Positions 1 to 64,000 of a DNA stretch of 64,000 bases are shown here, one piece after another. Position 1 is the first letter of the stretch. Each line of letters opens with the position of its first letter. The notes below the pieces were generated by a model. That model ran no database searches. It was not told the DNA's origin and saw only the letters and a program-made list of their open reading frames with translations. Origin of the DNA: Ceratodon purpureus (Eukaryota > Streptophyta > Bryopsida > Pseudoditrichales > Ditrichaceae); the NCBI GenBank assembly GCA_014871385.1, contig CM026431.1, positions 11,809,594 through 11,873,593 of the forward strand, given 5' to 3'. A program made the translations under genes and the position numbers.

Positions 1-3000
1 CGGCGTCTCACCCGTATGGAAAGAGTATTCTGACAGGAACCTATTGGGGATGAGCACTGCCCAACCCGCATGCGTGACATCCCAATTCCGCCGGGATAGC
101 TCCTCTGCTCCCACCACCTCCCTGTGCAGAATCCCTTGTCCCCTCCCTCCTCCAACACCACTACCGCCTGCCAATGGCGTTGTCGCTGCCCAGTCAGGTT
201 CCTCGTATATATGTTCCTCAAACTCCAAGTTCCGCGTACCCATGCTATCGCAGGTCTGCTGTGACTCCGGGGCCTGGTGACATTGTAGCACATCCCAGAT
301 CGCTGCGTCTGCATCCTCCTGCTCTTGCAACTTGAAGTCCAATGTTCTCCTCGCCCGTGTTGTCACCCCCACCATGGCATTGGGCCTGATGACGCTCGGT
401 GGTCTCCAATGCTTGGGCTTCCTTCCCCTGCCTGCCTTGCCCTTGCCCTTCTCCTCCTTCGTTAGGCGCTTGCCGGTCCTCCCTGCCCAGATTTCCCACA
501 CACCCAGAGCATCCGCCACCCCCAGCCAAGAAGGTTAGTCGTTAATTCCCCATCCTTGAGAAACAGCTACTGAACAAATTACGCTAAGTCCAGAGGACAT
601 GGAGCAGAGAAAGAATAAACAAGCGAAATGAAAGCAATACCGCCCCAACAGTCGGCGAACTTAGCAAAGCAACACACTCCCCACTCCCTATCCCATGGAG
701 CCCACACTCTAAACCTCGCAAATTTACTTTGAATGAGTGAACAGAGGATGCAGCATTCACATGTGCAACATTAATTGCCAATTAGAACTACTCAATCCAC
801 AACATGCAAGACAATAGGGGGCACATAAAGCAAAACGATGAGAAGATTGATCCACAGTACATGATCCACACTAGTAGCGCCCACTGAACTGTCTATGAAA
901 GCAGAAGGTTGCTCTGACCTTTTTGCCTTTGCACCTCCTGCGGCTCCACCCGACCTGTTAGTTTTTCCACTCCTCCCGATGCTGGATCCCCTGCCCCGAG
1001 GTTCTCCACAGTGTCCACCACGACCTTCCGCTTCCTGCCCCCTCTCGGCTTTGATGCCGCCCTTGCTTTCTGGGCCTCCCCAGCCCCCTCCTCTTCATGA
1101 AGAACTCGCTTCTTCCCCCTTGGCTGGCGAGACTTGTCCTCCTTCGCCAACCCATCTTCATTCTGTACTCCGCCCTCTGCATTTTTTTTTTCTCCTCTGA
1201 TCGCCCGTGGCTTCCCCACGCTCACCTCTTCCCCTGCGGCTGAGGCCCCCATCGCCAGGGGTGCTGCATTCTCGCCCTTCTTCTTCCTCGGCTGCCTTGG
1301 CTTCTTCTCCCTTGCTGCTCCTTCCAATGCCCCCGCCCCTCCATCTCCCGTTTCCCCCGCCCCCAGGGGTGCTGCATTCTCGCCCTTCTTCTTCCTCGGC
1401 TGCCTTGGCTTCTTCTCCCTTGCTGCTCCTTCCAATGCCCCCGCCCCTCCATCTCCCGTTTCCCCCGCCCCCGGGGGTGCTGGATTCTCCCCCTTCTTCT
1501 TCCTCGGCTGCCTTGGCTTCTTCTCCCTCGCTGCTCCTCCCAATGCCCCCGCCCCTCCATCTCCCGTTTCCCCCGGCCCCGGGGGTGCTGGATTCTCCCC
1601 CTTCTTCTTCCTCGGCTGCCTTGGCTTCTTCTCCCTCGCTGCTCCTCCCAATGCCCCCGCCCCTCCATCTCCCGTTTCCCCCGCCCCCGGGGGTGCTGGA
1701 TTCTCCCCCTTCTTCTTCCTCGTCTGCCTTGGTTTTTTCTCCGTCGCTGCTCCTCCCAATGCCCCCGCTCCTTCCATTGCCAGCGCTCCTCCCAATGCCC
1801 CCGCTCCTTCCATCGCCAGCTGCTTCCTCGGCCGCCCCCGTCTTTTGGCAGTTGTCACCCCCTCCACTTCGGCACTCACCACCCCCTGCCTGATCTCCAC
1901 CCCCTGATAAACCACACAGCCCCAGAGTCCCCCACCCCCCACATCCAATCCCCATGAGCATCCACTTCGAACTTCAATATCAGCCACACTAAAGATACCA
2001 TGTGAGGGGAGATTCATCAACAACCCGAAAACATCAACAGCCCGAAAACACCAACACAGCACCTATGCTGACAATACGTAGAATAGTGCACAATCCTCTC
2101 TCGACATGTTCTGAAAATTCTGTGCATGTGCACTTGGTTCGAAGGATGGATCTCAGATAAGCTTTGCAGATTTCAGAAGCTCATACAGTGAAATCTCCAA
2201 GAAAAGGCATGTATTGGAGGCATATGCACTCTAACCATCCCAACCAAATTCAACTTTGAAACAACCTGCAAACTACAGTCCATCAAACACCCTCTAAACT
2301 GAACGACGACTGCAAATCCGTAGTCAAGCCCCAACATATGCAACAAACCATACAGAGTGCAAAAATGGTTGGGTACACATTCACAATCAATCCAAGAATT
2401 TCATCGAACAGCAATGTAGTGCTCATTAAAAGGAGCGCACTTTCAGAAGACACCGAAACCCTAATCCAACTTGGAGGCAGGTGAATCAACCCGGCCATGA
2501 GATAACCGAAACCCTACTTACCTGTTCCAGGAATAGAGTGACGCCCACCATGTCCTCGGTTACTCTGGCCATGGTGCAAGCTGGTGGAGCCGATGCTCCC
2601 ACGACCATGGACTCCGGTGATTGCACCAGTCTGGCCCTCGCCGCCTGCTTGATCCCCTGCTTGGCGATGGTCTCCATGGTCTCTGTAGAAGTGTGTCTTC
2701 AAAAGCGTGGACACGAAATCCGGGAATTTGTGTCTCTCCTTCCAACCAAGGAGTCTAGCAGCGTGCCGGTACCAGTAATACCGAAGTTGCTCGTCTTCTG
2801 TGAATTGCCCCCTGCGACTCCAGCTCCGTGGACGCGGCTCCACCAGCAACTCCTCTCGGCGCAACAGGGCAACAACCTTCGCCGCCGTTGTGACCGACCG
2901 CCCCTGCTCTCTCACCCAAAGTCGAAGCGCCTCTACGCCGTCTTCTCTCCCGGGAACCTCACCCTCAATCCGCGTGTCCTCTACATTCCCCATGAAGGAA

Positions 3001-3140
3001 CTCACAAACCAGCCTTGTAAATCCCTGTCGTTGGCCTCACGAACTTCAGATCTGTGTGTGAATCCCACACTCTCGATTTCTGGCCCCAACTCCAATAACT
3101 TCACCTCATTGAAGAATCCTCTTTCATCGCCAGCCGCCAT
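1..3140 (-). CDS. Hypothetical basic protein with AT-hook-like tandem repeats; partial at left edge
   Basis: Multi-exon minus-strand gene reconstructed from splice signals; I do not recognise the family. Exon pieces are about 3140-2522 (strong donor CAG/GTAAGT), 1903-919 (acceptor TTTATCAG) and 482 to about 12 (acceptor GGGCAG, with a GACTAAC branch-like site upstream). The middle exon begins in phase with the end of the first and contains GRPRK, the core of an AT-hook, then five copies of a 36-residue Lys/Arg-Pro repeat with cores like KKPRQPRKKKGE. The last exon joins in frame (phase 1) and stays open to the edge, with a possible donor GGGTGAGA near position 12. One problem: the first exon holds a 5' frame from ATG 3140 and a 3' frame from ATG 2677 that do not match. 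An unseen intron, a frameshift, or a true start at 2677 would explain this. A nuclear DNA-binding role is only suggested by the AT-hook-like composition. Confidence 0.5.
1250..1800 (-). repeat. 108-bp tandem repeat inside coding exon (about 5 units)
   Basis: The motif cttcttcttcctcgg recurs near 1277, 1385, 1493, 1601 and, with one change, 1709, a constant 108-bp step. That equals 36 residues, so every copy keeps the frame. The last units are shortened to a Met-Glu-Gly-Ala-Gly-Ala-Leu repeat. The array is GC-rich compared with the window average. Confidence 0.85.
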
Positions 3141-3299
3141 TTTCCACAATCACCCTCCCTACCGTCAATCACAAAGCTCCCAAATCGAATACAAAGCCTT
3201 CTCCCTAAACCCGAAAAGCTGTCTCTTGAAGTCGAAGGCCCTCCCCCTCGAGGATCCAATGTTTGAAGTGAACCTCGCTACAGTAGACTAGGCTAACTG

Positions 3300-4848
3300 C
3301 CATGTGACCTGTCGGGCCGGTCACTGAACCCATGATTAGAACGCGTCGCTGTCAGGCCCGTTACTGGGTATTTCGAGGCAATGGCTGATACAGTATCAGT
3401 CTGAATACACCTGAAACAAACTTCTGAGCTGTCCACAGGGCGTTCTTTATTTTTCTAATTTTTTAAAAAAATACATTCATGATCCTCACAACTATGTCCA
3501 CAATTCTTCTTTGATACCGATATGCAAATACGTTCAATAAGTGCCCTCAAAGTACTGAATTCAGCGACCCGCAGTCCATAGGAGCTTGCAACATCCTTTA
3601 GGGGTTAAGTGTCTCTAACACCGATTGGGCTGTTCAAAAGTTTCTTTTATTATTTGAAAGGTTGGAATGTGTCCAAAGGTCGCAACCGACATTGTGCTTG
3701 TTTTTTAACGCCCTGTAATTTATTACACTTGCCTGTTGGACAAGTCAGCAACCTCGGTTGCAAATTACTTGTTCACCTTCCTCCCTTAATGATTTTGTTT
3801 CTCCTAAAAAATGTTTTAACTTAGTGAGGTTTTCAAGGACAATTGAACGTGAGAACAAATTTTGGAGCTTGAAGAGAGATTCCTCTTCGGTGTGTTTTGC
3901 AATAATGGTATGTTTTTGTTAACTAAGTAACTCGACCCAATTTTGTGAAATATAATTCAACAGCAAATGTATTTTTATGAAATGAAATGAAGAGGTCATC
4001 ATTTTCTTGAAATTACATTGTAAGGTCAAGAAGATGAAGATTACTTTTAGGATATAAATTCAAATAAAAAATTTAGAGTCTTCCATATTTTTTTACATCA
4101 TCTACACATTCCTTTGGATTTTAAGATACAGCGATTTTAATACAATAATTACATGATATTGGTTCATTTAAATTAGGCAAGTGAATTCAAAAAAGAAGCC
4201 TACCGAAAATACTTGTACTCTAGTGGTACCATCGATTCGTTGACACAAGGTATTTCATTGCTTATTTAGGGTTTTGTGTGTGACCAATTTTTTGAAAAAT
4301 TAAAATTAAAATTAAAATCAATGGTCACCCATGAACTCTGAATATTCTAGCATCCTCGTCAACAAACACTCGCCATGATTTTACATTTTTTATCATTTTC
4401 TTTCAGCAATTAAACTGAAAAAATCATCAAAATAAGTTGTATCTTACAGTAATTTGCAACTTTTGTAATTGGTGATATTTCCAATTTACATAAATTTCTA
4501 TCCTTGTATTATAAAACATGCATGAGTTAAGGCCAGTTGCTAGTTCTGTGATTTAAGAATGACAAAATATATCATTATTATTAGATATTGTTGAACAAAA
4601 AATTCACAGAATTCTCAGTCTAGCTGACTGATTCTGCAGTATTAGTAATGCTCTATGAAACCCATGACAAACCAGACAATGCTCTTGAGTAAGCCACGTC
4701 CTTAATCATCAATTTAATCTTCAATGTTTATTACCAAATTAAAAACAATTCTGGAATGCATGGTCATATTAATTTCCGCAATATTTACATCAAACAATGT
4801 GAGTCACCCACTTGTCTAAGAACTACAAACTCACAATGCCGTGTTCAT
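3300..4848. other. AT-rich intergenic DNA, no gene seen
   Basis: No convincing coding segment. Positions 3596-3607 read CCTTTAGGGGTTAA, like the right end of the TTAA-flanked elements described below, but no matching left end was found nearby. Confidence 0.5.
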
Positions 4849-4959
4849 TAAATTGGCCAATCTTGATTATATTGCCTCTCAAATAGTATTATTTGAATTC
4901 ATTTTCTCTTTCTATTTGAATAGTGTGGCGGCCAATATAAACAAGATTGGCCAATTTAA
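4849..4959. mobile_element. Small inverted-repeat element (MITE-like), copy A
   Basis: The ends TAAATTGGCCAATCTTG and its near-complement (CAAGATTGGCCAATTTA at the right end) form a terminal inverted repeat around a loop rich in ATTTGAAT. A related sequence lies at 59,624-59,734 in the other orientation, sharing the end, the CCACACTATTCAAAT core and a GAGAGG(T)CAAT segment. Two separate copies with matching ends support a non-autonomous transposon. I could not settle the target-site duplication. Confidence 0.6.
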
Positions 4960-5233
4960 CAAATATGGCAATTCATGTAAATTTGTATTTTGGGGATTAT
5001 AATTAAAAGTATTTATCTTATTCTTATGTAAGGTATGACTAATGGAATGAGTCTAGAACAAGATGTGGCTTGTTCTGTATGTTGGTCTCTAAGTCCATTT
5101 ATTTTTATTAACTTCTTAATTTTTTTTTAAAATACTCATGTTTGCTTGTTTGCTTTTATTTGATTGAATTCATTTTAAATTATAAGGCACCCCAAGGATA
5201 CCCACTCAGCCTGTTTGAATGTATACATTTTTT

Positions 5234-5805
5234 ATGACAAATTTTGCAAAATCTAACAGATTCATTCGCAAAGCATTGGGAGGTCCTACTAAAGCAGAGT
5301 ATGACCAATTGAAGAAGGAGAAAGATGAATTACAAACCAAATTTGATGTCCTCCTAAAACAACACGCAGAGGCTTGTGAACAGGTATAACTTAACACCAG
5401 TTTGGCTTCATGAGTAATGAACAATTATTTTTTAGATTTTTTCAAGGTCATAGTTGGACAAGTTCCAAATAAATCCATGTTGGTAATTATGACACTATGA
5501 ACTACCCAAAAAATTGAACTTAGCAAGCATGCATATTTACTAATTGGAATTTCATTTGTATCTACATGAATTGCATTTAGAGATAGTTCTAAGATTTTAA
5601 TGGATCACAATTGAGTGTTAAACATTAACAATTTAAGTTAATTTTTGAGAAAATATTATTATACCTTGAACTGTGTTTGATTGAAAATTTGAAACAGCTC
5701 CAACTTCTAGCACCCCTGGATGAGAACTCATTGGAGGCAAAACTACCTTCACCAACAAGTAGGTCAAGCCAAAGAGCCAGCAAAAAGGGCAGTCTTAAAA
5801 AATAA
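5234..5805 (+). CDS. Small two-exon coiled-coil protein, 85 aa, unknown function
   Basis: Exon 1 is 5234-5383 (ATG, 50 codons) ending CAG/GTATAA; exon 2 is 5698-5805 (acceptor GAAACAG) ending in TAA. Both junctions are phase 0, and the joined frame gives 85 residues. Residues about 18-50 are rich in Lys, Glu, Leu and Gln, with a heptad-like run containing YDQLKKEKDELQTKF. The C-terminus is basic and Ser/Lys-rich (SRSSQRASKKG). I do not recognise a family. It could be a real small gene, or the 3' end of a larger or captured gene whose start is coincidental. Surroundings are AT-rich with no partner gene. Confidence 0.5.
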
Positions 5806-7772
5806 TCAGCCTGATTACCATGGAGCATCTCCACCATGTTGTTCTAAGAAGCTAGTTCTGTGCATTAAGGCTTTATTTACACTTTTTATCTGATTTTTGA
5901 ATTTGGTATGTGTGTAAATTTTTAGAGGAATACCTTATGTAGAAAAAATATATAAGGGTATTTAGGATTTCCAATCCCATGAACTAATAGAATGTTTTCA
6001 AAGAATGAAAAGCTTATTTTTTATATTTTAGTTTGTCCACTTTTTTGTTTCAAAATATGTCCCATTTTCATGAAGGAATTCCTTGAGAATTGGTTGAAAG
6101 TATTACAAATAAATATGGTTTTTTAAGTTATACAAATTTAAGTAAATGACAAAAATCTCAATATTTTTATTTGACATCATGCAAAAGTATATTTTACTCT
6201 AGTGATTTTGATTCCAATGTCAAATACAAAGTACTTTAGTGGACAATCATCATTTGACATCTACAATTTTTTTTTTTGTGATTGTTTGTGAAAATTAAAT
6301 ATTGACTATAAATCAAAGTAAATTGATATCATTGATTATAATCTAAAACTTTCCTTGTTACACAATTATACAACATTAAAAGAACTACATTATCCATCTC
6401 TTACATTTTTAACTTGGTGAATTCAAAATATAACATGTTGAATAAGATAAAGGAAACTTTTATACCTTTCAAGCTCAATCATTAACAATTAAAGGCAAAG
6501 ACTAACAACTTTTTTGTAATACTAGATGATTTTACAAGCCTTTTTAGATATATTCTATTAGCACTAGTCTTAGTCTTAGATATAATGAAAAAAACATCAT
6601 ATGGTATATTGAAAAGAAAAGAATAAACACAATTTACAATCATGTTTTATAATTAATTTAGAAATAGAAGATTCATATTTCCTATTGAATTTGATTGTAA
6701 AAAGTCATAACAATATTTTTCAAAATTTTATTCAGATGTGTTTGTAATACAATACTTGGATATCATAATTTCCAAATGTTTGTAGTGTGCAAATCCATGA
6801 CATCATCTTTACAAGGCCATTTAAATTTGAACAAAATTATTGCATATTCACTTAAATCAATGGAACTTTACTTTTTCATTATTTTGAATACTATTGCATT
6901 TATTAGATCACTAAACCAAATTGAACTCTAGGATTGAATAGGATAATAACCATCTATAACATGAATCTGAAATAATTCCATCCAAACACATAAAGGAAGT
7001 TACTTATTCCATCCAATCACATAAAGGAGGTTGCTTGAAACTCCGAAATGTCATTCCTACAACCTAATTTTGCTCACATCCCAAACATCAGAATTGGGTT
7101 GGTAGCAAAGGAAGTTTGTGTGGAGGCTGATGAGTGTTCAACATCAAGTAATGCTCCATAATTTTCTCATTACTTAGAAAGTACTCAACAATCTGCCACT
7201 TTAAAGAGAAATGCCTGGTTTTATCACATTATTTTTTATTCCAGAAATGCTCTGTTTACAGTAACAAATCTAACCAGTTTGTGCAACTTCCTGTACAAGT
7301 TATGCATAGCAAACTTTGTTATAAGTACTGTAGTGCGGGTACCATAGTCTTTGACCCATCATAGACTCCTCTGTACTTCACATGGACATTTTTCTGAATT
7401 TGGGTAGTTGCTTTATTTAGGAACTCCACTAATAACCGTACCCTTCTGAATTATTCATGCTATGAGGTTGAACAATTTGAACATTACGGTGCATGATTTC
7501 TAGTTTCAGAGGCATATGGACTATATTCTGAGTATCGGGCTATAGTCTTGCATGGTTGGGAAACTTTTTTAATTTGATTTTTGATTTAATTTATGTCACT
7601 GGGAGGAGGGGGGTGTTTGGAAACGTGTTATGGTTTTGAAGCTGAATTTGGGGGTGGATTGCTGGAGGCGTTCCATAGGACATACCTGAATCAATTAGCA
7701 TGTGTATGTTGACTCCGTGTAACAAACCTGAGAACCCGGATGCCGGAGGCTGCTGTTGTCACTCCACTAAGT
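5806..7772. other. AT-rich intergenic DNA, no gene seen
   Basis: Long AT-rich stretch with frequent stops in all frames; I see no splice-bounded coding segment and no structured RNA. A short duplicated phrase, tccatccaa(a/t)cacataaagga, occurs near 6978 and 7010. Confidence 0.5.
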
Positions 7773-7774
7773 TA

Positions 7775-7980
7775 GGATGCTGCAAAACCGTACACAATGA
7801 AAAACTGTAAACATGTAGCATATGTGTTCATTCTAGGGTAGAAATGTAGTCCTGCATTATATGTCTTATTTTCTGTGACCTAAAAAATAAGTCATGTACT
7901 AGGGAGCTACATTATCAACCTGAAATGAACATACATTATGGATGTTTACGGTTTTCCGCCTCTACGCTTTTGCAGCATCC
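7775..7980. mobile_element. TA-flanked MITE, 206 bp
   Basis: The left end GGATGCTGCAAAACCGTA and the right end (reverse complement GGATGCTGCAAAAGCGTA) match over about 18 bp. A weaker inverted match extends to roughly 57 bp on each side, including TGTTCATT. Both ends are flanked by TA (7773-7774 and 7981-7982), as expected for Tc1/mariner-type (Stowaway-like) insertion. No coding capacity. Confidence 0.65.
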
Positions 7981-7982
7981 TA

Positions 7983-9144
7983 CTTTATGCAGTTTACGTT
8001 TCGTGATTTTGCTTCAAATCCGAAGTGTAACTTATCCATCTAGACGAACATAGTAAGTTTATTACTGCGGTGGTTAGTTTACAACAATCTCATCAAAAAC
8101 AGCACGAACTGCTAAACTGGCTCCGTGGTGTGAAGATGAGTGATATCATCTTCTAGAATAATGCTTCACTTTGTCACCCATGAACTTCCCTGTTTTCAAA
8201 TGATAGCATGTGCATATTCAATGAATCAGTAGAGAACTTTGAACCCAACTTCATGCAGGGCTTTCTGATTGGCACCATGATACAGTACGACATTTTCTTA
8301 AAACACTCTTAAAATAAATATTAGAATCAAGAGGTAAGTTGATTCTTCACACAACATGGCGCTGCAGAAACTTACTCAGAAATAAAAATTTAAAAATTTA
8401 AGAAAAAAATGACAATGAAAATAGCAGTGCTATTTCAGAGAAATCAAAGTGTAAAATGCCCATATACATTAGGTAAGTTAGGAACTTCATGAGACAACAG
8501 TATGACTGTTTGGACTTCAAGTTCGGAAACAACAGAGCTGCGCAAATTTGCAGCATGGATGGATCATGGAACTTCGGGCACTGGTTCGATTTCCAAGGAA
8601 ATGAATACAAACTCTGAATGATGTCACCGTCCTGTGGGTAATTAGAGTCTAACTCTTGTGTGTGGGCATTGGACAATGGGCACTGGACACATTTTTGAAA
8701 AATCATAATGGCATCACAAGTATCATCCCATTGAAGTACAGATTTGAACTCTTGGGTCTAGGTTAAATAAATGAAGTGTGGAAGTTATGGTTTTTGCAGT
8801 AAGTTGGCAGATGTCACAATCATCCCTAAATGATATAATCTATTAGGTGGTGGTTATATTGAATAATGCATCCGTTTCCTGGCCCTAGAGCTTGTTCCAC
8901 CTCAACAATAATTTGATGATTACTGGCAACATGATTTTAACTCATATTGAACTGTTGTAAGTTATCATATTGTGCTCATTTGATTAAATTACTTTCAAGA
9001 AGTAGTTAAGCTATGAGGGAAAATTTCTTAGGCAAGTGAGTTCAAATTGTATTCTAATATATTAAATTTGGACTAAAATTAGACTTATCACTTTTCCCTT
9101 TTTTTTGCTTCAAATAATATTTATGTATCTTTATCATGTGACCT
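7983..9144. other. Intergenic DNA, no gene seen
   Basis: Mixed-composition sequence. The longest open frame is on the minus strand at 8706-8398, with neither codon bias nor a recognisable motif. I call nothing here. Confidence 0.4.
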
Positions 9145-9148
9145 TTAA

Positions 9149-10077
9149 CCCCTAAGTGCCCAAGCATTTTTTGGGTCTGAAAACCTCCAAAACAGTGATT
9201 TTTGACCACTTTGAAGAAACGACAATTTGAATCAAACACATTTGCTTTATTTAGACATCCAGCCGTAAGATCTTTCACTAAACCTTCTTCAAAAGTACTG
9301 ATAAAATTTTCAGCCGTTGGATGTTTACCATCTTAGAGATTATAATATTCAAAGTTGCAGCAAAATGTTTTTTGGGCATTGGCTGAGTGACATAGTCAAA
9401 ATGGTGCAAAGGGAGAGTTGAAGATTGTTACCCCAAACATTTTGCCCATATTTGTTTCCATGTAGGTAATCAAGTTGAGTACCTCCATGGAAAATTTGAG
9501 AGACTAATTCCTTTTTTTGGCTCTCATAAAAATTGTTTTCTAGAAGCAGGTCTGAAAATGTTGATATAGTAAAACATGCATGACGTCACATATATTTGGT
9601 TTTAGAAAAATCTGAACGGTGATTAGGTGCAGTTATAAGTTTTTGATTTTTGAGCGAAATTATTTTTAAAAAATTCCAAAATCTCAAATTTTGACGAATT
9701 TTGAAAGAAGTAATTCAAAAATTACTGAAAATATTGAAGCTTGTCTTTGTAATTTTTAGAGGCTGCCCTTGTAAAATTGGTGTATTTTTTGACTTGGGTC
9801 TCTTTAGAATTTGAGTGGTGGTATGGTTATGAACATATTCCAAGAATTGTTTTTTAAAAAAAGCCTAATTTTAAGCTGCCCGTTTTGGACTTGAAACCTA
9901 AAATTTCTAGATGAAGGTCTTAAAATTGGAATTTGGCTTTGCAAATTTTACCACATACACTTTGCAGTAGAAGGAGCATCCAGTAAAAATTTTAGGCTAA
10001 AATATCAATTTTAACCCCTTTATCTAGACTGACCGAAACAGCAAAAAGCCGTTTTGGCTTTCCTGGGCACTTAGGGG
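9149..10077. mobile_element. TTAA-flanked inverted-repeat element, 929 bp (piggyBac-like ends)
   Basis: The left end reads TTAA then CCCCTAAGTGCCCA; the right end reads TGGGCACTTAGGGG then TTAA, a perfect 14-bp inverted repeat bordered on both sides by TTAA (9145-9148 and 10078-10081). TTAA target duplication with C-rich ends is typical of piggyBac elements, but the TTAA could simply be part of an 18-bp repeat of another superfamily. The interior is AT-rich with no transposase. A relative with similar ends and shared internal phrases lies at 35,739-36,598. Confidence 0.65.
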
Positions 10078-10549
10078 TTAATTAGATTCAGTAATCATTA
10101 TTAAATTTTAAAATAATTTTACATGAACATTTTAAGGAAAAACTAATTATATATATTTAGAAAAAAGTAGGAAATCCATCTTATGTTGGTGTTTAAACTA
10201 GGCTAAATTTTGTGACCAATTACAAAGATTTACAAAATCTAATGCTTAATATTATATGAGTTGCAAACTTTTTTTTTGTTTGAAATTTTTTTTTAAGTCA
10301 CAAAAATTTTATTTGGAATAAAAATTTATTTCAACAAAATGATTCAAAACTTGGTTAAAAAGCATTGTCACATGTTATATGGTCAAATGGTGTATAAGAT
10401 GGTAAATTTGAAAATGGAATAAGGTCCTTATGCAATAAGTCACAAAAATCATTTATCATTTAAATTGACTTGACACAAGAAGATGTACATATGAAATAGG
10501 CAAAGTTGCTTTGAAGGGCGGTTAAGACTACAAATTTCTATAGTTACTT

Positions 10550-11290
10550 TTTTAAAAAATGTAATTTTTTAAAGCCCTTGGGCATCTCATTAAGTGTAAA
10601 TCAAACTTGGATTGGGAGAAATGACTATGTATACAAAAATGGGCGTGCTTATTTATGAAGAATTGCCTAAAAAGGATAGTTTTCAAGCATTGGCCTCATA
10701 CCAAAAATATTATTTTAAAATCTTAAAACAACATTAGATGCCCACCTTTCCTTTGTTTTGCAATGAGAGAAGCATTTTTTATTCTTCTACCACACAATCA
10801 AGGGGACATTTTAATATTATCCTCCGTGCTTGTTTTTATTTTTACTTTAATTTTGGACATAGAACAAATTTCATTGCAAAGAATTTAAAGTACAACCTTC
10901 ATCAGACAAATGTCCAGGGCGACTGACTTCTTCTGACCGCTAAACCATGTAAAAGGGGAAACATCACAACTATTTAGGAATTATACCACCTGGAGGGATT
11001 AATTTCCATATGACTGTAAGACATGTTCTATGTCCAAATATATGTCTATTGAGTTGTTTAGAATCAAATGCCATAAGTGTACTCTGAATCTCTGCTTCTA
11101 ACTCTGCTCTATTAAATGCTTTCAGCGTGCGTCTCCAGTCAATCCTCCCATAATCCAACATTGATTCCCAAATGAATTGCTTGACTTGAATGGATCCAAA
11201 CTCGTTTTTTAGGCCTTTTGAAGATCTCAACTTCTATGGTCAATTCCTGGACGAGTTGATTGAACCAATTACTGTACTGATTTTGAAGTT
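10550..11290. repeat. Dispersed repeat, copy 1, with a protein-like remnant on the minus strand
   Basis: Several phrases recur in the same order at 41,650-42,025: aaagcccttgggc, aaacttggatt/ggg, ttttgttttgcaa, cacacaatcaagggg-like text, and a final ccaggatgagttgatgga-like segment (here cctggacgagttgattgaa). Inside, minus 11,230-10,970 stays open for 86 codons starting with TTG, not ATG, and reads like real protein (for example YGRIDWRRTLKAFNRAELE). It may be a decayed exon of a transposon or host gene. I do not recognise the family. Confidence 0.45.
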
Positions 11291-11934
11291 GCATGGTATA
11301 ACTTATTGGTCAATAATGGCAACTGCCGTTGAGTAAGCCATAAGGATCAATCATCATTTACTTGATTTGATACAAAAGACATAAATAAGAAATAGTCAAA
11401 GCTGCTTTCAACAAGCCAAGAAGAATCAATTCTGATCATTTAAAGTGATTTGATACAAAATGATAATTATGAAATAGACAAAGCTCTTTGAGAAATACTT
11501 GAGAAGAATCTATATTTATGTGAGTTCATTAGATGCAATGTGAATTGGATCTTCAATCAAATCCTATTGATGATGTAAGTTTGCAGCACCAATAATCATC
11601 TAATTTTAGAGGTACACAAACTGTCACAGAAGATACCACATCCTGCATGGCTGAGTGGCTACATCATTCTAACTAATTCTATCATTGTTTTGGTAGCTTT
11701 CTACTTTCACTTCTTAGAAGCGCCTATTATGTATTACTTACTTGAATTATAGTTTTAAGACCTTTGAAAATTCACAAAGAATTCAATACAATTTCAAATT
11801 TTTTGATTATTTTTTAGGCCCATGTTCTCTATGATTGCTTGGCCTTTTGTGTATTTTTCTCATACCAAATATACCACATAACCAAGAGAAAGACTCCTAA
11901 AGTGGCCATTTCTTCCATTGCTACATTAGCCGAC

Positions 11935-12158
11935 CACTGTCCGGGAAGAGCCGGCGGTTAGTTACAAGGCTACCGGATGGATTTTGGAAATAGTTGGTAG
12001 ATTTTTAAGGATAGAGGCAAATCACCGGATTAAATGATAGAAAATAATTATATTTAGTATTCATAGACATGATATACCGGGTATAATCTAAAAAAACCGG
12101 CTGCTTTTTGAAAATAGAGGACATAGGCTGGTTGGCTCAGAAACCTTCCCGAACAGTG
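11935..12158. mobile_element. hAT-like MITE, 224 bp, with 8-bp target-site duplication
   Basis: The ends are CACTGTCCGGGAAG (left) and CTTCCCGAACAGTG (right), inverted copies with one mismatch. The same 8 bp, TAGCCGAC, stands immediately outside both ends (11,927-11,934 and 12,159-12,166). Inverted repeats starting CA..G with an 8-bp duplication are the mark of hAT-superfamily insertions. No coding capacity. The intact duplication suggests a fairly recent insertion. Confidence 0.8.
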
Positions 12159-12166
12159 TAGCCGAC

Positions 12167-13324
12167 TTCCTTAACGAAGACAACCAAAATACATAAAAGC
12201 CTTTACAAAAACATTCCATAATATTTCACAACAAACAATCAACTAAAAATATCCCTTCATAAATCAACATATATGAATTGAGTTACTAAACTATAAAATA
12301 CTTCCTTCATGTGATTCTATCGCCAAGGTTAAAAAGCACATGATCAGCCAAGCAAGTGAAACCTTCCACTGCACTCCCAAAACAGCAAACTAAACCCAAC
12401 TCACTCCGAGATGCCCACAAACCAAAAACAGAAAATTACTCGAAGTGAAACCAATCCAAAAAATAGAATCCCAGAAAATGCATGGAAAAAATTGGAGTAA
12501 ATTAGGCTAAAAAATGAGTAAATTGGGTAAATTAGGCTCCGGTCGCCATAAATCCTGGCCAGTGGCCACATTGGCGGTTGGAGAAAATAGCGATATTCCT
12601 AGATCTGACTCGAACAAAGTGCCCGCACAGAACAGAAGCAGATCTTGTCTGTGGTCGGGCCCAAAATCTACCCATACTTCTAAATCCACGTCGTACAACC
12701 CAAAATCAACTTTCCATGATCTAGAATCTTTTGATATTGTAGATTTGGGGCGGAAGAAGCGGAGGCAAGAAGAAGCGCAAGCGATTGAATGCAAAGCGTT
12801 CTCGCAGCAGCCATCACCCGCCTGGCGCCATCTTCCGCGCGCTGCGGCGTCGAGTTCCGGCGCTTCCAGTCCACGCGAATGCCACAGCTCGCTGCCCCTC
12901 GGAGATGACTCTCCAACGAGCCATTCCGCGTGGGAAATGGTTCAGTATCGAGGACGCCAGACCCGGGTTTCTCAAGTAGGGTCTGCTGTGGTGGATAAGC
13001 ACGCTCGTTGTCGGTTCTCGTCGCAGAGCTGCGGAATGCGGAGCCTTGAAGTCCCCAGGAAGAGTGTAAGCTGGTTGTTGTTGAGTAGTTTTCGATGTTG
13101 TTGAGTGGAGTGAAGTGCACGGAGCTTGTTTGGTGAAGTGGAGTGTGGGTGAGCAGCTGGAGTTTGGAATGTGGGAGGGGGGTTAAGTTGAGGAGCTCGG
13201 GGTTTGGTGAGGATGTGAGGAGGGATGTTGAGGAGCTCGTTTTGTGGAGCGCTTCCTTGGGGTGTGAATCGCATTGGAGGGTAGAAGATTGTGTTCCAAT
13301 GCGACGGGATTCGTATGGTGGAGG
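12167..13324 (+). promoter_or_regulatory. Upstream and probable 5' leader region of the AGC kinase gene
   Basis: No gene with clear signals was found. GC rises sharply from about 12,740 towards the kinase start, and the stretch 13,100-13,300 is G-rich with several short open frames. This fits a promoter and long leader. Frames open at 12,514-13,104 on plus and on minus opposite it lack recognisable motifs; I treat them as chance products of GC-rich sequence. Confidence 0.35.
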
Positions 13325-16300
13325 ATGGTGGCGGGAGCAGGCCATGAAGCGGGGGAGATGATAGCAGAGCAGGGGGGTGAGTGCGTGAAGAGTGAGGGGA
13401 ATTTCGGGAGCTGGGATTCTGGTTCTCCTGAGCGGAGCAAGCCTTCGGATGCCGCGTATTTGTCCCCTATGTCCTCGTCGCCATCGTTGATTAGCGTTGG
13501 GGTTGGGAAGGGGAGTGGGGGAGAGGGTGGTGGAGCCTTCACACGGAGCTCAGGCTCGTCGACTGATCTGTCGTCGTCGTCGTTCAAGTCCAGCCTCAGC
13601 AGCAGCGCCTACGGAAGCTCCCAGGAGTGTCTGGGGCAGGAGAAAGAGGTGATCAGTAGTCAGGGCGTGAGCTCGGGAATTGGTGTTAGTGAGGAGCCCG
13701 TTCGGGGGGAGGAAACCGAGCTTCCAACTAGGTGCAAACGGGAAATCATGACTGAGGATCCTCCGGACGCGTTGAATTACACAGAGTGGTCGGATGCGGG
13801 AGGTGAGATGTCGACGATGGTTCAGTCTAGCAAGCAGATTGAGAATGGGGCAGGGAAGGAGAGCAGTGGAGATGAGAAGGAAAGAGGGAAACAGAACGCG
13901 GGAGTGGACTCTGCCAGGGAGTCGGAGTCTGCTAGGGAAAGTGGGAAAATGAGCATGAGCCGAGCCAGTGCTGGGAGCGACTCGAACGAGAGCTCTTGCA
14001 GCAGTATTGGTTATGGGAGCAGCAAACCTCACAAAGCGAATGATAAGAGGTACTTTCTATTTGGGTGACTGACATGAAAACTTCCCCCGAGCCTACTTGC
14101 TGTCCTCGATGCAATCCTATGTTGAAGTTATGGCTCTCCACGTGGATTCTAATCGGAGGACAGGGTTTCGGAGTTTTTTTCTTTTTTCCGGAAGGAAAGA
14201 GTTTTAGACTGTTTTGTATGGTTGTTTCTGATTTTGCAGGTGGGAAGGGATTCAAGCAATCCGGGTGAGAGATGGAGCTCTGGGCTTGTCACATTTTAAG
14301 CTTCTGAAGAGACTGGGTTGTGGCGACATCGGGAGTGTGTACCTCGCTGAACTCCGTGGCAGCCACAGCCATTTTGCCATGAAGGTAATGTATTCGATTT
14401 TCTTGTTAGGGAGTTTGTCATTCTGTGCAGCTGCTGCACCAGTACGTATTATCGAAATCCATATGTGCCGCTCTCGAATTGATTCAGTCTAATTCGAGTC
14501 CTCATTTGGAATTATCATGTGCACCTCACTCTTTACAGAGATCTGCATACTGAAGTTAAATTCGAGGATCCGAGATCATTTTTTTAACGTAATTTAGGGT
14601 AGAGACTGATTATGTATATGCGAAGAAAATTCTTTCAGCTGAGGCATGGGAAGAAGACGAGTTTTAGGGTTGTGTAAATTCAGTGGTTGAATCATCAGAG
14701 CCTATATAGACTTCACGAGTAATGACTGATGGTGAAGCTATTTATTGGACACCTTGTAGCGGCAATCCGCATTTGATTGATATTGAGGCCCTAAGCGTTC
14801 ATACTGGTTCCCGTTTGCTTGTCTGTTAGTAGAAACATAGATTGGATTCTAGAGTGTACAAGTGGAGTACCCTTATTAAGAAACATAGATTGGATTCTAG
14901 TTGACGACTGTCTGAAACGTATGGACATGTCTTCCATGTGCACGTAACATCGGTTTCTTTGCAAGGATGTTACATGGTGCTCTGCTGGAAGTCTTATTTC
15001 ATCTACCATTATAATGCATTCTTTCTGAAAGTTTGCTCTGAATTCAGGTTATGGACAAAGGGTCACTTGCTAGCCGTAAGAAGCTGCTCAGAGCCCAAAC
15101 GGAGAGGGAGATCCTGCAATTGTTGGATCATCCATTCTTGCCCACACTCTACACTCATTTTGAAAGTGAAAAGTTCCTATGTTTGGTGATGGAGTTTTGC
15201 TCTGGTGGAGATCTGCATACTCTACGACAGCGGCAGCAAGGGAAACACTTCTCCGAGCAAGCAGCAAGGTTTGTCACATAGTTGTATAAACTATTTTTCT
15301 GTATTCACGTTGTGATAAAAATTGAGGTCTCTGGTCGATACTTGTGTTGTCAAGGATAAATCAGCTCCCGTTTTAAACTTTTTAGTTACTTTTTTCGTGT
15401 TCACATGTTTCGATGATTGAATCATTGCGTAGTATCACTATGATTTACATTTTGTCCGTTTTGTTCAGATTTTATGCTGCAGAGGTGCTTTTGGCACTTG
15501 AGTATCTGCATATGATGGGAGTCGTATATCGAGATTTGAAACCTGAAAATGTGTTGGTTCGGGAGGATGGTCACATCATGCTTTCAGATTTCGATCTTTC
15601 TCTGAAATGTATGGTGAACCCTACTTTAGTGAAATCAACTGCGCATGATTCCGGGGATGGGAGAAGCTCTGGAGGATACTGCATGCAGCCTGCCTGTGCT
15701 GAGCCAGCATGTGCGGGTGGTTTACAAGTAAGAGATTTAAACACTTCTAGAAGTGGTCTTGAAGAGATCTTCCAATTCTTGTCAAAACGAAGATGGATTT
15801 GTCTACAGGATGCATTGTTTACATGCTTTAGTGACAAAACTATTAATGTAATCATGAGAGATCATAAGATGTGCGGGTACGAACTTGTTGACTCTGGCAC
15901 ACCTTTGGATGATCTGACACATTATAAGAAATCGACTTACACCTTTGCTTGTCATTACAGGGTTGCGCACATCCTGCACAAATATCTTGCGTGACGCCAT
16001 CGTGTTTTGTGGTGAAATCATCATTTCCTAGTTTGTTTCCCAGTTTTTCGAAGAAGAAAAAAGATGATAAGATTCCAAAGCCAAGCCCAGGAAAATCAAA
16101 ATCTAAGTACAAAGCGGAGGGTGGACATATGGTGAGTGTTTTTGCTGTCCTCCTTTTTGTACATCTGCATATGGAGTAATTAATTTGGGAACTAAGTCAA
16201 ACTGTCCAGGCATGCAAGTTTTCCATCTATTTCTGAAACTCTAGTTTTGCGCTATGTTTCCCGCTACTGGATATGCTGATTTGAGATTATAATTTGCAGG

Positions 16301-17251
16301 TCTCCCCACTGCCAGAACTTATTGCAGAACCTACGGGTGCGCGCTCCATGTCTTTTGTTGGAACTCACGAGTATCTAGCACCTGAGATCATTAGAGGTGA
16401 GAAATTGTTTGCAATTGTGCATGGCGGATGAAAAGGACCTTTGTGTCTTACATTTACTCCACAAAATTCTTTACATGGTGTCTATCAGTGCTTGAAATGT
16501 TAAATTTGTATGGTATATTTTTGAGTGGTGATTATTAACGACTTTCACCTCCTACGTTTGAGCAGGCGATGGTCATGGAAGTGCAGTGGATTGGTGGACT
16601 TTTGGTATATTTTTGTACGAGTTATTGTTTGGAAAGACCCCATTCAAGGGATCTGGTAACCGAGCCACTCTATTCAATGTAGTTGGACAACCCCTCAGGT
16701 TTCCTGAGTCAGCCACCGGACAGGTCAGTTTTGCAGCTCGGGATCTTATCCGTGGCCTCTTGGTTAAGGAACCCGCACACCGATTGGCGTCGAAGAGAGG
16801 AGCTGGCGAAATCAAGGCCCATCCTTTCTTTGAAGGTAATTTGCATGCTTTCAGGCAGGTTAGAGCTCAAATTATACGCAGTAGATCCTCTCCATATCTG
16901 TAACATTTTCGTGTATTATCAACAAATGAATTCCGTACTCACTATTTTATATTTTTTGCAGGTGTGAACTGGGCGCTCATACGGTGCACAACCCCTCCAG
17001 AGGTGCCTCGTCCTTTCGAACCTGGTGCATCACTCAGCAGCTCCTCAACTTTGTCAGAAGATAAACCTGTTAGTAAAGGATCTAAAGTTGTTGCTGGCTC
17101 AGACACCCTAAGCTCTTCTAGCAACCCTGTACCGGTACATAGCGAAAGTAGTCTCAAGGTTGGTGAGAAAAGTAACAACAATAGCAACAGATCAGCCACA
17201 AAGTCGACTCAATCGTCAGGAGGCTCGTACTTGGACTTCGACTTCTTTTAG
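13325..17251 (+). CDS. D6PKL: AGCVIII serine/threonine protein kinase, D6PK-like, 725 aa
   Basis: Eight exons with GT-AG borders: 13325-14049, 14240-14384, 15048-15268, 15469-15727, 15961-16131, 16300-16396, 16566-16835, 16962-17251; total 2178 nt. Residues 1-240 are a Ser-rich tail. The kinase domain begins near 261 with glycine loop GCGDIG, Lys290 in FAMK, catalytic loop YRDLKPEN (Asp386), DFD (404-406) in place of DFG, and APE at 534-536 after [11 protein letters not shown] and a long insert before APE define plant AGCVIII kinases; here the insert is about 125 residues, with the Cys-rich YCMQPAC segment and a basic SKKKKDD stretch. The C-terminus YLDFDFF resembles a PDK1-docking hydrophobic motif. 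D6PK-type kinases phosphorylate PIN auxin exporters at the plasma membrane. The start is uncertain: 13,358 is another in-frame ATG. Confidence 0.93.
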
Positions 17252-20200
17252 CATATGATGGATGGATTTGTCTCAGAAGAGAATTTTCCAATCCATCTGG
17301 ATGCTATTTATTCATTCTCCCACCTGCTATGTATAATTTCATCATTTTACTTCCCATCCATCCAGCTCCACAGAGACAGCTATCTCTTTCATCTGAACTC
17401 ATCGTAGAGCTCCCACATTTCCTATGTCTTTACACCGAAAGTGTCAAGCCTACTCAGGTTATCGTCAAGGTCTGCAAGAATGGTTTTTTTGCAACGCTTT
17501 CTTACACCAACACTAACCAAATTGCTGGTGAAGACTTACTATCATTTGGGCAACTGTCAGTTACCCAAATACACATCTGGGATGGAGACTGCTTCCATTG
17601 ACAGAGTTTCTGGAAGAAAAGAAGCCTTTTCCATTCCAACTTACAACCACTGTACTGAGCAATCAAACAGTGATAACTTGTGATCGTATTCTACCTTATA
17701 AATGACATTTGCTGACACAGTCTTTGGGAATTGAACTTCCAGAGGAAGCCGTGCTTGATGATAACAAATCTGGAGGCGGTGGCGGAAGTGTGCAAACTGG
17801 AGCCATGATAGCCTGGGCGACGGCCGAGATAAATGAAGGGCAAGGGCCACATGGCTGCTGCAGTTGAAGTGCAGGAGGAGACGGGTATTAAAGATGAGGA
17901 TGCAGGAGTAGTGGAGCTATGGCAGAGGTGGCAGCTTGGCAGGCTTTCAGTTCGTCGCTGTGTCATCCAGCTATTATCCTCTTTTTACTAAGATTATTCG
18001 GTAATTATGTATGTTATTTATGTGATACTTGGGTGATGCTAATGTGATACTTAGGTAAGATTTAGGTTTTGAGCCGGAAAAATCCGAAACCTCCAAAATT
18101 GAATTGGTAATTTGGCACTTTCATTCGGGTGATTTACTGAGTGTCCCCGATCATTGCCTTGGCTATTGCAACTTCTTTCCCTGGTGCCATGCTTTAGCTA
18201 TGGTAGCAGCACCTATTTTCGGACACTTAAGGAATTCACTATACTTGTGGAGGTGGAATGAGTGGCTTCCTATTTTACAGTGATTAACAATAAGGGAAAA
18301 CAAAGTTTCCCCATTTTTGGGATATTTATAAGCACTTACAATAATAACTACAAATTTTGGAAGTGACCAACATAGGTTGACCTATAGCCGGACACCCTTT
18401 TGCATGTACGCATGGGATACATTATAGGTAATTATAGGGTCATCAAATCTCCACTGCAGCAAGAATATGGGGTGTACGCCTTTAGGGAGGGGGCCGCCTT
18501 TAGGTGCTTACACCATATTTTGTCTCTGGGTCCCATCCACCGCAGGAGGGAGGTACTCTGTGTGGAGTTCTCCAGTTGCTCAGCCAGGCACCACCATGAT
18601 GTTCCTGACAAACTGAAATTAGTCCATCTCTAGTTTGCTACAGGACACAGCTCCGTGCAATTCCCAAGGCCCACTGGGTCACTGTGGCAGTGTGCTTGTT
18701 TGTGCAGGGATTATTTACATTTTACTGGGGGTCAATCTGCTGGGAATGTGTCTAGGAAAGGACCCATTTGCATAAGGTCAAACTTTGTTGTTGTGTGTGA
18801 TTTGGGCACCTAGAAGTGGGTTTTGTGTGAAAAAGCTCCCCCTCTCAAGGCTTGAATTAAACCATGGGGGTGGGGTAAAATCATACCCCTATTATTATAT
18901 TTGAGTGGGGCTCTTGTTGATCTTAAAGGGTAATTTAACCAAAAATAAATAAAAAAGCAAAAAAAGACCATGGAATTTTCAACCAAGCCTTGCCTCTAAG
19001 CCACGTTTATTGTAGGAGAATAAAAGAGTTTTTTAGAAGTGTGGTAAGTTTATTATTGAACTCTTAATTGATGTAGGAGTGTTTTCTAAATATAGATGAA
19101 GTTCATTTATATGAGATATGGATTGACCCAAGAGAATATGTGGAGTGGAGGATTGGTGGACTTTAAGAATTTAAAATAAAAGAGATCAGTTTGAGATGGA
19201 ATTGAATTCAACCTTGGATAGAGAATGTAGAAGACTTTGTTAAAATGTCGTATGCACAAAGAATTGGAGCATGTGCTTGAAGTGAGCCAATAATATGAAT
19301 AACATGTGTTGATTCAATATTTTATGAAGGTTTGAAAAATACTGAACAAAAGTTGTGCAATGATTTGTTTATAATTCTGATTAGTTCTCTATATTGTGAT
19401 GAAGTAAAAAACAAATCCTGATTAATTTTCTATATTATGATATATAGCCTTATATGGATCAAAAATAGAAAAACATAAAATAAAATAAAATTTCAATGTG
19501 TTTTTGTTTTTCCATCCTAAAAATTTAATATCTTGCTTTAGGATGCAAATGATAATGAATTATCTTTTTTAAAAATAAATTTTAAACTTTTAGATAAAAA
19601 TAAAAATAAGTTGGTTTCATGCATTTTTATAGTTATCACTTAAAGTCCATTGTGAAACACTTGTATTCAAACTCCAAAAAAAAAAAAAAAAAAAAAAACA
19701 GTTTCATTGATGTCTTCAAGGTCATAAATCTTTATTGAATATCTATATTTCTATTTATACCTATCTGTATCTTTACTTATTGCTAGTATTTAGATTCTCA
19801 AACAACTATTTAGCAAAAAATAACAATGACTAAATGGCCCTTGAATTAAGAAATGAACAAATTACAATTAAATCATTTAGCAGATAAGAAATCCAACATA
19901 CAGGAGATGGCACTTGACCAATCATTATGTTATTAAAAAAAAAAATCAACATGGTGACTTTCAAAACCGAAGATGATTTTAGGAATGATTAATCTTATGA
20001 ATGTAGATATTTTTTGATGATCAATGCAAAAGCCAAACAAGCCATGTTATACAAATATGACTTTGAGGTATACATGTATGAATTTTAGGATGGATGTTTA
20101 TCTTGTCAAACTGATGAAATATCATCACATTTTGATATTGCTTAGATTTTATGTGAAATTTTAGGACTCGGTATAGAAGGTATTGAAGACCAAGTTGAAG

Positions 20201-20264
20201 TGGAAAGGGAAGAGGAAACAGAAGAGCATATAGAAGAAGAAATGGAAGAATAAGTAGTACCTTG
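17252..20264. other. Kinase 3' region and AT-rich intergenic DNA
   Basis: Positions 17,252-18,000 probably include the kinase 3' UTR. A short plus-strand frame near 17,720-17,870 reads like protein (ELPEEAVLDD, then a Gly run) but has no start or splice support. Around 18,886-18,915 there is a phrase that recurs inverted near 44,914. A pure A-run of about 24 bp lies at 19,675-19,698. I see no gene. Confidence 0.45.
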
Positions 20265-21410
20265 GAGTTGAAGGGCATTAAAGACTCTAATTTAGAGTCC
20301 TTGACGAAATATTGCATGTCTCAAAACTAATTTGAAGGGCACATGAGACTTCAATTTTACGCCCTTGAGGTATTTTGGGAAGTCTTAAAACCCATTTGAA
20401 GGGCACTAAAGACTTCAATTTTGCAACCTTAAGGTATTTTAGGAGGCTCCGAAATCCATATGAAAGACACTCAAGACTTCAATTAAGAGTCCCAAAGGTA
20501 TTTTGGATGTCCCAAAATTCACTTGAAGGGCAGTGCAAACTTCAATTATGTGTCCTTAAGGTATTTTTGAAAGTCCCAAAATCCATTAAAAGGGCACTAA
20601 AGACTTCAATTTTGCGTCATTGAGGTAATTTTAAAAGTCTCAAAAGCTCATTAAAAGGGTAGTGAAAACTTCAATTTTGCGTCCTTGAGGTAATTCTGAA
20701 AGTCTCAAAACCCATTTGAAGGACATTGAAGACTTCAATTTTACCATCTTAAGGTATTTTAGGAAGTCCTAAAACCCACTTCAAAGGCACTGAAGACTTT
20801 AATTTAGAGTCCTTGAGGTACTTTAGGATGTCCCAAAACTCACTTGAAAGGCGTTTAAGACTTCAATTAAGAGTCTTGAAGGTATTTTAGAAGTCCAAAA
20901 GCTCATTAGAAGGGCACTAAAGACTTAATGAAAAGTCTTTGAGGTGTTTTAGGAAGTCCCAAAACTCACTTGAAAAGTTCTAAAGACTTCAATTTGGTAT
21001 CCTTCAAGTATTTTTGGAAGTTTCAAAACTCATTTGAAAGGCAGTGAAGACTTAAAATTACAATCCTTGAGGAAATATTACAAGTCTCAAAAACCATTTG
21101 AAGGACATTGAAGACTTTAATTTTGCGACCTTAAGGTATTTTAGGAAGTCCCAAAACCCACTTCAAAGGAACTGAAGACTTTAATTTAGAGTCTCTGAAT
21201 TATTTTAGGATGTCCTAAAACTCACTTGAAAGGCATTTAAGACTTCAATTAAAAGTCGTGAAGGTATTTTAGAAGTCCAAAAGCTCAATAGAAAGGCAGT
21301 GAAAACTTCAATATTGCGTCCTTGAGGTAATTTTGGAAGTTTCAAAACCCATTTGAGGGGCACTCAAGACCTCAAGCTAGAGTCTTTGAGGTATTTTTGG
21401 AAGTCCCAAT
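20265..21410. repeat. Degenerate tandem array of a ~64-bp unit (first block, ~18 units)
   Basis: The unit contains GAAGTCCCAAAACCCA, TTTGAAGGGCACT, AAGACTTCAATTTTG and CCTTGAGGTATTTT in fixed order. The phrase TATTTT starts at 20,371, 20,435, 20,499 and 20,562, so the period is 63-64 bp. Copies differ by point changes and small indels, pointing to an old array. Short open frames through it are by-products of the repeat. Confidence 0.85.
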
Positions 21411-21414
21411 GCAG

Positions 21415-21860
21415 TTGGAGTTGACCTTGGAGGTTGCACCAATATTCTCTATATCCAAGTGATTGAAGTGGGGAACATTAACTACTGTGTTGAAGTTCCT
21501 CACTTAAACTAGATAATCCCGCCGTTATCGGCCAATGTCAAATTCTGCGACCCTAAATAAAGTCAGCAAATCTATGGTGGGAAAAAGGATGACCGGACTT
21601 TAGATGGTTATCCAGTCCATTGCCCTTTTAATGGTTATGAAGAATACTTTGGCGGTCAGGTCGACTTCACTTATTACCCCTCCTCATTGCCTACGTCCCT
21701 CAACTCACTAAGAGAAGCCCCAGACAAGGATGATAGTATCCCTTGGCTACACAAAGAAGCCCTGTTGGACTCTTTGAACGATTGGAGCGATGATGAGAGA
21801 CATAGTGTTATTTTCATAGATAGTGACCGTTCCGATAGTGATGACTTTCACTCCCGTTGT
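21415..21860 (+). pseudogene. Decayed coding segment splitting the 64-bp array
   Basis: One plus-strand frame from about 21,415 to 21,860 reads like protein for roughly 148 codons apart from in-frame TAG and TAA near 21,512 and 21,560. It includes VGVDLGGCTNILYIQ, a GYPVHCPFNGYEEYFGG stretch and an acidic C-terminal WSDDERHSVIFIDSDRSDSD. A donor-like GTGAGT follows at about 21,859. The family is not recognised. It may be an exon of a mobile element or captured gene that landed in the array, which resumes near 22,228. Confidence 0.45.
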
Positions 21861-21915
21861 GAGTATTTTTATGCTTTAGTTTCACATTCAATATTATACT
21901 ATATATCCTTAACCG

Positions 21916-21916
<1 letters not shown>

Positions 21917-21951
<35 letters not shown>
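21917..21951. repeat. TA dinucleotide microsatellite
   Basis: An almost pure run of alternating T and A, broken once by a C, at the edge of the decayed coding segment. Confidence 0.8.
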
Positions 21952-22227
21952 GTGGTTGAAGATGTATGTTTGTTCAAGTCATCTACTTTGACATACTTTT
22001 GTAAATTACCGATGTAATTAATATAAATGGCCGTCACTTCTATTTGTTTTTATTTAAAAATGATTTACCATGGGATTCGCGGGTTAGAGTCACGTTGGAA
22101 TTGTAAGAGATCCTCTCAAGATTCTTCAAAGATTTCCATGGTAATACACATTTTATCTATTTTCGATAAAAAAAATTCATTAAATGGAAATTATAGCTCC
22201 TTACTTGTTGATCACAAAGATTGCATT

Positions 22228-22470
22228 TCTGAGGTATTTTGGAAGTTCCAAAACCCATTTGAATGGCACTGAAAACTTGAAGTTAGAGTCTTTAAGGTAT
22301 TTTTGGAAGTCTCAAAACCCATTTAAAAGGCACTAAAGACTTCAATTTAGAGTCCTTGTGGTATTTTTGGAAGTCCCAAATTCCATTTGAAGGGCACTGA
22401 AGACTTGAATGTAGAGTCCTTTAGTTATTTTTGGAAGTCCCAAAGTCCATTTGAAGGGCATTGAAGTTTT
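22228..22470. repeat. 64-bp tandem array, second block (~4 units)
   Basis: The same unit as at 20,265-21,410 resumes here in the same orientation, with GAGGTATTTTGGAAGTTCC and CCCATTTGAATGGCACTG. The two blocks were probably one array before about 0.8 kb was inserted between them. Confidence 0.8.
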
Positions 22471-25400
22471 TTAATTTTGTCCCCTTTTCATTGCTTTGCA
22501 TTCTTCTTTAAGAAACATATCTAAGAAAAATTAAACATAGTAAAATGGTTTTTCAAAATTATCAAACTAAAAATTAAATATAATAAAATACTTTTTAAAT
22601 TAAAATTGAAAATTATAAATATTTAAAAACTCATCTAATTTTGACTAGTATTTAAAACATAGAACATTTTCGTTTGAAAGTTTAGATACTCTAAGTTTCA
22701 ACCCATACAATAATCACTAGAAAATAAAAATAAAAGACATGTTGGTAAACAATTTAGTTGATATTATTGTAAGTCTTCTCCCCATTCCATTAATCATATG
22801 AATACTTATCTAACAATTTTCCACACATTAGAAATAGTCCTTATGTAGACAGTAGTACACCTTGGATTAAAAAAATTGAGTTTTGAAAGGTGCATTTATA
22901 TTAAGTATTTGTATGAAACATCCAAGGTGTACTAAATATATTAATTCTTTTTCTATTTTTTAATGAATAAAAAGGTCAAAATTTTATTTCCAAACCAATT
23001 AATAAAAAGGATTCCATTCATTCAAAAAAATCTCAAATTCATGTAACATGGAGGTTTTCTAGTGCCAGTTGAATCCTCTACAGCAGGTTGGAATGGATCT
23101 TATATATCAAAAACTCACATGAGCTGATCCAAAATCATAGAAAATCCAATTTAGAACAACTACCATAATACCATGGCAGGTTTGTTCACAAATAGTTCTA
23201 AAAAATATAAAATAAGAAACTATGAAAAAAAAAGTAATAATAATAATCAACAAATAAAAATAAAAATTGAATGATTGATTATCTCTAAGTTATTTGAGTT
23301 CATTTTAGATAATATTTTGTAAAAACAAATATTAAGAAAATCAATTTTTGAAAGAGGAACCTTATTTTTCCAAAAAAAGTAAATATCCATGCACTAGGTG
23401 GTGAACCATAAAATGTTCGTAGGGAACACAAAACCTTCTATAAAACCTAAAAACACCCATCAAACTCCAACAAACACAAGAAACTTGAACAAAAGTACCA
23501 AATACCAACACATACTCCACTCTCCCGTACCCATGTGTGAAGACAAGTCCACGAGATCGAAGCACTGGAAACCACAATAGTCTCACACAAACTGATCACT
23601 GACTATTGTGACCTCCATAAGTAATCTGCTGGCATTGGCATACATTACACTGAAAACATATATACATATACCAGGCTAAAACAACTAAATACAAACCAGT
23701 TGGGACATGTCCAACATTTTCCAGACACAGCTAAAACCATGTATCAAAATCCAACATATAATAGCACCTCAAACCATAAAAGAAACACAGTTTATTAAAA
23801 CATAGCTCATTCCAGATAGCACAATTTGTCACAAGGGTTCAGAGGCTTCTATTTCATATCAACTCCCATCAGCATATTCCCACACCAAACCATCCAAGTC
23901 TTTAGCATGACTCAAACCCGGACGGCTACACTTCCAAAGTGTATCATTGTAGCAGAACAACCAAACCTACCCAACATTCTGGGTGTCCATGATACACAGC
24001 CTCAAAGCACTTATCAAACACCCACGACAACTCACTACACAATCCACACATCCTTGTAATATTCACGATCCCTCTATATTAAACTTAAAAGTTGTTTCTA
24101 TAGAGTCTTACCTCCGAAAAGGGGCATTAAATCCCAGAAAAATCTGAGTAGGCCACACGGCCTACAAACAGCATTCTTACGCATTAAAGGGCCCTTTATT
24201 CACGCTGGTATTATTTATACCAGGGTTAAATATATATGTCCGTAGGGATCATGCCACGGTATGTATCATCATTAGTTAAAGATAATAATTAAGAATACTT
24301 AGGAATGGTAAAGGTATGTTCCACCTGACCTTAGAGGTGGTCTTACCTCGTTAACAAAGTGTGTATTCCCACCTATATTCTTTGGTAATTACCAATCATA
24401 CACGGATGTTCACATGGAAAACTTTAAAGAATGGGTATTAGTTAACATTTAGGAAAACAAAAAAACACTTGAACCATAGTAGGCAATTGTTAAAGGAACA
24501 CTAAAATTGGAAATATTCCTAAGTTCTAAACACTTAAGAATGGTTGTAACTTGTAACTATAGTATGGCTCTTAGGAGGCCATTCTAATATTGATGAGACC
24601 TTTCCATACCTCATTGATGACACATTTCATACAAAGAAGGTATTTCTCCCAAAATCATAGAGGCATTAAGTTTTTATTCACGTTCTTTGCAAAGTTTAGG
24701 TGCGAATGGACCTTAAGATGTCTCAAGGTTTATAAACTAAGGTAGAGATATCCATAACTGATAATGGCCCCATCACAGATAAGTAGGCTTCTAGGTTACA
24801 GAATAGTGGAAAACCAATAGCCGATAATTGATGAATAGTAGATTCATGATGCATCCTCCAATAGAATATGTGTGTGATTGTTATGGAATTAATTAGTCTT
24901 ATGTTTGTTCACTACTCTTGTTGTAGGTCATGGATGAAGCTACATGTTCGTCATGGGCTTTGAACAGCTGTTGCACAGAAAAATTTGTAGTAATTTGAAT
25001 TTTACTCAATTAATTCTGAAAATTTCTCATTCTTCATGAACCTTATGTTTCTACAAACAAAAAATAACTCCTTCATAGCTGAAATGCTTAAGTTATTGGT
25101 TATAGGTACTTCTACCTTAAATGTGGCATTTTCTCACAGGTTGAGAACACTCTCAAAAAGGTGGTCCCTAAAATTGTTAAAAATTATTATGCAAATGACC
25201 AAAAAATGTTTAGAAAAACTTGCTAATAATAATGAATACCAATCAACACATTCATATTCATATTCATTCTACTTCACTTCTCTCACACAAGTATCACAAA
25301 ACTACAACACCTCTAGTCACCATATAAAACCCAATCAATAACCAACAAATGCAAATTCCAGAACAAACATATTCAAGTCCATCAACTTCATCCCAGATAC

Positions 25401-25836
25401 AAGCACACAACAACATACAACATTCAAAACTCCACTCAAACCATGCAAAAGAATTTGACAAGGAAGAGAAGTTTAGTAGATGGTGTTCAAAAACACCGTA
25501 AAATAACTGATCAAAGTAAAAAATTGAAACTTAGATATGAACTTGTTCTGATTGTCCTGCACTAGATTTTGTTTCCCGCGACAAGTTCAATTGAACCACT
25601 AAACTTAATCCTCTAAAACGATTACTGATTTGTTTGTTAAGGCATGTGTCAGATTGATTGCAAAGCTAATCCATCTTTGTACAAGTTTCAACTATACTTC
25701 TACGGATGTCGGCGTGATCTGAAGGCAGAGAGTTCTGGAAAAATGGTGATATGAACATGTGAGTTGTACCAGAACCTGAGCTGCGTTCTGTGTTCGGAGG
25801 TTTTTGATGTCATGTTGTTGCAGTGATGACAGTGGT
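22471..25836. other. AT-rich intergenic DNA, no gene seen
   Basis: No supported gene. Between 23,398 and 24,060 both strands have short open frames without motif or splice support. Near 24,100-24,260 a somewhat GC-richer piece with GGGCCCTTTATT could be an old retrotransposon fragment, but I found no paired copy. Confidence 0.45.
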
Positions 25837-28800
25837 TTATAAGAATCCACCCATGGCTTGCTCAAGCTCCCTCACTTTCGCAACTAGGAGGTCACGGTCT
25901 CTCTGAAGCTGTGAGATCGATAACTCACGCTCATCTTCGGCACTTTCTAGCTCTTCCAACATTTGCCGGATGTCTTCAGTATCGTCCTCTTCGGCGAGTG
26001 CCATGGCTTTTCGGATCAGTGACCGTACCTGCCATTGCTCCATGTGTGTTAGAAACTTTTCTAGATTGATGATATGAAACTTAGGAGATGATATCTGTAG
26101 CATAACTATCCATATTCCGAAATGTTTGTGCCTGTAGAGTGCTTTCATGCAAATCTTACCCTCTCTGATTCCCCTCCAAGAGGAAGGAAACATTACACTG
26201 AAGAATTATACAACAAGAGAAGCAACTCTGTTTTCAACGTTTTCCATCAAGGAGTCATGATCCTGTTTTTAACCATTAAATTCCAAAGCAAATGCAACTG
26301 ATCCACGTACCTTTCCGGTATTCCGTTGAAGTTTCGAAGTGCCAGTTGGGGTGGGAACAAGCTTGGGCTGCTGCTGCTCTTCCGAAGAGTTGGCCTTGGG
26401 TTGCGTTTCCGGTTGTCTGCGGGTTAGTTGGATGTGAATCTCGCCTTTGTTTACACCTCGCAGTGGTAACCACTGATCTAACGTCTGATTTGGTGGTAGT
26501 CGCTCATATTCCACGTCACAATGACCTATGCTAGAGGTGGGGAGTATTGTGTTGTAGTCCTTCACATGAAGAACTAAAGGACTTCCGTCATCTGGAAATT
26601 CAAGCGTCTGGTTCCAGGATGGAGTTAACGTTTTGTAGACAACCTGCAGGGGCAGTGGGCATTACGCAGGTCATACATCCGGATTGAAGAAACTGATGAC
26701 AAACTAGCTAAGTACAGTAGAAGGTCCAAAACCATATAGCGTGGAACAAAATAGACATTAACTGATACCTTTGTGCGTTTTTTGGTCTGGCCATATCGAA
26801 CACTGACATATGGATCACTAGTCCCTCCCCAGTCAGCCGCTACAAGATCCCGAGCCTCAACTAGCACAATTTCGACCGTGCATCCATCTCCAATTGAATG
26901 TGTTCCACTGTCATTACCATTCTGCATCAAGGTCCATGCCAGATAACATGTCAACTTGAAGGTCGGCACGTATGTAGCAAACCAGTTTCTAAAATGCACA
27001 AGATGAAGAGTAACGTAACCATGGTCATGCTCACAAGCGTGTTACCAGCAACGAAATTTACAATCGAACAGAAAAATCGAAGGAGACAAGGGACGGTGAG
27101 AAATTCACCTGAGAAGGAATCGGCGAGAGCTCACTGGCAACAACTTCGATTCTTAGGTGAATTTCTCCCTGTTTAATTTTCTCTAAAGGTACCCACACGT
27201 CTTTAGGTGTTGATTCCTCTAGTCCTTGCAAATTCACTCGTGCACTTCCCAGATTCTCGTCTCCAAACCGATCAGCATCGTAACACTTGATTTTCAGATA
27301 CTCTCCTCCACCTACTTCTTGAAATATGAAATCTTGATTCCACGTAGGATTTAGGTCCTGGTTCACGGTTTTCGTCTTGCGAATAAGCTGTTGCAAGACA
27401 AGAAAAGCACCCAAAAAAAGACAATTAGTTCATAGACAAAAATTGATTCATACTCGATAAAACCTCATACCACAATACAAAAAATGTACTGGATCTACAA
27501 CTCAGAAGTTCTTAAATACTAGCACCATAATAAGGCAATTTCAAAAATTCCCTGTTCAAGTACAGACATGGGTTCATGGAAAAAAAAAAGGGGGGGAAAA
27601 TTGCACATACCTTGCCATAAAATAGCTTTAAATACGGGTCACTTTTCCCAGTCCGGTCCATTGGAGCCAAATTCCTGCCCTCAATTGCAGAAATACGCAA
27701 CTTTCTACCAGTGTAAGGACTAATACTTGGCTGAGTTCCAAGCGCGGCCTGCTGCATGTGAATAACATTTGAAGGAGTGTAATTTGCGACTGCTTTTGAG
27801 CCATCAGAAAACTGCCATTCCTTCAGTATGAGCTTCAGTGTCACCTGTCACATATTGAAATGAACTGATCAGCCGAAGCAAATTGCACGCGTTCATAGCC
27901 CCATGCACCATCGATTACAAAATTTACTTAGGCAGGAGGTATTCAGTCACAGATCTAAACTGAAAAGAATCCTGGTCAGATATGGTAAGGACATTAGCCT
28001 ACCCTCCATTGAGAAGAATGAAGCAAGGTGACAACGAGTATCTATTGCCACAAATTTCTTCCTGAAGGCCTCACAAGACTTACCCAGCTTTCGTTGGTAC
28101 ACGAATAGATTCCAGACTTACCCAGACTTACCCAGTTTTCGTTGGTACACTGAAAGAAACCAACGATCTATTTGAAGTACAGGAATAGCACCCTCAATCA
28201 CCACATAAACGGGTCTAACAACTGTCTTAAATGGTGCTCTAGATAACATCTTCTAAAAACAACGAACTCAGTAGCAGACTGATAATATGAGCAGTACCTC
28301 TCCACTTAAAACGCCTTCAAGTGGGATCGTTAGCTCGATCTCTTTCCCACAGTGTTCAACTCGAGAAGCAAGAACACTTTGCTCTGGACCCACAGCCCAA
28401 AAGATAGTAGAGTCATCGTCTACATACTTCACCTGAAATGCGAAAACCAATGTAAGAACCACATCCTTCAACTCCTCAATGAACTCAATGACAACAGCTG
28501 CTTTCATCTGCCGCAATATGACATTAATTCACTAAGAAACCAACAGTTCATTAAAAATACAAAATTTTACATGCCAATTCCAGGCTTGCAAATACTTGCA
28601 GGCAACGATATAGTGTCTTTCCTCTGTAAAGAAGAATTACAGCAAGGATTTAGCATAGGCCTAAAAAGCAATGACATGAATAAGGCAGTACCCACCTTGA
28701 TCTCACAGCTTCCCAAAAAGTCATACTTGACGCTGTTTTGACGCGGCTTCTCATAGACATTGACATGTACAGTACCGACGTTGTCATGCAAGACCATATC

Positions 28801-31800
28801 GTAAGTCTCGTTCCATACATGAGGATAAGCACCACTCTGCATTCCGGTCTTGCGAGTCAAATCTTCACACTGTATCTCCACAAACCTCTCGGGCTTTCTA
28901 TTCCCAGATCCTGATGAACCATGACTGCCATGACTGCTCCCACTACTCCCACTGCTCCCATTGCTATTCGCATGACCACTTGCATCAGCATTCGCCAGCT
29001 TTTCATTGCTATAGTATCTGGATTCTCGGTGATCGAGTTTGGCCAAGTCCCGAGCTGAAACAATCGTCACTGAAAAGATGCCCCCTACTGCCTTCTTTTT
29101 CAAATCCACAGCAGGGAGTGAGAAGCATCTCCTTCGAGGCTCCACCATTGTGCGATTAAGAGTTTCAATAAATAACTTTTCCTGTTTCAATTCGGACGTT
29201 TTGTTAAAAACAATTCAGTGCCACAAAGCACAATCAGATCTCCAGAACGCTTTTAGTCGCACCGCTCTAAAGAGTAGTCTAATGCATCGAGAATGGACAA
29301 CAATCACAGCACGTTTCAAATTTCGGAATACTGACCAGCCAAGATGAGAACATAGGAAGTTCCATCTGAGGGGTGGACTGGCTGCCGGTGCCGAAAGCCA
29401 ATCCTATTCTGACTTCTGGTGTGTTTACGAATGAGTAGAGCACAGCTTGACCATCCAGAATAGGAAGCAGACGTAGCTGGGCATCAGAACCAACCAAAAT
29501 TGTTAACGTCACTTCGGAAAAGGGTTCAAAATCATTCTTGAGAAAAAACACTGAAGTGAAAAGTATACAGACCATCAATTTTCAGACGAAGTGGCGCTAG
29601 AATTACTGAGCATGTCCATAACATAATCAATGTAATACATGCATAAACCATGAAGCTTATCAGGGTACATTTGTAAGATCATGGACACATACATCACCCT
29701 TGACGTGGATGCTGTTGATGACAATTCGAGCAGTATTTCCACGCAAGGGCCCCGCCAATTGAGCAGCAATGAGCACGCTCATCTCGTTGGTATCCCATTC
29801 GAAACCCATATTCAGCACCGGCTGCCAAAATAGAACAGTGAGTTTAACGGACAGAGTCCCAATCCAGAGTTCTCTGTTGAAATTTCGACTACATTAGTAG
29901 TGCCAAGAACAAGAAAATTTGAATCCATATCTCAATATAACACACCAGGAGCAATCGAATAACTACCTGCTTTCCCTCCATCGACCAGTATGATCCCTGA
30001 AGCCCGAACATAGGTGGAGTTGTTCCCAGGTTAAACTCCTGCACCTCCATACTTAACTGTAGGAGCAGAAAACCAGAATTAGTTTTCTGACTCTTTCTGC
30101 ACTGAACCCTAGTACCTACCACAAGATACGACTTGCAAGCAATGTTGGAGATCACCAGTTGCGTCATTCTCAACCATGTTCGAGTGGATATAATCGCCCA
30201 ATAAAGAACGTGAGAAAATCAATATGTACAAATGACCCTTAGTCTTATTCGGCAACTGAATCAATGTAACTGACATCTGATTCACCCAACAACCAAAACA
30301 ACTAAAACAGTCCTAAAGGATATAATCATATGTTGGTTGGGGCTTACTATGGGTCTTGGCCTTTTCTCCTTCAACCGCCTCTGCAAGTCACAAGCACCCC
30401 AAAGAATATGTATGAGAGACATTCCTCCCATTTCAAAATGCTTAAAACTTGTTTCAGAGCCAAAGAATCAGAGCTCGTGAACAGTTCAACAAGATATATA
30501 CTCAAAATTCGCAAGAAGGCCAACAGATTAAAGTTGATCTCCTTGCACGCTCGAGTTGATAAAAACAGACACATTTTGTAACGAAACCAATGCTAAACGC
30601 ATAGTAGTACTATTTACAGAATTTGGCAATAAAGAACAACCTGAACGCTGGTGAGCAGTCTCCGAACAAGCTTGGGCTCCATGAAGTTGGGCCAGACGTT
30701 CATCAGCATCTTATTGAGCCATTCGCAGGGTTCTATCGGTGTACTTGGCTGTTTTCAGATAAAAACTGTAAATGGGGATGCCTCAACTAGTACAAATTCT
30801 GTACAATCGTTTAAAAAATGGCTGCAAGTACTATCATTACAACCCTCCCAGCAGCGGAATAGTGTCACCCATGCACAGTGTCACCCTCTTTGTACACGAC
30901 AAGCCACGTCGAAAGAACTAACACATATGTATTCATTTCATATGTAGCTGGAGATTGACTATGCAAGTTAAACAGTAGCTCCCACAGTGTCTTCCAACTA
31001 AAATCGATGAATTACATAGATACCAAATTAAAAACAAACCTGACTGCAAAGTATGTGCCGCCTCCATCGGTTGTTCAAATCCTCCATTGCCCGTTCACGT
31101 CGATACTTGCCATACTTCACACATGAAATTTAATTAGAAACACTGCCCGCGGAGAATATTTTACTGAGTTTTAATGCGAAATTTCTGAATGAACGCATCA
31201 AAAATCAAAGACAATATGAGGTTACATCGCCACAATGTTTCAGGTATGAAAAGTCAGTCAATAATGGACAACCCCTAATTTCTGTCTTTCGCTACACTGC
31301 AATCCAGCAGCACACATGCACTCCAATAACTGTCACTTGGTAGAAACTGCTCTCAGACATCATTCTCAAACCCTTGAAAGCATCAATTCTTTCCAGATGA
31401 TATTATTATGAGCAAAATGAGTAGGTTCAATACTTAATCGAAGCTCAAGAGCATTCCATTCTCGTTCTTTCTCTACCTCCAAAAAATCGGCATACCCAGA
31501 TTAACAGAGATCGACGTGTTCTGAGATTAATTTTGATCACATGATGCAAATTGCCAATTAGCCACATCTAGGGCAAATCAGAAGACCTCGGAAATCCAAA
31601 TCGCCAATGGCTCAGGAACCGTGTAGTGTAGATACCTGAAGAGACGCCCAGACGGTAACAAACACGGGAACCCAATTGGAGAAGGATATGATCCAGCGTT
31701 CCAAAATCCAAGCGAGCAGAAACACGGGGATCAAGTAGGGCAAAACTGGTTTCTCTTCAAGGAGATGATCCCACACCTCCTTCGCTTCCTTAGTAAACCC

Positions 31801-31824
31801 ATCCACCAGCTTCTCTCTCGGCAT
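25837..31824 (-). CDS. NTMC2T3: Plant SMP/C2-domain membrane-tethering protein (NTMC2T3/SYTF type), 858 aa
   Basis: Fourteen exons, all phase 0: 31824-31636, 31114-31040, 30748-30641, 30380-30348, 30056-29967, 29821-29693, 29476-29336, 29181-28696, 28432-28298, 27844-27611, 27387-27109, 26921-26769, 26643-26311, 26028-25837. I chose the ATG at 31,824 because no ATG precedes it in frame after the upstream stop. Residues 28-62 form a hydrophobic anchor (LPYLIPVFLLAWILERW). Residues about 70-255 match the lipid-transfer SMP region of plant synaptotagmins (EWLNKMLMNVWPNFMEPKL, VEPRRRCFSLP). A divergent C2 with a Gly/Ser/His insert follows, then two clearer C2 domains (NLAPMDRTGKSDPYLKL; RDLVAADWGGTSDPYVSVRYG) and a C-terminal acidic coiled coil (796-858). 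Arabidopsis At3g18370 has the same order. Related proteins tether ER to plasma membrane; that role here is inferred. Confidence 0.93.
28081..28150. repeat. Short direct duplication inside an intron of the SMP/C2 gene
   Basis: The phrase ttcgttggtacac occurs near 28,089 and again near 28,138, with the linking cagacttaccc also doubled at about 28,111-28,131. The intron is otherwise ordinary and the exon borders on either side are intact. Confidence 0.6.
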
Positions 31825-31848
31825 TATGACCTGCTTTCCTTCATCCAC

Positions 31849-33640
31849 TTCTTCAGTGTCAAGTACCCCAATTCACCCCAAACCAAAACCTCTCCCTGCC
31901 CAAATCCCCTCAACCGCACCTCGCCCCACACATCGTACAAATATCCACCTGCATCTAAACACTCCTAACAATTCCCTCCCTGCTCTCGGCTCTCACAACC
32001 GATCCGTTCACTCACGCAATTGCTTGACATCGATTCCTTCCTCAGAGAGCTTCCCCTCCACACCCCGAAACCTCACAACGCAGCTGCTCCCACGCAGCTG
32101 AAATAATTATAATCCTCCCATAGCTGCAACGTTGCAGGAAAACAATTAAAGCGCACACTGGGTAAGACAGAATCAAACACGCCTGGAGGAAGAAAAAATT
32201 AAAAATTCAATTTTTAAGGGAAGAAAAAACCAAACTAAAAGAAAAAACCGGGAGATGAGCAAACAGTCACACCTCGTCACATAAGAGCCATCACCTCAAC
32301 ACACACATCCGAACAAAAACCTCCACAAACCACACCACCCTCTCCAACTCCCACCCCTCGTGATGCAGATCTAGACACCCGGAAAACCACACCCCAAGTC
32401 GCCTCGTCAGACTGGAGTAGTGTGGAGTGCCCACTAGCAAGTCACGCACAGTACGAATGTGAGCATGGTGAGCATGGTGGGATACTAGCAAGTAGCAGCA
32501 GCAGTAATGGCACCGCTCATCCAGCGCAACGCAGCTCCGCATAACCCTCTTCCTAGAATATCCGACTGCACACATGCCGGTAGAACCACATCCATCCTCT
32601 CCCAAACCAACAACTTGCAGGTCTGATTCACACACCTTAGCCGAAGGCAAACCCCGGACACTCTCCCTCACGCCCAAGTCCCCGAACTCCTGCAACTCCT
32701 CCAACTCTTCATCATCTCCATCTCCATCTCCATCTCTCCGGCTCCTATCTTTGACTTAGTGACAGTCCTGTCTAGAAGTTCCAGGCTCCAGGCTTTTACG
32801 GTACTGTCGTCCCGGGAAGCGAATCCTCATCCTGGCGGACTCGTGCTAGAATTCGCGAACTCGCGGTGCCAATTGTGGCGATGTTTCTGGTGGCGCACAT
32901 GATGCATCCGTTTGCCGAATCCTGGCCATCATGGCCGCAATCACCAAGTTGTGCTCTGTTCTCGGAGACGACGTCATTCTTCCCATCAGTGTCGCTATCT
33001 GTCGAAATAACTAGATTTTACTACCGAGTACGTAGATTTGGGAGTGGAGGTGTAGAGTTTATACGGACTGTGTAGATTTCGGGTCGATGGTGTTGGTTTT
33101 GGGGGAGGTGACGCGTTTGGGTTTGGAGCTGTTCCTAAAGCCTGAAAATAATGTACCGTCTTGGGGCGACTTTTTTATGGGAGGAGGTTGTCATTGTCTA
33201 GGTTTTTCCTAGATTTTGGGTGGGGAGGTGTAGATTTGGGAAGGGGAAGGGTAGGTTTTGGGGATGTTGGGTGTTGGGAAATGACTGGTGGGTGGTGTTG
33301 GGTTTGGGTTCAGTGACGCGTTTGGGTGTGGTGACGCTTTTGGGTTCGGGAGTTAGTTATTCTGAAAGGCGGAATAATGTACCAGCATCGGGTGACTTTT
33401 ACCCAATAGTGATTGTCGCTGTCTGAGGACGGCCTTGATATTTTGAAGACGAGGTGTAGATAATGTTTTTTGGAATGTAGGTACTGGGTAGATGTTTTGA
33501 GATGCTGGTTCTGTTGCAAAATTCTACGGAAAAGGTGACAGTCTTTGTTTGAGGTGAAGACTTTGGAAGGGAAGATGGAGACTTTAGTCCCGAGAGGTTC
33601 CTGAACTTAATTGAACTACTCACAATTTAGCTGAATTTGT
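31849..33640. promoter_or_regulatory. 5' region of the SMP/C2 gene and a G/T-rich imperfect duplication
   Basis: Positions 31,849-32,760 probably hold the leader and promoter of the minus-strand gene; a CCATCT microsatellite sits near 32,717-32,738. A 27-codon frame starts at plus 32,930 (ATGGCCGCAATCACC) with GC-rich surroundings and could be the first exon of a divergent transcript, but I found no continuation. Around 33,050-33,420 G/T-rich text is duplicated: TGACGCGTTTGGGT near 33,108 and 33,314 and AATAATGTACC near 33,147 and 33,373. Confidence 0.4.
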
Positions 33641-35104
33641 ATCTTTGATTATTATATTTTATCAGATATTGATTAAATGTGTATTTATTATTGATATTCT
33701 AGATTTGACTTCAAAGTTTTTTTTAATGATATGTGTTCAATTCATATGCTCCTTACAATCCATTTTGGATTGTAGCATTATTTTAGATGATTTTTCAATG
33801 ATGAAACAAATTTCTATAGAATTATTTTTTGAAATTGTGTTGTTCAAATGAATACATTTGGATGGGATTATCTCAAAAAAGACCAAAATTTAATGATATG
33901 GAAAGTAAAAAATTAACCGACACTTTGGTTTAAGAAACCTATTGTTTCACAAAACTAATGATGTTCTAAATATTTTCTTAGAAGATTTTTTATTTTTTTT
34001 ATTTTTTTCTCCATAAATGCTACCTTATGATTTTACCCTATTACAAAAAAATCAAGTACCAATGATAGAAATCAAAATTCAAATAAAATTTGAAACATAC
34101 ATATATTACTTTAAAAATAATTGACAAAGATTGAAAATGATTTTTAAGCCTTCAACCTCATAGATAATTTCTAATTATAATAATTGACATTTCTGCTTTT
34201 GGAATAAGTTTCATTAGACTTACAAAAAATCATTAATTATATCACATCTAAGTTTGGTTAAATACACATTTTATGAAAATCATAGATTTGAGTAATGAAA
34301 GTAAATGTTTCCGCAAGACTATCTACGAAGATTAAAGATTTCAGTATGTTACTTTGGAATAATGCACACTATTTTATGTGCCACAATATTTATAGTTTTT
34401 AATGGATGAGGTAGGCCTCCTTGGGTCCTTTCAATTATGAGATAGTGTTGGCATGTCATCAGCAATCTTCTCAAAGCATTCTATCATACTTGGTAGTCTC
34501 AAGTGGATCTCTACACATCAGCCTTCTGTATAACTCTATCCAATAAATTATTCAATAAATTCCCTTTCAGTATTTGTTCAGTACTAAGTTCTCAAATTCT
34601 TTGCACTGAAGCAAGTTATGTCAAAAGTTGGAGTGAAATAGCTATATATTCCTACGGTATGTTCAATGGGCATAATTCGAAGAGTAGAGGCATATAGTCA
34701 TGTCATATCAAGGAGTAATATTTCTGGGCAAATAACATACATGATTGAAGGATTTGTCTGAACAATTCTACTCAATAAGCCACATGGACAGAGATATAGT
34801 TGCTATGTAAGTATTCAGGGAGAAAATAAATAAGAATTTCAATCACTCAATTTTTTTTCACGACAATGAAACTATTTTATTCACATCTTCAATGAAGTTT
34901 TATTCACATCTTCTTCATTGGTTTTTCCACTTTTGTTTATTTTTTCATAATTTTCCAATTTATTTTTAAATTTCTATGAATCTTCAAATATTTGGTTCAT
35001 AGGTCTTGGCCTTTGAATTTGGACTTTGTGGTTCACACTGTGGTTAGTCAAAGGCCTTAAAGTGAATCATTTTAATACATATTTCAGTCTAAAAGTTGGA
35101 ACCT
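33641..35104. other. AT-rich intergenic DNA, no gene seen
   Basis: Strongly AT-rich with no supported coding sequence. Near 35,105 the sequence TTAACCCTTTAGTGCC resembles the left end of the TTAA-flanked elements; a loose inverted partner, GGGCACTAAAGG, occurs at about 36,678, so an older outer element may surround the one at 35,739. Confidence 0.45.
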
Positions 35105-35738
35105 TTAACCCTTTAGTGCCTAAGCGACCATGCATCTAAATCTGAATTTCTAAGGATTGTGAGCAACAAAAGATATTAGTGCCTCTGGGACAGATGTGGG
35201 CGATGGCAATGAGCATCTAATGGAAAAAGAACTTTTTGATTTGGAGTTGTGAAGCTATCAAAATACCTATGTCCAAACCACCAAAATTCTCCAAATACCT
35301 CAAAATACAGGAAATATTTACAAACACATCATATGTACTATACAATATTCCTTGTGTTTGGGAGTTTGAATCTTGTTTTCTCTTTCAGGATTGTATTCTC
35401 TTGTTCATGTTCCATAAGTGTATATATTCCGATCTTGATCAATGTACCAACTCTTTTCATATTTTGACATATAAATTTATTACAGAAATTGTATGCGAAA
35501 ATCGTGTGAGGACTTTAAAATCCTTTCAAAAGTTGAATATTAATCATTAGAAGGTGGTATGGAAAGTTGAAATGGAGTTCAACAGAGAGAGGTTTGTGTA
35601 CAAGTTCAATGGCAATGAAAGTATGACTTTAAATACAAGTCATAATCTTGCAGATGAATGGTTGGATCTACATGACTTTTTGGTAGAAGAAGTGAAATTG
35701 AAGTATACTCACTTTAGTTCGGTTGGATTCTTTTTTAA

Positions 35739-36598
35739 CCCCTAAAGTTTTGAGGGTATTTTTCATCAAAACTGCCTCAAAACAGCCCCTCTTCAAAGCA
35801 AGGTGAATTTTGCAAAGTTGAGGTCTTAATTAGTACATCTAACTATAAGATCTTGTAGCTAACTTCTATGTCTACATGTCCACCAATTCTTACACACTCA
35901 TTCCTCACCAATTGCAAGATCATAACGTTCAAAGTTTAAAACAAGTTTATTTTCCCTGCGGAAAAAGGGAACAACAGAGTTTTGAAGGCCCAAAAAACCA
36001 TTTTTTTGCATTATGGATTTTGGAGGTTTTGATGCACGTCAAAGAATACTAAGTTAGCTAATTGTACTAAAAAATTTATATTCAAAAAAGTTGTGGAAGG
36101 TTGCCAAAAAAATATTTTTCCGCTAGGGGGTATACTGAAATTCACAAACAAAGGCCGTTTTTTGACAATAAAAATAGCATATGAAAAAAAATCGGATTAA
36201 ACATCCAAACGGTGGGAACATGCTTTACTACCTTCTCTATACATAGAATTTTTTATTTTTGAAAAATATCAAAATCTCAATTTTTGGTGGAATTTCAAAG
36301 TTTCGTCTTTGGGCAGATTTTGGCAGATTGTGGCAATTTTGGGCAGTTTTGGGCAGAATTTGCTGCATTCACAGTGGCTGTGAGCTTGCTCAAAGTTTGG
36401 CTGAATGCAGCTTTTGACACTCAAAACCCGTAACTTTTTTTCGGTATGTTCAAAAAAAAAATAAAAAAAATTCTGCAGAGACCTCTTCAAAATGCCTACC
36501 TACATTGTTTTTCTCAAAGATTTAGGAATTAAATTGGAATTCTAGGAACCTGCCCAAATTTGGAAAACGCCCATTCCAGGACTATTGTCCTTTAGGGG
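35739..36598. mobile_element. TTAA-flanked inverted-repeat element, 860 bp, second copy of the family
   Basis: The left border TTAA plus CCCCTAAAG and the right border CTTTAGGGG plus TTAA form a short inverted repeat. Interior phrases parallel the 9,149 element: AATCTCAATTTTTGGTGG against ATCTCAAATTTTGACG, a GTTCAAAGTT segment against ATTCAAAGTTG, and ACGGTG in both. The shared terminal layout and TTAA flanks make this a diverged sibling. No transposase is encoded. Confidence 0.6.
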
Positions 36599-36602
36599 TT
36601 AA

Positions 36603-38731
36603 GAAATCCATTTGTGCAAAAATGGCAGCCATTAGGAAACACCTCATGAAAAGTGAGTTTCATGGAAAACTGGTCTGGGCACTAAAGGTGTTCAGTGATA
36701 TAAGGCCTTTTGAATTGGCTACAATGTGAAGCGCCCATAAGACCAATAGAGGTAGCTTCTTCCATAGTGTCCTTTCACCTAAGACTTTTATACATAATTC
36801 TTTTATTTGATTTGATTTTATATTCATTTATATTGTTCCTGTGAGAAGAAGTATTCATAAGGATCTATGAAGAATGTAATGGACAACAGTATTATTCCAT
36901 CACTCACCTTAAATGTTTTTAAATTGGAAAGTGGAAATTGGGGGTAAGAAACACATGTTTAAGTTAGACCCTTGTAAAAGAAGATCCCTCCAACAGCTTT
37001 TGTTGTGGAAAAAAGAATAAACATGAAGAAAAGTGTGAAGAATATCTGGACTTTGGAAATTTCTGATGTAATGCAAAACATGTGGTATGTGGCACAATAC
37101 ATGCAGTTTGACTGCAAGGCTGCACCTGTCATGGTTCATGGTTTTCTTCATGGAATTTAAACTCTGATTCCCTTGGGCTGATGCAATCCGGTACCGGTAT
37201 TCCAGTTTTCGGTGTGGACTTTAGAAGCTGGGAGGATGTGAATCGGATTCATTATATTTCATTGCAGGTATTAGGTAATTACTACATGCCTGAGTGGGAA
37301 ACCATACAGGTTCTCAATTGAAAGTTTTGTTGTCTGTGACTGTTGCTTGTTGAAGATGGTTTTTGGTGGTAACATACCACATCGTGACGTTAAATGAAGT
37401 AAGAATAAAAAAGTTATTTTTTAGTTTTATACGAGGTTCTAAGTGTACACTCTATACATATACATTTTATAGTTGCATTAGAAAAACGTGGTTTTCATTC
37501 ACTATAATATAGTATGTCAAATTTTTTACTTTGTTACATGAATTAGAAGTCTATATTCTATTTTCTTTAAAAAATGATCTTTAATTTTAATTAATCACAA
37601 TAGCTTTGAAAGGTTCACAAAAATATATGAATTTTTTCTTATCTTTGAATAGAGTCCATATCTATCAAATAATAAAGTTAAAAGTTACCATGTCTATTTC
37701 ATTTGTAATGGTAACATTGTATATAGTAAAATATATAATCTAATTCCATACAGAGTGAAGAATGACATATCAACAAATACGAATACATCAAATTAAACTT
37801 TAAACTCTACCTAATAAAAACCATATTATTAGACTATTTTATCTTTCTGGTGGTATTGCATCATCCATTGCTTCCCACTTCTACCTAGTTTTCTTCTAAT
37901 TTAAGTGTTCATTTGGAACCATTTGATACTACCAAAGAATCTCCTCGAGTTGGACCCTAAGATTGACTTGACATATAGAAGTAACATCTAACACAAGAAT
38001 GTATCCATCTCTACTTACCAAAGATGAACTCATTCACAACTATTAGCACTCTTCCATTACCTAAAACAATCATTTTAGCATCAAATACCTAGCATAGTAA
38101 AATTCAAGATTGATATTGAGTTTGATGAGGAATTGATGGAGTGAGGGTGAAATCGGTTGACGATGCTCTTTTACAAACTAAGTTGTCAACAATTAGTATA
38201 CATGAAAGGCTAACATCAGTTAGTGAATGATTCAATCTTTGCACCTAAGCAACAATAATAATTTCAAAAACGGAGGCATGGCAAATGCCAGTCCAAATAA
38301 GTTCTAACATATTGCTCACCTCTGATGATTTACATCTGCGTTGCAATCAATTCGCATAGGAATAAATCTTCTGATTCATAATTCCTTTCTACATTCCGAA
38401 TCACACTCTGAAGGCAGAATGAGTGTGGATCTGCAAAACTGCTATTGTGTGCGGCAATTCCAACAACTTTAACACCATTATACATGTTCCGTTCTAAGAA
38501 AACTCTCAGCTCCAATTGCACACTCTCAAAGCTAATCGGCGGTCTATGCCTCAGCACTCCGAAGCTCAAGAATGCCAAACATGGGATCTAAGATGAATCC
38601 TGATGAATATAAACCTCACTTGCCAGGCTCAGGATGTGTGAGTTTGTCTTTGTGATTAATCCTCTGCCAAGAGCTGTCAAACATCCAAATGTAAACGCAA
38701 GACCATTCCACCTCTCTAAAAAATGTGCAGA
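36603..38731. other. AT-rich intergenic DNA; probable 3' region of the minus-strand gene
   Basis: Nothing coding is supported from 36,603 to about 38,300. Minus 38,578-38,330 stays open for 82 codons but starts without ATG; it may be 3' UTR of the gene ending at 38,732 or an unconnected exon. Confidence 0.4.
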
Positions 38732-40663
38732 TCATACCCCATTTTTCATTTGTCGTTTTTCGTTTCCAAGGTTTGGGCATCGATTCAAGTTTGAGCATTC
38801 GGGACTATGTCTTTTAAAATATTCTCTTTCCGATCCTGCACATACGAAAGAAACCATTACAAAAAGTAACAAACCACTCAAAACCATTACAAAAAGTAAC
38901 AAACCACTTAGACGCAGCAACGATAATGGCGTAGACGTACCTGTTGTGCGGCATTAGTACCCATACAACCTTGAAGACTTCGTAGCTTTGAATTTTTGCA
39001 AGGACTTTGTTGGTGAAGATTTTCCTTGTCAAACGAGAGATGTTTCTGTCCTGAGCAGTGCACAAAATCTTTGTTTGGACTACCGGTCTTCCATTGCTCG
39101 AACTTCTCGAGCATCCCAGTGGCTCGTAGTATCAACGTATCCACATTAGCTGTAATTCGAAGAAGGGGGCTCATGAGGACAGGTTGCGAACATCCCGCAT
39201 TAAACATGTTCTGATAATCTGGTTATCATGAGGTGGTCGTAGTCGTTATTGCATTTCACATACACAAGGCTTTACATATAGCTATCGATGGTTACTTCAA
39301 GTATGACTCACATTCTGGGATTGTGAACTTTAGCAATAGCGAAAAACGAGCCCATGGCATACAAAAAAAATTACAGACTGCAAAGAAAAACGAGCAACTG
39401 CGGTAAAACCATTACAAGGAGTCAGAAGCTTTTACCTTGATCGTGAGCAGAGGAGCTGGCAACAGGTTCTGATCCAGAAGGGGATAACACTTCTCTTTTC
39501 ACCACTAACTCCACACCGGTTGTTGATGCCACATCTTCCTGATGCTCAAGCCCTCTGGTTCTTGGAGAACCTGCGAATAACTTATATTGGAGTGAAACAT
39601 GATGGAAGTGCGATACTATTTATAAGTGATAATTATTTGTTCGTTGAAAATAGGGCTACTTTGGGAGGAAGAAAAGGAAAGCACTTACCTTGAGTATCTG
39701 TGACCAAGACATCAGCATTGAAATGTGGTGCAAGTTGAGGCTCAGGAGTTGAGATCTTCTTCACCACAATTTGACTGGTGTTGGTGTGTACCGAAGTCTC
39801 CTCAGGTAAAAGCCGTAGATTTTCAGTAGAATCTGCAGGAACTATCGCAAAATGTAATTAGAATGAAGACAAAGCAAGAGAAATTACGGAAACAAATGAT
39901 ATGCAGTAGAAAAACAGCATATGCACATCACAAAATATCATTTGTTCTCCTAAATGACAACAAACTCATTGTGATCACAGAAGAAAACGAACATGTTTAT
40001 TGTCCAATTACCGATATCTCACAGAGACTAAAAAGTGAAGATGCATGTAGAAAACCTAACCTTGTGCAACATCCCTCGAAATTGCGTCCTCAGCACAAAT
40101 CGGAAGAGCCTTCACTGCATCACTCTTTTTCCTCCTCCGCCGAAGAGGAGTTGTTTTCGGCAGAAGAATACTATCACCATTATCAGCAGGCGACGAAACC
40201 AAAAATGCTGATATCGCTCCAGGCTCCTTACATTTCTTCAAGAGAGAGTCCTGACCACCTTTAGCAGAAGGCTGTACCGACCCCAATATAAGAGAGGCAA
40301 GCGACGTCTCCAGCCTCTCAAGCTTAGGCACAGCTCTAGCTTTAACAGACTTCGTCACCGTGCACGGCGTACCAAATTGCGCATACGCCTGAGTGAGAGT
40401 TTGCTGCTCCTGTCATGCAAAATCCACATACAGCCCCAAGCCCCAATCGGCAAAGACTCAGAAAACAATCACATCAAAAGCCAACCACAATGCTCAAAAA
40501 CAATGCTGATGAAATCTACACACATAAGAACGAAGATGAGACACATTACCGAGAAAAAACTCTCCAAGGAGCTGGCCATGACCACATTGCTCTTGTTGGC
40601 TGGCAATCCATTCTGCTTACACAACGCCTGCAACTCCTTCCGTGTGAGCTCATGGTAACTCAT
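38732..40663 (-). CDS. Plant nuclear-type protein with N-terminal SAP-like motif, 341 aa
   Basis: Six exons: 40663-40550, 40409-40061, 39832-39689, 39570-39436, 39149-38970, 38835-38732; total 1026 nt including TGA. The N-terminus, with HELTRKELQALCKQNGLPAN, matches the opening of a plant-specific family (Arabidopsis At3g03130/At5g17160-like proteins, as I recall) where a short SAP-like helix pair precedes a low-complexity body. Further family-like features are FGTPCTV, a basic LRRRRKKSD patch, and GSPRTRG in exon 4. The fourth and fifth acceptors were chosen to keep phase 1; another acceptor for exon 5, at 39,196, would give an immediate stop. The function is unknown; SAP motifs often bind nucleic acids. 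The last exon could continue through a donor at AATGGG/GTATGA, so the C-terminus is less sure. Confidence 0.7.
38852..38908. repeat. 28-bp tandem duplication in the last intron of the SAP-like gene
   Basis: The phrase AACCATTACAAAAAGTAAC followed by AAACCACT occurs twice in a row. It lies between the exon 5 donor and exon 6 acceptor and does not affect coding. Confidence 0.8.
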
Positions 40664-43502
40664 AATTGGAGCCGAGAGGCACAATCCAAAGAGCTCCTCC
40701 GCTCCAACTTCCTGCTCACTGAGCTCACCCAATTCAGCAACCCCACAAGTGGTCTCCAGAAGTTGTCACCATGGAACGAAAGATCAAAACTTGGCTACGA
40801 TCCAGGGATGGATCGTGAAGCTGGAGGTTGAGGAAATGAAATGGGCTCCCAGGGATGAGGGATCGGGACATGGATTGGCGTCGGTAGAGGCTGCAGCCAT
40901 CAATCTGGCGCCGAGGACAATCTCGTTGCTGCAATGAAGCGCTTGAAGCAACGTGACGGCGAAGCTGCTTGGGAATGGTGCCGTTGAGCTTGGTGTTTGA
41001 AACTGAAGGATGGATGAAACCGTGTGTTTAGGATGAACGAATTGGAGAGTTCGTTTTGGAGATGGATGAATATTTGTCGATGGAGCTCGTCGTAGAGGGG
41101 AAACTGCGGAGTGTGCGCATGTTGAGTCGTTGCTGCAGTGATGATTGGTGAATCTGTGTCAGGTAAGTTGTGTGTGATGGCAACACAGTTGTTCTCGCTT
41201 GGTAGGATTATGGTAGAAGACCAAAAATGGCGCAAATTTCAGCCTGGTGAATCTACTGCGAAATTAGCAGTGCAAATAATTTTCATGCATGGGGAAACTG
41301 ATTAAAAAGTTGGAGCAAGTGGAATCATCATTTTTGGATTCTTCTACAATTAGTTATGAATTTTGAAGATGGATTCATAGGTGTTTCTAAAATGGTGCAC
41401 ATCCTATAATGTTTTCCATCAGTACATGGTACTGTTGGGTAGGGAAGTTATTATGTACCTCTGAGGGAAGATGACTAGTGCGCCATTTTCGGCACTGCGC
41501 CATTTCTGGTTGTTCTACCATACTCTGATTTTGCAGCTTCTGGGTACGTTGTGAGGGGAATTTTACACTGCAGACCAAGAGCAGTGACACAAGGAAATGG
41601 ATTAGTTCCATGGTCACACTTCATGGGTACATTTCCAGGGTCACATTTTAGGAAAGTTGTAATTTTCAAAGCCCTTGGGCCTTATACTAATTGTCAATAA
41701 AACTTGGATGGGGATGAGTGTGTATTAAAAAGTAGGTATGTTGATTTTTAATTGATTACTTAAAAATGGTATGTTGACCCCTAGGCCAAAATAATGGTTT
41801 AGAAATATAAAAATAGCATTTCATGCCCATGGTCTTTTTGTTTTGCAACAAGAGGACCATTTTTGCCTCTCTCACCACATAAAACAAGGGATTCTTTAAC
41901 ATTATCTACTAAACTTATTTTTAGGGCTCTTAAGGAGCTTCACTTCTTTGGTCATTTCCTTTTGTTTCTGGTAGTGTAAACCCAAGATATCCCAGGATGA
42001 GTTGATGGATCCAACCACAGCGTTTACCGGCATTGTATTTTGGGGATCATTTTGTCAAAGAGTGTCTAAGGCAAGGTTTATGAAACAGCATTGTAGTATG
42101 TCTTAATTCACTTGATATTCCTGGGTGACAGAAGCTGGGTAAAATGGAAAAATATTAGCACAGAGAGTATTCAAAAGAGGCCTACTTTTAAAATACATAG
42201 AATTAGGGCTGATTGAGCTACTTGAGCAAGAACTTGCTGGGAGAAGAATTTTAACTCTATGGAACTCTATGCGTTGAGTCGTCTATTGAAGCCCTGATCA
42301 AGGGAGTCAGGGGAACCGAAGAGTTAATGCTGTAATCTCTAGTTCTCATCTTGGCATCGTTCCAATGTTTTCTTCCCGGTAGCAATTAAGAAATCGTTGT
42401 CAGTGTTGCCCTTTCCTGTACTTGGTCTTTTCAAATCCATGAAAAGTCTGGATATCAACCCATTCGAACTGGAAGTTTATGATCCAAATACCATGTTATC
42501 ATGCCAAGTTCTTAACTCTTTTCATTGGATACTTCCAATAATCCAAATAACTCATAAGAGAACCACAACTGTTAATTGCATGTACAATGTCCGGAAGATG
42601 AGGCCAGCGCTTGGACTTGGATCAGTCTTTGGGTGGTAAAGAACGTCTTGTTTGGGATCTAATAGGGAAAGAACGGTACAGCTCTCCTAAAGTCCCTTCA
42701 AACCATCAGCAGAAGATGAAGAGAAAGGCAGTCTTCGCTGCATCAAGTGTCTATATTTCTGCAAAATGTTAGTCAAGTGCACAACCCGAGAACAAGCATC
42801 GCTCCTTATGAAGTAGAGAGAGTTTCGATCGATAAACTCGAAGGAACGTATGACCGAAGGTGGAGGACCTTGTCAAGCTATCTCTGTGGTGTAGTTCTTA
42901 CTGCCCACAAATGCAGAGTGACGAGGCATATTGTGCAATTGGAAGCTGTAAACTTTGTTTCAACTAATGAACCTGTCCCAGCAAACATGGATAGTGAATA
43001 GCAGGAGAACGTGGTATTTCGACGACCAGTGACGTTCGATGCTTAATTCTGAGAGAATGATACCAAGTGATCGTCAGAACAGTAGAAGACCTAATTTGCA
43101 TAAAGTGGTGCCAAGACAGTTCACCTAGAAAGTGATGCTTGTCCAAAAGAGAATGAGAATTGCTGGCTTTGAAGATGAAGTTTGTACAATCTTGTTCAAT
43201 CCAGTTCAATTATGATAATTCTCTACCATGTTATTACGGTCCATGACTATTCTAGCGAGAGGTTTATTACTATTCATTAGGTTCCTGCTATTCACTATCC
43301 AGGTTTATTACACATGAACACTACCAAGAGGAGTCATAAGACTATGTTGATGAATAATCAAGATCAGCATTGCAAGCAACAAACCTGTCTTGCAAAGAGT
43401 ACATGATGTTAATGGGTGTTTGCTTTCAAGGAGACATTACCTGATTGAAGTGGCTATGAACGTCGAAGAGCCCAACATAACCTAATGGTGATTTGACCAG
43501 GC
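40664..43502. other. 5' region of the SAP-like gene, dispersed repeat and intergenic DNA
   Basis: Positions 40,664-41,240 are probably the minus-strand gene's leader and promoter. From 42,050 to 43,500 there are short plus-strand frames (for example 42,747-43,001) that may be leader of the next gene; none has a recognisable motif. Confidence 0.4.
41650..42025. repeat. Dispersed repeat, copy 2
   Basis: Matches 10,550-11,290 in order and orientation: AAAGCCCTTGGGC, then AAACTTGGATGGGG, then TTTTGTTTTGCAAC, then ACAAGGGATTCTTTAACATT, then CTTCTTTGGTCATTTCCTT and CCAGGATGAGTTGATGGA. Copies are well diverged, so this is an old family, possibly retrotransposon-derived. Confidence 0.5.
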
Positions 43503-44693
43503 ATGGAATCATACTTGAAGATCTTGGTGATTACACTTCCTGCACTCACCATCGTCATGGGAGGACTCCTCTTGGTAGTGTTCATGTGTCTGCGGAGCTG
43601 GAGCAGAGTCAAAGCAAATCTTCCAGTCCCCCAGTGCTCTGTCACCACGCAATCGGATGAATCGCAGGTGAACCATGAGCTTCGAGATAAGCTCATGGAG
43701 GAGGCCATAGCCAAAATGCAAATGATCCTGTCGGATGAGTTTCGAACGAAACAAACCACCAAGATATCACAAGAGGAATTCAGCAAGCTGTCCAGGACAA
43801 AGCGAAGCCTCGACCCAGAGAGCTCACCTGACATGACCAACGAGAAACAAAAACGCCAAGAGATGGAATTCGTATGCAACATCTCAGGAATTGCACCCCT
43901 GACAAATTCTCTCCCAACAATCAACAACTTAGCCCCACTGAAGACGACAAACTCCTTCGCAACACTCTGGGCAGAGGAACTACAGAAATCTGGGAATATT
44001 CATTCCATTCCAGACACGCCAAGCGAAAGTGAAATACCTGAAAAGAAGCCCGAAGTCGAAACCTTGCCGATACCTCCACAACATTCCATAGTCACATGCA
44101 CAAGGTTTCCTCCTGCAAGCCAACATGACTGCATGTTGACGGTGCAAGAAGACTTCAACGAAGCCGACAAGATGATTGAAGTGAAGCCATCTAACAAGTT
44201 GAGACAAATCAATGACCTTCAACTCTTCCTGCAACCAACATCCTCAAACCCATGTCAGTCAATAGTGGCATTCTCGATGGATTGCAAGCCAGAGCCAGAG
44301 ATCACAGACTCGATTTGTTTGAGATCTAGACATGATGACCTGGGATTTGATCCAAGCAAGCTGCCTTCGGTGGTGAGAGCAAGCATTGATGCACCACAGT
44401 TGTTGAAGGGTGGAGCTTCCAATGACCATAACTTCGTGTGGCGTCTTGATATCGATGACGATTGCGCCGAGCCATCGCCTCCGAATACTCCTGTGCGTCG
44501 CCAGCATTTATGTCGTGGTGTTCGATTCCAGGTTGCTGAGCACCCTCCAACAATGAACATTATCCACCTTGATCCTGAGCAAGGATATGGGTGGCGAGGG
44601 CCAGATTGGAAGGAGACTTTTGGGAAATACCATGTCTTCAAAGAGCATGAAGGTCATAAATTGTTGAAATTTGTGCTTGCTTTGATATAACAT
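43503..44693 (+). CDS. Membrane-anchored protein of unknown function, single exon, about 395 aa
   Basis: One long uninterrupted frame from ATG 43,503, with G at -3 and +4. Residues about 6-31 form one hydrophobic segment (ILVITLPALTIVMGGLLLVV) followed by R and K, a signal-anchor pattern. Residues about 60-120 are charged and helix-prone (ELRDKLMEEAIAKMQ). The middle is Pro/Ser-rich and probably disordered. The C-terminus has denser composition with VRFQVAEHPP, a GYGWRGPDWKETFGKYHVF segment and basic residues. I do not recognise a family. The length of the frame and its coding-like composition argue that it is real; no intron is needed. The nearest neighbours are unrelated. Confidence 0.7.
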
Positions 44694-45050
44694 GTTTTAC
44701 TTAGTGAAAAATGTCGGTGTATTATGATAAAATTCCATGTTACCAATGCGCTCGAATGAGTGTAGCTCAAATGTTAAATTAGGTTGGATCTATTTTTTTG
44801 GCCCTCTCCGTTTTCGGCACCGTAGAGTAATTTTTTGGTTTTCTTTTTGCTAATTTGGGGATGCAAGCCCCGAATTACTCTCGGAAGCTCCTGAGATTGA
44901 GAAGAGCCCCACTCAAATATAATAAATAGGGGCAAAGATTTGCCCCATTCCTCCCTCCTGGGGCAAATATGGGCTCTAAGTCACGCTCAATTGAGGAGGG
45001 GGGGGGGTTACCAAGACTCTACACTCTATCCAAGACTCAACATTTTTAGG
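44694..45050. other. Intergenic DNA with inverted copy of a repeat phrase
   Basis: GAGCCCCACTCAAATATAAT near 44,914 is the reverse complement of text at about 18,886-18,915. It is followed by a GGGGCAAA...TTTGCCCC palindrome-like stretch and a poly-G run near 44,998. It is likely a fragment of a dispersed repeat. Confidence 0.5.
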
Positions 45051-45053
45051 CAA

Positions 45054-45648
45054 TCAAAATAAATGATATCCAAGCAAGGGTAAATATGGTCATGAGAGAT
45101 GTAGGTTATATGAGGCTCTCCTTCATAGCCATTCTACAATTGGTAAGTAGTACATGAATAAGGAATGGTAAGTAGGATATGAATAAGGAACAACAAGTGA
45201 TTAAACACCTTATTTTGCAGGTCCGAGTGAATATCGAAAAAGGAGACAAAGTTTGCCATCTGATCAAAGCAAAAGGAAATACTACAAATCAATTGAAGTC
45301 GATGCCAAAAGAAAGTGGAAAAATATTAAGGCCAGGTGCAGAAGAGCTCGGGAATATGATGCAATACAAATTGCAATAAGGGAGGATATTCACAAGTCTG
45401 CAGAGTGGAAAAAACATCTCAAAGAAAAAACACTTTCATACTCCCAATCATTTAGTGGTGATACTTCGGAGAATGAATCTGAGGAATATCGAAGAAGGGG
45501 TACAGTTAAATCTATGTTGGCTACATCATCATCATCCTTAGATAGTGATGATTCGATGATCGCTAAGTTCAATAGAATCCCTAGATGCAAGAAGAACCAC
45601 GTGCATTGCCAATATAATAATCCAAAAAATAATAGATACAATTTTTAA
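45054..45648 (+). CDS. Basic protein fragment, two candidate exons, unknown function
   Basis: Exon 2 runs from 45,221 (acceptor TATTTTGCAG) to TAA at 45,646-45,648 and is basic, with KRRQSLPSDQSKRKYY and DAKRKWKNIKARCRRAREYD, then a Ser-rich tail. A matching exon 1 ends at the strong donor TTG/GTAAGT (45,141/45,142) in a frame reading YGHERCRLYEALLHSHST, which joins exon 2 in phase. The start of exon 1 is not defined; a stop lies just upstream and no ATG is in frame, so the 5' end is missing or further left. The basic helices suggest nucleic-acid binding, an inference from composition only. It lies about 1.5 kb from the 17-bp array and may belong to the same mobile block. Confidence 0.4.
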
Positions 45649-46376
45649 GTGTCTACCTTTGCATTTCTTAATTGTTGTTACAATAATTCTAGTAAATCAA
45701 AGAAGAAATATACTAAGAAAAATTGAGTGTCAACTTCTTGTTGGCTGCAAAAATAATGCACATGATAACTAATATATGTAGAATATAAGTAAACTATAAC
45801 TATTTGAAGCAAAAGATGAGTATTACTCATGAAATCTCTCAAATCCAAAAAAATGCTTACAGAGCATTCATGCTTGTAAACACATGAGCACGTCAATGAA
45901 CAACATTCAGTCAAGGAAAAAACTATGCTGTGAAAAGATTAAGAATTGGATTTGCAAAAAAGTTATATGTAGCATTATTTTAAAATAAAAATCATTCTAC
46001 AATATGAATTTTGATATTATTAAGAATCATCAAAATATATTAGTACAAAAGAATTTTATTTTTAATAAAATAAAAACATAGTTCTAAAAAGGGGCCGCTC
46101 CCATTGCATTGATTCTATATATTTTAATATTTAATTTATTTAAATTTCTAATTTCAAAAAAATACCATTTTTTTAGTACATTTTGGAAAACGGATGTGTA
46201 TCTAAAAGCCAAAGTAACTTGGTAGAACAAATAGATTTGATAAACTACTTGTAAATTTTTGATGAAGTTGTGGTAATAATCTTTATTATATATTGGTTCC
46301 CTTTACTCCCTTATATAATAACACTTTCACCCTTATATAATAATTTCTTTATACTAATAATATAATGATATGTTGA

Positions 46377-46735
46377 TTAGTTATTTCTAAAATAAGATTC
46401 AAATACATGTAAAATTTGACATTGTTGCCAAAAAGGTACTTTTCTCTTCAATAATGCTTTCTTTAAACGAGTTCTAAAATATTCAATACAACTCTCAGAT
46501 GCAAAAGTTGACAAATTCTTGCCGCAAGTAGGACATGTCATCTTTAATGTTGACAACAATTGTTTTTTGATCCATTCTTGCAAACATGCTGAACAAAATA
46601 AATGAATACATGGCGTGAGTGTATGATCTTCATCGACAACATCTAAGCAAATGTGACAAACATTTTCTCCTTCTTGACTTTGTTCTTGAGGTCCTTCTTT
46701 GAAATCCTTTGTTGAAAATAATGCAATGAAATTTT
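46377..46735 (-). CDS. RING finger (C3HC4) terminal exon
   Basis: The frame contains CHICLDVV, then CIHLFCSACLQEWI and CPTCGKN. This gives C-x2-C, C-x-H-x2-C-x2-C and C-x2-C spacings of a C3HC4 RING domain, the zinc-binding core of E3 ubiquitin ligases. Downstream is a basic helix (YFRTRLKKALLKRKV) and a stop at 46,377. The frame opens upstream to 46,751 without an ATG, and an acceptor-like TTTTCAACAAAG precedes the codon run at about 46,705, so this is probably the last exon of a longer minus-strand gene whose start I could not find. AT-rich codon use matches the neighbouring array-flanked genes rather than the host genes. Confidence 0.55.
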
Positions 46736-47103
46736 TGGTGAATAAATCCAAATACTATAGTATTTGAAAAAAATGATGATGTCAAACTTGTTCTTATGAA
46801 TACAATCATGTACACATTCAAAATCCAAATTTAAGTTCTAGCAAAAAAATGATGTAAATCATATAAATGATAAGAATTAATGTCATATATATAGTAATGT
46901 CATGCAATATTTAAAAGTAAAAACTAAGCATATAGAATGGTAAAGTAAAACTATATTCCACAAGAACACTAATAAGTCACACAAATACATTTTGCTTTAA
47001 CTCTAAATAGAACATAAAGTATCCAAAAAACATAAACAAAAGTAAAAGCATAACACTTCGGTGCATTAAATAATACTTGAGTACATGTATTACATGTTTT
47101 CAA

Positions 47104-48275
47104 ATCAGATCTTGTAGATAGTAAATATGACCTCATAGTAGAAATGACCTCGTAGTGAAAATGCCCTGGACGAGGAAATGGCCTCTTGTGAAATTGCCCT
47201 CGCAGAGTAAATGCCTTGTAGTGCATATGACCTTGTAATAAAATTGAACTAGTAGTGAAAATGCCCTTGTAGGAGATATGACCTCGTAGTAAACACTACC
47301 TCGTCGTGAGAATGCCCTCGTACGCAAAATGCCCTCATACTAAATATCACCTTGTATGAAAAATGACCTTGAAGTGAAAACTCCCATGTAGTGACAATGC
47401 CCTTGTTGTAAATATGACCTTGTTAGGAAAATGTCTTCGTAGTGAAAATGCCCTCGTACGGAAAATGCCCTTTTAATAAATATGACCTCCTAATTAAAAT
47501 GACCTTCTAATAGTGAAAATGCCCTTGTAGGCAAAATGCCCTTGTAGGCAAAATGCCCTTGTATTAAATATGACCTCGTATTAAAAATGACCATGTATGG
47601 AAAATCTCCTCGTAGTGAAAATGCCCTTGTAATTAATATGCCCTCGTTAGGGAAAGGACCTCGTAGTAAAAATGCCCTCGTAGTTAAAATGCCCTTGTCG
47701 TAAGTATGATCTCGTAATAGAATTCGACTTGTAGTGAAAATGCCCTTGTACTAAATATGACCTCGTATTAAAAACGACCTAGTATGGAAAATCCCCTCGT
47801 AGTGAAAATGCCCTTGTAGTTAATATGCCCTAAATTAGGGAAAGGACCTCGTAGTAAAAATGCCCTCGTAATGAAAATGCCCTTGTAGTAAGTATGATCT
47901 CGTAATAAAATTCAACTTGTAGTGAAAATGCCCTTGTAGTAAATATGACCTCGTAGTAGATTTGACCTCGTAGTGAAAATGCCCTGGACGAGGAAATGGC
48001 CTCTTGTGAAAATGCCCTCGTTGTGAAAATGCCCTCGTAGAGTAAATGCCCTTGTAGTGCATATGATCTTGTAATAAAATTGAACTAGTAGTGAAAATGC
48101 CCTTGTAGTAAATATGACCTCGTAGTAGAAATGACCTCGTAGTGAAAATGCCCTGGACGAGGAAATGCCCTCGTTGTGAAAATGCCCTCGCATAGTAAAT
48201 GCCCTTGTAGTGCATATGACCTTGTAATAAAATTGAACTAGTAGTGAAAATGCCCTTGTAGTAAATATGACCTCG
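47104..48275. repeat. Left array of a 17-bp unit (~69 copies), GCCCTCGTAG orientation
   Basis: The unit consensus is AAAATGmCCTyGTAGTr: for example aaaatgcccttgtagta, aatatgacctcgtagta and gaaatgacctcgtagtg follow each other directly. Larger modules recur, such as CTGGACGAGGAAATGGCCTC near 47,163 and 47,988. As 17 is not a multiple of 3, open frames show a 17-residue (51-bp) period. The reverse complement forms the array at 53,796-54,716 and the same orientation recurs at 58,512-59,392. Confidence 0.9.
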
Positions 48276-48387
48276 GAATATTTACTCATGTTTACTTATG
48301 AGATTTTAATTTCGTAATCAAAAGTACCAAGGTATGTCTTTGTTAGTATTGTTGTACTTTAAGAATGCATGTGAAATTTAATGATTA

Positions 48388-49912
48388 ATGAAGACCTTTG
48401 GATATGTTCTTATATTCTTGTGTATTATTGTTGTAGCTTCAAGACCTGTTCTGTATGAGGTGCCACTAGCTGGGTTTGAGATTATAGCCTCCTTTAAGGC
48501 TTTAGGAATCTCAATTCCTTCTAGTGTGCGAAAGGTTCTAAGGGTTGAAAAACTTTGTGTTTTGAGTGAAGAGAAAAAATTTACATATGATAAGGACAAA
48601 GCTGTGGAGGATTTGAGTGACATTCATCACTCCGTGGTGTTAATGGATGACAACATCATCATTGGGATGTTTGTCTTCGATGAAATCTCTTCCTCTGATT
48701 GTGTAGAGATTGAAGAAATTAGTAGAGGCATCTATGGTGCTGGTGGAGTAGTAAAGCGTAGCAATGCTAAGGGGTCTGACAAGATGGTGATGTGTGGTTG
48801 GAGACGTGATATGGGGAAGAGAGAAGATGACATCAATGCATTTGGAAGGTAAGTTTTTTCCTTATATTCTTTTTCACAATTCTTTCAATGCTTTCAAATT
48901 CAAGAGTATAATACATAATATATTGATTTTGAGTTTGCTTTTCTATATTTTTGGTAGGTACTCCCATGGTGTAAGAGGAGTCTCGAAGAAAAAAAAAGTA
49001 ACAAGGCAAGAACTTGAAGACATGGGGGATTATCTAACTGGTGATTTATTGGGACCACATTTGGAGCGACTTTTCCCTTCATTTATGGAGGAATTAAATG
49101 TGTTATTGACCCAAAGTGCATCTTCCATGTTCTTGGGGACAATTGGAGGCCGAAGCCTGACAACATTGGCTATAACATCAAACTACTTTGCCCTGCCACA
49201 TCTTGATCCTGAAGATCTAGGCTTTGCTTTTCTTACTTGGTTTGTGAAAGGTATAGTGTATGCCATATCTTACTCATTTATATTGATTATTCCTGAATGT
49301 TGATATTGCATTAATTATTTTCTAATGTGTTGATATTGATTCATGAAGAATGTATTTTGCTTGCAGTTCGGCATGGCCCTAGGCATGTTAAGAATGGAGG
49401 AGAATTTATCTTGCCTGAGTATGGACTGTTTGTTAGACCAAAAGATGGTTTGATATTTGCATTCTCTACGAGCATTGTTCTTCATTGCACAAGGGTTGCT
49501 ACTGGCTATGATGTTATTGGTATGTCATGCTCTGCAAAGAGAAATGTGATGAACAAAGCTCATTCAAGAACCCAAGAGATAAAACAATATCATAATGATC
49601 GTAAGTAATCTTCCTATTGTTCTATTTAAAAAAATAAATTTATTGTCTCTTATTTATTCAAGTTTATTGTTTTATGAGTTTTATAAACTTATTTGGGTGT
49701 TGAAATTTCATTTTCACACTAGTTTGTATTGTTCTTTGTTTTGAAATTGGACAATAGAGGAGAGATTGCGGCAGCAACAACTTGAAGATGACGTAGTTGG
49801 GATGAGATCATTGTCTTCTACTTCAGTGACTCTAAAGACCTATGTGAGGAGGAGATCATTGTCTTCTACTTTAGTGACTCTAAAGACCTATGTGAGGAGG
49901 TCTAAGGGGTGA
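48388..49912 (+). CDS. Putative 2-oxoglutarate/Fe(II) dioxygenase, TET/JBP-like, 380 aa
   Basis: Four exons: 48388-48848, 48958-49250, 49367-49600, 49758-49912; phases agree and total 1143 nt. Residues about 225-310 carry the double-stranded beta-helix signature: HLD (His235, Asp237) after TSNYFALP, then GGEFILPEYG, then RPKDGLIFAF and distal His291 in LHCT; Arg310 could bind 2-oxoglutarate. This HxD...GGxF.P..G...H order fits the JBP/TET group known from fungi, algae and KDZ transposons, which oxidises methylated DNA bases, but other 2OG families share it. Residues 1-153 are not recognised. The first 20 residues look like a signal peptide, yet TTGTTGTAG just inside could be an intron acceptor, so the N-terminus is unsure. 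The last exon has a 16-residue duplication. It is framed by the 17-bp arrays with the kinesin-like gene downstream. Confidence 0.62.
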
Positions 49913-50627
49913 TGCATAGAATCCATATCTTTTTAATGCATCTCACTTGTGTTGTTACCATTAGGATTCTTTCCCTTTGGAGTAAAGGGAAAAAGACATT
50001 GAATTTGTTCTCTATTTGAATATGATAACATGCATTTTTGCTTCAATATCTAAAATTTGAAATGGATCTTATAGATTTTGTCAATGGATAATAATGAAGG
50101 AGTATACATTATTTAGTACTCTCTTATTTGACAATTCTCATATTGTTTTGTACTATGACAATATATGTTAATATACACTTGAAGAGTATCTTTTAATACA
50201 TGAAGAATAATGTCTATATCTTAAGGTAAACAAATGAATCTATCATGTTCTTTATTTGATGTTCTTTCTAATAACAAGTTTACAAACTTTGGGGAGTGTT
50301 GTTTCAATATTTGCATACATGGCCCAACCTTTGGACCATTTAGATTACAAGGAATTAGTCATGGCCTTTAGATTCACTATGCATTTCATTTTGTAATGAC
50401 ATATAGAAGAGAGCCAAAAACATGTGGCCACATCTTGGTTTAAAATACTTACATGAAAAAATTATCATGAAAAAATTATCCAACTTAGAGGTATAAGGAC
50501 ACAATGAAGCAAATAAGAGGCCTACTTCTATGTCGACTTTGTCATTAGTACACATGATCCATTAGTTCTTGGAACATGAGATTTGGTATACAACTTCGTA
50601 ATTTCAATATAACTTCGTATATAAATT
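49913..50627. other. AT-rich spacer between the two array-bounded genes
   Basis: No coding sequence is supported. The exon with the kinesin P-loop (GQTxSGKT) would be expected here upstream of 50,628; I searched all frames by eye and did not see it. Confidence 0.5.
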
Positions 50628-53577
50628 CTTGGAGACATTGAGCATCGTGGTGATAAATTAGGTGACAATTGGGGCATGGCTCCTCGTCTGTTGGAAAATC
50701 TCTTCTCGAGAATGGTATGCAACCTTTGGATTGTTTCTTTGTGAGGACCTAGGTACTAAGTTATTGGTCAGTATGGTATAAGAAGTGTTGAGGTTGAATG
50801 AGGATGTGGTGCCAGACATTACATGTCGTTTGGGAGAATTTAGGACTAAGACGGTGAGGACCGGACTGTGTAGGCTTTGGAACAATCGAAGCATGAGAAG
50901 CTAAGCTTTCTTATGAAGTTCTCCTTCCTTGAGATCTACAATGAAACAATTAATGATTTGTTGATGGCCACTTCTAAAAACTTGCAGGTAAGTAGTTTCT
51001 TGTAACTTGGCAATTGAAGGTCATTGGTACATAGGCAAAGCCATGTCTTGTGGCATTTTTGAAGTAGGGGTGGCCTTGTATTCGGCCTTGTGTGTTTAAG
51101 TTTTGACTGAGAGGGGCTGTTGGTGGCAACTTATAGATTGGAGTGGATAAGAAAAAAGTAGTGCAAGTGGAGGGCTTGACTGAGGTCCGTGTGATGGGCA
51201 TCCAAGATATGATGCAGCAATTTCGTAAGGTAATAGTCATTGCCTCTTCTTAAATGCTATTGTGTGAAGTTGATGTGGTTGGTTAAAACATCGAGACTTC
51301 TTTTTTGGCCAAAACGGAACAATGCTTACATGGATGCACCATTGGTTGTCAGGGATTGTCCGAAAGAAAGGTGTCAGCCAACTACATGAATGGAGAGTCA
51401 AGCCGCTGACATAGTGTATTTACATGTATCATTGAAAGTACACGGGTTTGCAACTCAATAAAGAGTACTAAGTTAACAAGATTTAATCTTGTTGATCTAG
51501 CGGGGTGCGAAAGGTATGTAGATTTCATCATTCGTACTATTGATCATTATTGGTGGTGTTATGCAGATTGGTCATTACTCATTTGGTGGATGTTGCAAAT
51601 GGCAAATCGTGCCATGTTCCATATCGGGATTCCAAGCTCACTTGGCTTCTTCAAGTAAGTTTACACTTGCAAGTACAGGCCATGGTCATTGCATTTCTAG
51701 GGTATGTAGAGAAATTTGCCATAATTAACATTATAGGCATATATTTGTTGATTTAATGGTGTGCGCACTGTTATATGTAGGACTCTCTTGGTGGAAACTC
51801 GAAGACTACCATGATTGCAACCGTTAGCCCGTCCAAGAGGTTAGTCACATGTAACTTGTTGATTCTTCAATGTCACTATAGCTTTAAGAATTGTTATGGC
51901 CTTGGTTGATGTCTAGTTAAGTATGACGGTACCATTGCAACATTGCATGAAATCGATTTTACATGTTTTTTGTTTTTTTTATTGTGATAGCAACATTAAG
52001 GAAACCTGCAGCACTCTCAAGTTTGCCGAACGTGCGAAATTAATCCGCAACAGGGTAGGTATTTTTCAGTTTTGATTTCCTTGTGGACTAAAGTTGTCCA
52101 CCAAGGCTTTGAGCTGTTACTTACATGTGCAATGTGAGTAGGCCATGGTCAATCAAGACTCGTCCAAGGCCCTGGTCAATCAAAACTTGTGCACGGATGT
52201 GATGGCATGTCGTGATACGATCCGACGATTGGAGGTGCCAAGTTGCTATTCTTTTTGCCTTTTTAGGACTTTTTTGCATATTTGTGTTGGATTCATTTTT
52301 ATTGTGCATGTATATTTAAATTTTGTTTTATTGTGAAATAGGAGGAATTGAATCGACTCCATGATCAACAAAAGGAATTGAATGAACTGCGTGAGCAGTC
52401 ACTAAAGACACAAAGTCTACGCTTTGAGCTTGAGGTGAGTAGAATGAACCACATGTCTAGCTTACATAGTGTGTACTATGTTGGTTCATTTTGCAACCAC
52501 TTTGTTCATGCTATTACTTTTTTGGTATGTAGGCTACGAAAGAGAAATTTGAAGCAGAACAAGCTTTCAATAATGAGTTGCACCATTTACGCCATCGACT
52601 CCGTGAGCAAGGAGAAGAATTGATGCAACTCCGTGGACAATTAGAAGAGAAGGAGAACCTACGCTTTGAGCTTGAGGTGAGTAGAATGCACCACATCTTT
52701 AGCTCACATAGTGTGTACTATGTTGGTTCATTTAGAAACCACTTTATTGATGCTATCTTTTGTATGCAGGCTTTGAAAGAGAAATTTGATGCAGAACAAG
52801 CTTTCAATAATGAGTTGAACCATCTCCGTGCGCAACTCCGTGAGCAAGGGGAGGAATTGATAGGACTCCGTGGACAATTAGAAGAGAGGGAGAATCTACG
52901 CTCTCAGCTTGAGGTGAGTGGAATCTACCACATGTTTAGCTTACATAGTGTGTACTATGTTGGTTCATTATGCACCACTTGGTTAATTGTATTATTATTT
53001 TTGGATGCAGGCCATGGAGGAGGAATTAAAAGTTCAACGGGGTCTTAATTTATCTTTTAGGAAACTTGATAGTGAAGGAGTGATTGAGGTAAACTTTGAG
53101 GAGAATCCACCTAGTATCGAGAAGGTACGGGGAATAGCATCACCAATCGTTTCAGGTACTTTTTCACAATTTCATGATGTGGAGAGGCAACAAAATTTTG
53201 CGGACAGTATCAAGAAGGTACGGAGAATATCATTGCCACTCCTTGAATTACAAGTAGAGGAGGTGGAATCGTTAATGCCCAATGGGGCTGACGGAATTTG
53301 CTACATTTCCAACCATGGTCACACAAATGTGGAAGTAACATCCAAGTTGAAAAGACCACATGTCTCAATTGACGAGGCTCTTCATCCAAGCCGACGAGTC
53401 TATAGAAAGTGGAGTGAAAATGAAATCAGTGCCCTTAACGAGGAATATGATAAGCATGGCCCTTGTTGGTCAGAGATTCTAAAGTCAAGGCCAGAAATTT
53501 TCAAAAATAGGAATAATATTGCTTTGAAGGACAAGTTTCGAAATACTTATGGTGTACGGAAACCTTCTAAGCCATGA
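50628..53577 (+). pseudogene. Kinesin-12-derived gene lacking P-loop, fused to coiled coil and SANT/Myb-like domain
   Basis: Twelve segments: 50628-50714, 50874-50987, 51137-51229, 51353-51513, 51567-51654, 51781-51839, 51991-52054, 52142-52234, 52342-52434, 52533-52676, 52770-52913, 53011-53577. Motor motifs appear in order: WGMAPRLLENLF, FSFLEIYNE, VEGLTEV, NYMNGESSR-stop-HSVFTC, LVDLAGCER, DVANGK, VPYRDSKLTWLLQDSLGGNS, LKFAERAKLIRN. This order and wording match plant phragmoplast kinesin-12 (PAKRP1). The P-loop exon is missing, TGA at 51,407-51,409 replaces the Ser codon of SSRSHS, and about 25 residues after LAGCER (the NINKSL region) are absent, though frames still join. Coiled-coil exons follow, then a 189-codon last exon ending in a SANT/Myb-like segment with KWSENEISALNEEYDKHGP and LKDKFRN. 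It cannot be an active motor; a downstream product is possible. Confidence 0.7.
52342..52913 (+). repeat. Duplicated coiled-coil exons with their introns
   Basis: Exons 52533-52676 and 52770-52913 are both 144 nt and nearly identical in layout (KEKF.AEQAFNNEL, then LREQGEEL, then LRGQLEE.ENLR). The exon at 52342-52434 shares the RFELE ending. The introns also match: GTGAGTRGAATGNACCACAT and the phrase catagtgtgtactatgttgg recur after each exon. These are tandem duplications of exon plus intron. Confidence 0.85.
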
Positions 53578-53795
53578 AAACATGGGCTTTAAAAACTTTT
53601 TGAAAAGGTGCGGCCTCTCATCAAATCCATTTTTAATTGCCACATCATTGTGTAATGTGGTTTCATTTAAATTTGTGGTTGTATATATTTTGCTATGAGT
53701 TCTACGTAGAGTTTTCATGCTTTTGCGTTGCTTGGTTCGGTGGGTTGGCAGGAAGACGAGGATATGGTGCCACGAGAGAGGCGGCTATTGAAAAG

Positions 53796-54716
53796 TACGA
53801 GGGCATTTTTACTACGAGGTCCTTTCCCTAATTTAGGGCATATTAACTACAAGGGCATTTTCACTACGAGGGGATTTTCCATACATGGTCATTTTTAATA
53901 CGAGGTTTTTTTTAATACGAGGTCATATTTAGTACAAGGGCATTTTGCCTACAAGGGCATTTTCACTATTACAAGGTCATTTTAATTAAGAGGTCATATT
54001 TATTAAAAGGGCATTTTCCGTACGAGGGCATTTTCACTACGAAGACATTTTCCTAACAAGGTCATATTTACAACAAGGGCATTGTCACTACATGGGAGTT
54101 TTCACTTCAAGGTCATTTTTCATACAAGGTGATATTTAGTACGAGGGCATTTTGCGTACGAGGGCATTCTCACGACGAGGTAGTGTTTACTACGAGGTCA
54201 TATTTCCTACAAGGGCATTTTCACTACTAGTTCAATTTTATTACAAGGTCATATGCACTACAAAGGCATTTACTCTGCGAGGGCATTTTCACAACGAGGG
54301 CATTTTCACAAGAGGCCATTTCCTCGTCCAGGGCATTTTCACTACGAGGTCAAATCTACTACGAGGTCAAATCTACTACGAGGTCATATTTACTACAAGG
54401 GCATTTTCACTACAAGTTGAATTTTATTACGAGATCATACTTACTACAAGGGCATTTTCACTACAAGTTGAATTTTATTACGAGATCATACTTACTACAA
54501 GGGCATTTTCTTTACGAGGGCATTTTTACTACGAGGTCGTTTTCCATACGAGGGCATATTAACTACAACGGCATTTTCACTACGAGGGGATTTTCCATAC
54601 TAGGTCGTTTTTAATACGAGGTTTTTTTTAACACGAGGTCATATTTAGTACAAGTCGAATTCTATTACGAGATCATACTTACGACAAGGACATTTTAACT
54701 ACGAGGGCATTGTAAC
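53796..54716. repeat. Right array of the 17-bp unit, inverted (CTACGAGGGC orientation)
   Basis: About 54 units reading ACTACGAGGGCATTTTC and variants, the reverse complement of the left array. Higher-order blocks match, including GAGGCCATTTCCTCGTCCAG near 54,311. A 54-bp piece with ACAAGTTGAATTTTATTAC is doubled at about 54,411 and 54,461. Confidence 0.9.
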
Positions 54717-57700
54717 GAAGAATCATCATGTAAATTCTTATACAAAAACGTGTATGGAATTTTTAGAATGATCATTGGCTAACTTTTAAGTGATCTTAAA
54801 AAAAATGCATTATCTAATTTTGTCATTATTGTGGTTTTAGTTTATGGTTTACTGATTTAATATTTAGTCTATCTTATTTTTAATCTAATATGAAAAATCT
54901 TCATCTTTGTAGATAATATTTTAACCATATCTTTCAATCATTATCTCTTATCCTTCTTCTTTTTGATCTGATTTTTTGATAGATTTCAATATATAATTAA
55001 AATTATTATTTTAAATTGTGTATAATATCTATTAATATTTAAAGTAAAATTATGATTTAATAATTTAAATAAGTAAAATATAATTTTAAAATTAAAATAA
55101 TAATTTAAATGAGTATAATAAGTATTATTTTAATTAACATACTATGTATAATTATTATCTTTACCATAATTATTAGTATTTAAAGTATGATCAAGAATAT
55201 CTTATTGAATATTAAATATCAATTCACTTGTGTACAAATAAATATTTTACTCTAAAAGTTGTTTTGATTATCACTATAGGTATTAATAATTAAACAATCA
55301 TGAAATAAAAAAATTTCTTTACACAATCAATTGTACATTGAAGTCCTTCTATTTTATCTTTTAGACTGTTGTACTGTAAAATTTTCACCAATGGTGAAAT
55401 TTGGACTTTTCTCTTGAACAATCATATTTTGTATATGGTCCGTTATTCTAATATGGTGCAAGTTAATAATTCATTTGGTATATTTACATTCACTACAAAC
55501 ATTTACATGCAACTCATTAAACCTGATGAAGCCTTCTACCAGTAAAAAAGAGGCCTAAAGGAGAGGTGGACAAATTAGTTTTAAAAATCATGTCCAAATA
55601 CAATGATGGAGAAATTTGTGGGAACTCGGCACTTAGCAGGATAAATGAGTTCAAGCAGTCAGAGACAATCAAAAGTAGACAATCTGAAGTGAAATTGTTG
55701 AAATACTTGGCTTTTTTGACACTATCACATTTCTGGCTAATTTGGTCACTCTTCTTGTGGTTGCAAAATTGCAAGTTTTTTATATAGAGGATTCTAAGTA
55801 ACTTAATTATTCTTAATCTAAGTTGATGATTATAGGTATTAAATGTTTACTATGACATGTCCTTCACCTCTGTGTTTCTCCCACTCTAAACCTCTCTCTT
55901 TTCACCCACTTTAAAAATAAGGCAAGGCAATTCCAAATAGTAGCCCCTCGTAACTACAAGTTTTGGAATGGTTGCAAGATTTGATGAATTGTTATCACTG
56001 AAGAATGAATTCAGTTTCTAGCATGGAAACAAGGCGTTAGAGATGTTTTGAAATTTGGGTTTATATACAAGTAAATAGTATAACAAAGGTTTGAACATAA
56101 GAAACTTATGCCCCCTTCCCACCAAAAGGTTGGTTGGAGGTTATGATGAAGGTAGGATAGTGGTTTGTATATGATGATTCACACCACAAAAAGGTGGTAC
56201 CTGCCAATATCATATATGACATGGCATCCTACTTGGCGAATGAGTTATCTTGAGAGGTAAAGATGAGGTGGAGTATTGATGAAGTTATGCTCCATAACTT
56301 TGTTGCATGTCAAGAATAGTAACCAAAAGTAGGTAGTGGTAGAGATATGGAGTAGCTTAACTACTCCACTAGTAAGTGACTGTAGAATCTCCATGCATGA
56401 TGTGAACATTCTCATCTATACCACTATTGATACTTGACTGGTGCTTGACTGGTGCGCGGGCTTGATACCTGGGGCGCGGGTGTGTTGGCCTCGGAGCGGT
56501 TTTGAATGTGGTGCATGACATTACAATTTGCGGGATACGCTCAAGTTCTCGGCATCATGATAAACATGAGAAGTAAGTTTGTATCCTGTGATTGGATTTT
56601 TTGATATTGGTGGATGCTCTGTGGATAGTTGAGGGGTGATTTTGATTTTTCCAAGGAAGAGGCGAAACGAGGTTGCAGCAATGCCGACTTGTACGAGCTT
56701 GTCCAGCATTCGGGAAACATTCTACCGTGATTGTAAGTTGTTTGTTTGAAAATGAAAACATGCGGAATGAAATCTATCACCGCGCTGTCCTGCAAATGAA
56801 AATCGACGGAATAAAGTCTACCATAGTGCTATCTAGCCAACCTCTTTCATTCTGAAGCAAATGAAAATTTCGCCCTCCACTCAACCCTAAGAGCGACGAC
56901 ATGAAAAACTATGAGGCGTCGTGAAAACCCTTACGTCTTCTCAACAGCACTGGTTACATTTGGAATCTTGGAATCTACTAATAGCCAGTGCAATGATACG
57001 TCCCTGCAAATACTGATGCAAATACTGATTCCAACTCAGGTCCTTGTTCTTGATCAAGGAGTCGTAAGCAACATCTGAATAGAATCCAAATGAATAGAAT
57101 CAACGCATCTCAAAACCAAAATGATAAAAGATAAAAATAAAAGCTGGACCTGCAACCAATTAACAAAGCCTTCATCAAAAGCTATTCCATCCAAGGCAAG
57201 GCAAGTGATGGTGTCATATAGATCAATTACCACAAAGCAAAACTCGCAACTCCAAAAACTCCTGATGACACACACACCATTTAAACTCCAAAACACACCC
57301 AAGCAGACCCCATGGATAGCATGGTGGTAGGTGAATCTCGTCACCCACATACTACTACCCAAGGAGCCACTGCAACCTCAATGGAAGACTTGGTGGTAGG
57401 TGAATCTTGTCACCCACATACCCATCCCAATCAAGGCAAAAAAAAAACAAACACACGTGATTCAACCAAAGAAATTCATCACTTGAACATAGATGTCTTC
57501 AATTAATGCGCTCAACGAAACCAATAACCAAAAAGTTCCAATAAAAAACAAGCTGGACTTGCAATCAATTAACAAAGCCTTCATCAAAAGCTATTCCATC
57601 CAAGGCAAGGCAAGTGACGGTGTCATACAGATCAATTACCACAATGCAAAACTCCCAACTCCAAAACTCCTGATGACACACACACCATTAAACTCCACCT

Positions 57701-57854
57701 GACGGAAAAGGGTTTGGCAAGTGCTTCAAACCCTACGAAACCAATATTTGAACAAACACTAACAATGCATCAATACCGTTCCACAGTCATAGGTCTAAAA
57801 ATCCTAACAAAACATGGACCACCGTTGCATCGCCATAGGTCCTCAAACCCTATT
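54717..57854. other. AT-rich DNA with two short unexplained frames and a duplication
   Basis: 54,720-55,500 is extremely AT-rich and empty. A plus frame at 55,566-55,787 and one near 56,640-56,725 (with KRGCSNADLYELVQHSGN) look slightly protein-like but lack starts or splice support. The piece at 57,139-57,290 recurs at 57,550-57,700, as noted separately. I see no complete gene. Confidence 0.4.
57139..57700. repeat. ~150-bp direct duplication, about 410 bp apart
   Basis: The phrase aacaaagccttcatcaaaag, ending with gatgacacacacaccatt, is at about 57,161-57,280 and 57,570-57,690 with few differences. A second internal phrase, GGTGGTAGGTGAATCT, is doubled at 57,324 and 57,391. The minus strand of the first copy stays open (FVVIDLYDTITCLALDG), suggesting a duplicated gene fragment; family not recognised. 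Confidence 0.6.
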
Positions 57855-58496
57855 ACTAAAGACACAAAGTCTACGCTTTGAGCTTGAGGTGAGTAGAATG
57901 AACCACATGTCTAGCTTACATAGTGTGTACTATGTTGGTTCATTTTGCAACCACTTTGTTCATGCTATTACTTTTTTGGTATGTAGGCTACGAAAGAGAA
58001 ATTTGAAGCAGAACAAGCTTTCAATAATGAGTTGCACCATTTACGCCATCGACTCCGTGAGCAAGGAGAAGAATTGATGCAACTCCGTGGACAATTAGAA
58101 GAGAAGGAGAACCTACGCTTTGAGCTTGAGGTGAGTAGAATGCACCACATCTTTAGCTCACATAGTGTGTACTATGTTGGTTCATTTAGAAACCACTTTA
58201 TTGATGCTATCTTTTGTATGCAGGCTTTGAAAGAGAAATTTGATGCAGAACAAGCTTTCAATAATGAGTTGAACCATCTCCGTGCGCAACTCCGTGAGCA
58301 AGGGGAGGAATTGATAGGACTCCGTGGACAATTAGAAGAGAGGGAGAATCTACGCTCTCAGCTTGAGGTGAGTGGAATCTACCACATGTTTAGCTTACAT
58401 AGTGTGTACTATGTTGGTTCATTATGCACCACTTGGTTAATTGTATTATTATTTTTGGATGCAGGCCATGGAGGAGGAATTAAAAGTTCAACGGGT
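57855..58496 (+). pseudogene. Truncated second copy of the kinesin-like coiled-coil exons
   Basis: This stretch repeats 52,411-53,040 base for base as far as I can read, including three introns. It starts abruptly inside the exon at ACTAAAGACACAAAG and ends inside the last exon after GTTCAACGG, before the SANT/Myb part. It runs into the third 17-bp array, and there is no start codon or terminal exon. The near identity suggests a recent duplication. Confidence 0.85.
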
Positions 58497-58511
58497 ATAT
58501 TTCAAAAGTAA

Positions 58512-59392
58512 AAATGACCTTGTAATAGTGAAAATGCCCTTGTAGGCAAAATGCCCTTGTACTAAATATGACCTCGTATTAAAAAAAACCTCGTATTAAA
58601 AAGACCATGTATGGAAAATCCCCTCGTAGTGAAAATGCCCTTCTTATTAATATGCCCTCGTTAGGGAAAGGACCTCGTAGTAAAAATGCCCTCGTAGTTA
58701 AAATGCCCTTGTCGTAAGTATGATCTCGTAATAGAATTCGACTTGTACTAAATATGACCTCGTGTTAAAAAAAACCTCGTATTAAAAACGACCTAGTATG
58801 GAAAATCCCCTCGTAGTGAAAATGCCGTTGTAGTTAATATGCCCTCGTATGGAAAACGACCTCGTAGTAAAAATGCCCTCGTAAAGAAAATGCCCTTGTA
58901 GTAAGTATGATCTCGTAATAAAATTCGACTTGTAGTGAAAATGCCCTTGTACTAAATATGACCTCGTATTAAAAACGACCTAGTATGGAAAATCCCCTCG
59001 TAGTGAAAATGCCCTTGTAGTTAATATGCCCTAAATTAGGGAAAGGACCTCGTAGTAAAAATGCCCTCGTAATGAAAATGCCCTTGTAGTAAGTATGATC
59101 TCGTAATAAAATTCAACTTGTAGTGAAAATGCCCTTGTAGTAAATATGACCTCGTAGTAGATTTGACCTCGTAGTGAAAATGCCCTGGACGAGGAAATGG
59201 CCTCTTGTGAAAATGCCCTCGTTGTGAAAATGCCCTCATAGAGTAAATGCCCTTGTAGTGCATATGATCTTGTAATAAAATTGAACTAGTAGTGAAAATG
59301 CCCTTGTAGGAAATATGACCTCGTAGTAAACACTACCTCGTCGTGAGAATGCCCTCGTACGCAAAATGCCCTCGTACTAAATATCACCTTGT
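58512..59392. repeat. Third array of the 17-bp unit (~52 copies), same orientation as the left array
   Basis: The same units and higher-order blocks as at 47,104-48,275, including CTGGACGAGGAAATGGCCTC near 59,185 and the terminal block AAACACTACCTCGTCGTGAG near 59,326. The orientation relative to the coiled-coil exons is opposite to that in the main element, so this copy is rearranged. Confidence 0.9.
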
Positions 59393-61650
59393 ATGAAATA
59401 TACAAAAACTTATACAATTCTGAAATTATTCGTTATCTGAACCTAACTTGTTTATGAGCAAATGTGACTGACAGACTGTAGCAGTTGAATGTGGGAGAAT
59501 GTTGGATAACACAGAGCTGTACCTCCCAAGAGCCACTGGAAACACTGAGTAACAAGCCATTATCATACAGTAAACCACAAACAACGCCCATCAAAAGCAA
59601 CAACAAAATCGCCACATTCAACAGGTTAACCAATCTTGTTTATAATAGCAGCCACACTATTCAAATCAAGAGAAAAAATGAGCTGAAACCACACTTTTTG
59701 AGAGGTCAATAAAATCAAAATTGGCCAATTTTACATGCCTGTTCAAAGTTCAGCTCCACTGTGCTTCAAGGATTTTTAAAAATTTCAAATTCAAAATTAT
59801 TTAGATTTTTAAGTTTCAGATGAATTTCCTTTGATTACATTTTAGGCACAAATAAAATTTAAATTTAAAAGTTTTAATTGTTTTAATAAAAAACGTTGGG
59901 TAGAAATTAGATTCAGGATATTGACGTCGACTGTGTTGGGAGAGCAATTGCACCGGGTTGCAATCCGTGTCCATGTTCGTGTTCGTTTCGCTACCTGCCC
60001 GGAGGGGTATCAAATGGTTATTAGAAATATATTATACTGGTATCTGACAGGTATTGGGCGGGTATAGAGCGAGTATTGGGCAGGTATTGGTCGACGAGGG
60101 GCTTGCTTGGCTGTGGACGATGAATGCATGCATGCTTGCAATTATCGCACATGATCTAACGGACACAGTGCTTCACTTCTGCGATGGGACTGTGAGCCTC
60201 TCCGGAGCTGATTCTAGCTGCCGGACGTTGAGAGACGATCACAAGGTCTGCAGCTGCTGATCTTTGAGGACATATTGCAAGTTACTGAGCTTCATGGTGT
60301 TTCTGAACAAATAGTTGTAGCACATAGTGCGGGTGAAGTCGGAGATTGATCAGTTTTGATCTCCAGTTGTTGGACGAGATTGGAGGGTAATAATTCAATC
60401 ACCACGAGATCACCAGTTGGACGAGATCATGGAGGCGTTGTCCCGGACCCGGCATGGTGACGATGGCAGCAAGCTCGTGTCTCATAGTTCGATGTGGGAA
60501 TTTGAATTGTGGTTGTCCTCTGTTTTGCCATGTCCTCGCATGCCTAAACTTGTAGTTTTTGATCTACTGGGCATGCTTTGATCTCGAACGCTCTCCGAAG
60601 GTGACGAGAAAAGTGGGGTTCATTGATGGGATCTTGTTATGTATGAGGCAATTCTTCATTCTATGTGATGAGATACATGTTATACCGTTTGCTTCGAATT
60701 ATCGCATCGCCATGACATACGCTAACTATCCTGAGGTGTAATTGTTTGTCGGAATAATTTCAAGCACTGGAGATGAGCATGCAAGCTGCTCCGAAGCGAT
60801 TGATGGTTGCCATGGCCACGGCGATAATGGATGGCCTTACGTAATTTACTGTCGCGCTTCTCAGCCAGCATGCGTTGATTGTAGCGCTGGCAGGGTTTTT
60901 CGTTCCTTGACACCACTCGAAGTGAGTTAAATTTGCTCTTTGTGAATTTGCTACTCTTTTGCTGTTACTAGCTCATGGTTCCTTTTTTCGTCTTTAATTT
61001 TCCCCCAAGGGATCTCACAGATTATATTCTATGTTGCAATCTCTGTCCAGCCTTGTGCCCAAGTCACGAATCATGAATCTTCTCTTCCGGCATTTTGTTG
61101 TATACCCAAGTCATGCGAACTTGAATCGTAAACGTGTGGATTGAACATTTTCTAGAAGTCTGATTGCAACCATGTGCACTGCATGTTCTGCCCATGCTTT
61201 GCTCATGAATCCATAAAGTCTTCTTTCCATAGTACTTTCGATTCCAGACGCAACTGATGAAAATCTGCATTGTGCACATTCTCGTACAAAATGTAGCTTG
61301 AATCTCCAGTTTTACGATGACTTTGAGCTCATTGACTGAGGAGAGACATAACTGAAGTTACCCATTTTTGTACAGTTCTTCAGTTGTTGAAATCTCTTGT
61401 TGCTTTCGTGATAAATTTACAAATTTTCTCTTTATCAATACTATTCCATTCTTGTAAGTAAGATCTCTTGTCCGTCTCAAATAGGAACTTAAAATTTATT
61501 GCAGAACAAGTGAGAAGGAAGAATGGAGATTGATCAATTTACACTAAGTTCCATTCTATAAGATTTTCATTTACATCTGTCTATGTAACTAGGGTTCATC
61601 TTCTTCCATATCTTCTCACCAAACTTAATGAGCATCAGTGGGTCGTGTGT
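59393..61650. other. Intergenic DNA and probable 3' region of the oxidoreductase gene
   Basis: A MITE-like copy sits at 59,624. Between 59,930 and 60,930 GC content is higher and short plus frames occur (60,054-60,260 and 60,742-60,930), but I find no motif or consistent splice signals. 61,000-61,650 probably includes the 3' UTR of the minus-strand gene. Confidence 0.4.
59624..59734. mobile_element. Small inverted-repeat element (MITE-like), copy B
   Basis: Related to 4,849-4,959 in inverse orientation: AACCAATCTTGTTTATA, then CCACACTATTCAAAT, then GAGAGGTCAATAAAATC, then AATTGGCCAATTTTA. The first terminal repeat is slightly decayed. No coding capacity. Confidence 0.55.
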
Positions 61651-63963
61651 TCACATGACAAGAACTATTTTCCCAGTGGAATGGCCTTCAATGCTCCGGG
61701 CCCAAGCGTCTCTAGCCTTGCTCAGGGGAAACGTGGAGTCCACAATGACTTTCAGTTTGCCTTCTTCCACCAAGTCTGTGACCATCTGCAAGAAGGTGGT
61801 GTTTTTTGCATCAAGGACAAACGGCAGAAAGCTTTGTCTCGAGAGGGTAATCTTGTTGTACCAGTTGCGAAGGACCGTCCTCAAAGTAGGGGTCATGTCG
61901 ATGACTTTGCCCCATTTTGTGAGCTGGGGCTTGAAGGCTTCCATGGGTTGGTAGGGTGCCAAGTGCACCACCACGTCGTACTTCTTTCCGGAAGGGCTCT
62001 CGTACTTGGCTCCATGTGGGGTCTTGTAATCCAGAACTTCGTCCGCTCCCAAGCTTCGGACGAGCTCCATATTACGAGCGCCGCAAGTGGCAGTGACGAA
62101 ACATCCAGCCAGCTTTGCTATCTGCACACAATATTGCACAAACCGAGGATTAATCTTTCAGCCCACTGACACTTGAATGTTTAATAACTGTTGAGTAAAA
62201 TGCTCATCCTACTTATACCATAAGAATACGGGTATTTAGACTTTCTCAAAAGCAGATTCGGTGTCGTAATCAAATCAGCCACTTCTCTTGTCACAAAAAA
62301 AGCATGTCATACTTACTCTTCCAGAACCTTCTCGTTTTAACTATCTCGACAGTGACCGTAATACCATTCATTCAGAACATGTGGGATCCAACAGTAATTC
62401 ATAGTTCACTAGTGGAAAACTAATTTATTTCGAGGCCCGGATTGCTCAAAGCTAAGATTTGTACCGGTGTTTGAATCAGTGCTTCAAAGTAGTTCTATAT
62501 TTGTTATTTTGGTTTGTAACTTAATGACTGTTTATGATTAAATCATTGGAATGCTTTGAAAACAAGCACAATGAACAAGTTGGTACCTGGGTCCAGAAGA
62601 GCCCAACACCTCCAGAGGCTCCGGTAATGAGAATATTCAATTTGGGCCCTGATCCATCCAGTTTGACGCCAACCAGGTTGATGGCACTTTGGAGAGCAGT
62701 CATAGCAGCAACTGGAAGTGATGCAGCCTCCACAGCAGTCATGGTTGGGGGCCTCTTCACAGTGGATGTCACAGGAGCCAGAGCATACTCTGCAAATCCG
62801 CCTCCTCTCTGCATCGAGTGCCCCACTTCCCACATGTTACAACTTATTATATCCAGCCACTGATATGGGTTTTATGGCACCCAATTCACTCACCAACTTC
62901 AGATTCTGGCCAAAATCAAAGTCATATTATGTCAATTTTTTTGACTTTGAAGTGGAGGTGCTGTGACAACGCTAATATTTATGGACTTCCAAAAAACCAA
63001 ATGTTCTAAGATTCTATCACTTTTTCGCAAGCACTTGTCGGATTTGTTCTCGATCTTGAAAGCAGAACATAAGCGACCATGAATGTAGGAGAGGTGAACT
63101 ATATAACGTCAGAAGGTTGTGCTACTATGTAATGTTAAGTTCAGTGGTGTTAACGATCAGACTGGCTCAATGAGTTTGTAAAATTTTGAAGTCTGCATGA
63201 TTCTTTGAAGAGTTCAAGTGTTCATACCAGCAAATCTATCCAACTGAGAATTTTGTCACCAGGTGCGAAGCCCACAACGCCTGGTCCAACGCTCACTACC
63301 TCGCCACTTATGTCAGTTCCTGGACATCACCATTGCCATGTCTCTAAGTTACATCCATGTCTAAAACAGAGCAAACCGATAGCAGTTCCCTGGTTTTTAT
63401 ACAGAATGAATAACTCTTAGATCATTTCTTCAAGATTCTTTATAAGATGACCAAATTTTACAAGTGATGGTGAGGGCCTGTGGCATACTCATAATTGAGG
63501 AAGGGTCCGAGCCCGGCTCAACCTGGAATATGAGGGAATTTACGAGGGAGGACATGCTTGAGCAGGCCATCCTGAATCCTCCAATCGACGATATTGACAC
63601 TGCTGGCTTCCACCTTCACCAACATGTCGCCCTCTTTGGGGGTTGGCACTGGGACTTCCACATACTGCATGCAGAGTTGATCAACAAACTTCTTTTAAAC
63701 CGAAGGCCTTGCAACTAACTGGCAAAACAATTGATGAAACACCAATAATGCACACTCCAGATCTCATCCGGCAAGAAATTAAACACAATTCAAAGTACAC
63801 AAACATCCAGAAATGAAGAGACAACTGCTACTGGAACATGACTGGCACATTGAAGGCGTCACTATAGCAATGGATTCAACAATTATTGGGAACTCCATAC
63901 CTCAAGCGCGGAAGGACCGCCATGGTACTTGGAGTATTGTGCAGCCTGCATCATCTTCGCCAT
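61651..63963 (-). CDS. QORH: Quinone oxidoreductase, chloroplast-envelope ceQORH-like (MDR superfamily), 329 aa
   Basis: Five exons: 63963-63901, 63664-63523, 63319-63228, 62808-62587, 62121-61651; total 990 nt with TGA. The product is 329 residues, the length I recall for Arabidopsis ceQORH (At4g13010). Recognisable blocks are VPVPTPKEGD near the N-terminus, SSVNIVDWRIQ, GEVVSVGPGV with FAPGDK, the NADPH-binding glycine motif ITGASGGVG (residues 160-168), TATCGARNMELVRSLGADEV, and a C-terminal AWARSIEGHSTGKIV. Zinc-binding cysteines of alcohol dehydrogenases are absent, as expected for zinc-free quinone or alkenal reductases. The family reduces quinones or reactive enones with NADPH; ceQORH is imported into the chloroplast inner envelope without a cleaved transit peptide, and none is visible here. 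TATATATATA lies just upstream of the ATG, very close for a promoter element. Confidence 0.93.
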
Positions 63964-64000
63964 TATAATATATATATAAATTGATCAAAGGTTTCAAAGT

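What the first reader, a model, noticed from the sequence alone, without database searches (positions are those of the whole stretch)
47104..54716. Inverted 17-bp-repeat arrays enclosing a dioxygenase-like gene and a kinesin-derived gene
Two ~1-kb arrays of the same 17-bp unit face each other around two AT-rich, intron-bearing genes unlike their host neighbours. This looks like a large mobile element, or remnant, whose ends are built from minisatellite arrays. The cargo combines a putative DNA-base oxidase with a captured cytoskeletal gene fused to a Myb-like domain. I know of no described plant element with this combination, though I cannot search.
Basis: partly seen in the sequence, partly recalled or inferred. 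Interest (0 to 1): 0.88.

Follow-up and report, generated by a model that had tools for sequence, protein, structure and literature searches.

The report
Minisatellite mosaic trapping moss gene fragments
In what looks like a moss genome, arrays of one 17-base repeat enclose broken pieces of two genes, one of them related to enzymes that chemically modify DNA bases; the arrangement looks like a DNA patchwork rather than one clean jumping gene, but the enzyme family itself is very numerous in this genome and partly carried by repeated, apparently mobile DNA.

Summary
In detail: two ~1-kb arrays of a 17-bp unit lie inverted around two intron-bearing genes (429 nt, 97% complementary). A 641-bp exact copy of part of the kinesin gene and a third array follow 3-4 kb further on. 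Gene 1 is a Tet-like 2OG-Fe(II) dioxygenase (PF20515; closest solved relative CMD1) with its HxD...H triad, but without the N-terminal zinc-finger part of its relatives. Gene 2 is a damaged kinesin-12-type motor joined to a Myb-like exon. In the 362-Mb genome (probably Ceratodon purpureus) the 17-bp unit was found at only two loci; at the other (C3) the arrays run almost all in one direction. Kinesin-Myb copies on C1, C2 and C4 have no arrays, outer L does not mirror outer R, and no target duplication was found. I therefore favour a mosaic made by template switching or ectopic recombination through the arrays over an element with array ends. The larger surprise lies outside the window: about 88 loci with Tet-like matches, one subfamily inside a repeat of about 20 kb or more whose right end is shared by 7 of 9 copies, beside a ubiquitin ORF.

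The parts
47119..48275 (+). array L, 17-bp unit (TRF consensus TAGTGAAAATGCCCTCG), about 68 copies
   Evidence: TRF; k-mer scan
48437..49912 (+). gene 1: Tet-like 2OG-Fe(II) dioxygenase; exons 48437-48848, 48958-49250, 49367-49600, 49758-49912; the frame is also open upstream to an ATG at 48388; lacks the N-terminal zinc-finger-like part found in its relatives
   Evidence: spliced frame; PF20515 4.3e-8; CMD1 8.7e-7; relatives (zinc-finger profiles of P0001 weak)
50624..53577 (+). gene 2: kinesin-12-type gene joined to a Myb-like last exon (53011-53577); cut just after the P-loop, one internal exon missing against the C4 copy, in-frame TGA at 51407
   Evidence: (KIF15 best)
53794..54718 (-). 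array R, same unit, inverted
54719..57854 (.). unassigned spacer between array R and the second kinesin piece; contains a direct duplication (57100-57290 / 57512-57697, 89%)
   Evidence: its genome search did not complete
57855..58495 (+). second copy of part of gene 2, identical to 52401-53041 over 641 bp
58506..59391 (+). array F, third 17-bp array, same orientation as array L

Best explanation
The region 47119-59391 is a mosaic: blocks of one low-copy 17-bp minisatellite, in both orientations, interleaved with broken copies of genes. Shown: the unit was found at only two loci; the arrays share blocks of unit variants in different phases; pieces of the kinesin-Myb gene, cut at different points, lie beside arrays in three places and without arrays in three others; one 641-bp piece was copied (or converted) too recently to differ at all. 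Inferred: the arrays acted as homology for template switching during break-induced replication, or for ectopic recombination, which joined array blocks and gene pieces and inverted some of them. The kinesin-Myb gene is best preserved on C4, of the copies seen; the dioxygenase belongs to a large Tet-like family of this genome and lost its zinc-finger-like half. Neither cargo gene is likely to do its ancestral job here: the motor lacks the P-loop, and the oxidase lacks the presumed DNA-reading part although its catalytic part is open and has its iron ligands.
For: Two loci only. C3 patch: arrays all + except a 31-bp minus piece, enclosing a 174-bp tandem repeat, a kinesin-Myb piece (97.7%) and other fragments; one 280-bp fragment there is 98-99% identical to sequence on C4 (about 5 kb downstream of the kinesin-Myb copy), C7 and C9. 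Array phases: outer L matches inner R; R and F share blocks at 100%. Kinesin-Myb pieces at C1, C2 and C4 without arrays. The window copy, its second piece, C1, C2 and C3 all have different 5' cuts. Exact 641-bp copy. No flanking repeat of 7 bp or more. Divergence of gene 2 from C3 is alike in exons and introns, 23 of 1153 and 20 of 831 sites with approximate exon borders, so little constraint.
Against: The outer arrays are inverted with 97% complementarity over 429 nt, as in foldback elements, whose copies are known to be rearranged (PMC4079207, abstract and passages). No template-switch junction was traced to a donor base by base. The spacer 54719-57854 was never searched against the genome. 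The dioxygenase frame is intact, which fits a recent or still selected gene. The limits of the C4 copy were not determined.
Confidence: 0.6

Rival explanations
1. A rearranged, non-autonomous foldback-type (Mutator-like) transposon: the arrays are its long inverted ends, the genes are captured cargo, and C3 and the third array are scrambled copies.
For: Inverted arms, 97% over 429 nt; foldback TIRs are internally repetitive and hotspots for ectopic recombination, and rearranged copies are common (PMC3169594 and PMC4079207, passages); introns are retained, as in DNA-level capture.
Against: Ends not mirrored in phase, no flanking repeat of 7 bp or more, arrays almost all direct on C3, no second copy with the same ends in the genome, kinesin-Myb disperses without arrays. 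No transposase-like frame was noticed among the ORFs of 100 aa or more (read by eye; no profile search of the whole window was run).
Confidence: 0.25
2. Insertion of extrachromosomal circular or rolling-circle DNA: the different phases of the same array blocks come from cutting circles at different points.
For: R and the C3 array next to the kinesin gene look like phase-shifted versions of L; L repeats its first 168 bp at its end (95%).
Against: The internal periods differ between arrays, so slippage in the arrays explains the phases as well.
Confidence: 0.08
3. Assembly error joins pieces of separate loci.
For: A 641-bp exact duplicate 5.4 kb away and repetitive arrays are typical places of misassembly.
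Against: Each junction sits in different flanking sequence, C3 independently shows array-kinesin junctions, and the window has no N. No reads were available.
Confidence: 0.05

Closest known systems
Foldback transposons (FARE of Arabidopsis, Tetris of Drosophila virilis, Tm1 of Meloidogyne)
   Same: Inverted arms made of tandem repeats, variable middle part, rearranged relatives.
   Different: No target duplication found, ends not in mirrored phase, arrays almost all direct at the second locus, no second element with the same ends.
TET+ DNA transposons of fungi (Kyakuja, Dileera, Zisupton and others, PMC12730594)
   Same: A TET/JBP-type dioxygenase associated with mobile DNA, many copies per genome.
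   Different: Plant host (inferred); no transposase identified; in the window the gene is a truncated family member inside a minisatellite mosaic. The C12-type repeat is the better parallel, but no TIR was seen and its large ORFs have no significant Pfam match.
CMD1 of Chlamydomonas (5mC to 5-glyceryl-methylcytosine)
   Same: Only solved relative found by sequence; HxD and second His aligned.
   Different: Only residues 185-279 align; cofactor use cannot be told from sequence.
Pack-MULE / CACTA / Helitron gene capture
   Same: Gene pieces with introns dispersed at DNA level.
   Different: No element termini could be assigned to the captured pieces.

Membership tests
Foldback transposon | Long terminal inverted repeats made of tandem repeats | tested here: inconclusive
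   Inverted arrays at C11, but outer L matches inner R and C3 arrays are almost all direct
Foldback transposon | Target site duplication of 8-10 bp (Tetris: PMC4079207, passages) | tested here: not met
   No shared word of 7 bp or more between 70-bp flanks for L..R, L..F or the second kinesin piece with array F; random flank pairs share 8 bp in 8%
Foldback transposon | Several copies with the same ends | tested here: not met
   17-bp unit at two loci only, organised differently
TET/JBP-type dioxygenase | Family profile and Fe(II) ligands HxD...H | tested here: met
   PF20515 33.8 bits against cut-off 27; H218, D220, H274 of the 363-aa frame; aligned to CMD1
TET/JBP-type dioxygenase | Oxidises methylpyrimidine in DNA | not testable with these tools
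   needs enzyme assay
Kinesin-12 | Motor domain of kinesin type, closest to KIF15 | tested here: met
   PF00225 2.9e-55; KIF15 best among PDB chains
Kinesin-12 | ATP-binding P-loop and uninterrupted frame | tested here: not met
   P-loop exon present on C4, cut in the window; in-frame TGA at 51407 and one exon missing
Myb/SANT domain | PF00249 at or above cut-off | tested here: not met
   18.4 bits against 24.4, E 0.0024; likeness to telomere-binding Myb domains is recalled only
TET+ DNA transposon | Complete element with TIRs, TSD and transposase around the TET gene | tested here: not met
   Window: see foldback rows. C12-type repeat: shared right end, but no TIR or LTR seen, left end not reached so no TSD test, large ORFs without a significant Pfam hit

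The most novel reading that the evidence does not exclude
A land plant (moss) genome has undergone a Tet-like dioxygenase expansion comparable to that of basidiomycete fungi, partly carried by a repeat of 20 kb or more that bears a zinc-finger Tet/JBP gene and a ubiquitin ORF; such cargo would help the element escape cytosine-methylation silencing. The window mosaic is a graveyard made from this cargo pool, which also holds a JmjC gene beside the kinesin-Myb gene on C4.
Probability: 0.55. Interest if true: 0.8.

Novelty: new variant of a known kind. Interest (0 to 1): 0.55.

Why it matters
The patchwork shows a minisatellite serving as the joint between unrelated gene pieces, caught recently enough that one copy has no differences. 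More important, TET/JBP enzymes are not usually expected in land plants, which remove 5mC with DNA glycosylases (recalled). Dozens of Tet-like loci, one subfamily inside a dispersed repeat with a sharp end, make it testable whether plant mobile DNA uses base oxidation against silencing, as proposed for fungal elements (PMC12730594, abstract). I found no paper on TET/JBP genes in mosses in the library searches; of those listings (12, 10, 1 and 0 rows) I opened only PMC12730594, PMC11065753 and PMC12344493, the last of which speaks of TET-like enzymes in Naegleria and of giant-virus insertions in Physcomitrium (passages). Recalled, not read: an earlier fungal study mentions lateral transfer of TET/JBP genes to some Viridiplantae.

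Tried and rejected
Clean target-site duplication on C3: a 26-bp direct repeat flanks the C3 patch (C3:6898840 and 6906784), but it is part of a dispersed repeat of about 30 bp with more than a dozen further sites, so I dropped it as a duplication. An 11-bp word shared at 54739 and 59399 is no more than chance would give. TIRs at the ends of the C12-type repeat: none found.

Selection on the Myb exon: window against C3 shows 6 synonymous and 8 non-synonymous codon changes where random change gives 3.69 non-synonymous per synonymous; at most weak constraint. A first codon count used a wrong frame and is discarded; its exon/intron counts used approximate exon borders.

Zinc-finger part upstream of gene 1: tblastn of P0001 and P0002 against the window found only the known exon at a significant level. 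The upstream N-terminus from the ATG at 48388 is probably an accident.

Structure prediction was not run: the spliced proteins are not contiguous window translations. A Pfam check of the RING-like ORF failed and was not repeated.

Never answered although repeated: genome DNA search with 50500-53780 and with 54720-57850, so the source of the spacer is unknown.

Full report
What is there. Two arrays of one 17-bp unit lie at 47119-48275 (+) and about 53794-54718 (-), with arms 47216-47644 and 53835-54263 of 429 nt that are 97% complementary. A third array, 58506-59391 (+), follows a 641-bp exact copy of 52401-53041 at 57855-58495. The genome around the window could be searched: 362.5 Mb, 151 contigs, the window being C11:11809594-11873593. 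C6 is 110.5 Mb, 30% of the total. Ceratodon purpureus R40 is listed as 358 Mb, with sex chromosomes of about 30% of the genome (PMC13120521, passages), so I take it to be that moss; this is inference.

The genes. Gene 1 joins from four exons into one open frame of 363 aa. It matches PF20515, Tet-like 2OG-Fe(II) oxygenase, at 4.3e-8 and, among solved structures, only CMD1 (8.7e-7). The ligands H218, D220 and H274 are present. Its closest relatives (P0001, P0002, and genome loci at about 50-54% identity in the first exon) carry zinc-finger-like sequence upstream, in the same exon as the start of our domain (the zinc-finger profiles of P0001 are below cut-off); the window copy has none. Gene 2 is a kinesin (PF00225 2.9e-55; KIF15 best) followed by coiled-coil exons (by eye) and a last exon with a weak Myb match. 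It begins just after the P-loop, lacks one exon and has a TGA at 51407, judged against the copy at C4:10.22 Mb. The C1 and C4 copies keep the last exon open; the C3 copy has a one-base deletion there.

How far the association goes. The exact unit pattern has 31 matches in the genome, 16 in the window and 15 at C3:6.8992-6.9067 Mb; a 1001-bp DNA query gave 72 matches, all at these two loci (its six first-look candidates were all scored). On C3 the arrays are + except one 31-bp piece, and they enclose a 174-bp tandem repeat, a kinesin-Myb piece (97.7%) and other fragments, but no DNA match to the dioxygenase part in the 30 kb fetched. Of six pieces of gene 2 (window, window second copy, C1, C2, C3, C4), three lie beside arrays and three do not; a further, weak match (C11:15624548, 35%) was set aside. 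The window copy, its second piece, C1, C2 and C3 have different 5' cuts; the limits of the C4 copy were not determined. So arrays and cargo are separable.

Why not an element with array ends. In a terminal-inverted-repeat element the outer end of one arm mirrors the outer end of the other. Here positions about 100-390 from the outer end of L match positions about 460-750 from the outer end of R at 98-100%, and R and F share other blocks at 100%. No word of 7 bp or more is shared by the flanks, and no second copy with these ends was found. Array-mediated rearrangement explains inverted and direct arrays, different cut points, and a fresh exact copy. Foldback elements are themselves recombination hotspots and come in rearranged forms (PMC3169594 and PMC4079207, passages), so that rival keeps 0.25.

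The wider lead. A six-frame search with gene 1 gave 136 matches, which I clustered to 88 loci (same contig and strand, gaps over 5 kb). Only 112 of 281 candidates were scored, so this is a lower bound for matches; it includes weak and broken copies, unplaced contigs that may repeat placed ones, and the window itself. Of 17 fetched loci, several near-identical to each other, 13 keep all three ligands, 2 (L025, L028) have lost one or more, and in 2 (L020, L021) that part gave no alignment. One subfamily lies in a repeat: C12 and C13 align over about 20 kb at 98.9%. Of nine copies that I chose by their 403-413-aa frames (two similar matches, C1:2895735 and C6:18.094 Mb, were left out), 7 share the right end ...ATGAATATGGCGTT followed by different DNA; C7 and C10 do not show it in the fetched 1.3 kb. 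The C12 copy carries a ubiquitin ORF (PF00240 1.2e-24) and a two-exon gene with zf-met (1.8e-4) and Tet_JBP (1.2e-4, below cut-off) matches, and three large ORFs without a significant Pfam match; one of these has eight relatives in the protein collection. No TIR or LTR was seen and the left end was not reached, so the kind of element is open; an insertion of viral origin is not excluded, since such insertions are reported in Physcomitrium (PMC12344493, passages). On C4, about 1 kb downstream of kinesin-Myb, lies a JmjC ORF (PF02373 2.7e-12). Fungal transposons are known to carry TET/JBP genes (PMC12730594, abstract, introduction and passages); I found nothing for mosses.

Verdict.

Noticed in passing
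G000:C12:10838000-10864000 (L037, L035, L033) and six other copies: Repeat of about 20 kb or more with a sharp shared right end in 7 of 9 copies, carrying a ubiquitin ORF, a zinc-finger Tet/JBP gene and large ORFs of unknown kind; type of element unknown.
   Followed up: partly
whole genome G000: About 88 loci with Tet-like dioxygenase matches, 17 of them on the large sex-chromosome-like contig C6 and the rest elsewhere.
   Followed up: partly
G000:C4:10220159-10228909 (L053, L055): Most complete kinesin-Myb copy seen, followed about 1 kb downstream by a JmjC ORF; downstream pieces recur on C3, C7 and C9.
   Followed up: partly
G000:C3:6900474-6902275: 174-bp tandem repeat, about 10 copies, set between two 17-bp arrays.
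   Followed up: no
G000:C3:6898830-6898865: Dispersed repeat of about 30 bp at many genome sites, present on both sides of the C3 patch.
   Followed up: no
window 46342-47054 and L012:2126-2797: Stretch left of array L, with a RING-like minus-strand ORF (by eye), has a 77% inverted relative just right of the window.
   Followed up: no
window 20268-21409 and 22232-22466: A second, unrelated minisatellite with a 64-bp unit.
   Followed up: no
window 1258-1777: 108-bp tandem repeat, 4.8 copies at 96% match, open in long frames.
   Followed up: no
G000:C7:5569687-5573085 and 5604107-5607505 (L020, L021): Two Tet-like copies 34 kb apart, 99.97% identical over 3.4 kb.
   Followed up: no
P0003 (protein collection): A 97% identical Myb exon from a 932-bp public assembly contig, different from both the window and the C3 copy.
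   Followed up: partly
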